Virus record (IMG/VR): IMGVR_UViG_3300021091_000001
Span: 62,001 to 126,000 of that record
Reading direction: 5' to 3' (one strand)
DNA: 64,000 nt
From: a virus
Of this stretch, positions 1 to 64,000 are shown piece after piece. The notes beneath the pieces are model-generated. The model was given only the letters and a program-made list of their open reading frames with translations, made no database searches and was not told where the DNA came from. The number at the start of each line of letters is the position of its first letter. Position 1 is the stretch's first letter. The translations under genes were made by a program, and so were the position numbers.

Positions 1-52
1 AAGCCATACCAACCTAAGTGACTGGGCAATGCGCTTAGTGGCACTGTTAATT

Positions 53-247
53 TTATTTGAAGTAGAACGAATCTTTGTTATAGCGTTCAAAGTCTTTAAT
101 GGCATTAGAGCCATACTCGTATTCTTTGACCGCTTTATTTGCCATTCCAAAGATTCCTAATATTAATGTTGAAAGTATAGTTATTGTAAGCATGATGTAT
201 ATAGTATCATCTTGATTCATTTTTTTATTTGCAGTTTTTTCAAACAT
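53..247 (-). CDS. small single-pass membrane protein, doubtful
   Basis: A 64-residue reading frame with one strong hydrophobic segment (about residues 17-38) and a charged C-terminal tail. It is divergent from the rightward genes that start at 284, and only 36 nt separate them. No ribosome binding site is visible before the ATG, and the family is not recognised. It is kept because the composition is membrane-like and no other gene covers the stretch; it could be spurious. Confidence 0.35.
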   Translation of the reverse strand: MFEKTANKKMNQDDTIYIMLTITILSTLILGIFGMANKAVKEYEYGSNAIKDFERYNKDSFYFK

Positions 248-283
248 TGGTCACATGTGTCTAATGTTATATTAATTAAATGA

Positions 284-505
284 TTGGACAATTGCATGAC
301 AATAGACGATATTATTAGTCGACTTAGAATAAGTTCATCATTATTGGATGAAGATCTAAACAGCGATTTATATATTCGCAAACTTTTACCTCCAGCAGAA
401 ATTTGTTTAGCTGCTGCTACAGAATTAGAGCTTCTTCAAGCTCGTTGTGTAGTTTATGAGGAAACCATCCGTCGATTGACGGCCGAGCTGAACCAAGTCA
501 GATAA
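284..505 (+). CDS. hypothetical small helical protein
   Basis: 73 residues if started at TTG 284; an ATG at 296 gives MTIDDI as an alternative start. No good ribosome binding site supports either. The protein is acidic and helical, with a C-terminal heptad-like stretch (about 45-73) that may form a short coiled coil. First of a chain of small rightward genes. Function not recognised. Confidence 0.55.
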   Translation: MDNCMTIDDIISRLRISSSLLDEDLNSDLYIRKLLPPAEICLAAATELELLQARCVVYEETIRRLTAELNQVR

Positions 506-527
506 ACAAACAACAAAAAGGAAAACA

Positions 528-719
528 ATGAAACCCGTTAAAATCCTTAAGTCAACTACAATCCTTGCAGCCTTTACTGGTTTGATTTTGAGTATATCTC
601 TTTTCTTCAGCGGTGATACCAACGAAGATAAGCTTAATGGCATTTATGTTGGTATTTGGGTACCATCAATTCTTGCTCTTGGCACTTTCATGCTTGCATT
701 AAAAGATAGGGACTGGTGA
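528..719 (+). CDS. small two-pass membrane protein
   Basis: 63 residues with hydrophobic segments at about 9-27 and 40-57 separated by a short acidic loop, so probably a two-helix inner-membrane protein. A purine-rich AAAGGAAAA ribosome binding site precedes the ATG. Its stop overlaps the GTG start of the next gene, suggesting coupled translation. No family recognised. Confidence 0.65.
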   Translation: MKPVKILKSTTILAAFTGLILSISLFFSGDTNEDKLNGIYVGIWVPSILALGTFMLALKDRDW

Positions 720-922
720 TTGTGTCTGAAGCAACTCTTTTCTGTTTTGGAGCGGTAATTTTTCTTATCGCTTTTACAGGAGCAATTCTATATGGTATGT
801 CCGCCACGGAGCAGCGGTTTTTAAAGGAAACAAAACCTCAGACACGTAGCACTTGGGAAGTTTCTTCCAATGGTGTTATTAATGGCTCATTTCGTTCACG
901 AAAAAAAGTAGGTCCTTCATGA
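716..922 (+). CDS. small single-pass membrane protein
   Basis: 68 residues starting at a GTG that overlaps the previous stop (GTGA). One N-terminal transmembrane helix (about 6-27) is followed by a polar, Arg/Lys-containing cytoplasmic tail. It overlaps the next gene by 4 nt. Function unknown; a small phage membrane protein in an early-type cluster. Confidence 0.6.
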   Translation: MIVSEATLFCFGAVIFLIAFTGAILYGMSATEQRFLKETKPQTRSTWEVSSNGVINGSFRSRKKVGPS

Positions 923-1110
923 CAAGCAGAGATACTCATGACATTCAAGCTTATGCCGAAGAGTCTAAGGGAGAAAACATTCAGCCAGAACTTCTTGTAC
1001 AGTTAATGATCGAATCAGAACCATGTCTTTTTTTCAACAAGTCACAGCCTATTCCAGTCACTCAAATAGATAAAAAAATTATTGAATTTGAAAATTGGGG
1101 TGAAGGGTGA
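919..1110 (+). CDS. hypothetical protein
   Basis: 63-residue acidic soluble protein in the tightly overlapping small-gene chain. Both ends overlap neighbours by 4 nt, which is the main support that it is translated. No domain recognised. Confidence 0.55.
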   Translation: MTSRDTHDIQAYAEESKGENIQPELLVQLMIESEPCLFFNKSQPIPVTQIDKKIIEFENWGEG

Positions 1111-1292
1111 CAACGACTGAATTTTTATGGTTTGCGTTTAGTTTATGCACAATGCTTGTTTTGGGCTGTCTGTTGATAAAACTGATGCTACGATCAATTA
1201 AACAACGAGTTTTAGAGTTGGAACTGAAACAGCGCAAACAGGAGCTACCTCAAATTCGACCCTTTGATAATGTGATTTGGCGTGAAGAATAA
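1107..1292 (+). CDS. small single-pass membrane protein
   Basis: 61 residues from a GTG overlapping the previous stop. A transmembrane helix spans about residues 7-29, followed by an amphipathic Lys/Glu/Arg-rich helix that may be a coiled coil. It is the last gene before the first tRNA. Function not recognised. Confidence 0.55.
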   Translation: MTTTEFLWFAFSLCTMLVLGCLLIKLMLRSIKQRVLELELKQRKQELPQIRPFDNVIWREE

Positions 1293-1314
1293 TTAGTGTC
1301 CAGATTTTAACTTA

Positions 1315-1391
<77 letters not shown>

Positions 1392-1410
1392 CAATGGAAG
1401 GTTTATAACT

Positions 1411-1671
1411 GTGTCTGTAGTGACTTTTTATCGTGTTGCTGGAAATCCAAACGTTTCTGCTCCAGCACACGTTTTTAGATCCTGTGTTGTATGTAGTAAT
1501 GAAGTTGTTTTTCTTATGACTCAAGATCAGTATGATCGTTGGCAGAAGAATAAAGAATACGTACAAGATGTTTTTTCTCATATTGAACCAGATATTCATG
1601 AGTGGATGATTTCTGGCACTCATCCTGATTGTTGGAACCAACTTATGGCACAGCACGATGCCCAGATATAA
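1411..1671 (+). CDS. small CxxC-containing phage protein
   Basis: 86 residues from GTG 1411, 19 nt after the tRNA and preceded by GGAAGG. It has a CVVC motif near residue 25 and a C-terminal GTHPDCW motif, so it may bind one metal ion with C/C/H/C ligands. The sequence resembles small conserved phage proteins, but I cannot name the family. It overlaps the next gene by 14 nt. Confidence 0.6.
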   Translation: MSVVTFYRVAGNPNVSAPAHVFRSCVVCSNEVVFLMTQDQYDRWQKNKEYVQDVFSHIEPDIHEWMISGTHPDCWNQLMAQHDAQI

Positions 1672-1861
1672 TCTTAATCAAGATGATATTAAAATACTTG
1701 TAGATTCTCTAACCGCTAATATGTTAAATTGTTCATCTACAAAACAGTGGGAACGAATCAAAAAATTAAAAGATAGACTTTCTGCAAAGGTTGAAAATTT
1801 TGAACACCCTGTTATTTATGATGATCCGCTTTGGTCTTACTATCAGAGAAAAAATTTGTGA
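1658..1861 (+). CDS. hypothetical small protein
   Basis: 67 residues, polar and helical in the first 45. The start overlaps the previous gene, and the TGA stop overlaps the ATG of a 19-codon frame (TGATG). No domain recognised. Confidence 0.55.
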   Translation: MPRYNLNQDDIKILVDSLTANMLNCSSTKQWERIKKLKDRLSAKVENFEHPVIYDDPLWSYYQRKNL

Positions 1862-1920
1862 TGTCGTATATCAACAAGTTAAAATACGGAGACATTAAAA
1901 CTTCTTACATGCCGGCTTAA
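1861..1920 (+). CDS. possible 19-residue peptide
   Basis: An ATG overlaps the previous stop codon and opens a 19-codon frame ending in TAA. The coupling makes translation plausible, but the length is within chance. It could be a leader or spacer rather than a functional peptide. Confidence 0.25.
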   Translation: MSYINKLKYGDIKTSYMPA

Positions 1921-1953
1921 TATTATTTATTTTAATTAAAATTAGGAGTTTTT

Positions 1954-2424
1954 ATGGGCATGGATGTTTATGGCCGTAAGCCTAAAAACGACCTTGGTAA
2001 GTATTTTCGAGCCAATTTATGGTATTGGCGTCCTTTGTGGATGTATGTAGAACATGCTCATCCACTTATAGCATCAAGAGTAGAAAGTCCTCAGCTTAAT
2101 GATGGATCTGGTTTAAACTCTAAAGATTCATACACTTTAGCTCGTCTTTTAAAAAAAGATATTGAATCTGGTGCACTTGAAAAGTACATTGAAGATTTTC
2201 ATTCTTATCTTAATGCTCTTCCTTTAGAAGACTGCACATATTGTGATGAAAATGGGAATCTTTCTGCGACTATTTCCTCTGGAGCAACTTCTCTTGTTCA
2301 GTGCAACACCTGTAAAGGTACCAAGAAAAGAGAGTCTATTCTCACTTGGTACCGTATGAATCTTAATCTCATGAAAGAATTTCAACAGTTTCTTGAAAAC
2401 TGTGGCGGATTTGAGATTTGGTAA
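1954..2424 (+). CDS. conserved phage protein with Zn-finger-like CxxC pairs
   Basis: 156 residues. The N-terminus MGMDVYGRKP and a following Trp-rich stretch (WYWRPLW) resemble a conserved protein found in many tailed phages, of unknown function. Two CxxC pairs (CTYC about 94-97 and CNTC about 116-119) separated by about 18 residues resemble half of a DnaJ-type zinc domain. A good ribosome binding site (TTAGGAG) precedes the ATG. It is followed by a 159-nt gap holding a possible structured RNA. Confidence 0.7.
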   Translation: MGMDVYGRKPKNDLGKYFRANLWYWRPLWMYVEHAHPLIASRVESPQLNDGSGLNSKDSYTLARLLKKDIESGALEKYIEDFHSYLNALPLEDCTYCDENGNLSATISSGATSLVQCNTCKGTKKRESILTWYRMNLNLMKEFQQFLENCGGFEIW

Positions 2425-2426
2425 GT

Positions 2427-2555
2427 TTGATGGTAGCTGGCTATGTAATCATTTATTCACCAACTTTTAAAACAAAGTTCAGAGTTAATGACGTTGCATG
2501 ACGGAACGAAGTAGTGATGTCAGTAGCCCCATATCGCTCCACTACCTACCATCAA
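2427..2555 (+). ncRNA. candidate structured RNA in intergenic gap
   Basis: The gap is closed by a perfect 10-bp inverted repeat (2427-2436 with 2546-2555). Inside it are nested complements: GGCTA 2439-2443 with TAGCC 2524-2528, AACTTT 2462-2467 with AAAGTT 2474-2479, and TGAC 2489-2492 with GTCA 2519-2522. All are compatible in one fold with two hairpins inside a closing helix. It could be a non-coding RNA or a structured 5' leader for the gene at 2584. No known family recognised. Confidence 0.4.
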
Positions 2556-2583
2556 TTTATTTTTATATTTTTATAGGAGATTT

Positions 2584-2847
2584 ATGAAACTCATCAAGCG
2601 TAATTCTACGGTTCATATTGCTTTGCAATATCTGTGCATGAAGCGAACATGGGTAACAAAAGAAAATCTTTTCGCATTATCTCCTACAAAGTATAATAAA
2701 GCCAGCGAAGCAGAAGAATCTTTGAATGAATTAGTTACAATGGGCTTTGCACGAAAAAATGATTTGTGCTATATTATTACTAATGACGGTATAAATTATT
2801 TACCTATAATTGTAAAAGAACAGAAATATATCCCTACAGGAGAATAA
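2584..2847 (+). CDS. putative winged-helix protein
   Basis: 87 residues with a pattern typical of winged-helix DNA-binding domains: helix (about 10-20), TWVTKENLF, a helix with a conserved LNELVTMGF turn, and a wing ending in ITNDGINYL. ATAGGAG lies 6 nt before the ATG. It may be a small transcriptional regulator; the fold assignment is by pattern only. Confidence 0.55.
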   Translation: MKLIKRNSTVHIALQYLCMKRTWVTKENLFALSPTKYNKASEAEESLNELVTMGFARKNDLCYIITNDGINYLPIIVKEQKYIPTGE

Positions 2848-2897
2848 TGCCAACCACATATTTTCGAATATGCACTAGCCAACTAGAAATTTTTCTA

Positions 2898-2970
2898 GGG
2901 CTAGTAGCTCAGTGGTAAGAGCAGCATCCTTATAAGATGTTGGTCGCGAGTTCAATTCTCGCTTAGCCCA
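2898..2970 (+). tRNA. tRNA-Ile(UAU)
   Basis: Full cloverleaf. The acceptor GGGCTAG pairs with TTAGCCC (one G-U). The anticodon stem GCATC/GATGT encloses CTTATAA, giving anticodon TAT, which reads AUA. The T-arm GCGAG/CTCGC has a standard TTCAATT loop, and CCA is not encoded. It would supply AUA decoding for this AT-rich genome. Confidence 0.92.
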
Positions 2971-3011
2971 CTCTTGTACAAAAAACAGACCTTTAAAAGA
3001 TAGGAATATTC

Positions 3012-3686
3012 ATGCCCTCCTATTCTGACAATGATGATGATCTTTTTGAAGAATCCACAAATTCTTCGACCGATTCATCTTCATTTCATGATTTATTTGC
3101 TCACTCCAATTACTCTTCTGATACTTTTTCTAATTCTTTTGTAGAATCCACAAAAGATATACTTTCACCCAAGTCTATTGACTCTGATCAATTTCGTTAT
3201 CGTACCGGTATCGTTACTTCTTTCTATGAAGTTTGCAATCGGTTTTCGTTCGCAAATGATAATTTTTTAAGAGTTGAGTATGATTATCTCAACTCTATTT
3301 CTAACAATCATTTTAGCAAATTGCTTTATTTTGCTTTCTTAGAAGAAAGTATTATCAAACGCTTTTCTATTCAGAACTTTTTACGTGTTGTTATTGAAAC
3401 TGATAATAGCAAAGTATTTAAAGAAGCAGCAGAGCAACTTAAAATAAATGTCGATGACTTTTTTATTAGAGTTTATTTTGGTTCTATTTATAAACTTCTT
3501 AATCACGCAATAGACCGAAATATTGCTATATATGAAAAGCTTTGTACAGAACTTCAGAGACCACCAATGCAAGCTATTCTTGATAAGAATTATGATTCAC
3601 TAGATATTACTTTTGAATCACCTTCTTCTTATATTTTGAGAAGCTTTGATTCTATTAAAGAGTCTCTTGGTTTTAAAACTTTCTAG
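3012..3686 (+). CDS. helical protein at head of ubiquitin-like module
   Basis: 224 residues. Residues 1-60 are Ser/Asp/Asn-rich, acidic and probably disordered; the rest is helix-rich and aromatic. No enzyme motif is seen. It is the first gene of the continuous rightward block carrying the E2-like, JAMM, E1 and Ubl genes. Prokaryotic E2-family-D neighbourhoods are described as including a rapidly diverging alpha-helical protein; this gene could be that component, but only by position. Confidence 0.6.
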   Translation: MPSYSDNDDDLFEESTNSSTDSSSFHDLFAHSNYSSDTFSNSFVESTKDILSPKSIDSDQFRYRTGIVTSFYEVCNRFSFANDNFLRVEYDYLNSISNNHFSKLLYFAFLEESIIKRFSIQNFLRVVIETDNSKVFKEAAEQLKINVDDFFIRVYFGSIYKLLNHAIDRNIAIYEKLCTELQRPPMQAILDKNYDSLDITFESPSSYILRSFDSIKESLGFKTF

Positions 3687-3698
3687 GAGGAGATATAA

Positions 3699-4094
3699 TT
3701 GTATCCTGAAAAGATTCCCAATTCTTTGACACCTTTGAATACTTTCAAGTTCAACTTGGAATCTTCACGTGATGTTAAAAAACAACTAGAGTCTCAAATC
3801 GCAAGTCTCGATGAACGTATTGAAAAGATCGTTGATCATTTTACAATCCAAGACATGCCGATTATACGTTTTATTCTTAATGTTTCTGAAGAACGTGAAG
3901 AACTTAAAAAAGTTTCTAGGGCATTGGATAGAATAGCAGATCTTATTCACGTTAAAAATGAACTACTTCCAAAACTAGAGGTAATCAAAATAGCGGAAAA
4001 AGATCCCAATTGGTTTGCATGGACTTTTGGTGATTTTGATTCTGATATTGATTCTGAATTACAAAACTTTACGGACGGAAATTTTGATGACTGA
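3699..4094 (+). CDS. coiled-coil protein
   Basis: 131 residues started at TTG 3699, justified by a very strong AGGAGGAG sequence 7 nt upstream. Residues 20-105 are a long charged helix with heptad character, followed by an acidic tail. It overlaps the next start by 8 nt (ATGACTGA). Function unknown; the position suggests a partner of the E2-like protein downstream. Confidence 0.6.
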   Translation: MYPEKIPNSLTPLNTFKFNLESSRDVKKQLESQIASLDERIEKIVDHFTIQDMPIIRFILNVSEEREELKKVSRALDRIADLIHVKNELLPKLEVIKIAEKDPNWFAWTFGDFDSDIDSELQNFTDGNFDD

Positions 4095-5907
4095 TAATTT
4101 TAATTATACTCTTCTTTCTAAAGAAGACGGCACTTATGCTCTTCGGTCTGTTGTAACTTCTTTTGGCCTTGACCATGTGACTGACAAAGATATTGTATCT
4201 TTTTATACTACTTTTTCTCAATATGCTTCTTTTGACACTGGTCTTTTGCCTTTAGATGGTACTGGCATTCTTGCCATTCGCAATGCTGGTCCACATACTC
4301 AAGTTGTTGCTCAACATGCTCCTGGATTGTATTATATAAATTGGGGTAGTTTTGAAGGCGACAAGCAAGCTAAGGCATACTATGTCGCTCAACCTTATCG
4401 CATAATTATTGGCGACTTTAGAGATGGTAATCTTTTAGGCGCTAGAATGTTTTATTCTCCTGTGCCAATCACCTCTCCTCAAAATCAGCTCTATCATGTT
4501 AACCTTCCCAATATTAATTGCAAAGGTTATCGCGGCAATGCTGTAGGCTGGATTTGTCTTTATCATAAAGATGATTGGTCTCATCTTCCATTTAACGAAA
4601 AAGTATCACGTTTCATTGAACGTTGTTCTGGCGTAGAAACATACAACGATGCAAATATGAACGAGACAGATGGTCCTCGTTTCTATGATTCTTGCGGATA
4701 TCCTTCTTATATTACTGATCCCGTTCTTTGGCAAAAGAAGTCAGAGGAAGAGGGATATCAATGGACTTTAGATTCTTCTGTTTGGATTCCAGTAAAAGTT
4801 ACTGGAATTGATAATCAGGGTTGCCATAATCCCAAAGGTGAATTACTCACTTTGGGAATGGCTATCTTGGGAAACTATCAAGCTTATTATACAGATACTG
4901 AAATCCCCAAGATGTACAATATTGTTTCTCGTCTTGATTTTACTGTTAAGAACGACAACATAGCTGACTTCTTTAAAAAGTCATTTGCTTCTGCTCCCTC
5001 TATTTGGTCTCACACCCCTAAAGATAATCCTTATGCTTTCACTGTAGAATCTAGAATCAATAATTCTTCAGAAACCCTTCAGTTGAATTTTAATTCTGAT
5101 GAAGAAGATCCCCATAAGGCTGTTTGCAATAATTGTGATGAGGTCTTTGACTATGAAGTAGCTACTATCGATGCGTACGATGAAACTATTTGTCCTAGTT
5201 GCATTAATGATCGTTATGTATACGTAGAATCTGTAGGTAAATATTTTCATTGTGAAGATGAAGATCTTTATTATTCAGAACATGATGATAACTACTACCA
5301 TTCTAAGCACGATGTTTGTTTTCATTGTCCAAATTGTATGGTCACTTATGGTTATTCAGGTACCAGTGAAAAAGCCGTTGAGTATATTCACAATTTAACT
5401 CGTAAAGACAATTATTCTGAATTAATTTGCGCAGTTTGTTTTGATCGAAATATTGAAGAAAATGATCTTTCTTCTACTGAATGTGTTGTATGTAAGAAGA
5501 AAGTTATTACATCTGTTGGATGGAATGATGTTCATCCTACTGTAAGAACCATTGATCATGATGTAGATTCAAATACTTATACTTCTACTTATTCTACATT
5601 TTGTGAAAGTTGTTCTCCTAAGCACTTTGTTTGTCCTTGCGGAAAAGTTAAGTCAGACGATACTGAAGATTTTAATTCTTGTAGTTCCAGTATGATTTAT
5701 TCTGAGTTAGATGCTAATAATAAACTTGTTTTTACGGCTTCTGTTCATCAGTGCTGTGCAAGTTGTCTTTCAGCGCCTATTCTCCAAGATGGAGAACTAG
5801 TAGCTGCTTATGTCCCACCTCCAGAAGTATTTAAGCTTGTCGTCAATAATAAATTGTTTAATTCTACTGGAATTACTGTTATTCAGTCAGAAGATGGTTT
5901 ATTCTGA
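4087..5907 (+). CDS. E2-like (Prok-E2_D / PRTRC protein B-like) protein with Cys-rich tail
   Basis: 606 residues from ATG 4087, which overlaps the previous stop; an upstream in-frame ATG at 4015 would read through the earlier gene. Residues about 100-190 follow the layout of bacterial E2-like PRTRC-B proteins: a hydrophobic strand (YRIIIGDF), a second strand (RMFYSPV), then VNLPNI and a cysteine, C157, in VGWICLYHKDDW. C157 is the candidate thioester site. The C-terminal half (about 345-570) has repeated CxxC pairs (CNNC, CPSC, CPNC, CVVC, CESC, CPCG) that probably bind several zinc ions. An E3-like role for the tail is only a guess. Two further E2-like genes lie at 12813 and 13991. Confidence 0.6.
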   Translation: MTDNFNYTLLSKEDGTYALRSVVTSFGLDHVTDKDIVSFYTTFSQYASFDTGLLPLDGTGILAIRNAGPHTQVVAQHAPGLYYINWGSFEGDKQAKAYYVAQPYRIIIGDFRDGNLLGARMFYSPVPITSPQNQLYHVNLPNINCKGYRGNAVGWICLYHKDDWSHLPFNEKVSRFIERCSGVETYNDANMNETDGPRFYDSCGYPSYITDPVLWQKKSEEEGYQWTLDSSVWIPVKVTGIDNQGCHNPKGELLTLGMAILGNYQAYYTDTEIPKMYNIVSRLDFTVKNDNIADFFKKSFASAPSIWSHTPKDNPYAFTVESRINNSSETLQLNFNSDEEDPHKAVCNNCDEVFDYEVATIDAYDETICPSCINDRYVYVESVGKYFHCEDEDLYYSEHDDNYYHSKHDVCFHCPNCMVTYGYSGTSEKAVEYIHNLTRKDNYSELICAVCFDRNIEENDLSSTECVVCKKKVITSVGWNDVHPTVRTIDHDVDSNTYTSTYSTFCESCSPKHFVCPCGKVKSDDTEDFNSCSSSMIYSELDANNKLVFTASVHQCCASCLSAPILQDGELVAAYVPPPEVFKLVVNNKLFNSTGITVIQSEDGLF

Positions 5908-5930
5908 ATCAACAAAATATTGGAGATTTT

Positions 5931-7625
5931 ATGACTAATCAACAAGAAACAACAAACGTCACCTTAAATGACCTTAATTATTTTTGGACTAAGTCTGGAG
6001 TTCCATGTTTTATGGCAACTCGAGACGATATTCAAGATGTAGTTCAGGCTCTTGGTTTTAATATTTATTATCTTATTTGCAATGTTGCGGAAGATAAAAA
6101 GAATGAAACCACAACTTATGTCAATGGTAAGAGTCAAACAACTACTTCTTATGTCACTAATATGAAGACCAAAATTGTCAAGGTTGTAAACAACTTTGTT
6201 GGTCATTCAATTACTGTTGTAGAAGATGAAGAAATTTATGATTTTACTCCAATACGTGAAATAGGCGAATATAATCTTCCTCCTATTCCTCGCGATATAG
6301 TTACTAAGCTCGATGAGTTCTTTAGACTTGTCGACGCACAGCATGGCACAGAGTCAATTGTCATATTGACCTTTGATCCTAATTTTGAAGATTCCCGTGG
6401 TTGGGGTGTTCTTGTTCCAGAACAGACAAATACTTCTGTTCACTGCAAGTACGACCCAGATAGCATTGTTGATCAAAAACCTGAGCATGTGATGATTGTT
6501 GGATCTGTTCACAGTCATCCCGGCATGCCTGCTTATGCATCTGGTACAGACCATGCTGATCAAGCAGATTTTGATGGCATTCATATTACTTATGGATGGC
6601 AGAAGTCTATTAATAACAATGCAACTCAATATCATATTGAGCTTCAAATGGCTGGATATTCTTGGACTCTTAAGCCAGATGATGTTTTTGAATCATTTGT
6701 TTACAATAAATCTCCCGATCCTCAGGTCGTAGAATGGAGCGAAAAAGTAAAAAAAGCATACCCCCCTCAGGGGGGTTCGGTTTCTCTAGTGGCTCACACA
6801 CCAGCACATTCGCTACATCAGACTCCTCCTCGGGACTTTATTCCAACTGGTATTACTAGTCCTTTATCAAAAGGAACTTCCACTTGGGAATCTACCAATT
6901 CTCCTCGTGTTTCTCAGTTTAATTCTCGTACTCAGAATTATCCTAACCCTCATGATGACGATGACCATATTGTCATAGCAGAAGTTCAAATTGAATCAGG
7001 CGGTTTTGCTTCATGTCCTTCTTGTAATTCTGAAGTGGCTTATTTTATTAATACTGTTCCATTTTACTGCGACGTTTGTGATATGCCTCTTTGTTTTCCT
7101 AATAACGCATATTCTGAGATAATTTCTTCTGCTGAAGAATATCTTAAAGAACGTAATCTTAAATCTAACTGCAATTATTATATTTGGACTAAAGATGATA
7201 ATGATGCAGATTTGTTAATGCGCATTAAAGAAAAAAATTACGTATCTGATTCTTCTGATTACATATCTTTAGACGCTCGTGTCGAAACTCTTGATGAATA
7301 TTATTACGAAGGTTTTTCTCACGAAAGATTAGTTTGTTGTGATCTTCCTATTGAAGAAATTTCTTATTGTACATGTTCTACTCCTGTTTATTATGATGAC
7401 GTCATTTCTTTTGATGTTGCTCATCCCCATAGTGTTTACGATTCAAACGATTCTTGTATAGAATGTGAATTCTATTACTCTAGGAATTGTAAGCCTTATC
7501 TACAAGCCATTGTAGATTTTGCGGCACGTGATCGTGTTATGGACGCTAAAATAACTGAGTGTGAGGACTTTATTCCGTATGAACGTTCTGCTGTCAAATA
7601 CGACTTCGACCGAGATTATTATTAA
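5931..7625 (+). CDS. JAMM/MPN (Prok-JAB) metallopeptidase with Zn-ribbon-like C-terminus
   Basis: 564 residues. A complete JAMM metal motif is present: H194-S-H196, then seven residues, S204, two residues, D207, as in deubiquitinases and bacterial JAB peptidases of Ubl operons. It would remove or process the Ubl at its C-terminal Gly. The N-terminal ~130 residues are unassigned. After about residue 275 a Pro/Ser-rich linker leads to a C-terminal half with CPSC, CDVC and CCDLP/CTC cysteine groups, probably zinc-binding. A GC hairpin and an A7 run lie at 6749-6775, exactly at the domain boundary. The E1 gene starts 20 nt downstream. Confidence 0.88.
   Translation: MTNQQETTNVTLNDLNYFWTKSGVPCFMATRDDIQDVVQALGFNIYYLICNVAEDKKNETTTYVNGKSQTTTSYVTNMKTKIVKVVNNFVGHSITVVEDEEIYDFTPIREIGEYNLPPIPRDIVTKLDEFFRLVDAQHGTESIVILTFDPNFEDSRGWGVLVPEQTNTSVHCKYDPDSIVDQKPEHVMIVGSVHSHPGMPAYASGTDHADQADFDGIHITYGWQKSINNNATQYHIELQMAGYSWTLKPDDVFESFVYNKSPDPQVVEWSEKVKKAYPPQGGSVSLVAHTPAHSLHQTPPRDFIPTGITSPLSKGTSTWESTNSPRVSQFNSRTQNYPNPHDDDDHIVIAEVQIESGGFASCPSCNSEVAYFINTVPFYCDVCDMPLCFPNNAYSEIISSAEEYLKERNLKSNCNYYIWTKDDNDADLLMRIKEKNYVSDSSDYISLDARVETLDEYYYEGFSHERLVCCDLPIEEISYCTCSTPVYYDDVISFDVAHPHSVYDSNDSCIECEFYYSRNCKPYLQAIVDFAARDRVMDAKITECEDFIPYERSAVKYDFDRDYY
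6749..6775 (+). promoter_or_regulatory. candidate -1 ribosomal frameshift signal
   Basis: Zero-frame codons GTA AAA AAA form the slippery heptamer A-AAA-AAA (6749-6755). After a 5-nt spacer comes a 6-bp all-GC hairpin, CCCCCC TCA GGGGGG (6761-6775). A -1 shift gives a 36-codon tail ending at TAG 6857-6859, so the JAMM domain would be released without the Cys-rich half. It is not proven to act. Confidence 0.45.
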
Positions 7626-7645
7626 GACAAAATATAGGAACTGTT

Positions 7646-8392
7646 ATGGAAACTAAAAGAGTTGTATTGGTTGGAGCCGGAGGCATAGGCACTTGGCTTG
7701 CTCCTGGTGTTGTTCGTTTACTTGAGTGGAAGTATCCTGGTTCTGCTTTTATTATCGTCGATGGTGACAATTTTGAGCAGAAAAATTTAGAGCGTCAGTC
7801 TTTTACACAAATGGGAAACAAGGCTTCTGTTAAAGCATTAGAACTTTCTTCTCAGTTTACAAATACTCTTGTTATTCCAGTCCCTAAATGGGTTGTTTCT
7901 GACGATCATCCAGAGACAGATGATAATTCTAACAAGATCAAAGCTTCTCAACTTCTTGTTGAAGGAGATATTGTTCTTGCTGTTGTTGACAATTTTTCTG
8001 CACGTAAAATTCTTTTTGACGCTGCATCTAAATTAGACAACGTTGATGTTTTAACTGGTGGAAATGATGACGCTTTATATGGAAGTATTTATCATTACCG
8101 TCGTAGAAATGGTATAGACATTACTTCTCATCCAGTTGAAACACACCCAGAATACCAGAATCCGCCGGATCGTAATCCCGGTGAGATGTCTTGTCAGGAG
8201 CGAGCAGAAATAGAAGGTGGCACTCAGATTCTTGCCACTAATATGGCTGTTGCTTCTTATATTCTTGGTCGAATACAACACACTATAGTGTTCGACCAAA
8301 ATCCAGAACAGTCCGAGATTTATTTTGATCTAGGGCTTGGCATGGCACAACCCTACAACCGTATGGTTGAAAACGCATCACTTAATGTATAG
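7646..8392 (+). CDS. E1-like ThiF/MoeB-family Ubl-activating enzyme
   Basis: 248 residues, the size of PRTRC-type ThiF proteins. The nucleotide-binding loop VGAGGIG (9-15) is followed by VDGDNFEQKNLERQ (38-51), matching the family D-x-D...N-L-x-R-Q signature with D39, D41, N47 and R50, and then by Lys59. C183 in EMSCQE is a candidate thioester cysteine. The enzyme would adenylate the C-terminal Gly of the Ubl encoded 12 nt downstream. It lies between the JAMM and Ubl genes, the classic arrangement for bacterial ubiquitin-like systems. Confidence 0.9.
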   Translation: METKRVVLVGAGGIGTWLAPGVVRLLEWKYPGSAFIIVDGDNFEQKNLERQSFTQMGNKASVKALELSSQFTNTLVIPVPKWVVSDDHPETDDNSNKIKASQLLVEGDIVLAVVDNFSARKILFDAASKLDNVDVLTGGNDDALYGSIYHYRRRNGIDITSHPVETHPEYQNPPDRNPGEMSCQERAEIEGGTQILATNMAVASYILGRIQHTIVFDQNPEQSEIYFDLGLGMAQPYNRMVENASLNV

Positions 8393-8403
8393 GAGAAATC
8401 AAA

Positions 8404-8655
8404 ATGGAAATGAATTCCATGCAGAACAATACAAATGCAGCACAGGGCGTAGCTAATCTTCGCTATGGTGTTTACAACCAGCCAGCTCCAGTTTCTGGCA
8501 AGACTGTTGGCGAAGTTCGTCAGCAGTTCTCCAAGCTTTGGGGAATCAGCGCAGACGCCATTGCCTACAAGGGCAAAGACAAGCTTGACGAAAATTATAT
8601 CATTCAGCCCGGCGATAACGTTGAATTCCATCGCCGTGCTGGTGAAAAGGGCTGA
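8404..8655 (+). CDS. ubiquitin-like protein (PRTRC protein C-like)
   Basis: 83 residues. AGGAG lies 8 nt before the ATG. The pattern fits a beta-grasp fold: strand LRYGVYN, a helix with TVGEVRQQFSKLWGI, then strands ending in NVEFHRRAGEKG. The C-terminus resembles that of PRTRC system protein C, which ends in a short Arg/Gly-containing tail with a terminal Gly. Ending directly in Gly means no peptidase maturation would be needed before E1 adenylation. It is followed by a striking structured RNA or terminator at 8671. Confidence 0.82.
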   Translation: MEMNSMQNNTNAAQGVANLRYGVYNQPAPVSGKTVGEVRQQFSKLWGISADAIAYKGKDKLDENYIIQPGDNVEFHRRAGEKG

Positions 8656-8670
8656 TTAAGCTCTACATTC

Positions 8671-8764
8671 GTGGGGGGGGATTTCGGCTTAAATGCCGTT
8701 CAATCTAACATTATAGATGATTTTAATCTGAAAAATGTTAGAATGGTCCCCCCCCACTTTTTTT
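8671..8764 (+). terminator. three-way-junction RNA / intrinsic terminator after the Ubl gene
   Basis: An 11-bp outer helix pairs 8671-8681 (GTGGGGGGGGA) with 8747-8757 and is followed by seven Ts. Inside are CGGC 8685-8688 with GCCG 8695-8698, and a 9-bp helix 8704-8712 with 8734-8742 that holds a smaller AGAT/ATCT stem. The G8 and C8 runs stand out in this AT-rich genome. It could terminate after the Ubl gene, attenuate the AAA gene or act as a stable RNA. Confidence 0.65.
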
Positions 8765-8804
8765 ATAAAGCCTACAGTTAGTTACTTTATATGAAGAGGA
8801 CTTT

Positions 8805-10406
8805 ATGCTCCACCAACAAATCCAACTTGGTATTCCTGCCATATGGATTAAAACTACAGACCCTTTCCGTATAGAAGAAAATATTTTATCTATTTCAAAA
8901 AGAGATTTTTTTTCTATAACAAAGGATGGTTTTTCACATTATTCTGATAATGTTTGGAAACCCATTCTAGTATCTATTTCTAACCCTGAAGATTCTTCTT
9001 CTCCAATAATTAAAACGACCACAGATTTTTCTGTGTCTTTTGATTTTCTTTTTAATTCTCCTGACTTTAAAGATCGTCCAAAAACGTTTATTAACCACCT
9101 AGTTAGTGATCCAAATTCTTTTGCAATGATGTTTGCTCCTTTTATTGCAAATCTTCATTCTGATTATCGCAATTCTTTTAAAAAAGACGATCTTTCTTTA
9201 CTTCCTCTTCAAATAATTGTCATATCTTCTGCCAATCCTCCAGAAGACATTGCTCATCTTTTCTATGTTCACGAAGATACTTATCCTTCTTTGGAAGAAC
9301 TTACTGATATTCTCTATCATATGCATTCTTCTACAAATGGAGAAATAGTAGATTCTGCCAAAACAAAAGATATAGCTCGTTCTGGTCTTGGTTTAACAGA
9401 GTCTAAGTTTATTAACTTGTCTTTGCTTTCTGTTTTAGAATGCGGAACTATCGATTCTGCTTACATTTATTCTGCTAAAATGGCAGATGTCAAAAAGAAT
9501 GGCATTCTTGAAATTCTTAAGCCTAAAATAACATTTGATAATATTGGCGGTCTTGATAACATTAAGAATGTTATTTTTAAAAATCTTTATTTTTGGAATA
9601 ATCCCCAAGAAGCTGAAAAATTTGGTATTCAACCAATAAGACGTTTGCTTACCGTTGGTATTCCTGGCACTGGTAAGTCTGCCATTTGCGAAGCAACTGC
9701 AAATGCTTTAGGTCTAGATCTCGCTCGCACTGGTGTCAGTCAAGTAATGAATTCTTTCATTGGCCAGTCAGAAGCTAATATGCGAGCAGTTTTTCAGCAG
9801 ATAAAAGCAATGGCTCCACTTTGCGTTTGGATTGACGAGTTCGGTCGTGATATGTCTGGTGGCCAGTCGTCTAGTCACGTAGACGGTGGCACCACAGACC
9901 GTGTTCACGGCGAGTTCTTGACAGGCTTGCAGGAACTTCCTGACAATGTCTTTTTGATGTGTGCTGCAAATCAACTCAATCACCTTAGGCCAGAGATGCT
10001 TCGCGCAGAACGCTTTGATAAGATTTTCTTTGTTGGTTTGCCTTCATTTGAAGAGCGAATTGAAATTATCAAAATTTATCTTCCGGAAAATAATTATGAT
10101 TATCAAGCCGTTGCTCATGCTACCAAGTATTTTACTGGTGCAGAAATTAAATCTCTTATCAAAGAAGTGAACTTTAATGTAGTATCTACTTATCATCGCT
10201 CTGTTACTGATAAGGATATTATTTCTTACGCTCCTAGCATAAGGAATATTCTTTGGAATAAAGAACGCGACATGATTAAAGAGTTATATCGCTACGCCTA
10301 TGAGAACTGGGATTGGGCTTCTAATTTCCAATACAATGAAATAGATGATATACTTGGTAAAGCTCCAGCAAAGTCACAAGTTTCGTCTTGGGACGTAAAG
10401 ATATAA
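8805..10406 (+). CDS. Ycf46-like AAA+ ATPase
   Basis: 533 residues. The N-terminal half follows the Ycf46 plan: IPAIWIKTTDPFRIEE near residue 14 and LQIIVISSANPPEDI near 137, before a TYPSLEELTDIL helix. The C-terminal AAA+ domain has Walker A GIPGTGKS (285-292), Walker B CVWIDEF (340-346) and a downstream sensor region with CAANQ. No membrane segment or HbYX tail is seen. In this setting it could unfold Ubl-marked proteins or remodel conjugation complexes; that is inference. Ycf46 proteins themselves have poorly known roles. Confidence 0.82.
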   Translation: MLHQQIQLGIPAIWIKTTDPFRIEENILSISKRDFFSITKDGFSHYSDNVWKPILVSISNPEDSSSPIIKTTTDFSVSFDFLFNSPDFKDRPKTFINHLVSDPNSFAMMFAPFIANLHSDYRNSFKKDDLSLLPLQIIVISSANPPEDIAHLFYVHEDTYPSLEELTDILYHMHSSTNGEIVDSAKTKDIARSGLGLTESKFINLSLLSVLECGTIDSAYIYSAKMADVKKNGILEILKPKITFDNIGGLDNIKNVIFKNLYFWNNPQEAEKFGIQPIRRLLTVGIPGTGKSAICEATANALGLDLARTGVSQVMNSFIGQSEANMRAVFQQIKAMAPLCVWIDEFGRDMSGGQSSSHVDGGTTDRVHGEFLTGLQELPDNVFLMCAANQLNHLRPEMLRAERFDKIFFVGLPSFEERIEIIKIYLPENNYDYQAVAHATKYFTGAEIKSLIKEVNFNVVSTYHRSVTDKDIISYAPSIRNILWNKERDMIKELYRYAYENWDWASNFQYNEIDDILGKAPAKSQVSSWDVKI

Positions 10407-10415
10407 AGGAATATT

Positions 10416-11033
10416 ATGTCTATTGAAGAAAATGTCGAAGAATTTCTCTCTACTTTAGAACCAGATCAGCAAGACGATAAGCCAAAGTATGCAAATACTC
10501 TTTATAAGAAATGGTTTAAGTCTAAGACTCAAAGTGGTTTTGTTTCTATTCGTCCTTGGTTTCAAGGAATGAAATTTTCTATTGATATTGGAAAAACCAA
10601 TTCATCAGGAAAACTAGAAAGTAACACAAACTGTTTTGTTGATGCAATAGATTTTGCCGCTTATCTTCGTAGTATTGTTACAAACACAGCTTCTTTTAAT
10701 TTTCCCGTAAATGAAAGAATGGGATTAACAACTCCTGAATCTTTTGTTTCTTATGGTGGAACCACTTTACAATCTGGTCAGCAAATCAGCAGAATTTTTA
10801 AATGCCAACACTGGCAAAGTGGTGATAATGTAGATTCTTCTGCTTTTATTTGGAAAGCTGGCCATTTTAAAGCTAGGAAATCAGATACTGGAGCTTTCAT
10901 TCCTGATATGAAATCACCATTGTCTGTAGATTCGATTAAAGTTACTCGTCAAGATATTGTTAGTATTTCATATCTTTTGGATATGTCTTTGATTTCTTAT
11001 GTAACTAATAACACAGAATGGTATGATGCCTAG
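10416..11033 (+). CDS. unknown beta-rich protein of the Ubl module
   Basis: 205 residues. The N-terminus is acidic and helical; the core looks beta-rich (VSIRPWFQGMKFSIDIG, then FAAYLRSI). No motif is recognised. It starts 10 nt after the AAA+ gene and its TAG overlaps the next GTG start, so it is translated with the module. Confidence 0.6.
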   Translation: MSIEENVEEFLSTLEPDQQDDKPKYANTLYKKWFKSKTQSGFVSIRPWFQGMKFSIDIGKTNSSGKLESNTNCFVDAIDFAAYLRSIVTNTASFNFPVNERMGLTTPESFVSYGGTTLQSGQQISRIFKCQHWQSGDNVDSSAFIWKAGHFKARKSDTGAFIPDMKSPLSVDSIKVTRQDIVSISYLLDMSLISYVTNNTEWYDA

Positions 11034-11416
11034 TGGAAGAAAACATATTTGATTCAGCTGATACTTTTGATTCTTTAAAGAATAATCTTCATGAACTTGT
11101 TATTGCTTTAGCTTCTAGAGTTGAAGAACGTCTGCAAGATTTGGATGAAGCAATTCAAAAGCTTGAAAAACAGATTGCTACTCTTATTCTTGGTTTTGGA
11201 GAACAAGCTGTTAATATGGAAGGACTTCTTGCCCAGATTAAATTCTCCAGTCCTGAAGCCCAAAAAGAGTTCATGAATACTATTTCTGCTAGTAGAAAAC
11301 AAATGCTTGAGACAATGAAGGAAGGCGCCAGTGGTTTATTGGCTGGAGAAAGTCCAGGAATTGCCTCAGCCGTTGAAGACTTGGTTAACGAAAAGTTATC
11401 TGACTCAGCCGATTAA
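11033..11416 (+). CDS. coiled-coil protein
   Basis: 127 residues from a GTG overlapping the previous stop. Residues 12-60 form a heptad-like helix (RVEERLQDLDEAIQKLEKQI), with a second helical segment at about 75-125. It may be an adaptor or oligomerisation subunit of the Ubl/AAA+ machinery. No catalytic motif. Confidence 0.55.
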   Translation: MEENIFDSADTFDSLKNNLHELVIALASRVEERLQDLDEAIQKLEKQIATLILGFGEQAVNMEGLLAQIKFSSPEAQKEFMNTISASRKQMLETMKEGASGLLAGESPGIASAVEDLVNEKLSDSAD

Positions 11417-11609
11417 TGGCACTTCTGTTCTTTTTGTAGACAAGCAGAATATTATTATATTGAATAATATTTATTATCTGCAAAAGATTTATTCTATTGC
11501 AAAGTTTATTTATCCAGAGATGTTATCTTTACATTTATCTTCTCTACCTATTTCTGATTCGTTAAAAAATAGGGTCATTTCTTTTGAATCTATATCTATG
11601 GAGACATAA
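11373..11609 (+). CDS. small protein, start uncertain
   Basis: The frame ending at 11609 is open from 11331. Candidate starts are GTG 11331, TTG 11361, TTG 11373 and ATT 11412; none has a clear ribosome binding site. TTG 11373 limits the overlap with the previous gene to 44 nt. The region after 11430 encodes a hydrophobic/aromatic, helical protein. The stop overlaps the next ATG. Function unknown. Confidence 0.45.
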   Translation: MKTWLTKSYLTQPINGTSVLFVDKQNIIILNNIYYLQKIYSIAKFIYPEMLSLHLSSLPISDSLKNRVISFESISMET

Positions 11610-12250
11610 TGATATCTATATCTAATTTTTCTGACACTCCATATATCACTAATCACATTAATGATATATTTGACAATATGGATGATTCTTTATATCCCCT
11701 TAATGCTTATTTTGCACATTTTTTTCGGATTAAAGATCTTAACTCACTAAAATCAGTTCTTTCTCATACTCCTAGTTCTCAGTTTACTGTAGAAACATAT
11801 AGATCATTAGAATCTAATCTTCTTTCTATCGAAAGAGAACTTGCTTATATTTATATTAAAACTACTTTTTTTGATTCAGATAGAATGTATTTTTATCTAG
11901 GTTCTAAGAATTCTTTCAAACTAAATTATTTTTCTGATTTTTTACCCAGTGCTTTTAATCATCTTTTTAATCATTGGATTCACAATAGTTTTGTTAAAGT
12001 AATGGGCCCTGGACACGGTTCTTATATAGTATTTGATCTTTCAAAGCCTTTTACTCTTCCTACTGTAGAATCATCTTCTTTTCAAGATAGTATAACTTCC
12101 TTCATAAACTCATACAACCAAATGAAAAGTGACAATCAGTATCTTACTGAATTGAATTCTTACAAAGATGGAGTTATACATTCTCTTCAGTTGAAGATTG
12201 AAGAATTACAAAATCAAAATTTTATAACATCTCAAATCACTTGGAGATAA
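11609..12250 (+). CDS. unknown protein with C-terminal coiled coil
   Basis: 213 residues, rich in Phe, Tyr and Ser. A helical tail (about 170-205) has heptad character. The ATG overlaps the previous stop, and the next gene starts 2 nt after this stop. No domain recognised. Confidence 0.55.
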   Translation: MISISNFSDTPYITNHINDIFDNMDDSLYPLNAYFAHFFRIKDLNSLKSVLSHTPSSQFTVETYRSLESNLLSIERELAYIYIKTTFFDSDRMYFYLGSKNSFKLNYFSDFLPSAFNHLFNHWIHNSFVKVMGPGHGSYIVFDLSKPFTLPTVESSSFQDSITSFINSYNQMKSDNQYLTELNSYKDGVIHSLQLKIEELQNQNFITSQITWR

Positions 12251-12251
12251 T

Positions 12252-12803
12252 ATGGATACTACTTCTTATACTGATTCTCAAGCAGCTGTTCTCGCCGCTC
12301 AGTTCCCAATTGTTTGCAAATATTATTCTAATAATATTCCTTTAAATCCTAGTTCTCATTATCAGTATGCCAACAACCCTGGCATACGTTGTTGTTCTAG
12401 TTCTCAACGTTTAGCAGTTGCTTCTCCAACAAAACCTCCTTTATTTTGTGATATGTCTCCTGTCACAATGTCTACCTGCATATTTTATTCTTCTGATTTT
12501 AAAATTCTTAAAAAGATTAAAGCTTCAAATCAGACAGTTTATTTCATGACTCGTTATAGAACTGAGCAAGAGTCTTATATTTATAAGCTTTATGGCGAAG
12601 ATGCTGTTGTGTATCTTGAGTTAAATTACTCTGATATTAAATCTATCGATGATAATATCGATACAGAAGCTATTAGAGTATTTGAAGATTTTATTGTTAA
12701 TGAACTTGGTTTTACTTTTGATCTTCAAGAAATTGATGAAGAATGTCTTGATCGCAAGCTACAAAATACAACCAATTCATTTTTTAAAGCAATTTTAACC
12801 TAG
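12252..12803 (+). CDS. unknown protein of the Ubl module
   Basis: 183 residues starting 2 nt after the previous stop, preceded by GGAGATAAT. It contains a CC pair near residue 48 but no clear metal site; the C-terminal half is acidic. Its position directly before two E2-like genes suggests a module component. Family not recognised. Confidence 0.5.
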   Translation: MDTTSYTDSQAAVLAAQFPIVCKYYSNNIPLNPSSHYQYANNPGIRCCSSSQRLAVASPTKPPLFCDMSPVTMSTCIFYSSDFKILKKIKASNQTVYFMTRYRTEQESYIYKLYGEDAVVYLELNYSDIKSIDDNIDTEAIRVFEDFIVNELGFTFDLQEIDEECLDRKLQNTTNSFFKAILT

Positions 12804-12812
12804 GATTATTTT

Positions 12813-13994
12813 ATGATCTATGACTATAATTTGTTTACTCCAGAAAATGTTTTTACCTTAACTCTTCGCGGAAATCCTCAGTTTATAGAATCATCTATGG
12901 TTGCCAAGTATACTTGTTCTATATACGACATGAAAAAAAGATATGATTCTTTGCATCCTTCCATGACACTTCGGGATCAAGACCATCTGTATCCTTTAGC
13001 TGTTAGGTATATATCTCCTATGCGAGACTTCTACGTCATAGAACGTCCTCCGTTTCTTTTGGATGAGGTAGATTTTTCTACAGCTAAATCTTACAGGCAA
13101 AGAAAAACTCCGAAACTACTCAATAATAGATCTATTTGGATTCCTTGGACTATTGCCATTATTGCCATAAGAAATGGCGTGTATTCTTTTTATCTGTTTT
13201 TCAATGATGGTCCGCTTCAATCTATAGACGATAAGATTGTTTCAGCTTATCTTCCCAACATTGGCCATGGCGGCCAAGTATGTATGGGCCAAGATTCCAG
13301 TACAGCAATGGATAAATTTCAAGAAACACTTTCTGTTACAGAAATGTATAAGTCTTTGTTTAACATGTATTTTTCTGGTTGGAACACTGACATTTGGAAT
13401 TCTAGTTACAATATCAAATATTTTGATGATAACGGTATTCTTAAGAGAATTCAGTCTCTTAAATCATCTCCTAAAGATTTTTACGAAATTTTAGTGTATG
13501 GTCGATCTAGTGTTGCTAAGTATTTTAAATCTTTTTTGTTTCTTCTTTCTCATCTTACTTTACAAGAACATTTAGATTATGTTACTCATATTAAAAACAA
13601 TTCTCATAATGTTTTCAAGTTGTCTAAAGTTATTTCTCAACAACTTCCTGGTGGTTTAATTCTAGAGGAAGTTATTGTCAGAAAAATAGACAGATCTTTT
13701 TCCAAACAACAAATTGGTTATACAAATAGTCTTTTTTCTGAACATTTTGAATCTAGTCAAGTATCTAAAAGCATAACTCTTTATGTGAATAATATCCCAT
13801 TTTTTGATGGCCAACCGCCTTTGCGATACGATAATGATAAAGTTTATTCTATGGTTAGCGATCCTAAAGCAATTGCTGAGATTTATCAGCAGATGATGGC
13901 TCAATACAAAAATTCTGATTCTTCCTTTGTTCAAAACATTCATATGAATTATTCTGATCTTCACAGCGTTGTTGTTCAAGAAGGAGCGTTATGA
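12813..13994 (+). CDS. E2-like protein (Prok-E2_D / PRTRC protein B-like)
   Basis: 393 residues. The core (about 105-200) matches the bacterial PRTRC-B/E2-D layout well: SIWIPWTIAIIAI, SFYLFFNDG, then AYLPNIGHGG followed by VCMG with candidate catalytic C157, and a helix ending SGWNTDIWN. The family has a conserved segment with a cysteine just after an N-x-x-x-G-G turn. The C-terminal 190 residues are unassigned. It overlaps the next E2-like gene by 4 nt, suggesting the two are made together and may form a complex. Confidence 0.68.
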   Translation: MIYDYNLFTPENVFTLTLRGNPQFIESSMVAKYTCSIYDMKKRYDSLHPSMTLRDQDHLYPLAVRYISPMRDFYVIERPPFLLDEVDFSTAKSYRQRKTPKLLNNRSIWIPWTIAIIAIRNGVYSFYLFFNDGPLQSIDDKIVSAYLPNIGHGGQVCMGQDSSTAMDKFQETLSVTEMYKSLFNMYFSGWNTDIWNSSYNIKYFDDNGILKRIQSLKSSPKDFYEILVYGRSSVAKYFKSFLFLLSHLTLQEHLDYVTHIKNNSHNVFKLSKVISQQLPGGLILEEVIVRKIDRSFSKQQIGYTNSLFSEHFESSQVSKSITLYVNNIPFFDGQPPLRYDNDKVYSMVSDPKAIAEIYQQMMAQYKNSDSSFVQNIHMNYSDLHSVVVQEGAL

Positions 13995-15217
13995 TAACCC
14001 CATCTACTTACATTTTTGCTGACGATATCTCTTATCCATATGCAGAACTAACTACTGGCAATACAAATCTACAATACTCTTATGCTAATACTCAACGTTC
14101 TGAAGCTTCTAGGTTCATGAATTTAAAGTTAAGTAGCAATTATTCTATCAAAGAATCTACAATTTCTTATGAAAACGATTCTTACATTGATATATTTGAC
14201 GACTATCTTTCCATACTCAATACAGAGAACCAATATAATGACTTGATATTTCCTGGTTTAAGATACGCTTCTGAGGGAATATTAATCTTTGAAAGACCTC
14301 CTACTTACAAAGTTTTAGACATTAGTAGAGACTATCAGGCGAACATAAATTCTCATACTTTGCAATCGGAATATTATTTGCCAATTCCTTGGCAGGTATA
14401 CATTGCAATGTACAATCCTGCAACCATGCGACTAGTTGCAGTAAAAATGTTTTTTACATCTACTTCATTGTTTGATTTTAATCAAGCTGTTTTTGCTCCT
14501 CCTTTGTATAATTTTTATTCTAACGGAATGTTATGTAGACCATTCTTTGAGTCTATAGACGATATTGAGAAATATCCTAAAACATATTCTGGCGTTATTG
14601 CTTCTGCTTACGATTGGATCTGGAACAGTGGTTTCAACTTTGATATTACTGAAAATATTTCTCAATTTCTTCAAAGCAAAAATTTCTATTCTTTTGAACC
14701 ATATTTGACAAGCGCTTCTGCTAAAGCTTCTTACCATCTACTTGTTAATAATCCCATTCATGCAATTCTCAACAGATTAGATTTTATCTATGCTAAGAAT
14801 TTCTACAATTGTTGGCAGAATATAGCTCTTAAAGATATTTCTTCTGTTTCTTGGTCACCATATACATATTCGGATTTTTATTATCAAGAGCGAGATACTA
14901 TTTCTGACTATGCACTAGATATTTATTTGGATCAAACAGGAAACTCTTATTGTTCCTGTGACTGTGAGAGTTGTTTAGAATACTCGCAATGTTGTACTGA
15001 CGAAGATAATCTTCATCTTTCGGATATACATCATGACCCTTTATACATTAAAATTGTTGACAATTTAGTGAATAAAGATCCTAAACCTCTTCAAAAAGCT
15101 TATAAAGATTCTGTTTTGTTTTTAGCAAAAAACAAGATTTCTATGAAAAGTGCTTTTAAATCTAAGTCTTATGAAGTTTTTGCTAAAATGTCTGAAAAAA
15201 TACAGATTACTTCTTGA
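13991..15217 (+). CDS. E2-like protein, divergent paralogue with Cys cluster
   Basis: 408 residues. It has the same order of elements as its neighbour: LPIPWQVYIAM, LVAVKMFF, APPLYNFYSNG, then C182 in GMLCRP and a helix ending in DWIWNSGF. Alignment by eye makes it a paralogue or distant relative of the gene at 12813. A cysteine cluster (CSCDCESC...CC, about 317-332) suggests a bound metal. It is the last gene of the module; a candidate operator follows at 15225. An inactive E2-variant-like subunit is one possibility. Confidence 0.58.
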   Translation: MITPSTYIFADDISYPYAELTTGNTNLQYSYANTQRSEASRFMNLKLSSNYSIKESTISYENDSYIDIFDDYLSILNTENQYNDLIFPGLRYASEGILIFERPPTYKVLDISRDYQANINSHTLQSEYYLPIPWQVYIAMYNPATMRLVAVKMFFTSTSLFDFNQAVFAPPLYNFYSNGMLCRPFFESIDDIEKYPKTYSGVIASAYDWIWNSGFNFDITENISQFLQSKNFYSFEPYLTSASAKASYHLLVNNPIHAILNRLDFIYAKNFYNCWQNIALKDISSVSWSPYTYSDFYYQERDTISDYALDIYLDQTGNSYCSCDCESCLEYSQCCTDEDNLHLSDIHHDPLYIKIVDNLVNKDPKPLQKAYKDSVLFLAKNKISMKSAFKSKSYEVFAKMSEKIQITS

Positions 15218-15224
15218 TTTTTAT

Positions 15225-15269
15225 ATACCTTTTTGGTATTATATATAATATAAACTTTAAAAAAGGTAT
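15225..15269 (+). promoter_or_regulatory. candidate operator repeats before MerR-like gene
   Basis: ATACC (15225-15229), GGTAT (15235-15239) and GGTAT (15265-15269) give an inverted repeat spaced by T5 plus a third half-site, within an AT-rich stretch containing TATATAAT. The site sits directly upstream of a MerR-like HTH gene, so autoregulation is plausible. Confidence 0.35.
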
Positions 15270-15274
15270 TTAAA

Positions 15275-15589
15275 ATGTCTAAGACAAAGGCTATTCAGCC
15301 TACTTTCAATAGATCAGAAGTTGCTAAAATACTTAACGTTTCAACATTAACGATAGCTAACAGAGAAAAAAATAAAAAGTATCCAAATCCTAAGAGAGAT
15401 CTTAATAACTATCGTTTATATACTATTAATGACGTTTTGAATTTGCAACTTATCACATATAATCATGTAGATCCAAAGCCTATTATTTCTGTTCTTTACG
15501 ATAAAGGATACAGAGACTCAAAGCATCTAGCTCAAATCATCGATGATGCGCTATCAAACAGAGTGAGTTCAAATGCCAACAGAAAATGA
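15275..15589 (+). CDS. MerR-like helix-turn-helix regulator
   Basis: 104 residues. Residues 10-50 (FNRSEVAKILNVSTLTIANR ... NYRLYTINDVL) match the MerR-type winged-helix: helix-turn-helix, a basic wing and a terminal helix. The C-terminal part is short, so it lacks a typical effector domain and may be an excisionase-like or phage repressor protein. It overlaps the following gene by 17 nt. Probable regulator of the adjacent blocks. Confidence 0.75.
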   Translation: MSKTKAIQPTFNRSEVAKILNVSTLTIANREKNKKYPNPKRDLNNYRLYTINDVLNLQLITYNHVDPKPIISVLYDKGYRDSKHLAQIIDDALSNRVSSNANRK

Positions 15590-15809
15590 ACAGTATATAC
15601 AGGAAGAAGAGAATTTTAAATTAGTAGAAGAAGTTCCTGAGGGAACAACTACTGATGTTGTAACAGACCTTAAGTCAGGCATATATAATTTGTTTGTCAA
15701 TTTGCTAAACCATTATATAATTGACTTTGGACCAATAGAAGCCGTAAAGCTTTCTACTGGATTTTTAGATCAAATATCTAATACTTTTAAAGAAACATTA
15801 ACAGACTAA
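15573..15809 (+). CDS. hypothetical acidic protein
   Basis: 78 residues, acidic N-terminus, then a hydrophobic helix (about 30-50) that looks amphipathic rather than transmembrane. It lies between the MerR-like gene and ssb. Function unknown. Confidence 0.5.
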   Translation: MPTENEQYIQEEENFKLVEEVPEGTTTDVVTDLKSGIYNLFVNLLNHYIIDFGPIEAVKLSTGFLDQISNTFKETLTD

Positions 15810-15824
15810 TTGGAGATAAAATAA

Positions 15825-16262
15825 ATGATTGATCCACGTAACAACGTAATATTAAGCGCTGGTATCGTAACTGATCCAGAACTTGTAGCTAACGGAAACA
15901 TTGCAAAGTTTCGCATTGCAGTAGACTTTGCTGGTTCTGAAAAGGGTGCAGGAGTATCTTCTGGATATTTCGATATTGTTTACTATCTTAAGGATGGTTC
16001 TGATTTTGCATCAAAGAATGCTTCCTTTGTCGCTAAGCAGATTGCTGAAGGCAAAATGAAGAAAGGTTCTCAGATTCAGCTTGTTGGCCGTCTTGTTCAA
16101 GAAAGATGGCAGCAAGAGGGTCAGGGTCGTTCAAAGGTTGTTGTTGTAGCAGAAGCTGTTACCTACGCGACTTCTGCATATTCAAAGTCTGATTCTAATT
16201 CCGGTTCATCTGAGGCTCCTAAGCAGGCTTCTTCTAGCTATTCAGTTCCGGATGAGTTCTGA
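15825..16262 (+). CDS. ssb: single-stranded DNA-binding protein
   Basis: 145 residues with an OB-fold pattern: NVILSAGIVTDPEL, AKFRIAVDF, GYFDIVYYL, then IQLVGRLVQERW. A Ser/Gln-rich linker leads to a short acidic tip ending PDEF, resembling the SSB tail that recruits partner proteins. TTGGAGA precedes the ATG. The uracil-DNA glycosylase gene starts inside its last codons. It would coat single strands during phage replication and recombination. Confidence 0.88.
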   Translation: MIDPRNNVILSAGIVTDPELVANGNIAKFRIAVDFAGSEKGAGVSSGYFDIVYYLKDGSDFASKNASFVAKQIAEGKMKKGSQIQLVGRLVQERWQQEGQGRSKVVVVAEAVTYATSAYSKSDSNSGSSEAPKQASSSYSVPDEF

Positions 16263-17001
16263 GGAATTTGACCCAACAATTCTTCAGGACATATTAGATG
16301 AGGCTATGTCTGTAGACAGATCCTATGGTCAACTTGGATTTATGGAGACAGACATAGTTTCTTCTATCTTTTCTGCCCTAAGCAATAAGCTTACCAATGC
16401 AGATATTTTGGAAGTAATACAGGATGCTAGAGTTTCTATTAACTCTTATAAGGTTCCAAATAAAATAACTGATCTTCATACAGTTGTTCACAACTGTAGA
16501 AAGTGTTCTTTTTCTGGACCTACTCCTGTGCTTCCAAAATGGAATCTTATTAATCCTGATGTTTTGTTTATTTTTGAGACATCTTATTTAGATCAACAAT
16601 CTACTGATTTTTTCATTAAAACTTTAAAAGAGATTGGTTTTTCTTCTTCTAATATTTGTATGACATATCTTTTGAGATGTCCTACAAGAGATGTAAATAA
16701 ACAATATATAGACAATTGTTCTCAATATTTACATAGCGAGATTCAAATTATGAATCCTAAGGTTATTGCTCCTTTAGGCAATACAGTTTTATCTTCTTTA
16801 TTTGGAACTACGTTGCAAATAAAAGATTATAAACAAAAACTTACCTGGTTTGGTAGTTGGGCAATTTATCCATTATATTCTATACCTTATATTTTGAAAT
16901 CTGGAGAACAAGCTCAGTCTTCTTTTTATGAAGATTTAGCTCAGCTTTATCAATTCTGTTACAAAAGAGGTAATTCAATTGAACTTAAAACTTCTCAATA
17001 A
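16252..17001 (+). CDS. family-4-like uracil-DNA glycosylase
   Basis: 249 residues. NCRKC (about 81-85) and a second pair in CPTRDVNKQYIDNC (about 143-156) match the four cysteines of the [4Fe-4S] cluster in family 4/5 UDGs. TYLLRCP and VIAPLGNTVLSSLFG also fit the family. The first active-site motif is degenerate (IFETSY rather than GEAPG), so catalysis may be altered. It overlaps ssb, consistent with action on single-stranded or replication-fork DNA. A DNA-repair or polymerase-cofactor role is likely. Confidence 0.8.
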   Translation: MSSEEFDPTILQDILDEAMSVDRSYGQLGFMETDIVSSIFSALSNKLTNADILEVIQDARVSINSYKVPNKITDLHTVVHNCRKCSFSGPTPVLPKWNLINPDVLFIFETSYLDQQSTDFFIKTLKEIGFSSSNICMTYLLRCPTRDVNKQYIDNCSQYLHSEIQIMNPKVIAPLGNTVLSSLFGTTLQIKDYKQKLTWFGSWAIYPLYSIPYILKSGEQAQSSFYEDLAQLYQFCYKRGNSIELKTSQ

Positions 17002-24712: not shown

Positions 24713-25089
24713 TCAGAAACTATTGGCTGTCTGAGTATGTATCTCCAGATGATGAAGAGATGCCAGATGAGGAAATGCCTGAGGAAGAACCAAAAGACGA
24801 GGAAGAGGATCCAGATGATCCTGAAACAAAACTAAATCCCCGTCAAAAAATGATGTACGAACACTACGAGTCATGCGTAGAAATGCATGGCAAGTATGAT
24901 CAAACAGCTCTAGGTAATGGTGCGCATTATGCGCCAGCTGCTAAAAATCCTTTTATTAAAGAAGGATTAGTTTGTTCAAACTGCGTGTTTTTTATGGGCG
25001 GACAAGGCTGTAAAATAGTCGCTGGCAAAATAGAAGCCAACGCTATTTGCAAGCTTTGGATTATTCCTCAGGATCTTATTAAGAAATAG
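24709..25089 (+). CDS. paralogous four-cysteine protein with acidic N-terminus
   Basis: 126 residues from GTG 24709, which overlaps the previous stop; the frame opens earlier but inside the previous gene. Residues 10-45 are a dense Glu/Asp stretch. The C-terminus repeats the pattern of its neighbour (CSNCVFF, CKIVAGKIEANAICKLW). Likely a tandem duplicate of the Cys domain. Confidence 0.6.
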   Translation: MIRNYWLSEYVSPDDEEMPDEEMPEEEPKDEEEDPDDPETKLNPRQKMMYEHYESCVEMHGKYDQTALGNGAHYAPAAKNPFIKEGLVCSNCVFFMGGQGCKIVAGKIEANAICKLWIIPQDLIKK

Positions 25090-25112
25090 TAATTAGACTT
25101 CTTCAAAAAATC

Positions 25113-25985
25113 TTAGGCCATTAAATCGCCTATTAAAACATAGCTAGAATTGTCTGTTATACAAATCAAAGAACCACCAGAATATTGAGCTCTTAACTTT
25201 AATCCTGGAGTTGCATTAACAGTAACTCCAGATGCAGATATAGTTACAGTTCCAGAACCTAAGTTTAATATGTCTATTCTGTCTCCTGCAACTAAATTAG
25301 TAGAAGTATTAACATATACAGTTACATTAGAGGAACTATTAAATGTAACTATTTTTCCCTTATCGCTACTAACTAAATACACTGAAGTATTAGTTCCTTG
25401 ACTATTAAATGCTTGTCTGTATTTTAGAGAGCCATTTATTTCTACATCTGAATTAATCGTTGTCGTAGTGCCATTGACTGTCAAGTTACCAGAAACGGTA
25501 GCACTTGAAGAAAAACTTGCCGGTCCAGTAAAGTTAGGAGTTGCTGCCGTAAGAGCACCAATAGAAGTTAGTGTTCCAGTAAAACTTCCGTCACCCTCAG
25601 CATTTAAAGTAAAATTTCCTCCAGTAAATACTGCCGGTCCAACAAAGTATGGCGTAGCAGCAGTCAGTGAAGTTAGGCTTCCAACGGAAGTTAAAGAAGA
25701 TCCTGTAATTCCAGAACCCAATGTAGTTCCAGATAAAACATCTGCTCCATCAACCTTGTAGGTTTGACCAGATCCAATTTCGAAACTATCATCAGTCTTT
25801 AATGTATCGGCTGCAGATCTATAAAGAGTTGTATCAGCTGTAGCTGAACCAGAGGACCATTTTAATTTACCTCCTGCTTCAATGACAAAATTAGGAGTTG
25901 CACTATCGTAAGGAGCAATCTCTACTGCTGTGTCTGCTGCAGTAGTAAATTTTCGTGCACGTAAAAGATTGTAAAAATTTGGCAT
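25113..25985 (-). CDS. tail-fibre-like repeat protein
   Basis: 290 residues, Thr/Ser/Gly/Asn-rich with repeated short beta motifs (SLTSVGSLTSL, VSGNLTVNGTTTTINSDVEI) typical of fibre proteins. Almost no Lys/Arg in the repeats. It probably forms a trimeric beta fibre or spike involved in host attachment. Confidence 0.72.
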   Translation of the reverse strand: MPNFYNLLRARKFTTAADTAVEIAPYDSATPNFVIEAGGKLKWSSGSATADTTLYRSAADTLKTDDSFEIGSGQTYKVDGADVLSGTTLGSGITGSSLTSVGSLTSLTAATPYFVGPAVFTGGNFTLNAEGDGSFTGTLTSIGALTAATPNFTGPASFSSSATVSGNLTVNGTTTTINSDVEINGSLKYRQAFNSQGTNTSVYLVSSDKGKIVTFNSSSNVTVYVNTSTNLVAGDRIDILNLGSGTVTISASGVTVNATPGLKLRAQYSGGSLICITDNSSYVLIGDLMA

Positions 25986-26029
25986 TGGCCTCGACCAATC
26001 CTTTCTAATTTAGTTTTAATCCCTCAAGA

Positions 26030-27577
26030 TTAAAAGAATACTTTAACAACCAAAGAGTTGCTTGGCGGCGGAGATGCAAACAGTAACGTTACTGTATTGA
26101 CACTTGTAGCTTCCCAATCTAAATAGTAAAACTCATATGGGCTTGAGGCACTTCTTGCAGCGACAAAGACTTCTCTGGTCCCAAGATTGTGTGTTACAAC
26201 AATTGAGCTTGAAGAGCCATCTCCTACAGTCTCTTGATGGAGTGTGGCTGGAGGAAGAGCTGAATTGACCCAGTTTGTCCCATCATATTTTAAAATCTGG
26301 TTTGCAGCTACAGATGCAATTGTTACGTCTCCCAAATTATTCAAAGACGCTGAGCTTAAACCAGTCGTATGATCAAAGGAAATATTAGGAGTTGCGCCTT
26401 CACCAGAATTATTTGTTATGGTTATTCCAGTTCCAGCAGCTAGATGAGAAACATAATCTCCAACGGTATCAGTTGTAAGATTAACTGGATCATTAATCCA
26501 ATTTGCACCGTTATACCTAAGAAAATCTCCGTTGGTAGGAGAAGATAAAGTAACGTCAGAAAGGTTATTAATAACATGATTTGATATATCAGAAACAGTT
26601 CCACTTACGTTTCCAGTTACATTTCCAGTTAAGTTTCCTGTTACGTTACCCGTGACGTTACCCGTGACGTTGCCAGTCAACGGTGCAGTGACACCTGCGA
26701 AAGTTACGGTAGAGTCAGTACCCACCGCTTGACCGATTGCAATGGTCGGCGTCGTTGTTTCTCCAGAGTTATCGCTAATCGTTACGCCTGTACCCGCGAC
26801 CAATGAAGAAACATAATCACCAGTCGTATCAGTGCCCAAAGCAACAGAGTTTGGCTGAATTGTCGCAGCAATTGATGCGTTTGCAGAGCCATTAAATGAA
26901 GCAGAACCAGCTATATCACCAGTAAGTTCAATCGTTCGCGAGGTGGCGAGGGCCGTTGCGGTATCTGCGTTACCCGTGACGTTGCCTGTGACGTTGCCAG
27001 TAAGTGGTGCAGTTACGGCAGCAAAAGTAACACTAGAGCCGGTGCCGACTGCCTGGCCAATTGCAATTGTTGGGCTAGAACCTTCACCTGGAGTGTGTGT
27101 GACGGTGACGCCAGTACCAGGAGTTACATTAGAAACATAATTTCCAACAGTATGAAGCCCTAATGTAACAGAGTTTTCTATAATTGAACTTATATCATAA
27201 AAAGTAGTTCCATCATTTGTGAACTGCCATTTATCTGTAGTTTCATTCCAGCGGATTTGAACATTTGTTGATGTTCCTCGTTCAACTTCTATGCCAGAGT
27301 CTTCTGATGGAACACCAGTAACATTGCTATTCAATATTAGAACATTATCAGCAACTACTACGTTTTCCACATTTACGGATACAGTTGTTCCGCTAACTGT
27401 TAGGTTTCCAGTTATTGTAACATTGTCATCTGTTCTAACTTCATCTAGATCTTGTCTTAACCAAGACCATGTAGTGGCTACAACATCGTTGTTATCATTT
27501 TTATAATAGACAACTCCATTAATTGGATCTAGAGCTATTTGTCCTTGAGAAATGTTAGGAGGAAGAGGTAATGGCAT
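26030..27577 (-). CDS. tail-fibre-like repeat protein
   Basis: 515 residues. The N-terminus resembles phage fibre modules (GQIALDPINGVVYYKND, then a segment with NVLILNSNVTG and VQIRWNETTDKWQF). The centre carries (VTGN)n repeats and tandem segments with GTGVT and PTIAIGQAVGT; the C-terminus is a small domain. Likely a receptor-binding fibre. The repeats suggest length variation by recombination. Confidence 0.78.
   Translation of the reverse strand: MPLPLPPNISQGQIALDPINGVVYYKNDNNDVVATTWSWLRQDLDEVRTDDNVTITGNLTVSGTTVSVNVENVVVADNVLILNSNVTGVPSEDSGIEVERGTSTNVQIRWNETTDKWQFTNDGTTFYDISSIIENSVTLGLHTVGNYVSNVTPGTGVTVTHTPGEGSSPTIAIGQAVGTGSSVTFAAVTAPLTGNVTGNVTGNADTATALATSRTIELTGDIAGSASFNGSANASIAATIQPNSVALGTDTTGDYVSSLVAGTGVTISDNSGETTTPTIAIGQAVGTDSTVTFAGVTAPLTGNVTGNVTGNVTGNLTGNVTGNVSGTVSDISNHVINNLSDVTLSSPTNGDFLRYNGANWINDPVNLTTDTVGDYVSHLAAGTGITITNNSGEGATPNISFDHTTGLSSASLNNLGDVTIASVAANQILKYDGTNWVNSALPPATLHQETVGDGSSSSIVVTHNLGTREVFVAARSASSPYEFYYLDWEATSVNTVTLLFASPPPSNSLVVKVFF
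26607..26678 (-). repeat. six 12-bp repeats in fibre gene
   Basis: Six consecutive 12-bp units (for example ACGTTACCCGTG, twice identical at 26643-26666) encode Val-Thr-Gly-Asn-type repeats. A shorter similar cluster lies near 26974-27002. Confidence 0.85.
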
Positions 27578-27586
27578 GAAAGTTCC

Positions 27587-27836
27587 TTATTGGTTTTTAT
27601 TAGATTTTTTATCTACCTTATTAAATACTTCATTGATTTCAGAAACAGACAGCTTTCCATCATCAAGAAATGCTCTTGATAAACCTTCTACTACTGTTGC
27701 TACACCAGCCATTCCGTGCCATAAAACAAGCTTTCCATAATGGAACTCCTGCTATAGCACCAGCCCCTATAACGCTTAGTCCGGATGCGGCAAAAGTAGC
27801 TACAATTCTCAGTATTATATTGGTAATTGATTTCAT
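27587..27836 (-). CDS. holin-like membrane protein, needs +1 shift
   Basis: ATG 27836 has a strong TAGGAGGG. Frame 1 codes for a transmembrane helix (about 7-31) and reaches CGG at codon 41; beyond it the frame stops at 27663. A +1 shift at CGGA (27716-27713) continues as GMAGVATVVEGLSRAF and DDGKLSVSEINEVF to the TAA at 27587, 82 residues in all. The joined product looks like a coherent small membrane protein with a Gly-rich second helix and an acidic tail. Holin is a guess from size and neighbourhood. Confidence 0.6.
27713..27716 (-). other. candidate +1 recoding site CGGA
   Basis: Zero-frame GCA CGG A becomes GCA, skipped C, GGA, giving Met-Ala-Gly-Met-Ala-Gly across the junction. A single extra C in the assembly would give the same result. 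Confidence 0.55.
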
Positions 27837-27930
27837 TTTACCCTCCTATAGTAATTAACTTAAATACTTTTCCTTTGAATTAGGTACATTTCAATACAAA
27901 TTAAACCAAATTTTATATTTAATTTTCTCC

Positions 27931-30225
27931 TCATTTATCGTTTTGTATCATTGCATTTAGGTAGTGTATGGCAAAAGCAATACTGGTAGCTATAACAGTG
28001 ATCCTTCTGGTATCTCCAGAAAGAGTGGCAAACACTATTACTGTACCTGATATAGTAAAGGCTAATGCTGCAGTTTCCTTTGCAAATTTCTTGATAAAGC
28101 CCAAAGGACTAAATCTTTTTTCCATGGTTCCCTCCGTGTATTTAAATATACTGTTACGAGTAAAATTACTTTCTTCTTCGTCCCCTTCTGGACCCTCTAT
28201 TTCGGCTTCCTCTTCTTCCTCTTCTGGCTCATCTTCTTTTCTGGCAGCATTATTTGAGCTTGATTGACCAGGCCCGTCACCACCAGACGGAGAAGGGTTG
28301 CGGGAAGCTGTTCCACCAGATCCGCTAGTTGCAGCTCCGGCAGTTATTGTTGAAAGAACGGTTGTGGCAGCTATTAAAGTCCTTCTAGTTCCAACATCAA
28401 TATTAGAACCAACTGGCACATAGTCATCAAATCCTTCAGCATAGATATTAATCTCTTCCTCAAAAACGTTCTTAACTTCTTGCGAGGCATTTTGAATAGC
28501 TTCAGTAATTTCAGACTTTTGCTCATCTGTTATATTACCTGCATCAACTGCATCAAATATTTTAGCTGCTTGTTCAGCTGTAACTGACTCTAAAACTTCT
28601 GAAGAAGTAGCAAGTTCAGTAGCTACTTCTGAGTCTAGCTTTTCTGCTTCAATAAGAGTATCAACCAACTCAACGACTTGCTCTTCTGTTGCGTCTCCGC
28701 TAGTTAAAAGATCTACCAGTTGATTGGTTACTTCATCAGTGATTTCAATATCACCAGATGTAATTCCATCCAAGACAGCATCAACCTCTTCTGGTGTAAC
28801 TTCTCCATCTAAAACTTCATCTAAATTATCAACGGTAACCTGAACAGTTCCTTCATTTGGCGTTTCTGGATCAGGTTCTGGTACTGTAGTTTGATCTTCT
28901 GGTTGAACCTCAGTTGTTGTCGTTGTATCTAGCTCTTGTTCTGGCTCTGTGGTGGTTGTTATTTCAGGTTCAGTGGTAGTCGTGGTTCCAGTGGGTGGTG
29001 ATTCTGGAACTGTAGTGGTTGTTTGAGGAACAGTTGTGGTGGTTGTTTCAGGAACAGTTGTGGTGGTTGTTTCAGGAACAGTTGTGGTGGTTGTTTCGGG
29101 AACGGTTGTAGTGGTTGTTTCAGGAACGGTTGTAGTGGTTGTTTCAGGAACGGTTGTAGTGGTTGTTTCAGGAACGGTTGTGGTTGTAGTGGTAGTAGGT
29201 GGAATAGTAGTTGTAGTAGTAGTTGTAGTGGTTGTCGTTGTAGTAGTAGTTGTAGTGGTTGTCGTTGTAGTAGTAGTGGTAGTAGTGGGCGGAGTAGGGT
29301 CAATCACCACAGCATCAACAGTTGCCTGGGGCCCGTACATACAGGACCCAGCACCCTCTCCGACGCATGGGGCTGTTCCTGCCTGAATCTTAAATCTGAC
29401 TGGTCCGTATCCAGTTGTTCCAGGCCACATCCATGGGCCGAGGCTGTATGAAGTATTTACGGCGTATGTCCACACTCCCCAACCACCAGCTTCTACCCCA
29501 TCAACGAGGTCATAAAACAAAATGTTGTACATATATGGGGCAGTGTTGCTTGGTGTTGGGGCGTTCCAACTCAAAACAACATTTCCATCGTTGTCTGCCA
29601 CTGCTGTGAGATTTTGAACAGAGTTAAAGTATGGCGCTATCGTTGTAGTTGTAGTACTGGTAGTAGTCGTGGTTGGCACAACGACAGTCTTTGTAAAAGC
29701 AGAGGCGGGAACTACCTGCCATCCCGAACCTATATCCCAGTAGAGAGTCGTATTGGCTCCGCCACCATTTTCGTAATACCAATATGTGATTGGCTTGGAA
29801 ACTCCAGCGGTAAAAGAAACGTACTGTGACGGGTTGCCCCAGCCGCCCTTGTCAACCCAGTTGTTGTCTATCAAAACATTGTCTATATAGAGTTTGCTTC
29901 CGTCATCCGCAGCGGGCAAGAACCTAAACGAGCCAGTCACGGGCAGGGTTATGTGACCTTCATACTTAACAATAAAGTCTTCATACATGTTGAACAGCGG
30001 TGCACTGTCAAAGCTCTGATTAATCTGAGTGAGAGTGGTGGTTCCAACGACCGGACGACCGGTGACCGTGGGGAGTGGAGGCGAATTGTTGTAGCCAAAG
30101 TTGTTGTAAACGGTTACATTAAGTCCTGGTTCGACTTGAGCAGAAGCAGAAAAATTTGGAAAAATAATACCAATAAAAAAGAGTACGCCAAGAATCCAGG
30201 AACCTTTTTGTAGTTTGATTCGCAT
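27931..30225 (-). CDS. secreted PA14 / Thr-rich repeat surface protein
   Basis: 764 residues. A signal peptide (1-30, ending SASA) precedes a PA14-like domain (about 35-180; DGSKLYIDNVLIDNNW, ITYWYYENGG). Then come a short Thr spacer, an FN3-like domain (about 200-310) and a Thr/Val-Pro-Glu repeat region (about 315-440). A Glu/Asp-rich helical region follows, then two hydrophobic C-terminal helices (about 695-755). Such Thr-rich tracts are known from some Acidimicrobiia and freshwater Actinobacteria surface proteins. It may bind glycans on the host or virion surface; acquisition from a host is possible. Confidence 0.72.
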   Translation of the reverse strand: MRIKLQKGSWILGVLFFIGIIFPNFSASAQVEPGLNVTVYNNFGYNNSPPLPTVTGRPVVGTTTLTQINQSFDSAPLFNMYEDFIVKYEGHITLPVTGSFRFLPAADDGSKLYIDNVLIDNNWVDKGGWGNPSQYVSFTAGVSKPITYWYYENGGGANTTLYWDIGSGWQVVPASAFTKTVVVPTTTTTSTTTTTIAPYFNSVQNLTAVADNDGNVVLSWNAPTPSNTAPYMYNILFYDLVDGVEAGGWGVWTYAVNTSYSLGPWMWPGTTGYGPVRFKIQAGTAPCVGEGAGSCMYGPQATVDAVVIDPTPPTTTTTTTTTTTTTTTTTTTTTTTTTTTIPPTTTTTTTVPETTTTTVPETTTTTVPETTTTTVPETTTTTVPETTTTTVPETTTTTVPQTTTTVPESPPTGTTTTTEPEITTTTEPEQELDTTTTTEVQPEDQTTVPEPDPETPNEGTVQVTVDNLDEVLDGEVTPEEVDAVLDGITSGDIEITDEVTNQLVDLLTSGDATEEQVVELVDTLIEAEKLDSEVATELATSSEVLESVTAEQAAKIFDAVDAGNITDEQKSEITEAIQNASQEVKNVFEEEINIYAEGFDDYVPVGSNIDVGTRRTLIAATTVLSTITAGAATSGSGGTASRNPSPSGGDGPGQSSSNNAARKEDEPEEEEEEAEIEGPEGDEEESNFTRNSIFKYTEGTMEKRFSPLGFIKKFAKETAALAFTISGTVIVFATLSGDTRRITVIATSIAFAIHYLNAMIQNDK
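29011..29178 (-). repeat. seven 24-bp minisatellite units
   Basis: Seven near-identical 24-bp units encode VPETTTTT repeats. Differences are mostly silent third positions, indicating recent expansion. Confidence 0.9.
29179..29289 (-). repeat. poly-Thr (ACN)n tract
   Basis: A trinucleotide-like run encoding about 35 mostly Thr residues. Prone to slippage and length variation. Confidence 0.8.
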
Positions 30226-30298
30226 TTTTATCCCTCTAGGTAGTCATATCTTATAGTAATGAGCAAACTGAAATATATTGCTATGACACAAAGAGAAA

Positions 30299-30328
30299 AG
30301 CCCCAGCAGATTCATTTCTGCTGGGGCT
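30299..30328 (-). terminator. intrinsic terminator after endolysin gene
   Basis: A perfect 12-bp stem, AGCCCCAGCAGA with its complement, around a 6-nt loop. On the minus strand it is followed by TTTTCTCTTT. It lies 80 nt past the endolysin stop. Confidence 0.85.
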
Positions 30329-30409
30329 CAGCGCCGGCCTCCGTACTAGTTATTATATCACATGATGTTACTCACGAGTGTCTACTAGTGTCAATAAGTT
30401 CTTCCTGGT

Positions 30410-31192
30410 TTAGTCTAGATCAAGAATAGCAAATACTTTTGCACCAGCAATAGTATCATTATTCAAACCATTAACTCCTTTGAGCTTACGTACAGCTTCT
30501 CCAGTTGCTGCATCGTAAGTACCAGTTGCTTCACCTGCATAGAAGCCAGCCTTTTTCAAAGCCGCTTGAAGTCTTTTGACATCTTCCCCAGTAGAACCAA
30601 CATTAAGCTTATCTCTCATTGGAACTTCTGCAACTTCTCCTGCAGCTGGTGCACCACCCGCAAAAGCTTGTGGCTGTTTATCACCTAGGCAATACTGCCA
30701 GTGCCATGCCTCATACTCTGGGTTGGGCTTGCCATCTGCTTTAGTGGGAGCTCCCTGCAAATAGAAACCATATCTAGGAGCGTTCTCACACATCCACTTA
30801 TATCTCTTTGTATCCTGCATATTGAGATCTATTGCAAGACCAAGACCATGATTTGACGTGCCGGGAGTGCCAGAAGGACTCATGCCTTCCTTAAGATACC
30901 ATGTCTTACCCTGGTAGGTACGAGTAATTTCTGGACTACGCTTAGTCTTTTTGTCATCATAGCGAGACATAAACATTGAAAGCTGTGCCTCAAATGGACG
31001 ATAGTCGCCAATATTCTGAAGCTTATGACCAGCCTTTACTGCTTCGTCATATAGTGCATTAAAAGCGTTTGCTGCTTTAACCCACATCTGACCACCACAT
31101 TTTACTTTAGCTAATTGATTAGGTTTTAGCTTGCCATTCTCTACATTTTGTAGTTCTTTTGGTATAACCATTTTTTGTACTGGGTGTTCCAT
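30410..31192 (-). CDS. endolysin: M15/VanY-type peptidase with peptidoglycan-binding domain
   Basis: 260 residues. The catalytic domain (about 35-180) has SNHGLGLAIDLN, providing the His and Asp zinc ligands, and EAWHW with the catalytic Glu and third ligand His: the VanY/M15 D,D-carboxypeptidase or endopeptidase signature. The C-terminal 65 residues (LNVGSTGEDVKRLQAALKKA ...) form a PG_binding_1 domain. It cleaves cell-wall peptide cross-links at lysis. No signal peptide, so holin-dependent release is likely. A terminator follows. Confidence 0.92.
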   Translation of the reverse strand: MEHPVQKMVIPKELQNVENGKLKPNQLAKVKCGGQMWVKAANAFNALYDEAVKAGHKLQNIGDYRPFEAQLSMFMSRYDDKKTKRSPEITRTYQGKTWYLKEGMSPSGTPGTSNHGLGLAIDLNMQDTKRYKWMCENAPRYGFYLQGAPTKADGKPNPEYEAWHWQYCLGDKQPQAFAGGAPAAGEVAEVPMRDKLNVGSTGEDVKRLQAALKKAGFYAGEATGTYDAATGEAVRKLKGVNGLNNDTIAGAKVFAILDLD

Positions 31193-31984
31193 TTATTCTC
31201 CTTGGAAACTGGGTAACTTGACATCTATAGTAATCAAATTATGAATATTTTTTAAGACAGTTTCAGGATATGTGTGATCTATTTCTTGATATTTTAGCGG
31301 AAATCTATCAAATGGGTCAATTCCATATTTAATTCTATTCATTATTGATTCATAAGATTTAAACTCTTCTTTATCATATTCTGTATGAGCAAAAGATTCT
31401 ATTTTATTTTTAATATTATCTTCTTCCCCAAAGAATGAAAAATGCCATCCCCCATTAGGGATCAATGGCAGCTGCATCGACCTTAATTCTTGAGGAGTCT
31501 TGGATAAGATGTGTTGTTTTTTGCAAACCACAGGTCTTGCTCCCTGATTACAGTGTTGAGGTACTTGCCAATGATAATTCCAAAAGTATTGATTTACATC
31601 TAATCTCACTGGAATATAATCTATTTTAAGGCTAGATACTGTTTTAGTATTCCATATTTCATCCACATCTGAAATGATGATTAGGTCATTATCATATATA
31701 TCTAGGTTATTTAACGCACCAAGTATAGAATTTCTTTGCAAGTATTCCCTATCCCACGAAGAAAGGTTTTCTTGATCAAGAAAAACTCTATGTATAATAA
31801 TTTTTTCATACCATTTAGATATATCTTCTAAAATATTGTCTAGATAAAATGGTTTATTTTTTCCCGTAAAAGTTTGAGACGCCTCTACGATTACAAAATA
31901 ATCTACATGATCACCAAGTTCTTCAAGCCTTAGCTTGAGAATTTCATATTCATTGAAATATGTAAAACAATCAAATATTTTCAT
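31193..31984 (-). CDS. glycosyltransferase family 17-like
   Basis: 263 residues from ATG 31984 (MKIFDCFTYFNE), the usual start of the family; the frame opens at 32002. YFVIVEASQTFTGK and DLIIISDVDEIWN (a DxD motif) match GT17 enzymes that add N-acetylglucosamine-type sugars. It overlaps the previous gene by 14 nt. It probably decorates a virion or host-surface glycan together with the neighbouring sugar genes. Confidence 0.82.
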   Translation of the reverse strand: MKIFDCFTYFNEYEILKLRLEELGDHVDYFVIVEASQTFTGKNKPFYLDNILEDISKWYEKIIIHRVFLDQENLSSWDREYLQRNSILGALNNLDIYDNDLIIISDVDEIWNTKTVSSLKIDYIPVRLDVNQYFWNYHWQVPQHCNQGARPVVCKKQHILSKTPQELRSMQLPLIPNGGWHFSFFGEEDNIKNKIESFAHTEYDKEEFKSYESIMNRIKYGIDPFDRFPLKYQEIDHTYPETVLKNIHNLITIDVKLPSFQGE

Positions 31985-32438
31985 ATATAAAAACTTCTTC
32001 ATTAGAAAACATAGAATATTTTTTTGCCTCTCTTGTTAAAGATTCATTTAAGTCAAGATAGGAATTAATACAAGAAGCCCATTTACCAGGATTAACAATA
32101 AACGTATGTCCGCCAGACCTAAGTATACCCCTGATCTGTTCTCCTATAAATTTATAATTATTATTAGATAATTCTGGATTATAGTCTACAGATATAAATA
32201 GATCAGCATAATTATACCCCATGTATGGAGCGTTCAATCCTATTTCCCAGTAAGCTATTCCATCAATATGCTGCTGACTGTTTCTTTCAGTGTGCAATAT
32301 AAAGCTACCCATAGAGTGTTCACTGTTTGCCATAATGCTTCTTAGTTCAGAAGATTTATATAAATCTCCATATATAACTATATTAGATCTATTTATAAAT
32401 AAGTCTCTAATTATGTGACAAAGAAAATTGTTATTCAT
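31971..32438 (-). CDS. degenerate methyltransferase-like protein
   Basis: 155 residues from ATG 32438, one nucleotide after the previous stop; an upstream in-frame ATG at 32459 overlaps that gene. The segment ILRSGGHTFIVNPGKW resembles the post-motif strand of class I methyltransferases, but no clear SAM loop is seen. Function uncertain. Confidence 0.5.
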   Translation of the reverse strand: MNNNFLCHIIRDLFINRSNIVIYGDLYKSSELRSIMANSEHSMGSFILHTERNSQQHIDGIAYWEIGLNAPYMGYNYADLFISVDYNPELSNNNYKFIGEQIRGILRSGGHTFIVNPGKWASCINSYLDLNESLTREAKKYSMFSNEEVFIYENI

Positions 32439-32439
32439 A

Positions 32440-32976
32440 CTACAATGGCTTTTTGGCATCTACTTTCAGCCAACCCCATTCATCTCCTCTTTGAATATCA
32501 ATAATCTCAAAACCCATATTTTTAAAATCATCTTCCAACATTCTATGAGTTAGGCCTACAAAATGAAAATCAAAAGGATTAAGCTGTTCAGCAAAAAAAA
32601 TCTGCTGCATTCTTCTGTCTCCCTCTAAAGAGTCCCAACTAAGTATTTGCTGACAAGCAAGCAAAAAATCTGGTACTTCAATCCTAATCATTCCACCTGG
32701 CTTAACTATTCTGCACCATTCAGCAAGAACGCTTTGATATTCTTTCCATGGAAAGTGTTCCAGACATTCTGAATTGTAAACTATATCAGCATACCCATCT
32801 GGAAGATTTATTTTTCTAGCATCACAAACAACATCTACTGGAACATATCTTCTATTTACGTGATCATACAAAGGAGTTGGATCTATATCTATATGAGTCC
32901 AATCAGGTCCAAGGTATGTTCTTGTACCTATTACAACTTTAGTTCCCTCACCTTGGGGAATTGTTTCTAATCTCAT
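32440..32976 (-). CDS. SAM-dependent methyltransferase (type 11-like)
   Basis: 178 residues. HIDIDPTP, DVVCDARKINLPDGYADIV and IVKPGGMIRIEVPD match class I methyltransferases acting on sugars or lipids. The usual N-terminal SAM loop is short (VVIGTRTYLGPDW). Part of the sugar cluster; it may methylate a glycan. Confidence 0.8.
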   Translation of the reverse strand: MRLETIPQGEGTKVVIGTRTYLGPDWTHIDIDPTPLYDHVNRRYVPVDVVCDARKINLPDGYADIVYNSECLEHFPWKEYQSVLAEWCRIVKPGGMIRIEVPDFLLACQQILSWDSLEGDRRMQQIFFAEQLNPFDFHFVGLTHRMLEDDFKNMGFEIIDIQRGDEWGWLKVDAKKPL

Positions 32977-32981
32977 TTTTC

Positions 32982-33533
32982 CTAAGTTCTTAGTGGCCAG
33001 AATGGCATCTTGAGTAGTTCGATATCTTTTAGATATGGATTTGTATTATCTCTTGTAGATAAAATTGGATTTTGAACAGACCAATCAGCGTTTATTTTTG
33101 GATCATCCCACGCAACTCCCAATTCATCTGCTTGATTATAATAGTTGTCTACTAGATAAGTCAATATCATGTCAGTAGTAGCAGAAAAACCATGGGCAAC
33201 TCCTGGTGGAATATATAACCCAAGATTATTATCTCCAGTTAAATCTATAGAATAGATCTCCCCTTCTGTTGGAGAACCTATTCTTAAATCGTAAAGAATA
33301 GCTCTTGCTTCTCCGTATGGAACATACCAGTAATCTGATTGATGCAGATGATAGTGAAAACCTGCTAGTGCACCAGCTGATTTAGAAGACCTATTTGTTT
33401 GAATGACTTCTCTGGCTCCTGGTATCCAATCTCTTCTATAAGACTCAGTAAAGAATCCCCTATCATCGCCAAATTTTTGCGGCTCCACTAAATATGCATT
33501 TGCTATGCAGAGTTCTTGTACTTTTGCGCCCAT
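32982..33533 (-). CDS. rfbC: dTDP-4-dehydrorhamnose 3,5-epimerase-like protein
   Basis: 183 residues. DDRGFFTESYRRDW, the cupin strand GFHYHLHQSDYWYV (catalytic His region), ARAILYDLRIGSPTEG and YIPPGVAHGF are signatures of RfbC. It makes the 3,5-epimer of a dTDP-keto sugar. With the RfbD-like reductase at 35124 it could complete an activated deoxysugar from host precursors. Confidence 0.88.
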   Translation of the reverse strand: MGAKVQELCIANAYLVEPQKFGDDRGFFTESYRRDWIPGAREVIQTNRSSKSAGALAGFHYHLHQSDYWYVPYGEARAILYDLRIGSPTEGEIYSIDLTGDNNLGLYIPPGVAHGFSATTDMILTYLVDNYYNQADELGVAWDDPKINADWSVQNPILSTRDNTNPYLKDIELLKMPFWPLRT

Positions 33534-34393
33534 TAAATTACTCTTCCTCTATAAAGATGTTGCCATCTTGGAACTTTTATTAAATCAACTTCTCTTCCTA
33601 ATCCAGCTATAAATAGAGTCTCTGGATTATCATTTAATCCCTGAAGTTCTGGTTGAAGTTGGTACCATTCTTCCATATATATGGCAGTCCAATCTTCAAA
33701 TCGTGTTACATTAGGGCTGTGGTAAGTTACATGTGGACCTACATAGTATCTATTCCATTTGTTAACCCAATTGACAACACCTTGATTAATTCTTTCTTGA
33801 GATGCAGGATCCCTAGTGCTGCTGGCATCATGGTGAACTAAAACAGATGAGTCAGCAACTATTCTCCAACCACCAAGTCTAATTCTTGTTTGATAATCGA
33901 CCTCTTCTTGGTGACCTATCTCTGTATCAAAACCACCAATTTCTTTATATCTTTGCCTATTTAGCATCCAGCAGAATCCAACTCCCCAAAGTATTTCTGT
34001 ATATCTTGGTCTTTGAATTGGATATGCTCCGCCATTTGGAAATGCCATAGCAACTTCGTGATTAGATTCCAAATAAGATGCTAACTTTAGGTCCCAACCT
34101 GGAGTATGTATATATGCATCGTTGTCTATGTAGGCAACGTTGTTAGTTTCTGCCCATTCCAATATTGTATTAACAGCTCCTGGATATCTAAGATTCTCCT
34201 CTAAAAATAAAGGAATAATTCTATTGTCTTCTGCTGCGTGTTTTTCTATAACTGGTCTAACTTCTGAATCTGGAGAATTATTATCAACAACTAAAAGTCT
34301 CCAGTCCGATTGTGAATTCTGCCTAATTAATCTTATACATTGATCTAACTTATGCGGGTTATTATAACTCGCAATACCCATATCTATTCTCAT
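33533..34393 (-). CDS. glycosyltransferase family 2
   Basis: 286 residues. The GT-A fold start MRIDMGIASYNN, RLLVVDNNSPDSEVR and the DxD-like YIDNDAYIH match GT2. GVGFCWMLNRQRY and EEVDYQTRIRLGGW fit the acceptor side. It overlaps both neighbours by 1-4 nt, so it is in the sugar operon. Confidence 0.85.
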   Translation of the reverse strand: MRIDMGIASYNNPHKLDQCIRLIRQNSQSDWRLLVVDNNSPDSEVRPVIEKHAAEDNRIIPLFLEENLRYPGAVNTILEWAETNNVAYIDNDAYIHTPGWDLKLASYLESNHEVAMAFPNGGAYPIQRPRYTEILWGVGFCWMLNRQRYKEIGGFDTEIGHQEEVDYQTRIRLGGWRIVADSSVLVHHDASSTRDPASQERINQGVVNWVNKWNRYYVGPHVTYHSPNVTRFEDWTAIYMEEWYQLQPELQGLNDNPETLFIAGLGREVDLIKVPRWQHLYRGRVI

Positions 34394-35127
34394 GGCTTAA
34401 TCCACCATTGACCATTATCATGAAGAACAAAACCTATCTTCTGCATAGTGGGGATCCATTCTGTCTCATACTTATTATTTATTGAAAGATGCATTGGTAT
34501 AGAATCACCATGCTCTGCATCACCAATACCAAAAGCATTTTGTGCTATAAACGCACCATTCTTTTTTAAACATTTAAAAACAGCAACACACCATTCTTCA
34601 ACATTGATAACATGCTCTAAGAAATCAAGTGCTACCACTGCATCAAACTGATTGGTACCTAACTTGGGCATGAAATTGTCTGTAAATAGAGTCGATATTT
34701 TTAACTCAGGATTTTTAGAGAATCTAAACTGTGCAAAACTTGCCGTTTTACTATTTTCTAGATCGTGGTATGTAACATTAATTTGTTTTTTAGCCATAGC
34801 TAAACTAAGGGTTCCAATTCCATCTCCTATGTTTAGGACATTTTTTCTATCAGTATGAAATAATCCTAAAGATATTCCTTCGCACATTCCAGAATAATTA
34901 AAGCCATTGTCTAAATGGTAAGTAGATAGCTCCCAAATATATGCGGTGGTATTCCTATACCAATTAAGTAGTGAATCTGGATTATTAGTATCTGTATTGT
35001 TTGATTTAAAATCTTCTGCAACCATGGCATGGTTTGCGTGAAAGCCTAAAGATAATCTATTTCTAGCTTCGCTCTCTTGAATACCTAAAAATTCTGCTAT
35101 GTGTGCTGACTGTATATCTAAATTCAT
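34390..35127 (-). CDS. class I SAM-dependent methyltransferase
   Basis: 245 residues. VLNIGDGIGTLSLAMAK is the SAM loop; VTYHDLE, FDAVVALDFLEHV and LKKNGAFIAQN are motifs II-IV. Helical N-terminal cap of about 80 residues. Likely modifies a sugar or small molecule in the surface-glycan pathway. Confidence 0.82.
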   Translation of the reverse strand: MNLDIQSAHIAEFLGIQESEARNRLSLGFHANHAMVAEDFKSNNTDTNNPDSLLNWYRNTTAYIWELSTYHLDNGFNYSGMCEGISLGLFHTDRKNVLNIGDGIGTLSLAMAKKQINVTYHDLENSKTASFAQFRFSKNPELKISTLFTDNFMPKLGTNQFDAVVALDFLEHVINVEEWCVAVFKCLKKNGAFIAQNAFGIGDAEHGDSIPMHLSINNKYETEWIPTMQKIGFVLHDNGQWWIKP

Positions 35128-35999
35128 TTTTTAGCTTTCTTCCATTCTAAGTAAGATCTTTTTAATCCGTCTGCGTATTCTGTTTTATAAATAGATTGTC
35201 CACTTTCCCATGATGTATCAGCTGGTCTTTTTATATGATTTGGAAAATCTAGATAAGAAGCTGGTTCCACTATTATATCCTCTTCTATAAATGATTGGAT
35301 ATCTTTAGCTATTGAAAATCTAGAGCAAGTAATGGGATTTCCTAGGTGAAATATTTTATCATTATACTCACTAAAGTTTTCTACTATATCCCAAAGAACG
35401 TCTGCTACATCAAAGGCAAAGACTGGGGAGAAATATCTATCGTCTACCTGTTTTTGATTAGTTGTCTCAAAAATCATTTCTAGTGGATTTTTTCTTCCAA
35501 CATTTTGAAATGGTCTAGTGCCCAAAACAAATGTCGACCTAACAACTTTGGCATTTTTATATTGCAGTACAAGTGTTTCAGCTAAAGCTTTTTGTCTCCC
35601 ATAAAATGTAATTGGGTCTGGCAAAGAGCATGGATTGTATGGAGGATTATCTCCACTAAAAATTCCTTGCGTACTTACCTGAACTACATCCGCTTTATTG
35701 TTAGCAGCCCACTTACAAATGTTCACTGGTAGAGTTACATTTGAATCATAATATTTATTAGGATCTAATTCAACTTTGTCTACGGTATTTTCTCCAGCCA
35801 AATTAACAATAACATTTGGGTTGAATCTATCTAAGAAGTGATTAACATTTTGCCTATTAATATCAAAGTCAATCCAAACTTCAAAGGACTCTCTTGATCT
35901 TCTAGTATAAATTGCATCTAGATTGTTAGGTTGATTGATGATCATATGCTGACCAATAATTCCACCAGCACCAAATACTACGACTTTTTTATTGTGCAC
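35124..35999 (-). CDS. NAD(P)-dependent sugar reductase/epimerase (RfbD-like)
   Basis: 291 residues. The Rossmann loop VVFGAGGIIGQHM, VIVNLAGENTVD and the YGRQK catalytic pair with the upstream STQGIFSG fit the extended SDR family, close to dTDP-4-dehydrorhamnose reductases. It would act after the RfbC-like epimerase. Confidence 0.82.
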   Translation of the reverse strand: MHNKKVVVFGAGGIIGQHMIINQPNNLDAIYTRRSRESFEVWIDFDINRQNVNHFLDRFNPNVIVNLAGENTVDKVELDPNKYYDSNVTLPVNICKWAANNKADVVQVSTQGIFSGDNPPYNPCSLPDPITFYGRQKALAETLVLQYKNAKVVRSTFVLGTRPFQNVGRKNPLEMIFETTNQKQVDDRYFSPVFAFDVADVLWDIVENFSEYNDKIFHLGNPITCSRFSIAKDIQSFIEEDIIVEPASYLDFPNHIKRPADTSWESGQSIYKTEYADGLKRSYLEWKKAKK

Positions 36000-36225
36000 T
36001 GTCTTTTCGCCATTTCCACATATTTATGCAGTTTACACACTGCCATAGAAACCACAATGCTAAAAATCCTGGCTTATTAAATATAAGAGAATAGACAAAC
36101 CAAGGAATAGAATGTAGTGAAACTATTAAATGACCATACCATTTTTTGTTTCCAATAAAATACATCCCACTAGCACCAATTAGTCCCATAAAAAATAGAA
36201 GCCATGTCCAAACAGTTTCGCTCAC
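35989..36225 (-). CDS. small three-helix membrane protein
   Basis: 78 residues, hydrophobic helices at about 5-24, 32-48 and 53-69. The end WFLWQCVNCINMWKW recalls the C-terminal motif of PnuC-like nicotinamide transporters and related phage membrane proteins, but is too short for a full transporter. It overlaps both neighbours. Confidence 0.55.
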   Translation of the reverse strand: MSETVWTWLLFFMGLIGASGMYFIGNKKWYGHLIVSLHSIPWFVYSLIFNKPGFLALWFLWQCVNCINMWKWRKDSAQ

Positions 36226-36623
36226 AAAGAAGTGCCTTTTTCAATAAGTTCAAATCCATTTTCTCTATCATAGAATAGATAATCATACGAATAGAAGTTA
36301 AAAAACTTATCTAAATCTTCTATAACCTTTTTAGAATCAAGTGCACCACAAGTATAAACATCAAACTGTAAAAGTGCTGGATATTGTTCATCCCAAACAT
36401 GAAACGCTATATGTGATGTTTCTATCATCACTACTGCAGTTGAACCTCTATTGCCAATTTGATTTACATATGAAGAGAATGGACCTTGTAGTATCTTCAT
36501 ATTCAATGAGTCTACGAACTGTTCCAACCAGTCAATAACTTGCATGGGAGATTTTGGTGCATTGTTAATTTTTGCTCTTAACATCAAGTGCTTATGAAAA
36601 GGCTTTTTTATATCGTACGTCAT
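36222..36623 (-). CDS. speD: S-adenosylmethionine decarboxylase-like protein
   Basis: 133 residues, the size of prokaryotic SpeD. TSHIAFHVWDE aligns with the cleavage and active-site region (ESHxxxHTWPE), keeping Ser and His, and VYTCG keeps the catalytic Cys. The usual Glu before the cleavage Ser is Thr here, so self-processing may be altered. SpeD makes decarboxylated SAM for polyamine synthesis; related genes occur in several phages. A hairpin covers its ribosome binding site. Confidence 0.78.
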   Translation of the reverse strand: MTYDIKKPFHKHLMLRAKINNAPKSPMQVIDWLEQFVDSLNMKILQGPFSSYVNQIGNRGSTAVVMIETSHIAFHVWDEQYPALLQFDVYTCGALDSKKVIEDLDKFFNFYSYDYLFYDRENGFELIEKGTSL

Positions 36624-36627
36624 CTGG

Positions 36628-36648
36628 TTCCTTCTGTAATAGAAGGAA
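36628..36648 (-). promoter_or_regulatory. hairpin sequestering the speD ribosome binding site
   Basis: On the mRNA, TTCCTTCT (36648-36641) and AGAAGGAA (36635-36628) form an 8-bp stem with a 5-nt loop. The AAGGA that serves the ATG at 36623 lies in the 3' arm, so translation should depend on opening it. A second hairpin (ATCTCT/AGAGAT) lies upstream. Confidence 0.5.
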
Positions 36649-36737
36649 TATTATAGCATACGCAGTCGCAGAATTATCTCTTTATTAAGAGAGATATATA
36701 CATCACTGTAATAAGTAAAATGAATGCTATCAACATA

Positions 36738-36959
36738 TTAATCAAAGCTCATTACTTTATTAATTAAAAAAAAGAGACGCATCAAGTCATTGTTATATAT
36801 ACTATAAACATGACTTGTACCGTCTTTTGACGTTATCGTAAGAGTATGTGCCATCACAAGCTCTCCCTCAGTATTTATCATCGAGGTTTCTTTTGTTAAA
36901 TGAATCTGATTTATCATTGGCATAAAGCCACTAAAAGATTCTTCTGTTTCTTCAAACAT
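36738..36959 (-). CDS. hypothetical small protein
   Basis: 73 residues, beta-rich centre (HTLTITSKDGTSHVYSI) and a hydrophobic C-terminal helix. Its start overlaps the stop of the upstream basic protein. Function unknown. Confidence 0.55.
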   Translation of the reverse strand: MFEETEESFSGFMPMINQIHLTKETSMINTEGELVMAHTLTITSKDGTSHVYSIYNNDLMRLFFLINKVMSFD

Positions 36960-37237
36960 TATTTTTTCTTTTTACTAAAAGTTGCCACATTCTTTGGAGC
37001 TTGACCCTTGACTCCTTTTGTCGGGGTTCCAGATCTTCTTTTTCTTTGAACTGCGCTTTTTCTTTGCGATGCTGACATAGACTTAGCTTTTGCTGCAGGA
37101 ACACATTTCGCATAGCCTGACCCTCCAGCTCCAGAGGTACCGCATGGTTGGAACTTGCCCTTTTTCTTAGGCGCTCCAATGTTAACCCATTTTTGGTTAA
37201 ACCATTTAGTAAGTCCGACACCCTTTGGGCCAGGCAT
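36959..37237 (-). CDS. small Lys-rich conserved phage protein
   Basis: 92 residues from ATG 37237 (MPGPKGVGLTKWF); the frame opens earlier inside the neighbouring gene. WVNIGAPKKKGKFQPCG and AKCVPAAKA recur in small phage proteins of unknown function. The Lys-rich tail suggests DNA binding or packaging. Confidence 0.68.
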   Translation of the reverse strand: MPGPKGVGLTKWFNQKWVNIGAPKKKGKFQPCGTSGAGGSGYAKCVPAAKAKSMSASQRKSAVQRKRRSGTPTKGVKGQAPKNVATFSKKKK

Positions 37238-37241
37238 TACT

Positions 37242-37418
37242 TTACTTCTTCTTAGATTTCTTAGTAGATGTAGTTCTCCATCCACCGCCCATTGACTTAT
37301 ACTTCTTTACTGCCCAAGCATTAGCGTAGGCTGAAGGATATACGTCAAATTTAGCTCTTGCCTGGGACTTTGCTGAAGACCAAAGTGCTGGCTTAGTTGG
37401 CTTGTTTACTTTTGCCAT
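37242..37418 (-). CDS. small Lys-rich phage protein (DUF5872-like)
   Basis: 58 residues from ATG 37418 (MAKVNKPTKPALW). SAYANAWAVKKYKSMGGGWR matches a conserved small phage family. It lies between two other tiny basic genes and ends in a Lys run. Confidence 0.62.
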   Translation of the reverse strand: MAKVNKPTKPALWSSAKSQARAKFDVYPSAYANAWAVKKYKSMGGGWRTTSTKKSKKK

Positions 37419-37419
37419 T

Positions 37420-37629
37420 TTACTTCTTCTTTCTTTTAGCTGAAATTTTCCTAAGAGTCTTAGCCAAGTTGGCTTGACGAACAGTAGTTGGACTATACCT
37501 GCTAGGGTTCTTGGTAACAGCAGATGCCATTCCAGCAACTGATTTACCAGCTTTCTTAGCTTTAGCAGTGAATGCGCCTGGTCGCTTAATTGCTCCCTGG
37601 ATCCACTTCTTATCCTTCTTGGCTGCCAA
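37420..37629 (-). CDS. small Lys-rich conserved phage protein
   Basis: 69 residues. KKWIQGAIKRPGAFTAKAKK is a well-conserved start in many phage proteins of unknown role. Strongly basic; likely binds nucleic acid. Its stop is 2 nt from the next start. Confidence 0.68.
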   Translation of the reverse strand: MAAKKDKKWIQGAIKRPGAFTAKAKKAGKSVAGMASAVTKNPSRYSPTTVRQANLAKTLRKISAKRKKK

Positions 37630-37631
37630 TA

Positions 37632-37799
37632 TTACTTGCCCTTCTTCTTCTTGTTCATAATTGCTTTTTGAATAAATGGAGGAAGCTTCTTTTGGGCAGT
37701 TGTAAGACCATTTGTCTTTGCAGCACCTTTCTTCATTGCACCCTTTTTTGGTGCGCTCTTCTTCATTGCCATTTTATCCTTCTTCATACCATAAGTCAT
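37632..37799 (-). CDS. 55-residue Lys-rich protein
   Basis: ATG 37799 opens a 55-codon frame starting MTYGMKKDKMAMKKSAPKK and containing LPPFIQKAI. An alternative start is M5. It fills the gap exactly between neighbours. Family as for the adjacent basic proteins. Confidence 0.55.
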   Translation of the reverse strand: MTYGMKKDKMAMKKSAPKKGAMKKGAAKTNGLTTAQKKLPPFIQKAIMNKKKKGK

Positions 37800-37801
37800 A
37801 A

Positions 37802-37927
37802 TTAATATCCCATCTTCTTATTTGATGATTTTTTTGTCATCTTTTTACCTGTTTTTTTAGCGTATGCTTTGGCTTTCTTTTCGCCAGCCTTTGTATAGGC
37901 AAACATTTTATTTCCTACTTTTGGCAT
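37802..37927 (-). CDS. 41-residue Lys-rich protein
   Basis: ATG 37927, preceded by AAAGGAG. MPKVGNKMFAYTKAGEKKAK resembles a short conserved phage protein type (MPKVGKKxFPYTxxG). Stop and start are 2 nt from neighbours. Confidence 0.6.
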   Translation of the reverse strand: MPKVGNKMFAYTKAGEKKAKAYAKKTGKKMTKKSSNKKMGY

Positions 37928-37928
37928 T

Positions 37929-38192
37929 TTACTCTCCTTTTTTAGAAGTTTTTTCTTTATTTATTTTTTTCATATGCCAAGATATATGGCCATCTAGCTT
38001 GTCGTCAACCTTATAAACTTGCTCATCAACATGATCAATTTTATGATGTAAGTTAATTATATCATCTTTAACATTCAAAATCATGTTTGATACTTGGTTG
38101 TGATCCGCCTTATTCTCTGCTCTTCCTTTTTGGACTAAAGATGCAATTACGGCCCCGACGGCAGCAATAACTGCCACAATAATAGCTTCCAT
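37929..38192 (-). CDS. membrane-anchored coiled-coil protein (DUF2746-like)
   Basis: 87 residues. An N-terminal helix (about 3-20), then a coiled coil and VDDKLDGHISWHMKK. This matches the plan of DUF2746-type proteins of actinobacteriophages, sometimes annotated as holin-associated. It is the only membrane protein among the basic peptides. Confidence 0.62.
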   Translation of the reverse strand: MEAIIVAVIAAVGAVIASLVQKGRAENKADHNQVSNMILNVKDDIINLHHKIDHVDEQVYKVDDKLDGHISWHMKKINKEKTSKKGE

Positions 38193-38193
38193 T

Positions 38194-38505
38194 TTATGAT
38201 CCCTTAATCCATTTTTTGGAGGAAGACTTTGTTTTACTTGGGCTCCACTTTACCCTATTGGCCCAATAGGCGGCGGACATTTTACCTTTAGAAATGTTCT
38301 TTGAATGGCGCGATGCAAAAGCTTTTCTTTGTCCAACAGTTTGGTTTGTTTTAACACCCTGTTGACCAAAACGAATAGTCTTAACCTGCGATCCTGATTT
38401 AGCAACTACTACATGAGACTTAGTTGGGTGATTTGGTGTTCTCTTTGGCTTATTATAACCAGAGACACCAGCACTTTTTAATCTGGAATCCTTTTTTGCT
38501 GCCAT
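38194..38505 (-). CDS. small basic conserved phage protein
   Basis: 103 residues. HPTKSHVVVAK, VKTIRFGQQGV and AYWANRVKW are conserved in a small phage family of unknown function. Basic throughout. Its ATG overlaps the upstream stop (TAATG). Confidence 0.68.
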   Translation of the reverse strand: MAAKKDSRLKSAGVSGYNKPKRTPNHPTKSHVVVAKSGSQVKTIRFGQQGVKTNQTVGQRKAFASRHSKNISKGKMSAAYWANRVKWSPSKTKSSSKKWIKGS

Positions 38506-38627
38506 TACTTTTTCCTTTTAGAACGATTTTTTCTTTTTGCTTTGGTGTTTTTTAATTCTATTCCATTCATATAATTATTAGTTCCCATTCTTGGTCCACT
38601 AATATATATTTTTTTTGTAGTTTGCAT
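38505..38627 (-). CDS. 40-residue Lys/Arg-rich peptide
   Basis: ATG 38627 overlaps the upstream stop, and its TAA overlaps the next ATG. The C-terminal half is strongly basic. Coupling is the main support. Confidence 0.5.
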   Translation of the reverse strand: MQTTKKIYISGPRMGTNNYMNGIELKNTKAKRKNRSKRKK

Positions 38628-38794
38628 TACTTTCTCTTTTTCTTTTTTGCTGTTGAGATAGCAATGGCTATTGCTTGTTTTCTGTTTTTAACAACAGGAC
38701 CACCTTTTCCAGAATGAAGAGTTCCTTTTCCAAATTCTCCCATAACAGTTTTAATCTTTTTTTGATATGCTGTCATCTTTTTTTTCGCTGGCAT
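38627..38794 (-). CDS. 55-residue DUF6496-like protein
   Basis: MGEFGKGTLHSGKGGPVV then KNRKQAIAIAIS matches the small DUF6496-type family found in phages and bacteria. Start ATG 38794; the TAA overlaps the next gene. Basic ends. Confidence 0.65.
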   Translation of the reverse strand: MPAKKKMTAYQKKIKTVMGEFGKGTLHSGKGGPVVKNRKQAIAIAISTAKKKKRK

Positions 38795-38855
38795 TTGGTT
38801 TTACCTTTGGCTTTACGCCCTCCTTAGACACTTTACGGAATTTGGCTGTAGACAT
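38751..38855 (-). CDS. possible 34-residue peptide overlapping next gene
   Basis: ATG 38855 opens a 34-codon Lys-rich frame overlapping the next gene by 44 nt. It carries the AAGGAG that could serve ATG 38794, so it may be a leader or chance frame. Confidence 0.3.
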   Translation of the reverse strand: MSTAKFRKVSKEGVKPKVKPNASEKKDDSISKKD

Positions 38856-38877
38856 AAGGTATATAGTAATAAAAAAA

Positions 38878-38911
38878 AGACCTCCTTAAACCCTTAAGTT
38901 GAAGGAGGTCT
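38878..38911 (-). terminator. intrinsic terminator
   Basis: A 10-bp stem, AGACCTCCTT/AAGGAGGTCT, with a 14-nt loop, followed on the minus strand by eight Ts. It ends transcription of the gene at 38921. Confidence 0.85.
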
Positions 38912-38920
38912 TTAAATTAT

Positions 38921-39220
38921 TTAGCTTTTTTTCTTAGGTCTACCTTTTGGCTTTGGCTCAGTTGATTCTTGTTTCGCTGCTGGCTTTTTAGCAGCCTTTG
39001 GCACTTTGCTTTCAACTGCCTTTGCTACTTTTTTAGTTTCTTTAACTGTAGTATCAACAATGTTTTCTACAGCCTCATTTGCTACCTCAGCAACATCTTT
39101 AATGTCTTCGGCAACCTTGCTAATAACTGAATTAATGACTTTTTCTTGTACAGTAGAAGCATTCTTTTTCTTAAACTTTAAGATTAAAGAAGCCCATTTG
39201 TTAGCTAACTTGTTAATCAT
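38921..39220 (-). CDS. Lys/Ala-rich histone H1-like protein
   Basis: 99 residues. A helical N-terminus (VINSVISKVAEDI and similar) is followed by a Lys/Ala/Pro-rich tail ending in an AT-hook-like KPKGRPKKK. Composition resembles bacterial histone-like tails, so it may compact phage or host DNA. It has its own promoter and a terminator. Confidence 0.62.
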   Translation of the reverse strand: MINKLANKWASLILKFKKKNASTVQEKVINSVISKVAEDIKDVAEVANEAVENIVDTTVKETKKVAKAVESKVPKAAKKPAAKQESTEPKPKGRPKKKS

Positions 39221-39259
39221 TTTTACCTCTATTTAAATAATTGAATTAATTCATTGTAT

Positions 39260-39288
39260 ATAATATAGTAAATATTTACCGTGCGCAA
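39260..39288 (-). promoter_or_regulatory. sigma-70-type promoter
   Basis: On the minus strand TTGCGC (39288-39283), a 17-nt spacer and TATTAT (39265-39260), directly upstream of the histone-like gene. Confidence 0.5.
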
Positions 39289-39297
39289 ACTCAGGAG

Positions 39298-39618
39298 CTA
39301 CTTACCCTGCTGAGATTCTTTAATTAAAGTATATCTCTCTCCAGTTTCTTTTGAAACCATAGCGAAACCATCTGCTGCAGCTAGTTTAATAGCCTCAGCT
39401 AATGCCTCCCTATCTAACGGATCAACGTTAGACAAAGGAATGGTTACCCCTGCATACACATCTATATTTTCAAAGTTTCCTATATTAATTTTACGATTAA
39501 CTCCACATATAAACACTGGGTTTGTTGATATAGATATCTCTTGTGCCATTAAATTAACTACCTGTTCTATTGGGGATTCTATTGACTGCTCAAATGCATT
39601 TTTTGATATTTTAGGCAT
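39298..39618 (-). CDS. hypothetical protein
   Basis: 106 residues, mixed alpha/beta (VFICGVNRKINIGNFENIDVY; LAEAIKLAAADGF). It overlaps the kinase gene by 8 nt. Conserved-looking but not recognised. Confidence 0.58.
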   Translation of the reverse strand: MPKISKNAFEQSIESPIEQVVNLMAQEISISTNPVFICGVNRKINIGNFENIDVYAGVTIPLSNVDPLDREALAEAIKLAAADGFAMVSKETGERYTLIKESQQGK

Positions 39619-40396
39619 TTTGTTCTTTCAAAATACCTATTGTTTTAATAGTTTCCATCGCTTGTTCTTCTATGGACATATTATCAGTTCTAATTATATA
39701 TGAAGCCATCTCTTTGATCAAGTCGATTTCTTGTTCTGATCTATGACTCGTCTGCTCTTGAGACATGAGCTTACCATCTCTCTTTAGAATTCTATTATCT
39801 AAAGTAGACTGGTCTGCATCAAAACAAACGACTATTCCATTGGGTTGTTTTAGTATTCTTTCTGCCTCATTAAAAAATCTAACATCAGATATAAAGACAA
39901 CAAAGGGGAGCTCTTCTTCATCCTCTACAATGGATTTGCGATACTGTTGATACAGTTTCACGCACTTCGCAACGCCCCATTTTGCAAAGCAGTCTTCATA
40001 ATCTTTTCTACATATATCTCCAGCTTTTTGGAGAAATGTTCTTGGCTTTATGCCATTAGGCTCTATTGGCATAGAGTATATGTCTTTAACCCTAGAAACT
40101 AGGTTGTCATAACTGGGAACCAAACCAAGAGCAGAACCACCATAGATATCAAATAATGTTTCATGAATAGCATACAATTGTCTATCTTCTTCGTTAACAC
40201 CTTTAATCGATTTCTTGATCGAAGCAAGTTCGTATAAAGGAAGTGCATAAAATATATGGTCCCACTTAGTTCCATAGATTTTAGAATCAATTGCCCCTTT
40301 TGGAACAAAGTATTCTGCAACAGATGTCTTTCCACTGCCAGCTTTACCAGCAAGACCAACAATTATCGGCATTTCTTTTCTGTATGTCTTTTGCAT
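39611..40396 (-). CDS. deoxynucleoside monophosphate kinase-like
   Basis: 261 residues. The P-loop GLAGKAGSGKTSVAE lies near residues 14-28. PRTFLQKAGDICRK and FVVFISDVRFFNEAE match phage dNMP kinases of the T4 gp1 type. It would phosphorylate dNMPs supplied by the dCMP deaminase/ThyX/RNR genes to the right. The first residues before MPIIVG may be extra; ATG 40372 is an alternative start. Confidence 0.82.
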   Translation of the reverse strand: MQKTYRKEMPIIVGLAGKAGSGKTSVAEYFVPKGAIDSKIYGTKWDHIFYALPLYELASIKKSIKGVNEEDRQLYAIHETLFDIYGGSALGLVPSYDNLVSRVKDIYSMPIEPNGIKPRTFLQKAGDICRKDYEDCFAKWGVAKCVKLYQQYRKSIVEDEEELPFVVFISDVRFFNEAERILKQPNGIVVCFDADQSTLDNRILKRDGKLMSQEQTSHRSEQEIDLIKEMASYIIRTDNMSIEEQAMETIKTIGILKEQNA

Positions 40397-40413
40397 ATTG
40401 TTTATATTACCAC

Positions 40414-40848
40414 TTATCTGTCTAGATTTCTTGTTCTTCTAATATCTAATTGATCTAGGAATTCATTAGCTAAAGCATCTGCTTCCCAAACAAAGCCTCT
40501 TTCAACCTGAACAACTCTGAAATTATATTCAGATCCTATATCCTCAATGGTCATCAATAATGGCATAAGAGAACTGTTCTTGCATTTCCATTTTCCATTA
40601 ATTTGATTTGCAACAACCGCAGAATCAGTATAAATAATTGGATCAACAAGATCAGACATAGAACATATTAATAAAGCTGCTATAACAGCTTCATACTCAG
40701 CTTCGTTATTTGTTCTTGGACCTAAGCCTCTAGCAAACTGAGCTACTTTTCTTCTATTTTTATAGACTACAGCTGCACAAGATGCTTCACCAAACTTTTT
40801 TTGACCTTGACCCCTAGAAGCCCCATCACAAAATACTTCAACATTCAT
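40414..40848 (-). CDS. rnhA: ribonuclease HI
   Basis: 144 residues with the acidic active site in order: CDGASRGQG (Asp8), TNNEAEYEA (Glu), YTDSAVV (Asp) and VWEADALAN (Asp). It removes RNA from RNA-DNA hybrids such as replication primers. It overlaps the 54-residue gene upstream by 11 nt. Confidence 0.9.
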   Translation of the reverse strand: MNVEVFCDGASRGQGQKKFGEASCAAVVYKNRRKVAQFARGLGPRTNNEAEYEAVIAALLICSMSDLVDPIIYTDSAVVANQINGKWKCKNSSLMPLLMTIEDIGSEYNFRVVQVERGFVWEADALANEFLDQLDIRRTRNLDR

Positions 40849-41002
40849 CTTTGATTCTCATTAGATTTGAGTATATGTCAAGCACTAGGTCTAAAAGTTC
40901 CGAAGTAGGAATAAAATTCCTGTTTGAATCAGAACAGAATGAAATAAGAACTTCTATATCATATTTCATTTTTACAAATTGATCTTCAGTTAACTTGTAC
41001 AT
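40838..41002 (-). CDS. 54-residue acidic protein
   Basis: ATG 41002 opens MYKLTEDQFVKMKYDIE; the TGA overlaps the RNase H ATG (ATGTTGA). Helical and acidic. Both overlaps support translation. Family unknown. Confidence 0.52.
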   Translation of the reverse strand: MYKLTEDQFVKMKYDIEVLISFCSDSNRNFIPTSELLDLVLDIYSNLMRIKDEC

Positions 41003-41195
41003 CTTTTGGTATTCCTAATTGATCTGCTCTGTCACACATTCTTTTGTATATTGAATCTGAAGGAACCACGTAGGTAGATTGTAGCAAGTATCTATCTGAA
41101 TTAACCTGAACTTGTGTTGGAAAATCCAGAGTAGATCTTTTTTGAGAATAAAATTCTTTATTAGAAGAAACTGATTTGTAATGACCCACGTACAT
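40986..41195 (-). CDS. hypothetical small protein
   Basis: 69 residues, polar, with no motif. It overlaps the next small gene by 17 nt and starts 8 nt after the upstream gene. Confidence 0.55.
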   Translation of the reverse strand: MYVGHYKSVSSNKEFYSQKRSTLDFPTQVQVNSDRYLLQSTYVVPSDSIYKRMCDRADQLGIPKDVQVN

Positions 41196-41203
41196 ATATT
41201 GCC

Positions 41204-41713
41204 CTAAAAGGTGCTGAAATCTTTTTCAGAGAAAAAGCCCTTATCCTCTCTTGAAGTTGCGACCTGCATAGTTTGGACTTTGTCCATTAGTTTTCTTGCT
41301 GACTCAGAAGATATTCTTGCAGCTGCTTCCATGGATTCTGCCAATTGGACTACTGCCTCTACAGCGGTCAAAGCCATGTATTCTTTTTCTGCTGCTGCAA
41401 TAGCGCTTGCTTCTCTTTCGGCCTCATTTTTACCAACCCTACTGGCTTTATAAACCTTTTTATATTTACCCTCAAGCAGTTTATACTGAGCCCTAGCTAT
41501 TCCGGCAAACCTAGCTGCCCTACCATATACGTTAGATGCTCGAGCTACCAGTGAAGCCAAGTCGTTGATAGTTAGATCAACATAATTGGCATCTGGTATT
41601 TCAATATAGTATTTATCAAGATCTTTTGAGTTAGCAAAAGCTTTTACTATTTCTTGAAGCTGAGGATTAAGAAAATTATACAGCGTTGTTAATATATCTT
41701 CTTGATTATTCAA
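41204..41713 (-). CDS. helical coiled-coil protein
   Basis: 169 residues, nearly all helical, Ala/Glu-rich from residue 70 on (AEREASAIAAAEKEYMALTA). It may be a structural or recombination-accessory protein; not recognised. It overlaps the sigma-factor gene by 8 nt. Confidence 0.6.
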   Translation of the reverse strand: MNNQEDILTTLYNFLNPQLQEIVKAFANSKDLDKYYIEIPDANYVDLTINDLASLVARASNVYGRAARFAGIARAQYKLLEGKYKKVYKASRVGKNEAEREASAIAAAEKEYMALTAVEAVVQLAESMEAAARISSESARKLMDKVQTMQVATSREDKGFFSEKDFSTF

Positions 41714-42576
41714 TTCTTGTTCTTTCTAAGTTTGTAATAATTAGATATTCTTCCATGCCATCAAGATAAAGAATATTTTGTATTTTATCTTTGATCTTTG
41801 ACAGATGTTCTCTTACGGTATTTGGATGCTCTGTTATTTTAGCAGCTATCTCAGAAGATTTCTTGTTGTCGATATATTTCCATTTTAAAAGTTGCCTTTC
41901 TTGAACAGAGAGATAACAAAATGGTGGCTGTGTATTATCACCAAGAATCCAGAACTCATCTACATTATCAGAGAATATTAGATCTTGTATTGCATACTCT
42001 ATCTGATCAATATTTATTCCCTGCATCTGGTTTCCTGAATCATCTTCCGAAGAATCGTTATCATTATATAGCGGAAAGCTCTTTCTGCCAAGCTGATCAA
42101 TTAAGAAAGTGTCAACATTCTTCTTTAATAGATAAAAGAAATAACTATATAAGAAGGCGCTGAATGGTATCGGTCCTTTATCAGAATCTTTCCTTTCATA
42201 CCTAGTAATACATTGAAAGAAAGTCATATTGACCGTCTGCCTAACATCTTCTTCAGTACAATATCTTTTTGTCATATAGTTAATACCGTCGCATGCATTC
42301 GTTGACGTGCTTATAACCAGCAGTATTCAACTTATTCTTCATGAGATTGAATCTTATAAAGTTATCTTTTATAAACAAAGACATGAATCTTCTAATATCA
42401 TAGTCGTTGAAATTGTATTTTGAATAATACAACATGCTTACATATTTAGTTAAAAAGTTGTTAAAGACTTTTAAGAGTTCTTCTTGAGCTTTTGACGAAC
42501 CTTTCTTAGCTTTATCTATTAGGTCCTGCATTTCGTTTTCTTCTAGGTTATAATATTGCTCTTTATAGTTTGCCAT
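41706..42576 (-). CDS. RNA polymerase sigma factor, split by +1 site
   Basis: Frame 1 (42576-42280) encodes a region-2-like N-terminus (AQEELLKVFNNFLTKYV ...) and reaches CGG at codon 97, one codon before TAA. Frame 2 continues with EEDVRQTVNMTFFQCITRY (end of region 2) and a region-4 HTH, LSVQERQLLKWKYIDNKKSS ... NTVREHLSKI. A +1 shift at CGGU (42288-42285) gives one 289-residue protein. As two separate proteins, sigma region 2 would be cut in the middle, and ATG 42275 has no ribosome binding site. It probably directs late transcription. Confidence 0.68.
42285..42288 (-). other. candidate +1 recoding site CGGU
   Basis: CGA CGG T, then ATTAAC. Skipping C reads GGT (Gly) and avoids the TAA two codons later. 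Confidence 0.5.
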
Positions 42577-42582
42577 ATAAAA

Positions 42583-43140
42583 TTATTTGCCTTCCCAGTA
42601 AGGAATTTTTTCTGAGTATGAATTCCTTATGTCTTCGTAATAAACAACATTTGGTATCTCCAAATCATTTGCAAATCTTTTTGCTTCCGAAGAATATTTG
42701 CTACAAACAAAAGTAAGCTTTGCAAATTCTTCTGGATAATATCTTTTAAACCTTTTAAGTTTTATCTTGCTTTTATCGTCAAGATAACCTTTTACTTCTA
42801 ACCATTCACCAGTTTTTGAGATATAAAAGTCTGGAGTATATCCTTTTGTTCCACGTTTGATTGGAAATGTAAATATCTTTGGCTCAAATTCAAAAACAAT
42901 TTTATAAGCATTGAAGATTCTGGCAACGTTTGCCTCCCAGTTTGACCTGAGATTCATTGCAAGATCTTCTCTATACCCACTTTTTGTATGCTTGTAGACA
43001 TTTCCCCTTTGGCTTCTATTTTCCTCTTTTAAAACTTCTTTATCAATCGCTTTTGATAAAATAGATTTAAAATTAGGATGAGATTTCATTTTTGACCTGG
43101 AAAAAAAATATTGCTCAGGAGTGGAAATGTGAATTTTCAT
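42583..43140 (-). CDS. PD-(D/E)XK endonuclease-like protein
   Basis: 185 residues. NLRSNWEANVARIFN, YTPDFYI and EWLEVKGYLDDKSKIKLKRF supply the Glu, Asp and Glu-x-Lys of a PD-(D/E)XK nuclease core. Such phage enzymes act as resolvases, homing-type or recombination nucleases. It lies directly after a plus-strand promoter gap. Confidence 0.78.
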   Translation of the reverse strand: MKIHISTPEQYFFSRSKMKSHPNFKSILSKAIDKEVLKEENRSQRGNVYKHTKSGYREDLAMNLRSNWEANVARIFNAYKIVFEFEPKIFTFPIKRGTKGYTPDFYISKTGEWLEVKGYLDDKSKIKLKRFKRYYPEEFAKLTFVCSKYSSEAKRFANDLEIPNVVYYEDIRNSYSEKIPYWEGK

Positions 43141-43254
43141 AGTGCTATCCTTATCGCGTCAAACGTAATAACATTATACTTTATAAAAAAAGTAAAAACA
43201 AAAAATACCAACAAAAAATTGCCACCAAGGCAGAAAGATGATAGGGTTACTACT

Positions 43255-43425
43255 ATGAACACACTTACAACAATTACAAACAGCATCAAGCAGACAATCA
43301 ACGAGACGGTCATTGACGATCTAACCAATATTGGTTTTGATCACAATGAGGCTGTCAAGATGGTAGTCGAGTCGGACTTCGACCTTATCGTCTCGGCAGA
43401 GACTGATCCGGTTGCTCAGTTCTAG
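43255..43425 (+). CDS. 56-residue UBA-like helical protein
   Basis: ATG 43255; the frame is open upstream without a good start. DDLTNIGFDHNEAVKMVVES resembles the short three-helix UBA/TS-N pattern with an IGF loop, but the match is weak. It is an isolated plus-strand gene with its own terminator in a minus-strand region, so it is probably separately expressed. It could bind the Ubl, speculatively. Confidence 0.55.
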   Translation: MNTLTTITNSIKQTINETVIDDLTNIGFDHNEAVKMVVESDFDLIVSAETDPVAQF

Positions 43426-43447
43426 TTTATACTTAATAAACATTAAA

Positions 43448-43476
43448 ACCCCCTGGTAAATCCAGGGGGTTTTTTT
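43448..43476 (+). terminator. intrinsic terminator
   Basis: ACCCCCTGG/CCAGGGGGT stem with a 5-nt loop, followed by seven Ts. It serves the 43255 gene; flanking As may let it work in both directions. Confidence 0.9.
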
Positions 43477-43502
43477 ATATATCTTTTTTTATTTTCTTTA
43501 AT

Positions 43503-44276
43503 CTAATGGCACCAACACCGACATGCTCCAGATTCTGCGTGATCACAGAAAGAACATATCCTTTCATTTGGCGTTGGTGTAAAGTTATTGTCTTGAACAA
43601 TTCTTTCTATTCTTTTTACTAAAGTTTGTTTGATAAAATCCAAATCTTCACTTGAATATGTGTGCGACTTTAATCTATTGCTTCTCAAGTAATGCAAAGA
43701 TGCGGTTATATTCTTTCCAGGAAACATAACGGAAGCTGCTAAAGCGTATATACCTAGCTGAAGATTGGTTGGTACGTCTTTAAAAGCAACTTCTCTTTTA
43801 CCTGTTTTATAGTCAACTATATGTACACTATCTCCATCGACATCTATTCTGTCGATGAATCCTATTATTGAATAGTTACCTACAACAAAATTAAATCCAA
43901 CTTCTTTGCCATATACATTGAATATTGTATTCTGATTTAAATCATAAAACTCATCAATAATCTCAGAACCAACAGATATAAGATCTTGAGATATAGCACT
44001 GTTTGGATCAAAATGTGTTTTACTTAACTCATAGTGCTCTTTCATTTCAGAAAGAGACAATGGTTTTTTTGAAGAAATAGTATTTTCTAATACTTCATGA
44101 ACAATGTTTCCCAAAACTGCTGGAGAATTAAACCTTCTGGGCTCTTTCTTAATATAAGAATAAAAATATTTTGTAGCACACATCTCATATGTATCTATCT
44201 TTGAATAACTGAACTCACTCAAGGATAGTTTTTGAAAATCGTTTATGTCAGTTATGTTTTTTATTCTTATCGACAT
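43503..44276 (-). CDS. RecB/Cas4-like PD-(D/E)XK nuclease with Cys cluster
   Basis: 257 residues as read. FSYSKIDTYEMCATKYFYSY (with the first Cys), LGNIVHEVLE, GFIDRIDVDGDSVHIVDYKTGK (Asp, Asp-Tyr-Lys) and CSFCDHAESGAC match phage RecB/Cas4-family exonucleases with an iron-sulfur cluster. The last codons include CGG at 43520. A +1 shift there replaces CRCWCH with CGVGAIRLKKIKKDI and ends at 43475, giving 266 residues. The normal ending is also possible. Confidence 0.85.
   Translation of the reverse strand: MSIRIKNITDINDFQKLSLSEFSYSKIDTYEMCATKYFYSYIKKEPRRFNSPAVLGNIVHEVLENTISSKKPLSLSEMKEHYELSKTHFDPNSAISQDLISVGSEIIDEFYDLNQNTIFNVYGKEVGFNFVVGNYSIIGFIDRIDVDGDSVHIVDYKTGKREVAFKDVPTNLQLGIYALAASVMFPGKNITASLHYLRSNRLKSHTYSSEDLDFIKQTLVKRIERIVQDNNFTPTPNERICSFCDHAESGACRCWCH
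43517..43520 (-). other. possible +1 recoding site CGGU
   Basis: TGT CGG T in the final codons of the nuclease. Shifting gives Cys-Gly-Val-Gly and a basic tail. Unlike the other sites it is not required to complete the protein. Confidence 0.35.
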
Positions 44277-44452
44277 TAATTATTTTCTTCATCTTCTCTT
44301 GCTTGCTGTATCAAAATGCCATTTTCATCGTACTCTGAACCAGTTTCATCTATAATATGCCCTGTCTTTATGTTTCTATAAAGACCCTCACCAACACATA
44401 CCCATCCGGTATTACCTATTTCCATATGATCATCTTCAATGTATGGCCACAT
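44276..44452 (-). CDS. 58-residue acidic protein
   Basis: ATG 44452, ending in a TAA that overlaps the nuclease ATG. It starts MWPYIEDDHMEIG and is acidic. Family unknown. Confidence 0.55.
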   Translation of the reverse strand: MWPYIEDDHMEIGNTGWVCVGEGLYRNIKTGHIIDETGSEYDENGILIQQAREDEENN

Positions 44453-44678
44453 AATCTTCTCCTACTTTAATATAACAACTTGATAGCTCTTCTAAGTTAA
44501 TATAGTAATTCAAAACTGAATATAAATCTGTTAGCTCTTTTTTGGTTGCCATAATTCCAACAACTCCACATTGAATAAAATACTTTGCCCCTAAATCGTC
44601 AGATAAAGAATCGTATTCTACCAAGCTTATATTATCTTTTATTATTCTTCCGATTTCTTGTCTCATCTTAGTCCTCAT
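44436..44678 (-). CDS. hypothetical small protein
   Basis: 80 residues, mixed alpha/beta, overlapping both neighbours by 11-17 nt. No motif recognised. Confidence 0.58.
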   Translation of the reverse strand: MRTKMRQEIGRIIKDNISLVEYDSLSDDLGAKYFIQCGVVGIMATKKELTDLYSVLNYYINLEELSSCYIKVGEDYVAIH

Positions 44679-45036
44679 CTACTATTGTAATCGGATTCCA
44701 ATTGGGATCATTTAACTTTTCTCTCATATCATTAACATATGAGTCCCAATCTCTTTCATCTTCAGACTTCTTCTCGTACTTAACTGTACCCTTAAATGGA
44801 TTAGATTTAAAACGAGTTATAATAACTCTACCTTCCTGAGTTTTCCATCTTAAAACTCCATTCTTACAGTCACAAAAATCATCTGGATGTGGATCTATCT
44901 TTCCATAAGGATCATATCTACCCGAACAATCTTTACATTTTGTATATCTACCTTTATCTTGACATCTGTTGCATGAAGAACAGAATGTCCAACATAGTTT
45001 TTCAACCGGATTTTTATATGTGCCACTTAAAGTCAC
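44668..45036 (-). CDS. Cys-rich zinc-binding protein
   Basis: 122 residues. CSSCNRC, CKDCSGRY and CDCKNG form a DnaJ-like cysteine-rich zinc domain in the first 65 residues; the rest is charged. It overlaps the polymerase gene. It may be a small nucleic-acid or protein chaperone. Confidence 0.62.
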   Translation of the reverse strand: MTLSGTYKNPVEKLCWTFCSSCNRCQDKGRYTKCKDCSGRYDPYGKIDPHPDDFCDCKNGVLRWKTQEGRVIITRFKSNPFKGTVKYEKKSEDERDWDSYVNDMREKLNDPNWNPITIVDED

Positions 45037-48000
45037 TGCATCTCCCTAATCGCTTGTTCTAATTCTTTTCTCATAGAAATTGATGTGGTGTTATTAAACC
45101 TAAGTTTAATATTTTTATTATTATCTAGTGCCTCTATGAATACATAAGATCCACCATTTTTCAAACTAATTATATCATTAATTTTATTAATTAACATATC
45201 TGTAATAGGCTTACTGGTCTTAAGATAAATAGGTTTACCTCCAGCAAAAGCAGAAAGATCCAATTTTTCACAGGAGTTTAAAATTATCTTTGAAACTGAG
45301 TTTTCTTCATCCCCTTCTTTTAGAATTGCTCCAGATAGTTTAACAACTTCCCCATCAATAAAGAATTCATCATCAAACTCTTTTGCTTCTCTAGGAAAGA
45401 CCACTACTTCTACATCAGATGAAATGTCCTGTATATTAAATCTATACATTCTTGCACCTTTTTTAGTTAGTATTTTTTTAGTGCCAGAAATAATCCCAGC
45501 AATAGTTACTCTAGATCCATTATCTAAGTCTGGTATTTCTACAGCTTCATGAGATATAAAATCAGAAAGAAGATCCCATATTCCATCTACTGGATTTTTA
45601 GAAACATATATTCCTAATTCTTCTTTTTCTTTTTCCAAGATTGATAACTCTGTTCTTCTACCAAAGTCATCATCCATAATCTGATCTGTTACTTCATCGA
45701 AAGCACCAGCATTTATTAGGTGCTCTAAAGTACTCTTTTTTAAAACAGCACTATTAGTTCTTCTAAAAAAGTCGTGCATAGATACGTATGGTTTTTCGAC
45801 GTCTCTTCCCGATATTATAGCTTCTGAGACTGCATAGCCAATTCCATTAATTGCAGCCAATCCAAATATAATTGTGTCCTTACCAACTACGCTAAAATCT
45901 TCTAGTGATTTATTAATAGATGGCGGAAGAACTTTTATATTTCTTTTTCTGCAGTCAGAGAGATATAAAGATTGCTTATCTTTATTACCCACTACAGAAC
46001 TCATAAGTGCTGCCATGTACTCAACTGTGTAATTAGTTTTTAGATATGCCGTAATATAAGATATCATGGCATAACTAGCAGCATGAGCTCTGTTGAATCC
46101 GTAGCCACCAAAGTATTCAATATCAGAATATATTTTATTTGCTTTCTGAGCTGACAAATTAGAATGCTCGATACAACCGTTTACAAACTTGTTTCTGAAC
46201 ATTGCTATTTTATCCATTAGCTTTTTGCCAATTACTTTTCTTAAGTCATCTGCTTCAGCAGAAGAAAAGCCAGCTAATTTTCTAGCAACTCCCAACACAT
46301 CTTCCTGATAAAGCATGATACCCAATGACGAACCTAGCACTTCTTCTAGCTTTGGATGATCATATTCTACTTTTGATCGACCATGCTTTCTGTCTATATA
46401 AAGCTTATCCATTCCAGAACCCATGGGACCTGGTCTGTACAGTGATATTAATGCCATGATGTCTTCTATATTTTGAGGCTGTAATTGAACCATCAATTCG
46501 CGCATTCCAGAAGACTCAAGCTGAAAAACGCCTATCGCATTACCCTTACATAATTCATCAAAAACCAGTTTGTCATCTAGAGGAATTTTTTCTACCTCTA
46601 TTTCTACACCTCTAGTACTTTTAACTAGCTTGACACATTGATCTATAACACCCAAGTTTCTTAAGCCCAGGAAATCTATTTTAAGCAGGCCGCATTGTTC
46701 AACTCTGCCCATACCCCATTGAGTAACAATTGGATTATCTACGCCCTTTTGCATTATGGGTAGATAATCCGTTAGTGGACCCTTTGAAATAACTATGCCA
46801 GCAGCGTGAATGCCAGTCTGTCTAACAAGACCCTCTAAACTAAATGCTGTATCAATTATTTTTTTAGAATCAGAACTAGAATTGTATTCTTTTTTAAAGT
46901 CAACGACTTCCATGCACTCTGAAAGAGACTTGGATATACCCAAAACTGGAGGAGGAACTAACTTTGCTACCTTATCGCCAGATACAAAGTCATACCCTAG
47001 AGCTCTAGCAGCGTCTCTTATTGACTGTCTAGCTCCAGTTCTATTAAATGTGCAAATATGTGCAACTTTATCTGTTCCATATTTGTTTCTGGCATACTCT
47101 ATAACCTTATCCCTATGTCTATCATCAAAGTCAAGGTCAATATCAGGCATTGATTTTCTGCCTTCGACTAAAAATCTTTCAAATAGTAATCCGAATCTAA
47201 TTGGATCAAGGTTGGTAATATCGAATGCATATGAAAGAACGCTTCCAGCGGCAGAGCCTCTACCCCAACCAACTCTGATGTCATTAAACTTAGCCCACCT
47301 AACAAGATCTGAAACCACCAAGAAGTACTCTGGAAAGCCCATATCTTTCACAACTCTTAGTTCATGATTAGCTCTATCTAAAATATTTTGAGGAAGAGGA
47401 TCTCCATATTTCTTTTTTAGCCCATCCCAAGCTAATCTCTCGAAGTAATCAGTAGATGATTCCTGAGTTGGAATAGGAAAATTAGGAAAGTGTACTTGAC
47501 CAAAACTAAGATCTAGATCAACCATATCATTTACAATCATGGTATTTTTCAGCCATTCATCTGAAAAATTTCTTGACATATCGTCATATGACTGTAGGTA
47601 AAATGCATCGCCAGAAAAAGAAAATCTGTCTGGCGTATTAATGTTTGAGTTAGTAGCAACACATAGCATTATGTCATGTGCGTGAGCGTCGTGTTGATGA
47701 ACGTAGTGGCAGTCTCCTGTTGGAACTATTTTAGCTCCAATCTTTTCTGCTATTTCAATAAGTTGGTTTGATATCTTTCTTTGCTCCGTTAAACCATGAT
47801 CTTGTATTTCGATAAAATAATTTTCTTTTCCGAACTATGTCTTGCATTTTTTTTGCAGCGTTGAGGGCAAAATTAAAGTCATTTCGCAATAATGCTTGCG
47901 ATACTTCTCCATTTAAACAACCAGAAAGTACGATGATACCCTGACTATGTTCAGCTATTAAATCATGATCTATTCTTGGTTTAACATAATAACCTTCAAG

Positions 48001-48360
48001 AAAAGATCTTGAAGACATCTTAATAAGGTTATGGTAGCCAACATTATTTTTAGCCAAGATAGTTATATGGTAAGGACCTCTTTGTTCCCACTCATTTTTA
48101 GCTGGGCCAGATCTTTCTTCTTCATCTCTATCAAACCTAGTCTTTCTTGCTTGATAAAACTCAGATCCAAGTATTGGTTTAACTCCAGCGGCTTTTCCAG
48201 CGTCATAAAAATCTAACCATGAATGTATGTTGCCATGGTCTGTAGTAGCAAGTCCTAACATCCCAAGAGATTTTGCTCTCTCTAAGTATTCAGATACATC
48301 CCCATGTCCATCCAGCATAGAGAACACTGTATGGTTATGTAGGTTTGTCCAGTTCTTCAA
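45033..48360 (-). CDS. dnaE: DNA polymerase III alpha subunit (C family), split by +1 site
   Basis: The N-terminal PHP domain (LHNHTVFSMLDGHGD, TTDHGNIHSW, LGSEFY) is in frame 1 from ATG 48360 to CGG at codon 177. Frame 2 continues with GKENYFIEIQDHGLTEQ and the catalytic palm PDIDLDFDDRHRD, GRGSAAGSVLSY and KIDFLGLRNL, then a C-terminal OB region. A +1 shift at CGGA (47832-47829) gives one 1108-residue replicase, the usual length of DnaE. A frame-2 stop sits two codons upstream of the site, so the shift must occur almost exactly there. Without it the polymerase would be truncated at 201 residues. Confidence 0.85.
47829..47832 (-). other. candidate +1 recoding site CGGA
   Basis: GTT CGG A. 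Skipping C yields Val-Gly-Lys, as expected in the family (typically FGK or VGK before the QDHG segment). Frame 2 is closed by TAG just upstream. Confidence 0.6.
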
Positions 48361-48560
48361 TTGATTCCTCTGTCCCTATCTGACTGATTAAGCGAACGAT
48401 CTCTTGTTTCTCGATAAGTAATTATAACAACACCACCACAATATTTGCACACCGCAGAAAATCCATTCTGTGCAAACTTGCTGCTGTACATAGCTGCTGT
48501 TGGCTGATCTGATTTACACTCAGAACACACGCCTATAACATCATCTGTGTCTTCAACCAT
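48357..48560 (-). CDS. zinc-ribbon protein
   Basis: 67 residues. CSEC (12-15) and CKYC (38-41) form a zinc ribbon; the tail is Arg/Asp-rich. It overlaps the polymerase and primase genes. It may be an accessory of one of them. Confidence 0.6.
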   Translation of the reverse strand: MVEDTDDVIGVCSECKSDQPTAAMYSSKFAQNGFSAVCKYCGGVVIITYRETRDRSLNQSDRDRGIN

Positions 48561-49767
48561 TTTTATCCTCTTTCTTTACGCTCTTATACGCAAACCTAAT
48601 TGGAGAAGGAGAATTTTTTTCAAAAGTTTCTATGTATCTTTCTCCTATTTTTACCCATTTATTCTTATGTTCCAGAGAACATGATCCGCATCCAACACCA
48701 GCTGAGTTTGCTCTTTCGCAAGTATAAGGTCGTCCACCAATTCCCATTTGTCTTCTTTTGACCCAATCATTAATATGAGCAGAAGACTTCTCAAAATTAT
48801 AATCTGAACAATAACTTAATATTTCATGAAGAAACCTAATTGACTCCTCATTATAAGAGAGTATAGAACAAAGAAATAGTCTAGCTTCATGCTCGAGAAA
48901 CTTTTCAGTTTTAGCTTGATCATAAAGTGTTTGTATTGCCGTACACTTTGTGAGTAGTGTGTTTTTATCAAAAACTTTTTGAGATTCCGCTACATTTTTA
49001 AATGCCTTCGATCCATATTGATTAAAGTAAGCCAATGGATCATCTTTTCTTTTTTCATTTTCTTCTGACTCATAGGTATATTGTCTATACCATTCATTTG
49101 ATTTATAGTCAAAAGATTGGCTTTCAATATCTAAACTCTGTTGGCTAGACGCATATAAAAAAATATCTTTTATATCAGCGTAGAGCATATTGTTATGTCT
49201 ATGTGGATTTAAAAGAACTTTATAAAGATCTGTAGATTGATGCTTAGAATTTGGATATCTCCACATTCTTCTGAGGTCATAGACACTAAAATCAAGAGTA
49301 GATAACTCTAGCTTAGACTTTAAATCAGAAGCAATATATCTAAAAACTTTTGGTAAAGTATTAGAAGGGTTTATGCCCAATGCGACTGGCTCACATTCTA
49401 TATGAAAACCTTTTTTGCCAGTAAAATATACAAGTATAGATTTCTTCGGTATAAACTGACTTAGGTATCCATATAAAGCTTTGCATTCATTAAATGCAAT
49501 GTCTATATTATCACTATCCATATCAAAATATAGCGGACCTAATCTTACGGCAGATTCTATATCCTTAGTATTGTAAGCATAAACAGAAGTATAGATTCCT
49601 ATATTACCATTTTTATCAGCATAAGAATCTAGCTCCGTTGAAGATATAATAACTGGAAGACTATTTACTTTATCTCTAATAACTCTATTGAGAGATGGAA
49701 CATATCTAGCGACTTCATACAAATTCCATTGAGATAAAAATTTATTATTATATAAATCAATCTTCAT
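48553..49767 (-). CDS. archaeo-eukaryotic primase-like protein
   Basis: 404 residues from ATG 49767 (ATGAAGATTGA overlaps the previous stop). LYFDMDSDN gives the catalytic Asp pair, YFTGKKGFHIECEP the S/G-K-G-x-H signature, and DFSVYDLRRMWRYPNSKH the third Asp region of AEP primases. The C-terminal CERANSAGVGCGSC may be a metal or iron-sulfur site. It would lay primers for the DnaE-type polymerase and work with the DnaB-like helicase. Confidence 0.82.
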   Translation of the reverse strand: MKIDLYNNKFLSQWNLYEVARYVPSLNRVIRDKVNSLPVIISSTELDSYADKNGNIGIYTSVYAYNTKDIESAVRLGPLYFDMDSDNIDIAFNECKALYGYLSQFIPKKSILVYFTGKKGFHIECEPVALGINPSNTLPKVFRYIASDLKSKLELSTLDFSVYDLRRMWRYPNSKHQSTDLYKVLLNPHRHNNMLYADIKDIFLYASSQQSLDIESQSFDYKSNEWYRQYTYESEENEKRKDDPLAYFNQYGSKAFKNVAESQKVFDKNTLLTKCTAIQTLYDQAKTEKFLEHEARLFLCSILSYNEESIRFLHEILSYCSDYNFEKSSAHINDWVKRRQMGIGGRPYTCERANSAGVGCGSCSLEHKNKWVKIGERYIETFEKNSPSPIRFAYKSVKKEDKNG

Positions 49768-49933
49768 ATACCTCAATGCTACCACAATCATCTGTAGCAA
49801 TCCATAGAGTACCCTTAGGATTTTTGAACTCTTCCATATGAGTTCTATAGTAAACAGACTCTTCTATCCAATACTCTGTTTTTTTAATTGTAGTGAATCT
49901 TTTTAAAAGTCTTTCGTCTGCATTTTCAATCAA
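49757..49933 (-). CDS. 58-residue hypothetical protein
   Basis: TTG 49933, overlapping the HD gene stop, opens a 58-codon frame ending in a TGA that overlaps the primase ATG. Mixed polar sequence with WIEESVYYRTHMEEF and LWIATDDCGSIEV. Chain coupling is the main support. Confidence 0.5.
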   Translation of the reverse strand: MIENADERLLKRFTTIKKTEYWIEESVYYRTHMEEFKNPKGTLWIATDDCGSIEVYED

Positions 49934-50603
49934 CTTGAATATTCCATCTTTCTTTTACTACGTTATCTCCATCAACAACGTAGTGCAGTTTAGAAGCAAT
50001 GTTATCTGCCATATGCACTATCATATCCATATAGGTAATTGGAACGGTTTCTGGTACTGGCGACCATGGCCCTAGGTGACACCTAACCAATCTCAGGATA
50101 GCTTGAACTGCATCTTCAGATAAATAAAGAGTCGAAGACTGTGATTCTGAGGCATATCTCTTGTCATCTTCTTGGCACTTTTTTACAAAACTTCCGACAG
50201 TATACGGGTGCATCGGATCGTAGTGAAATGAATCTTCACCTTGTAACTTTATTCCTTTTGTAAGATCATGAAGAATGCATGCAGCTAAAATAACATCAGT
50301 ATCTTCCCTACCAAGCGAATATGATTCAGACATAATCTTTGCTGCTCTTACGACTCTCTTTGTGTGTAAGACATTGCCTCCAGCGTTATGTTCATCTGAT
50401 GGATGATACTTGCCGGAGAAGCTAGATGGAATTGTCCAAAAACTAGATGCCCTTATGAGGATAGATCTCACAAAGGATTTTATTGACTCATCAAATATAT
50501 AATTAATTTCTTCTAATATTGGACTTAATATTTTATCTTCATCTTTTTTTGAAACAGATGGTTTATTGTTTGATAAAATATCATCTAAAATATTACTTGA
50601 CAT
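49926..50603 (-). CDS. HD-domain phosphohydrolase
   Basis: 225 residues. GGNVLHTKRVVRAA (first His), AACILHDLTKG (His-Asp) and VQAILRLVRCHLGPW with a later DMIVHMADNIAS give the HD metal site. It could cleave nucleotides or phosphodiesters, for example dNTP or cyclic-dinucleotide-type substrates. It overlaps both neighbours. Confidence 0.82.
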   Translation of the reverse strand: MSSNILDDILSNNKPSVSKKDEDKILSPILEEINYIFDESIKSFVRSILIRASSFWTIPSSFSGKYHPSDEHNAGGNVLHTKRVVRAAKIMSESYSLGREDTDVILAACILHDLTKGIKLQGEDSFHYDPMHPYTVGSFVKKCQEDDKRYASESQSSTLYLSEDAVQAILRLVRCHLGPWSPVPETVPITYMDMIVHMADNIASKLHYVVDGDNVVKERWNIQVD

Positions 50604-51390
50604 TGTCTTCCTTTTTTGTTTCTAATTTCCACTTAGAACACGGTGAATCAAACGGGCACTGAGAACAATAGGATATAAGTCCTCGCTTTGGAAGAAAGAA
50701 TTTTTCCTCACTTAAAGAAGTACACCAAGCAGATAGTGTTTCTATATCTTCTTTCTTTGTATCAAACTTTGTGAAATTTGGTTTTGGATTAAGTAAATCA
50801 TAATATCCAAATTCTGCTTTCTGTATTTTAAGACCATATCTATTCCAAAAAGCTTTATTGAGCACAGCGAAATCAACACTATACAGGTATTCTTTTTTGA
50901 ACTTAACATTAAATACCCATTTAACAACATATATTTTATCATGATAAAAATAAATTAGGTCAAACTTATCTGATATAGCAACATTATTATTGATATCAAC
51001 AATAAAATCATCTTCAATAGCCATTGGAATGATATCTTGACTAGAAAAGTTTTCTGAGATACCTAAAAGAGCTGCTGCTGCTTTCGTTGTAAGGCTAGCA
51101 TTATTTCCATAAAAACTTTCATGCTGCTCATGAGCTATATCATAAGCGGTAGTATCTTTGGGATACCAAAGCTTTTCCCACCTATTTAACAGTGATGCGT
51201 ATGATGGTGCTGTTCCAGATTGTTTTTTATAAAAATAAAAATTAACTATACTTTTTAAAGTATTTTCAAACTTTTGACTTACTAGCTCTCTACCACCAAT
51301 ACGTTCTGGAAGTTTATCTTTATGTCTGAAGTCGTACAATCTTGCGCATACTTGAAAATCTTTTATCTCTTTTAAATTAGACTTAATCAT
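50593..51390 (-). CDS. RecB/Cas4-like nuclease, degenerate
   Basis: 265 residues. DFQVCARLYDFRHKDKLP and the terminal CSQCPFDSPCSKW are the two ends of an iron-sulfur PD-(D/E)XK domain. The central D...E-x-K is weak (ISDKFDLIYF, VVKWV), so activity may be lost. A second such protein lies at 43503. Confidence 0.65.
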   Translation of the reverse strand: MIKSNLKEIKDFQVCARLYDFRHKDKLPERIGGRELVSQKFENTLKSIVNFYFYKKQSGTAPSYASLLNRWEKLWYPKDTTAYDIAHEQHESFYGNNASLTTKAAAALLGISENFSSQDIIPMAIEDDFIVDINNNVAISDKFDLIYFYHDKIYVVKWVFNVKFKKEYLYSVDFAVLNKAFWNRYGLKIQKAEFGYYDLLNPKPNFTKFDTKKEDIETLSAWCTSLSEEKFFLPKRGLISYCSQCPFDSPCSKWKLETKKEDNVK

Positions 51391-52853
51391 TAAATAACCG
51401 ACATACTTTCTATAGTTGAATCAAAGTCAGACCCTTTCTCATAGTCCTTCTCTGTTATTGCTTCGTATTCTTCATATGTTTTTCGTTCGTCAACATATCT
51501 AACGAGTGGAGAATCATAAACAAATGTCGATCCAGTAATTCTATTCTTTGGAATTTGAAGCTGCATGACATTATCATCTTCTGAATCGTCCCCACTTACA
51601 AGCTTCTTTTCTGTAATGAAAATAGTAACTGCACACTTTTGTTGAATAGCAAGAGATCCACCAGTATCAGACTGCTGCACTACCTCTCTCTTTTCTTTCA
51701 TTCTGTTAGAGTTTTCTTGAGCTGTAATTATTAAAACGCAATTCATATCTCTGGCTAGCTTTTCAAGCCTAACCATCATTTCTTCGAATTCTCCCCAGCG
51801 AGGCTTACTTTTGCCACCTCTTGTAAACATTGACTGAATCGTATCAATAACAACTACATCTGGGAGTCTCTTGGTGTCACCAGTGATATCGCGGAGCCAT
51901 CTTTCTAGGTCCTCAAAATATGGAGTCTCTGGATCATGTCTGACCATGAATCTATCACCCCATTCATCTAACTTATCCCTAAACTTTTGTAGGTTATCTT
52001 TTTTTTCCTGCATAGTCCATTTGCCTGATTCAGCATAAACATTCTTGCCAATAATTTGTGTCATCAAAACTCTTTCCCAATGAGATAAAGCTTCTTCAAA
52101 GTTCACATAAAGAACCTTATAACCCTTATCCGCCCAATTGTTTATAAGACACTTAGCAAATGTGCTTTTACCTTTTCCTGATGGTGCAATAATTGCATGG
52201 ACAGCGCCTTTAAAAAAGCCACCTTCATCCGTATAGCCCATCGCTCTGTTTAGGGATTTGTATTGAGTCGGCAAAAAGTCTGGTATCTCTAATAGATCTT
52301 CAGCTCTTTTGGCAATATCTTTTGCTGTAGTTACACTATCTAGCGGATTATAGTTTAAATCATTCTCTAAATCTTTAATGTCAGATGTTATCTGAGCTAT
52401 ACGAGCTATATCTTTTTGTGACTTTTCACCCTTTTGTGTGATAAGTATTTGAAGCTCTTGTAAAGAATCTAATTGCTTTCTTTTATTTGCTTTATGCTTA
52501 ACAATTTTTGTAATTGATTCAGGAGTTGACATGTCAATAGACATCAATATCTCCATCATCATATCAACTCCAGAAACACCACCAAGACCAATATATATAT
52601 CTGTTTCTGACTCTAACCATACTTTAAAAGCTATTGGATCTACAATTGGTATCTTTGTAGTATGATAATAAGAGAGAAGAGCTTTGTAAAATTCATTAAT
52701 ACCAGTTTGACCATGTATTGATCCTACTATATCTTCTGGAAGAAAAGCATCGAAGTATGCTATAGCCTCATGTTCTCTAAAGCACAGTGCGAATATTTGA
52801 TACTCCACTGGAAACTCTTTTTTTATAGATATGACTTCCTCATCTTGAGTCAT
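51390..52853 (-). CDS. DnaB-like replicative helicase
   Basis: 487 residues. VHAIIAPSGKGKSTFAK is the Walker A loop, VVVIDTIQSMF the Walker B region, and VQQSDTGGSLAIQQKCAVTIF and RITGSTF the DnaB/RecA-fold motifs H3-H4. The N-terminal 180 residues are helical, as in DnaB. It unwinds the fork beside the primase and polymerase. Confidence 0.9.
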   Translation of the reverse strand: MTQDEEVISIKKEFPVEYQIFALCFREHEAIAYFDAFLPEDIVGSIHGQTGINEFYKALLSYYHTTKIPIVDPIAFKVWLESETDIYIGLGGVSGVDMMMEILMSIDMSTPESITKIVKHKANKRKQLDSLQELQILITQKGEKSQKDIARIAQITSDIKDLENDLNYNPLDSVTTAKDIAKRAEDLLEIPDFLPTQYKSLNRAMGYTDEGGFFKGAVHAIIAPSGKGKSTFAKCLINNWADKGYKVLYVNFEEALSHWERVLMTQIIGKNVYAESGKWTMQEKKDNLQKFRDKLDEWGDRFMVRHDPETPYFEDLERWLRDITGDTKRLPDVVVIDTIQSMFTRGGKSKPRWGEFEEMMVRLEKLARDMNCVLIITAQENSNRMKEKREVVQQSDTGGSLAIQQKCAVTIFITEKKLVSGDDSEDDNVMQLQIPKNRITGSTFVYDSPLVRYVDERKTYEEYEAITEKDYEKGSDFDSTIESMSVI

Positions 52854-53484
52854 TTTTTCTTTTTTCTTTCATCTTCTTGTAGTAAGATTTTCTGTTCTCT
52901 GAATTTCTTTTCTTTGCTTGAACATAAGCTGGATTATTCTTAATGCTTTTTTTTGCAACAGTCTTTGGTACATATTTACTATTTCTAATAGCAAATAACA
53001 TTCTATCATACACAGAGTCTTCTGTTAGTTGATCATTATATCTAAATATAACTAGAGTTATACCAGCTTCTTTGCATAGCTGAATTTTCTTTTCATCTCT
53101 TTCTTGAGCTTTTTCAAACTCATATCTAGAATCAAAAAATCTCTGCGTATAAAAGAAATGCTGTCTTCCGTGATACTCAGCTGCAAGTTTATACTTAGGA
53201 CAGTAAACGTCTAGCTTGAGTCTCTCACCAATGTGATGTTCATTAACAATGGCTTCTCCTGGAAAAAGTTTTTTCATTACCAATGTCAGAGCTGTTTGAC
53301 CTCTAGACATTTTTTTATGTCGTTCTTTAATCCAGGATAAACCAAGTTGATTTATTCTTTTATTTAGCTTGTTTATAGATATAGAAAGTTCTTTTGCTAT
53401 ATCTGATAGAGACAAATTACTCTCAAACAAAAGGTCTGTGAGAAATTCGTCATCATCCTGATGATCTTCCCACTTATTGCTCAT
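52840..53484 (-). CDS. HTH plus Vsr-like/DUF559-type endonuclease
   Basis: 214 residues. SLSDIAKELSISINKLNKRI is an HTH; LKLDVYCPKYKLAAEYHG (Asp, Glu-x-His) and RDEKKIQLCKEAGITLV match the PD-(D/E)XK core of Vsr-like or DUF559 enzymes. It may be a homing-type or mismatch nuclease. The C-terminus is Lys/Arg-rich. Confidence 0.72.
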   Translation of the reverse strand: MSNKWEDHQDDDEFLTDLLFESNLSLSDIAKELSISINKLNKRINQLGLSWIKERHKKMSRGQTALTLVMKKLFPGEAIVNEHHIGERLKLDVYCPKYKLAAEYHGRQHFFYTQRFFDSRYEFEKAQERDEKKIQLCKEAGITLVIFRYNDQLTEDSVYDRMLFAIRNSKYVPKTVAKKSIKNNPAYVQAKKRNSENRKSYYKKMKEKRKNDSR

Positions 53485-53487
53485 GGC

Positions 53488-54138
53488 TTACCTATTGATT
53501 CTATCAATAGACCTAGCTACTGTCAGTGTCTTTCCAAGATCTAAAATTGATAAATCTGTTTTTTCCCATATCTTTGGTGCTAAAGCAGAACTTAACATTG
53601 GACAATCTAAAACTATAGTTTTGTATTCGTTATCAAATTCAGATATCTGAGCCATAACAGAATCAAGCTTATCATAAAAATCATTATATGGAACTTGAAT
53701 GAAAGCAGAATCTTTTGAGAAGAATTTTCCTATATTTGATTTGTGCTGAAAAGATATGACAAGAACTTTATTATATTTAAAGTAATAATTCATAAATGTT
53801 TTGAACGTATCATAGTTCTTATTAATATAATTCTCTAAGAATGTAGAATCATAGAAATCCTTATTCAGAGCACCTATCTTTCCAAGTTTGTTCTCTTGAG
53901 ATTGAACAAAATCTATCTGAGCAGCTGCTAAATAGTTTGAGTCAGCTAGTGTCAAACCTCTAAGCGTCGATTGAACAAACTGCTTTGGTGGTTTCTTTTC
54001 GCCTTTGATATCTCCAAGCATAGAGAAGAAAGCAGATCTTGTATAAGTAACAAAAGCAAATCTTTTTCTACTCTCAAGCATCTCTGTGACTTTAATAAGT
54101 GTTTCTTTTTCTGTATACGTTTTCACTTTAGATTCCAA
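53488..54138 (-). CDS. GT-D-fold-like glycosyltransferase, tentative
   Basis: 216 residues. VLVISFQHKSNIGK, a VPYNDFYDKLD segment, KTIVLDCPMLSSALAPKIW and SILDLGKTL resemble the GT-D (DUF1792-like) fold, where the last motif contains a conserved Asp-Leu/Ile-Gly. Not certain. It is next to a GT2 gene with which it overlaps by 16 nt. Confidence 0.5.
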   Translation of the reverse strand: MESKVKTYTEKETLIKVTEMLESRKRFAFVTYTRSAFFSMLGDIKGEKKPPKQFVQSTLRGLTLADSNYLAAAQIDFVQSQENKLGKIGALNKDFYDSTFLENYINKNYDTFKTFMNYYFKYNKVLVISFQHKSNIGKFFSKDSAFIQVPYNDFYDKLDSVMAQISEFDNEYKTIVLDCPMLSSALAPKIWEKTDLSILDLGKTLTVARSIDRINR

Positions 54139-54809
54139 TTTAGTAGTACGGGATTAAGATCGATTATAGATTCAATATGCTGGATATTGTGGAATTCACC
54201 TCTGTCTATCGCCATGTATCTATCATACTTCATTTGCTTGTCATCGTCATATACATAGCCCAAATGCTGCATTGCGAGACCAGAATGAACCCAATAGTTT
54301 CTTTGTCCAACCCAATTTACAACATAAGTTGGTTCAGATCCACAAGCTAACTTTCTATCAAAAAATGCTCCACCAGTTTGATATCTAAAAATTCTTGAGC
54401 TGTTGTTAGGAGTCCAAAGCTTATCTACTCTGTATTGTTTTTCGTTCCACATATGATAAAAGCGAACATTAACAACATCATATGGAGATGACTTTAAAAC
54501 TTCTTTGATCTCCAAACCATCTTCATGGTATAGTTTTTCATCACAGTCAATTGCGATAATCCAATCGCCATCTTTTGCAAACTTTTCTAAGTTATGCCAA
54601 GCTTTAGCTCTGAGATTACCTTCATGCTGCCTAAACAAGGACTCCTCATTTGTGAAGACCTCTGCATACTTAGCGGCTATTTGTGGAGTATTATCATCAG
54701 AACAATCATCTGTAAATATAATTTTGTCGACCTGTGTCGACAGTCTTTCTAGTACTTCTTCCAAAAATCTATTGGCTTCATTTTTGCCAACCATTTGTGC
54801 AATAATCAT
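54123..54809 (-). CDS. glycosyltransferase family 2
   Basis: 228 residues from ATG 54809 (MIIAQMVGKNEANRF); a TTG at 54821 would add four residues. IIFTDDCSDDNTPQI and WIIAIDCDEKLYHED (DxD) are GT2 motifs. An N-terminal MVGKNE start is typical of bacterial sugar-transfer enzymes of this group. It probably modifies a host or virion glycan. Confidence 0.85.
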   Translation of the reverse strand: MIIAQMVGKNEANRFLEEVLERLSTQVDKIIFTDDCSDDNTPQIAAKYAEVFTNEESLFRQHEGNLRAKAWHNLEKFAKDGDWIIAIDCDEKLYHEDGLEIKEVLKSSPYDVVNVRFYHMWNEKQYRVDKLWTPNNSSRIFRYQTGGAFFDRKLACGSEPTYVVNWVGQRNYWVHSGLAMQHLGYVYDDDKQMKYDRYMAIDRGEFHNIQHIESIIDLNPVLLNWNLK

Positions 54810-54829
54810 ATTATGTCCCAAAAACTAAA

Positions 54830-54860
54830 CTGGGGGACCACCAGTAGAGTGATCCCCCAG
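54830..54860 (-). terminator. intrinsic terminator
   Basis: CTGGGGGA/TCCCCCAG stem, then TTTAGTTTTT on the minus strand. It follows the gene at 54882. Confidence 0.75.
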
Positions 54861-54881
54861 AACTTATGTTGTAGTCAGCTA

Positions 54882-55073
54882 TCAGGCTGAGAGCTCTTCG
54901 ATCTGCTCACGAGCTTCCACAGAAGAAATGCGCTCAACATCAGTAGACATGAACAGAAGCTCACCAGAAACACCACGACGACCCATGGCAACTTTCTGTG
55001 CGTCTGTCTTGCTGTTTGCCTTCACCAATGTAGTCGAAGTGACTGCAAAATACTTGAACTTATTATCTGACAT
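54882..55073 (-). CDS. small hypothetical protein
   Basis: 63 residues, GC-richer than its surroundings (visible by eye). Starts MSDNKFKYFAVTST; helical tail with EAREQIEEL. A terminator follows, so it is the end of a unit. Possibly an abundant late or early protein; function unknown. Confidence 0.58.
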   Translation of the reverse strand: MSDNKFKYFAVTSTTLVKANSKTDAQKVAMGRRGVSGELLFMSTDVERISSVEAREQIEELSA

Positions 55074-55089
55074 TTTATGTTTTTCCTTT

Positions 55090-55494
55090 TTATTTAGTTG
55101 GATAATGGATTGCGATATATTCTATCGCATCTTGCAGGGTATCTGCAAGTTTTGTTGCCATATATTTCATGTACACTCTATCCTTATAGGATGGTGCACA
55201 AAACACTACTGTTGGTTGGCCATGGATCTTAGCCCATGCCATCTCAAAGTCAGTGCCTATATATGCGCGATCTTTTATCATATATTCTACCAAAACAATA
55301 TCTGATCTTTGTTGCATGAATATATTTTTTCTTGCAATCTCTTCTGGAGACATCGTTTTGTCCTCTGGAATAGAGGTAGGATCATATACTGAATAACCAC
55401 GCTGCGTCAACATAAACGTAGCTTCTTTTCTCCAGGTTATAGCATAATCACCGACGTAGTCCATAGCGCCGGACAAAAAAACTGTTAAGCTCAT
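55090..55494 (-). CDS. nucleoside 2-deoxyribosyltransferase-like
   Basis: 134 residues from ATG 55494, overlapping the previous stop (ATGA). FLSGAMDYVGD, SVYDPTSI, RSDIVLVEYMI, GTDFEMAWAKIHGQP and VVFCAP match the nucleoside deoxyribosyltransferase fold. The catalytic Glu of FEMAW is present. It may salvage or alter nucleosides. Confidence 0.75.
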   Translation of the reverse strand: MSLTVFLSGAMDYVGDYAITWRKEATFMLTQRGYSVYDPTSIPEDKTMSPEEIARKNIFMQQRSDIVLVEYMIKDRAYIGTDFEMAWAKIHGQPTVVFCAPSYKDRVYMKYMATKLADTLQDAIEYIAIHYPTK

Positions 55495-55895
55495 ACAGGC
55501 CAATAATACTCTAGATCTGACGGTTCGTCAAAGTATTGCGAATAGTATTGGTAATCTTTTCTCAAAAGATTTGACCTATGAGATCTATGCAGTTCCTCAT
55601 TGCCAAACCATGAAGGAAGAGTTATGTGTTTATAATCTATTTCTTCCATCTGCATTGTATTTTTATATCCTCTTTTAGCCCATTCTTCAATGGTAAAATT
55701 CTGATACAACTTAAGAGCTTCTTCATATCCAGTCCACATACGTGTTACTGGGTGATTTCGCCAACCTTTTGTAGAAGTTCTATCTAATAGAATGTTGAGA
55801 ATTTGGTACGTCTCTACGCGTTGTTTGCCCAACCGACGATAGTCAAGTATTCTTACAGATTGCAAAAGATCTGGATAAGGCAAAAAGGTTTGCAT
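55491..55895 (-). CDS. conserved phage/actinobacterial DNA-repair-like protein
   Basis: 134 residues. The start MQTFLPYPDL, LDYRRLGKQRVETYQIL, HPVTRMWTGYEEAL and WAKRGYKNT match a conserved family of MSMEG-type proteins proposed to act like pyrimidine-dimer glycosylases. Codon 21 is a CGG read in the zero frame as the conserved Arg, so not every CGG in this region shifts. Confidence 0.75.
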   Translation of the reverse strand: MQTFLPYPDLLQSVRILDYRRLGKQRVETYQILNILLDRTSTKGWRNHPVTRMWTGYEEALKLYQNFTIEEWAKRGYKNTMQMEEIDYKHITLPSWFGNEELHRSHRSNLLRKDYQYYSQYFDEPSDLEYYWPV

Positions 55896-55900
55896 AATCT

Positions 55901-56293
55901 TTACTTCTTAAATTCTGTCCATGTTTTGTCACCAACACCATAATACTCTCTGGCAAGTCCAGATGCAACTATATCATTATTCAGACACTGACCTTCTGCA
56001 TTCCAAACTCTAGCAAGAACTCTACCATACTTTTCATTCTTGTCAAGAATAGTCTCTATTTTTACTTTATGGCCAGCTTTAGCTAACCATTGATCTGTAA
56101 ATTCTTTTGCAGCTAAGCCCTTTTGTTTTTCTTCTAGATTTGTTGTACGACTCTCTGGAGTATTAACGCCATAAAGTCTTACTCGCCCCTTACGAAGGGT
56201 ATCAAAACCAAGGTCAATAACGATATCAAAGGTATCACCATCAACAACTTTTTTGACTTCTGCCTTGTAATAATAAACATTTTTATCTTGCAT
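55901..56293 (-). CDS. staphylococcal-nuclease-like thermonuclease
   Basis: 130 residues from ATG 56293 (AAGGAAT upstream); the frame opens earlier. VDGDTFDI, RVRLYGVNTPESR and YGRVLARVW hold the Asp, Arg, Glu and Arg residues of the SNase active site. No signal peptide with this start. It would degrade or nick DNA/RNA in the cell. Confidence 0.87.
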   Translation of the reverse strand: MQDKNVYYYKAEVKKVVDGDTFDIVIDLGFDTLRKGRVRLYGVNTPESRTTNLEEKQKGLAAKEFTDQWLAKAGHKVKIETILDKNEKYGRVLARVWNAEGQCLNNDIVASGLAREYYGVGDKTWTEFKK

Positions 56294-56445
56294 TTTGTAT
56301 TCCTTTATAGTTTTTAAATTGCTAAATATCATAGCATATAATTCATTTAAACTTTGTACAGATTTATTCAATAATCATCTGGCAGTAGAAAAAGTTAATT
56401 ATGATTACAGTAATGCATCTATAGAAATTTATAAACCAAGTATTT

Positions 56446-57375
56446 TTAATATTTAATTCCATACACATTAGACGTATTAAAATCTATCTTTGATCTATTT
56501 AAATAGTCTTGATATGCCTCAGCGTCTGGGGCTCCATAAAAGCCAAATTTTTTTCCGTATATATACTCTGTCATACCAACTTTGTCTTTGTCCAATTCCT
56601 CAAAGTAAAATTTTCTATCATCTTTGTATGTATCTTTTGAGAAACCATTAATTTCCTGTTTTGTTAATGTTGATATCATAGATGTTTCTGAACTAAAAAA
56701 TCTATAACCCCTTGTACAGGCTCTTAAAGCTGTAAATTCTTGTTCTGGATTAAATATAATAAAAGGATTGTATGATATATCATATATAAAATTAGAAAGA
56801 GTAAAAAGACCACTACAACCCAAGCTTAAATGATGCTCTAAAAATTTACCAAGAAATTTCTCTTCATTTATTCTACTTTTATCTGGACAGGTTATTGGTT
56901 GACCTTTTTGAGGAAAAAATGGAAACGCATCCACTCCATTAAAATTCTTAATGTATTCTTTATGCTCATCATAATACACAGAAACATCATGCCAGGCACA
57001 GGTTTGTGAAATAGCAGGTTTTTTAATATGTTTTAGCAATAAATTTAAATCTTTTTTAAGAACAGAGTCCCAATTTTTAGCAAAAATAGTATGAGCGTCT
57101 ATTTGTAAAAAATATTTTTCATCATCATGGAGAGATGACGCTATCAACCTAGCCATAGCGACGCCTAATGGCTTATCATATTGCGCGTTCACACATCGAA
57201 CGTTTTTGTATTGACTAAAATCTTCAAAAGATTTTGAATTTGTTTTTTGATTAAAAATACCAAAATGAATACTTTCAGGTTTGTCAGCTTTTTCAAAAGC
57301 GTCTTCTACTGTAATATGAGTAAAATATTCATTAAAAGCTGGAATTGCTATGAAGATTTTTTCATTTTTCCACAC
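56446..57375 (-). CDS. GlcNAc-transferase-family glycosyltransferase
   Basis: 309 residues. IFIAIPAFNEYF, GVAMARLIASSLHDDE and YFLQIDAHTIFAKNWD (a D-x-H site) match the GlcNAc (GT60-like) family. A Cys/His-rich mid region follows. It stands beside another GT2 gene, suggesting sequential sugar addition. Confidence 0.78.
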   Translation of the reverse strand: MWKNEKIFIAIPAFNEYFTHITVEDAFEKADKPESIHFGIFNQKTNSKSFEDFSQYKNVRCVNAQYDKPLGVAMARLIASSLHDDEKYFLQIDAHTIFAKNWDSVLKKDLNLLLKHIKKPAISQTCAWHDVSVYYDEHKEYIKNFNGVDAFPFFPQKGQPITCPDKSRINEEKFLGKFLEHHLSLGCSGLFTLSNFIYDISYNPFIIFNPEQEFTALRACTRGYRFFSSETSMISTLTKQEINGFSKDTYKDDRKFYFEELDKDKVGMTEYIYGKKFGFYGAPDAEAYQDYLNRSKIDFNTSNVYGIKY

Positions 57376-57376
57376 T

Positions 57377-58201
57377 TTAGTCTCTTTCTATACCTATGTA
57401 ATCACAAGCTTTTCTAAAAATTTCCCTACTTATTGGAAACTGCGCATCAGCGTGACTATAACCCTGTCCTGGCTTAGGAGATGATGCATGCCAACTGTGT
57501 CCTATAGATACAGATCCATCATAGACTACATTATAACCTAGATGTCTAGCAAAATAAGAACACCAGGTTTCCTCATAATAGTGAGGAGTAGGAAGAAATG
57601 CTCCTATTGCATTTGGATACATCTCTTTGTATTTTGGATGATTTGTTAACTCATTCCATACTTCTCTACGTACAAAATAAGCGGAGCCTGAAACAGTTAC
57701 ACATTCTACCCTATCCCTATAGAGTAAATCTTCAGTATCTAGTTCATTCCATCCCCTATGCTTTGGCGCTGTGTTGGTTCCCACTATTCCCGCATGGCGT
57801 ATTGCTCCATTCTCATCACGTTGTTTTGGTCCAAGTATATGTATATCTGGATTGTCATCAAATATCTTTTGAATTTTCTCAACGTCGCTGGTAGTCATCC
57901 ATACATCTGCATTTAAAAGTCCTATAATTTCACCATAGGAAAACTTAACCATTTGATTGCACGCTGCTGAATAGCCTATATTTTCATTTTTCCAAGCAGC
58001 TGAAATCATATATCTTTTATTCTTTACAGATTCTTTTTCTAGCCACTCCCATGAACCGTCAGTAGAGCCATTGTCTGACACAAAAAGATTCCATACATTT
58101 CTGAGCGCGCCACTTGAATAATGAACATCGCCATGTAAGGTATCCAATAATCTATTCAGCTCTTTTCTTGAGTTGTAATTTACAACGCATAGATCAATCA
58201 T
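57377..58201 (-). CDS. glycosyltransferase family 2
   Basis: 274 residues. MIDLCVVNYNSRKELNR, LFVSDNGSTDGSW, IGLLNADVWM and SAYFVRREVWNEL are typical GT2 rhamnosyl/galactosyl-type motifs. It overlaps the next gene by 4 nt. Confidence 0.88.
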   Translation of the reverse strand: MIDLCVVNYNSRKELNRLLDTLHGDVHYSSGALRNVWNLFVSDNGSTDGSWEWLEKESVKNKRYMISAAWKNENIGYSAACNQMVKFSYGEIIGLLNADVWMTTSDVEKIQKIFDDNPDIHILGPKQRDENGAIRHAGIVGTNTAPKHRGWNELDTEDLLYRDRVECVTVSGSAYFVRREVWNELTNHPKYKEMYPNAIGAFLPTPHYYEETWCSYFARHLGYNVVYDGSVSIGHSWHASSPKPGQGYSHADAQFPISREIFRKACDYIGIERD

Positions 58202-58479
58202 TCAATTCCCAAACTGTAAGTATTATCATAATTCATTGAAACAACTATGTTAAAGGCATCTTCTAAATCTGTTCCTTTTTGAATCAAATAAATAAAATGC
58301 TCTTTTGCTTGCTGAGTATTGTTCATGCAAAATTCCTGTAATCTATTTATGTATTGAATCCAAGTAATTGTATCTTGTGTTTTTTTTATTGTTTTTGAAT
58401 TAAAAATATTGTTGCCAATTATATACCCAATTGCTCCACATCCAATTATTGTAAGAATATATTTACCATTCTTCTTCAT
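58198..58479 (-). CDS. small membrane protein
   Basis: 93 residues. An N-terminal hydrophobic helix (about 7-25) precedes a polar helical domain. It overlaps neighbours. Function unknown. Confidence 0.58.
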   Translation of the reverse strand: MKKNGKYILTIIGCGAIGYIIGNNIFNSKTIKKTQDTITWIQYINRLQEFCMNNTQQAKEHFIYLIQKGTDLEDAFNIVVSMNYDNTYSLGIE

Positions 58480-58699
58480 AAGATTCCCCTACACTGAAAT
58501 AAGTATCAGTTATCCAATTTCTAATATCTTGTGCTACTTCTAGCCAATCTTCTTTTTCTCTAGCATCGTCGCAAGACTCTGCCATGTATTCATAGATTGA
58601 TATAATATGTTCTAGTCTTTCCAGACTAGCGACATAAACTGCCTGACCAGCATTTACTTTGACTGTTATTTTCTTTTTTGTATTCTGCTTTTTACTCAT
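58463..58699 (-). CDS. hypothetical small helical protein
   Basis: 78 residues. Basic first 15 residues, then helices with Trp (DWLEVAQDIRNWI). It overlaps both neighbours. No family recognised. Confidence 0.55.
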   Translation of the reverse strand: MSKKQNTKKKITVKVNAGQAVYVASLERLEHIISIYEYMAESCDDAREKEDWLEVAQDIRNWITDTYFSVGESYEEEW

Positions 58700-58928
58700 C
58701 GCTTTGCTTCTTTGTTTTTATTTCTGCATTCATTATTTCTTCTTTTGGCACCTCGTAAACACATAAGCTATTTTTTTCTGGCTCAAATGTAACGAAGAGA
58801 ATCTTCTTTTGGTCCAGGCTATATCCATCGGGAGGAGCAGATTCTAGAGCAATCTTTTTGGAAGCGCAACCAAAAACCTGACTCAATCCCTTATATACAA
58901 CTACATAATTTAATTTGCCTGCTGCCAT
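58692..58928 (-). CDS. hypothetical small protein
   Basis: 78 residues; a beta-rich first half with VVYKGLSQVFG, then a Lys/Glu-rich tail. It overlaps the deaminase by 19 nt. Unknown. Confidence 0.52.
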   Translation of the reverse strand: MAAGKLNYVVVYKGLSQVFGCASKKIALESAPPDGYSLDQKKILFVTFEPEKNSLCVYEVPKEEIMNAEIKTKKQSDE

Positions 58929-59392
58929 ATATCTACCTTCACTGTCTCAACATTGGCTTTATTTAAAAAGCTTTGTACTTCATTCCAATTGTCATATGAA
59001 TAAGATTGATCGTCTAAGTAGAATACTTTTTCTACTGTGGAATTTGCTATCAACTTAGCACAAGTAAAACATGGTGGTCCATTTACATATAATTTAAGTG
59101 GCTTAAGACTATAATCACAATGTAAAAGAGCATTCTGTTCTGCGTGAATAGATATACAATTATCGTATGATGATCCTGGAGAAGAGTTTTCTAGATATCT
59201 AGGACATCCACCGTCTTCACAGTGATCAAATCCACTAGGACCGCCATTGTATCCCATGCCAACAACATGATTTTTAGAATCAATTAATACTGCAGCATAC
59301 TTTCTTTTTGCACATGTAGAAAATAAATCAGCTGCATATTTGCAAAGCTGCATATATTTTATATCTTTTTTAGAATATCTATGTTGTAACAT
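58910..59392 (-). CDS. dCMP deaminase
   Basis: 160 residues. HAEQNALLH (His and catalytic Glu) and PPCFTCAKL (two Cys) form the deaminase zinc site. An added upstream HCEDGGCPR group is typical of dCMP deaminases. It converts dCMP to dUMP for ThyX, which lies just to the right. Confidence 0.9.
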   Translation of the reverse strand: MLQHRYSKKDIKYMQLCKYAADLFSTCAKRKYAAVLIDSKNHVVGMGYNGGPSGFDHCEDGGCPRYLENSSPGSSYDNCISIHAEQNALLHCDYSLKPLKLYVNGPPCFTCAKLIANSTVEKVFYLDDQSYSYDNWNEVQSFLNKANVETVKVDIWQQAN

Positions 59393-59543
59393 AAATTAAT
59401 GTTCCTAAAACCAAAGATGAAATAATAGAAAGACTATATGCTATTACTCTTACATTTCTATCTTTTTGTGTTTGAGCTAATAGATGTAGACTAATCATCC
59501 AGTTTAGGATTATAGTAAATAATATTATATATAATACCTGCAT
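59379..59543 (-). CDS. 54-residue two-pass membrane protein
   Basis: ATG 59543, overlapping the ThyX stop (TAATG), with two hydrophobic helices (about 2-21 and 33-52). Its TAG overlaps the deaminase start. Overlaps on both sides support translation. Confidence 0.55.
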   Translation of the reverse strand: MQVLYIILFTIILNWMISLHLLAQTQKDRNVRVIAYSLSIISSLVLGTLIYVTT

Positions 59544-60247
59544 TATATTAAATTTTCCGGAAGTAAAGATTTAAATGATATTGGAAACAATGGTTCTACA
59601 AGGCTTCTAATTGCTGATGCATACTTTTGAATTTCAAACTGACTATCTTCAGCAAGTCTTTGAGACAGAAACAAAACAACAGATTGCAGCGAACAAGACC
59701 ATCTATAAACTACGTACATACAATAAGCTGGCAAGAATAAACGTGCTTGCTCTGGTGCAATTCCATGCTCTATTGCGGTGTTATAGAGGGCTTCGCCCTG
59801 TTCCGCGTATCTCTGTAGCTCAGTGCTTAGAATCGCTCCTACAAATGGGTCAGCTAAACCATGAGAACCTTGTTTTTTGTCCTCTGGGGCAAGTCTCCAC
59901 TCATCTGATAATGGAATATAAAACTCTGGGTCCATTGTAATGTATCTTCTAGATGATTCATTCCAAGAATCCATTGTATGATCAGAACCAACAACATATT
60001 TCCAATGTTGTCTAGCCACCATTAGAGGAGCCTTGAGTTCTAGTGTCACAAAAGCATGCCTAAATGGAGACATATGATTTTCTCTTGCCAAGAAATTCAC
60101 GAGTCTTGCGTCTGAGGTTGTCATTTCTTTTGATTCTTTTGCAAAAGATGCTCTTGCGGCATTGACAACAGAAAGATCACTCCCCATACTATCAATCAGT
60201 CTAACATAACCCTTGTCTAAAACATCTATCATTTTGTCATCTGACAT
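59543..60247 (-). CDS. thyX: flavin-dependent thymidylate synthase
   Basis: 234 residues from ATG 60247 (MSDDKMIDVL); ATG 60262 is another option. RQHWKYVVG ... NESSRRY is the ThyX signature with FAD and dUMP-binding Arg, His and Arg residues, and HMSPFRHAFVTL and LFLPAYCMYVVYRW match further. It uses FAD and folate to make dTMP. Next to dCMP deaminase and near the RNR and dNMP kinase genes. Confidence 0.92.
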   Translation of the reverse strand: MSDDKMIDVLDKGYVRLIDSMGSDLSVVNAARASFAKESKEMTTSDARLVNFLARENHMSPFRHAFVTLELKAPLMVARQHWKYVVGSDHTMDSWNESSRRYITMDPEFYIPLSDEWRLAPEDKKQGSHGLADPFVGAILSTELQRYAEQGEALYNTAIEHGIAPEQARLFLPAYCMYVVYRWSCSLQSVVLFLSQRLAEDSQFEIQKYASAIRSLVEPLFPISFKSLLPENLI

Positions 60248-60251
60248 ATTA

Positions 60252-64000: not shown

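Follow-up and report, generated by a model that had tools for sequence, protein, structure and literature searches.

A gene block in a large tailed phage probably constitutes a phage-borne cassette for the conjugation and deconjugation of a ubiquitin-like protein (Ubl), of the bacterial E1-E2-Ub-JAB type. It lies at positions 3012-15217 of the window, by which we mean the whole 64,000-nucleotide stretch of DNA that was analysed, and it is a single run of rightward genes encoding a tag, an E1, a JAMM protease and three E2-like proteins. The cassette reading is carried by the complete set of parts, their fixed order and the invariance of the E1 cysteine, the JAMM ligands, the E2 cysteines and the Ubl glycine, together with profile links that connect the Ubl and all three E2-like proteins to sister viral cassettes.

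Layout and conservation of the gene block

The source IMG/VR record, IMGVR_UViG_3300021091_000001, is 202,043 bp long and represents an uncultured tailed phage of ~200 kb. It carries a terminase, a DNA polymerase, DnaB and ribonucleotide reductase, in agreement with the original prediction that the module is phage-encoded. Each open reading frame named in that prediction is present at its position, and the listed parts (Ubl, E1, JAMM and E2-like proteins) are indeed what a Ubl conjugation and deconjugation cycle requires. A scan of genome contigs returned one binned contig only (L068). The features of the block are as follows:

3012..3686, + strand: conserved first gene of the block, product of 224 aa; syntenic in most relatives, 25-52% identity
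3699..4094, + strand: conserved coiled-coil-like gene, 131 aa; syntenic, 39-67% identity
4087..5907, + strand: E2c, putative E2_D-like domain (about aa 40-200) plus a C-terminal array of CxxC pairs (hhalign)
5931..7625, + strand: JAMM/JAB metalloprotease (HxHx7SxxD), Cys-rich at its C-terminus; Pfam Prok-JAB match (2.2e-6) above cut-off
7646..8392, + strand: E1-like ThiF-fold Ubl-activating enzyme, predicted catalytic C183 (NPGExSCQER); Pfam ThiF 3.8e-11
8404..8655, + strand: ubiquitin-like protein, 83 aa, C-terminus EFHRRAGEKG; profile match to sister-cassette Ub genes
8656..8804, + strand: terminator-like hairpin, a G-run/C-run stem followed by a T-run, directly 3' of the Ubl gene
8805..10406, + strand: AAA+ ATPase (CDC48/PAN-like); Pfam AAA 2.3e-23, phrog_8638 1.5e-65
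10416..11033, + strand: highly conserved gene after the AAA+ gene; 36-84% identity, dN/dS 0.03-0.06
11033..11416, + strand: conserved coiled-coil-like gene; syntenic, 37-69% identity
11609..12250, + strand: fast-evolving gene; 27-37% identity among relatives
12252..12803, + strand: fast-evolving gene; 32-35% identity among relatives
12813..13994, + strand: E2a, Prok-E2_D homologue, predicted catalytic C157 (PNxxxGGxVCMGQD); Pfam and hhalign
13991..15217, + strand: E2b, E2a paralogue, predicted catalytic C182 (NFYSNGxLCRPFF); hhalign

About 43 IMG/VR contigs preserve the gene order, and the arrangement 3012-3699-E2c-JAMM-E1-Ubl-AAA-...-E2a-E2b is the same in related viral loci as far as the contigs extend. 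The module genes are under purifying selection, with dN/dS values of 0.03-0.26 for Ubl, E1, JAMM, E2c, AAA and 10416, and of 0.22-0.57 for the fast-evolving E2a and E2b. The kept order, the invariant active-site residues and the low dN/dS together argue that the cassette is not a chance assembly. No convincing family match for the 3012 product emerged from the Pfam, PHROG and NCBIfam scans.

The E2c, JAMM, E1 and Ubl genes are tightly packed, with gaps of 11-23 nt, and they end at the terminator-like hairpin (MFE -52.1 kcal/mol, z -5.83), whose G-run and C-run recur in 9/9 lineages and its T-run in 6/9; both the packing and the conserved hairpin support the cassette reading. The AAA+ gene, which the original prediction had counted among the cassette members, is present and syntenic, but it is probably a separate unit: it has its own distribution among phages (87 phage records), it occurs in many phages without an obvious cassette alongside, almost none of the other viral Ub cassettes contains it, and the hairpin parts it from the Ubl gene. 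A shared phage pair of the AAA+ gene and 10416 was considered and rejected, since in Rhodobacter and Rhizobium phages AAA is followed by a gene with no detectable relationship to 10416.

The predicted tag, activating enzyme and peptidase

The Ubl C-terminus reads ...EFHR[RK]xGEKG in all 27 distinct relatives, with GEKG invariant and followed by a 2-aa tail in three of them. The window Ubl has no direct Pfam match, the PHROG and NCBIfam scans gave nothing usable alone, and Pfam Prok_Ub was matched by 0/28 Ubl members. In profile-profile comparison, the Ubl matches Ub genes from the sister viral cassettes (hhalign, 98.9%, 2.6e-17), and it has single-domain hits to L140 (1.6e-8) and L146 (5.6e-6). 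An apparent link to the Ub of Bacillus phage KLEB27-3 (full-sequence E 1.8e-8) was dropped as inflated by four repeats, which taken singly score about 7.5 bits; the sister-cassette matches took its place.

The E1 was recognised in the original prediction by its GAGGIG and NLERQ motifs, which fall at residues 10-15 and 47-51 of a protein with a ThiF match. C183 is conserved in 30/30 relatives, and C183, D39, N47, R50, Q51 and D115 are kept in 95/95 viral and plasmid E1s. A mixed-family E1 profile matches SUMO-activating UBA2, MccB, ThiF and UBA3, and the presence of eukaryotic UBA2 and UBA3 among the relatives further favours the cassette reading.

Could the Ubl instead serve sulfur transfer? 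Bacterial E1-Ubl pairs are commonly sulfur-transfer systems, and in such a scheme the Ubl would be a ThiS/MoaD-like carrier that the E1 activates so that a nucleotide, tRNA or cofactor can be thiolated, with the JAMM protease acting only in trimming and the E2-like proteins not being conjugases. Consistent with this, L146, a Ub from a sister lineage, has weak matches to Pfam ThiS (0.0086) and TGS, and in NCBIfam the window E1 hits bacterial MoeB/ThiF models. However, throughout the clade the Ubl is accompanied by a JAMM protein with full metal ligands and by two or three E2_D-like proteins whose cysteines are invariant, the E1 carries an extra invariant cysteine, and no rhodanese, thiamine or molybdopterin gene came up when module proteins were scanned with Pfam and NCBIfam. 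The lack of such genes also speaks for the cassette reading, and we regard a sulfur carrier as improbable.

The 5931 product is a putative Ubl-maturing and deconjugating peptidase. The complete JAMM motif expected from the original prediction is borne out as H194-x-H196-x7-S204-x2-D207, all four residues being conserved in 35/35 relatives. The cassette might instead serve mainly in counter-defence, with the JAMM protease freeing phage proteins of host Ubl tags (Bil or CBASS type) and the phage Ubl, E1 and E2 acting as decoys or competitors; Bil, cited in PMC12660748, is a bacterial anti-phage Ubl system. Bacterial Ubl conjugation does counter phages (e.g. PMC10097602), and JAMM deubiquitinase-like proteins are present in the viral-like Borgs (PMC12660748). 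Nonetheless, purifying selection acts on the phage's own tag, whose terminus is invariant, and on the full set of transfer enzymes, none of which a decoy would need, and we give a mainly counter-defensive role very little credence.

Three E2-like proteins

The original prediction named three E2-like proteins; two of these, 12813 and 13991, we assign firmly by sequence comparison and the third, 4087, with moderate confidence. E2a reaches Pfam Prok-E2_D at 0.0065, below threshold, and matches the E2_D set in hhalign (97.3%, 1.8e-11). E2b, whose gene shares 4 overlapping bases with that of E2a, matches E2a (98.9%, 2.8e-17) and the E2_D set (97.1%, 5e-11), and 6/16 of its relatives weakly match Prok-E2_D. 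For E2c the values are 89.9% and 1.7e-6 to the E2_D set, and 74.8% to 13991. Its start is the conserved ATG at 4087, whereas the longest open reading frame opens earlier, with TTG at 4015. The E2c active-site segment reads LPNINCKGYRGNxVGWIC157LY, and its CxxC pairs (C347/350, 369/372, 414/417, 448/451 and 466/469) are zinc-ribbon or RING-like.

An unlikely alternative is that 4087, 12813 and 13991 do not function as E2s but are scaffolds or unrelated cysteine proteins, with tagging either E1-direct or absent. Direct scans of 13991 and 4087 with Pfam, PHROG and NCBIfam gave nothing usable alone, and the direct Pfam score of E2a is sub-threshold. Structure prediction, suggested as a check in the original prediction and run on 13991 and 4087, yielded AF2 models (pLDDT 69 and 78.7, respectively) in which a strand meander leads into a Cys loop and then a helix; but Foldseek with these models found no E2 in the PDB, and a BFVD search retrieved uncharacterised phage proteins only. 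At the sequence level, the E2_D, E2c, JAMM and Ubl profiles had no significant match among PDB sequences. The sub-cut-off E2 and Ubl scores, the lack of a PDB E2 for the E2b and E2c models and the fast evolution of E2a and E2b weigh against the cassette reading. In contrast, the profile-profile matches of all three proteins to Prok-E2_D members align the active-site segment, and the cysteines are invariant in each (C157 of E2a in 26/26 relatives, C182 of E2b in 25/25, C157 of E2c in 37/37).

How might the cassette operate? In the cycle that we infer, along with all its chemistry, the roles of the individual E2s and the protein nature of the substrate, the JAMM protease would remove any tail from the Ubl to expose the glycine of GEKG. 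The E1 would adenylate this glycine with ATP and then hold the tag as a thioester on C183, from which it would move to the cysteine of one of the E2-like proteins (C157 in E2a, C182 in E2b or, probably, C157 in E2c). During infection the E2s would link the tag to an amine on a protein, perhaps with E3-like help from the zinc-cysteine region of E2c, and the JAMM protease would undo the attachment. Host, defence or virion proteins, the targets proposed in the original prediction, may be the substrates.

Cassettes in other phages and in bacteria

Such neighbourhoods had been described in the original prediction as normally chromosomal or plasmid-borne, but they are not restricted to these settings: Ub, E2_D, JAB and E1 occur together in 51/80 sampled viral E1 loci, and several cultured phages have all four. 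Sister viral lineages show the ordinary order Ub-E2-JAMM-E1, and by profile comparison their cassettes tie the divergent window proteins to known families. In Salmonella phage Arash, the cassette comprises gp251c (Ub), gp248c (E2_D), gp247c (JAMM) and gp246c (E1); the "structural protein" labels on its E1 and E2 were set aside, being applied widely in that record. The cassettes of Arash, Vibrio phage D69 and KLEB27-3 resemble that of the window in that a single stretch of a large phage genome holds a GxKG-ending Ub, E2_D, JAMM and E1. They differ in having a single E2, an upstream Ub that is often a tandem precursor, and no AAA+ gene found alongside, and their E1s are only about 25-29% identical to the window E1. 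Related phages encode tandem Ubs of 2-5 units (three in D69, four in KLEB27-3), each unit ending in GxKG, which suggests peptidase cleavage after that glycine and supports the cassette reading.

There is perhaps an even chance that large tailed phages own a widespread ubiquitin pathway, in which 2-5-unit precursors would be cut by JAMM proteases and tags put on proteins by phage E1 and E2, elaborated in the window's clade to three E2s, one with a zinc-finger E3-like region. The literature searched, which took in a comparative survey of jumbo phages (PMC7824862) and a 2026 review on them (PMC13282480), yielded no paper describing a phage-borne full Ubl cascade. Bacterial Ubl conjugation has lately been recognised as anti-phage defence, and a phage-owned cascade would reverse this picture: bacterial viruses would use Ubl tagging, possibly in taking over the host, in protection or in assembling virions. 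The compact cassettes of Arash, D69 and KLEB27-3 open a phage ubiquitin pathway to laboratory testing.

Among bacterial systems, plasmid PRTRC (Cupriavidus oxalaticus, L069) has homologous ThiF, JAB (A) and E2_D (B) proteins, and its Ub (C) bears the same (A)GxKG motif as the window Ubl. Gene order differs, however, and ParB, E and F had no match among the ten module proteins scanned (3012, 4087, 5931, 7646, 8404, 8805, 10416, 11033, 12813 and 13991); the PRTRC_A and PRTRC_ThiF models (TIGR03735/03736) score 16.8 and 30.9 bits against cut-offs of 101.8 and 144.75. Because of these missing components and low scores, the cassette is, judged by its sequences, a phage variant of the bacterial E1-E2-Ub-JAB type and not PRTRC proper. 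CBASS Cap2/Cap3 and Bil share the E1/E2/JAB logic, but these defend the host and use fused enzymes or different partners, and no CD-NTase or BilA-D partner was recognised in the Pfam and NCBIfam scans of the module proteins.

The type 6d E1-E2-JAB-Ub operons of bacteria (Iyer et al. 2006, PMC1779556) share with the window separate JAB and E1 proteins, no rhodanese, a small Ub with a conserved C-terminal glycine and an E2-like protein bearing a conserved cysteine. Type 6d features found in the window are an E1 with ThiF/Rossmann motifs and no rhodanese domain (here with an invariant cysteine as well), an adjacent JAB (HxH...S..D), a small Ub-like protein with a C-terminal glycine and an E2-like protein with a conserved cysteine. 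The window cassette differs in being phage-borne, in having no recognised counterpart of the alpha-helical partner gene, in having a Ub that follows the E1 whereas that of type 6d precedes the E2, and in its three E2-like proteins, one with a zinc-cysteine fusion, and a JAMM protein with a Cys-rich tail.

A conserved gene block in a tailed phage

The IMG/VR virus record containing the window (its positions 62,001-126,000) spans 202,043 bp and encodes a terminase, a DnaE-type DNA polymerase, a DnaB-like helicase, a primase and a ribonucleotide reductase, and therefore provides a genuine tailed-phage setting; no cultured phage is closely related to it. Every open reading frame of the originally predicted ubiquitin-like conjugation and deconjugation module was found in the window. 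tRNA genes for Met (1315-1391), Ile-TAT (2898-2971), Arg-TCT (17806-17878) and Gly-TCC (23248-23321) lie flanking or near the rightward block, and the gene for the JAMM peptidase contains a strong palindrome, ACCCCCCTGAGGGGGGT (6760-6776), that is terminator-like on the minus strand.

Searches with E1 retrieved 14 viral loci, and those with E2c (the 4087 protein, fused to a zinc-cysteine array) 44 viral loci; one more contig sits in the bin of a gammaproteobacterial MAG. Several contigs are repeat assemblies of the same phage. The gene order 3012-3699-E2c-JAMM-E1-Ubl-AAA-10416-11033-...-E2a-E2b (numbers denote uncharacterised genes by start coordinate, Ubl the ubiquitin-like protein, AAA an AAA+ ATPase, E2a and E2b the 12813 and 13991 proteins) is maintained to the limits of each relative's contig. 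Invariant across the deep set are GxGGxG, D39, N47, R50, Q51, D115 and C183 in E1, H194, H196, S204 and D207 in JAMM, C157 and also C145 in E2c, C157 in E2a and C182 in E2b. The Ubl C-terminus reads EFHR[RK]xGEKG in 27/27 distinct copies, three of which carry two extra residues past GEKG (NI, LA, SK), as expected of a precursor. Pairwise dN/dS values run from 0.03-0.26 for Ubl, E1, JAMM, E2c, AAA and 10416, and 0.22-0.57 for E2a/E2b, where the higher values come from more distant comparisons. One contig, IMGVR_UViG_3300042868_009074 (267,766 bp; L041 and L048), holds two complete, diverged copies of the whole module ~215 kb apart, either because the phage has two modules or because the assembly is chimeric.

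Family membership of the divergent proteins

E1 and JAMM score above their Pfam cut-offs. E2a matches Prok-E2_D under the cut-off, and a direct Pfam scan returned nothing usable for Ubl, E2b or E2c. A broad search of viral contigs gave 80 E1 loci, some of which may be proviruses or misfiled plasmids; Ub, E2_D and JAB genes adjoin E1 in 51 of these, and E2_D and JAB in a further 19. In a tree of 95 E1s, all of which keep the catalytic-type cysteine, the window clade is nested within viral E1s, closest to L137 and L140 and then to L145 and L146, viral loci with the ordinary order Ub-E2-JAMM-E1. With these four cassettes as bridges, hhalign linked Ubl to their Ub proteins (98.9%, 2.6e-17), and E2a (97.3%, 1.8e-11), E2b (97.1%, 5e-11) and E2c (89.9%, 1.7e-6) to Prok-E2_D members, each E-value referring to a single profile pair and not to a database search. 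Profile comparison of E2a with E2b (hhalign 98.9%) marks the two as paralogues. A match of Ubl to the Ub of Bacillus phage KLEB27-3 was dropped because its apparent strength came from four repeats only.

Predicted structures had been named as the test of the three proposed E2-like proteins. The AF2 models of E2c (pLDDT 78.7) and E2b (69.4) run from a strand meander through a cysteine loop into a helix, a layout that an E2 could have, but Foldseek matched them to no E2 in the PDB and, in BFVD, to uncharacterised phage proteins only. Accordingly, E2a and E2b count, by sequence, as E2_D homologues and E2c as a probable one, each with a putative E2 fold.

Proposed reactions and the AAA+ ATPase

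While parts, catalytic-type residues and gene order are demonstrated, we infer the reaction steps from the E1, E2 and JAMM families. In the best reading, JAMM would mature Ubl or deconjugate it, E1 would activate Ubl at C183 in an ATP-dependent manner, and Ubl would pass to an E2 cysteine and be attached to a protein, with an E3-like role possible for the zinc-cysteine region of E2c. Ubl and E1 could instead serve as a sulfur carrier system, or the E2s could be non-functional, but the multiple E2s, all with invariant cysteines, and the presence of JAMM argue against both.

The AAA+ ATPase, originally counted among the module genes, is strictly syntenic within the clade, and a functional tie may therefore exist. 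However, its family occurs in 87 phage records from many hosts, with no recognisable Ub cassette gene adjoining in the neighbourhoods inspected, and in only 1/80 of the broader viral E1 loci. The 149-nt gap upstream of the window gene contains a terminator-like hairpin (z -5.8), and all nine lineages aligned share its G-run and C-run; in deep members the distance from the start of the Ubl ORF down to the AAA+ gene is ~2.2-2.4 kb. The ATPase is probably outside the conjugation cassette.

Related cassettes in phages, plasmids and bacteria

Cassettes and tandem Ub genes in other viruses (locus coordinates)
L017:50-4539, Salmonella phage Arash (OQ632216): complete compact cassette at the genome end, past the tail genes; gp251c Ub (ends RRTGTKG), gp248c E2_D, gp247c JAMM, gp246c E1
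L019:4373-5173, Vibrio phage D69: Ub gene, three units
L016:2730-3437, Bacillus phage KLEB27-3 (OM634661), gp199: four tandem Ub units, each ending AGVKG
L075:3637-4743, viral contig: five tandem Ub units

Arash, D69 and KLEB27-3 are cultured phages with such cassettes. The Arash E1 and E2 are annotated 'structural protein' in OQ632216. The KLEB27-3 units share 79-84% DNA identity and are nearly identical as proteins, a pattern like that of a eukaryotic polyubiquitin gene maintained by strong purifying selection or concerted evolution. In D69, L075, L076, L083 and L089 the Ub gene encodes a tandem precursor (2, 3 or 5 units, with GTKG closing each unit) and adjoins E2_D-JAMM-E1. Acinetobacter phage ME3 encodes E1 together with a JAMM-like (PRTRC A) protein; the gene for the latter lies upstream of E1 and is apparently split by insertion around tRNA-Met, ME3_135 and ME3_131 looking like its two halves. 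In the Alicyclobacillus and Rubrobacter plasmids (L070, L071), a Ub-like segment ending KKG precedes the JAMM domain in one gene, a putative in-cis tag-protease fusion, which adjoins dnaN, an E2_D-like gene and E1.

Phage Ub-type cassettes are undescribed in the literature searched, which included few subscription-journal papers and had bioRxiv preprints outside its scope. New here are the phage setting, the clade-wide expansion of the E2s to three, one carrying a zinc fusion, and how common viral cassettes are. Of the predicted PRTRC-like layout, the homology stands and membership fails: scores against the PRTRC models lie far under their cut-offs, and ParB, PRTRC E and PRTRC F were not found among the module proteins scanned. 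The cassette is homologous to bacterial type 6d operons (PMC1779556) and to the PRTRC system of a Cupriavidus plasmid, whose Ub has AAGAKG followed by a tail at its terminus, and, with its steps read from the enzyme families, works like both.
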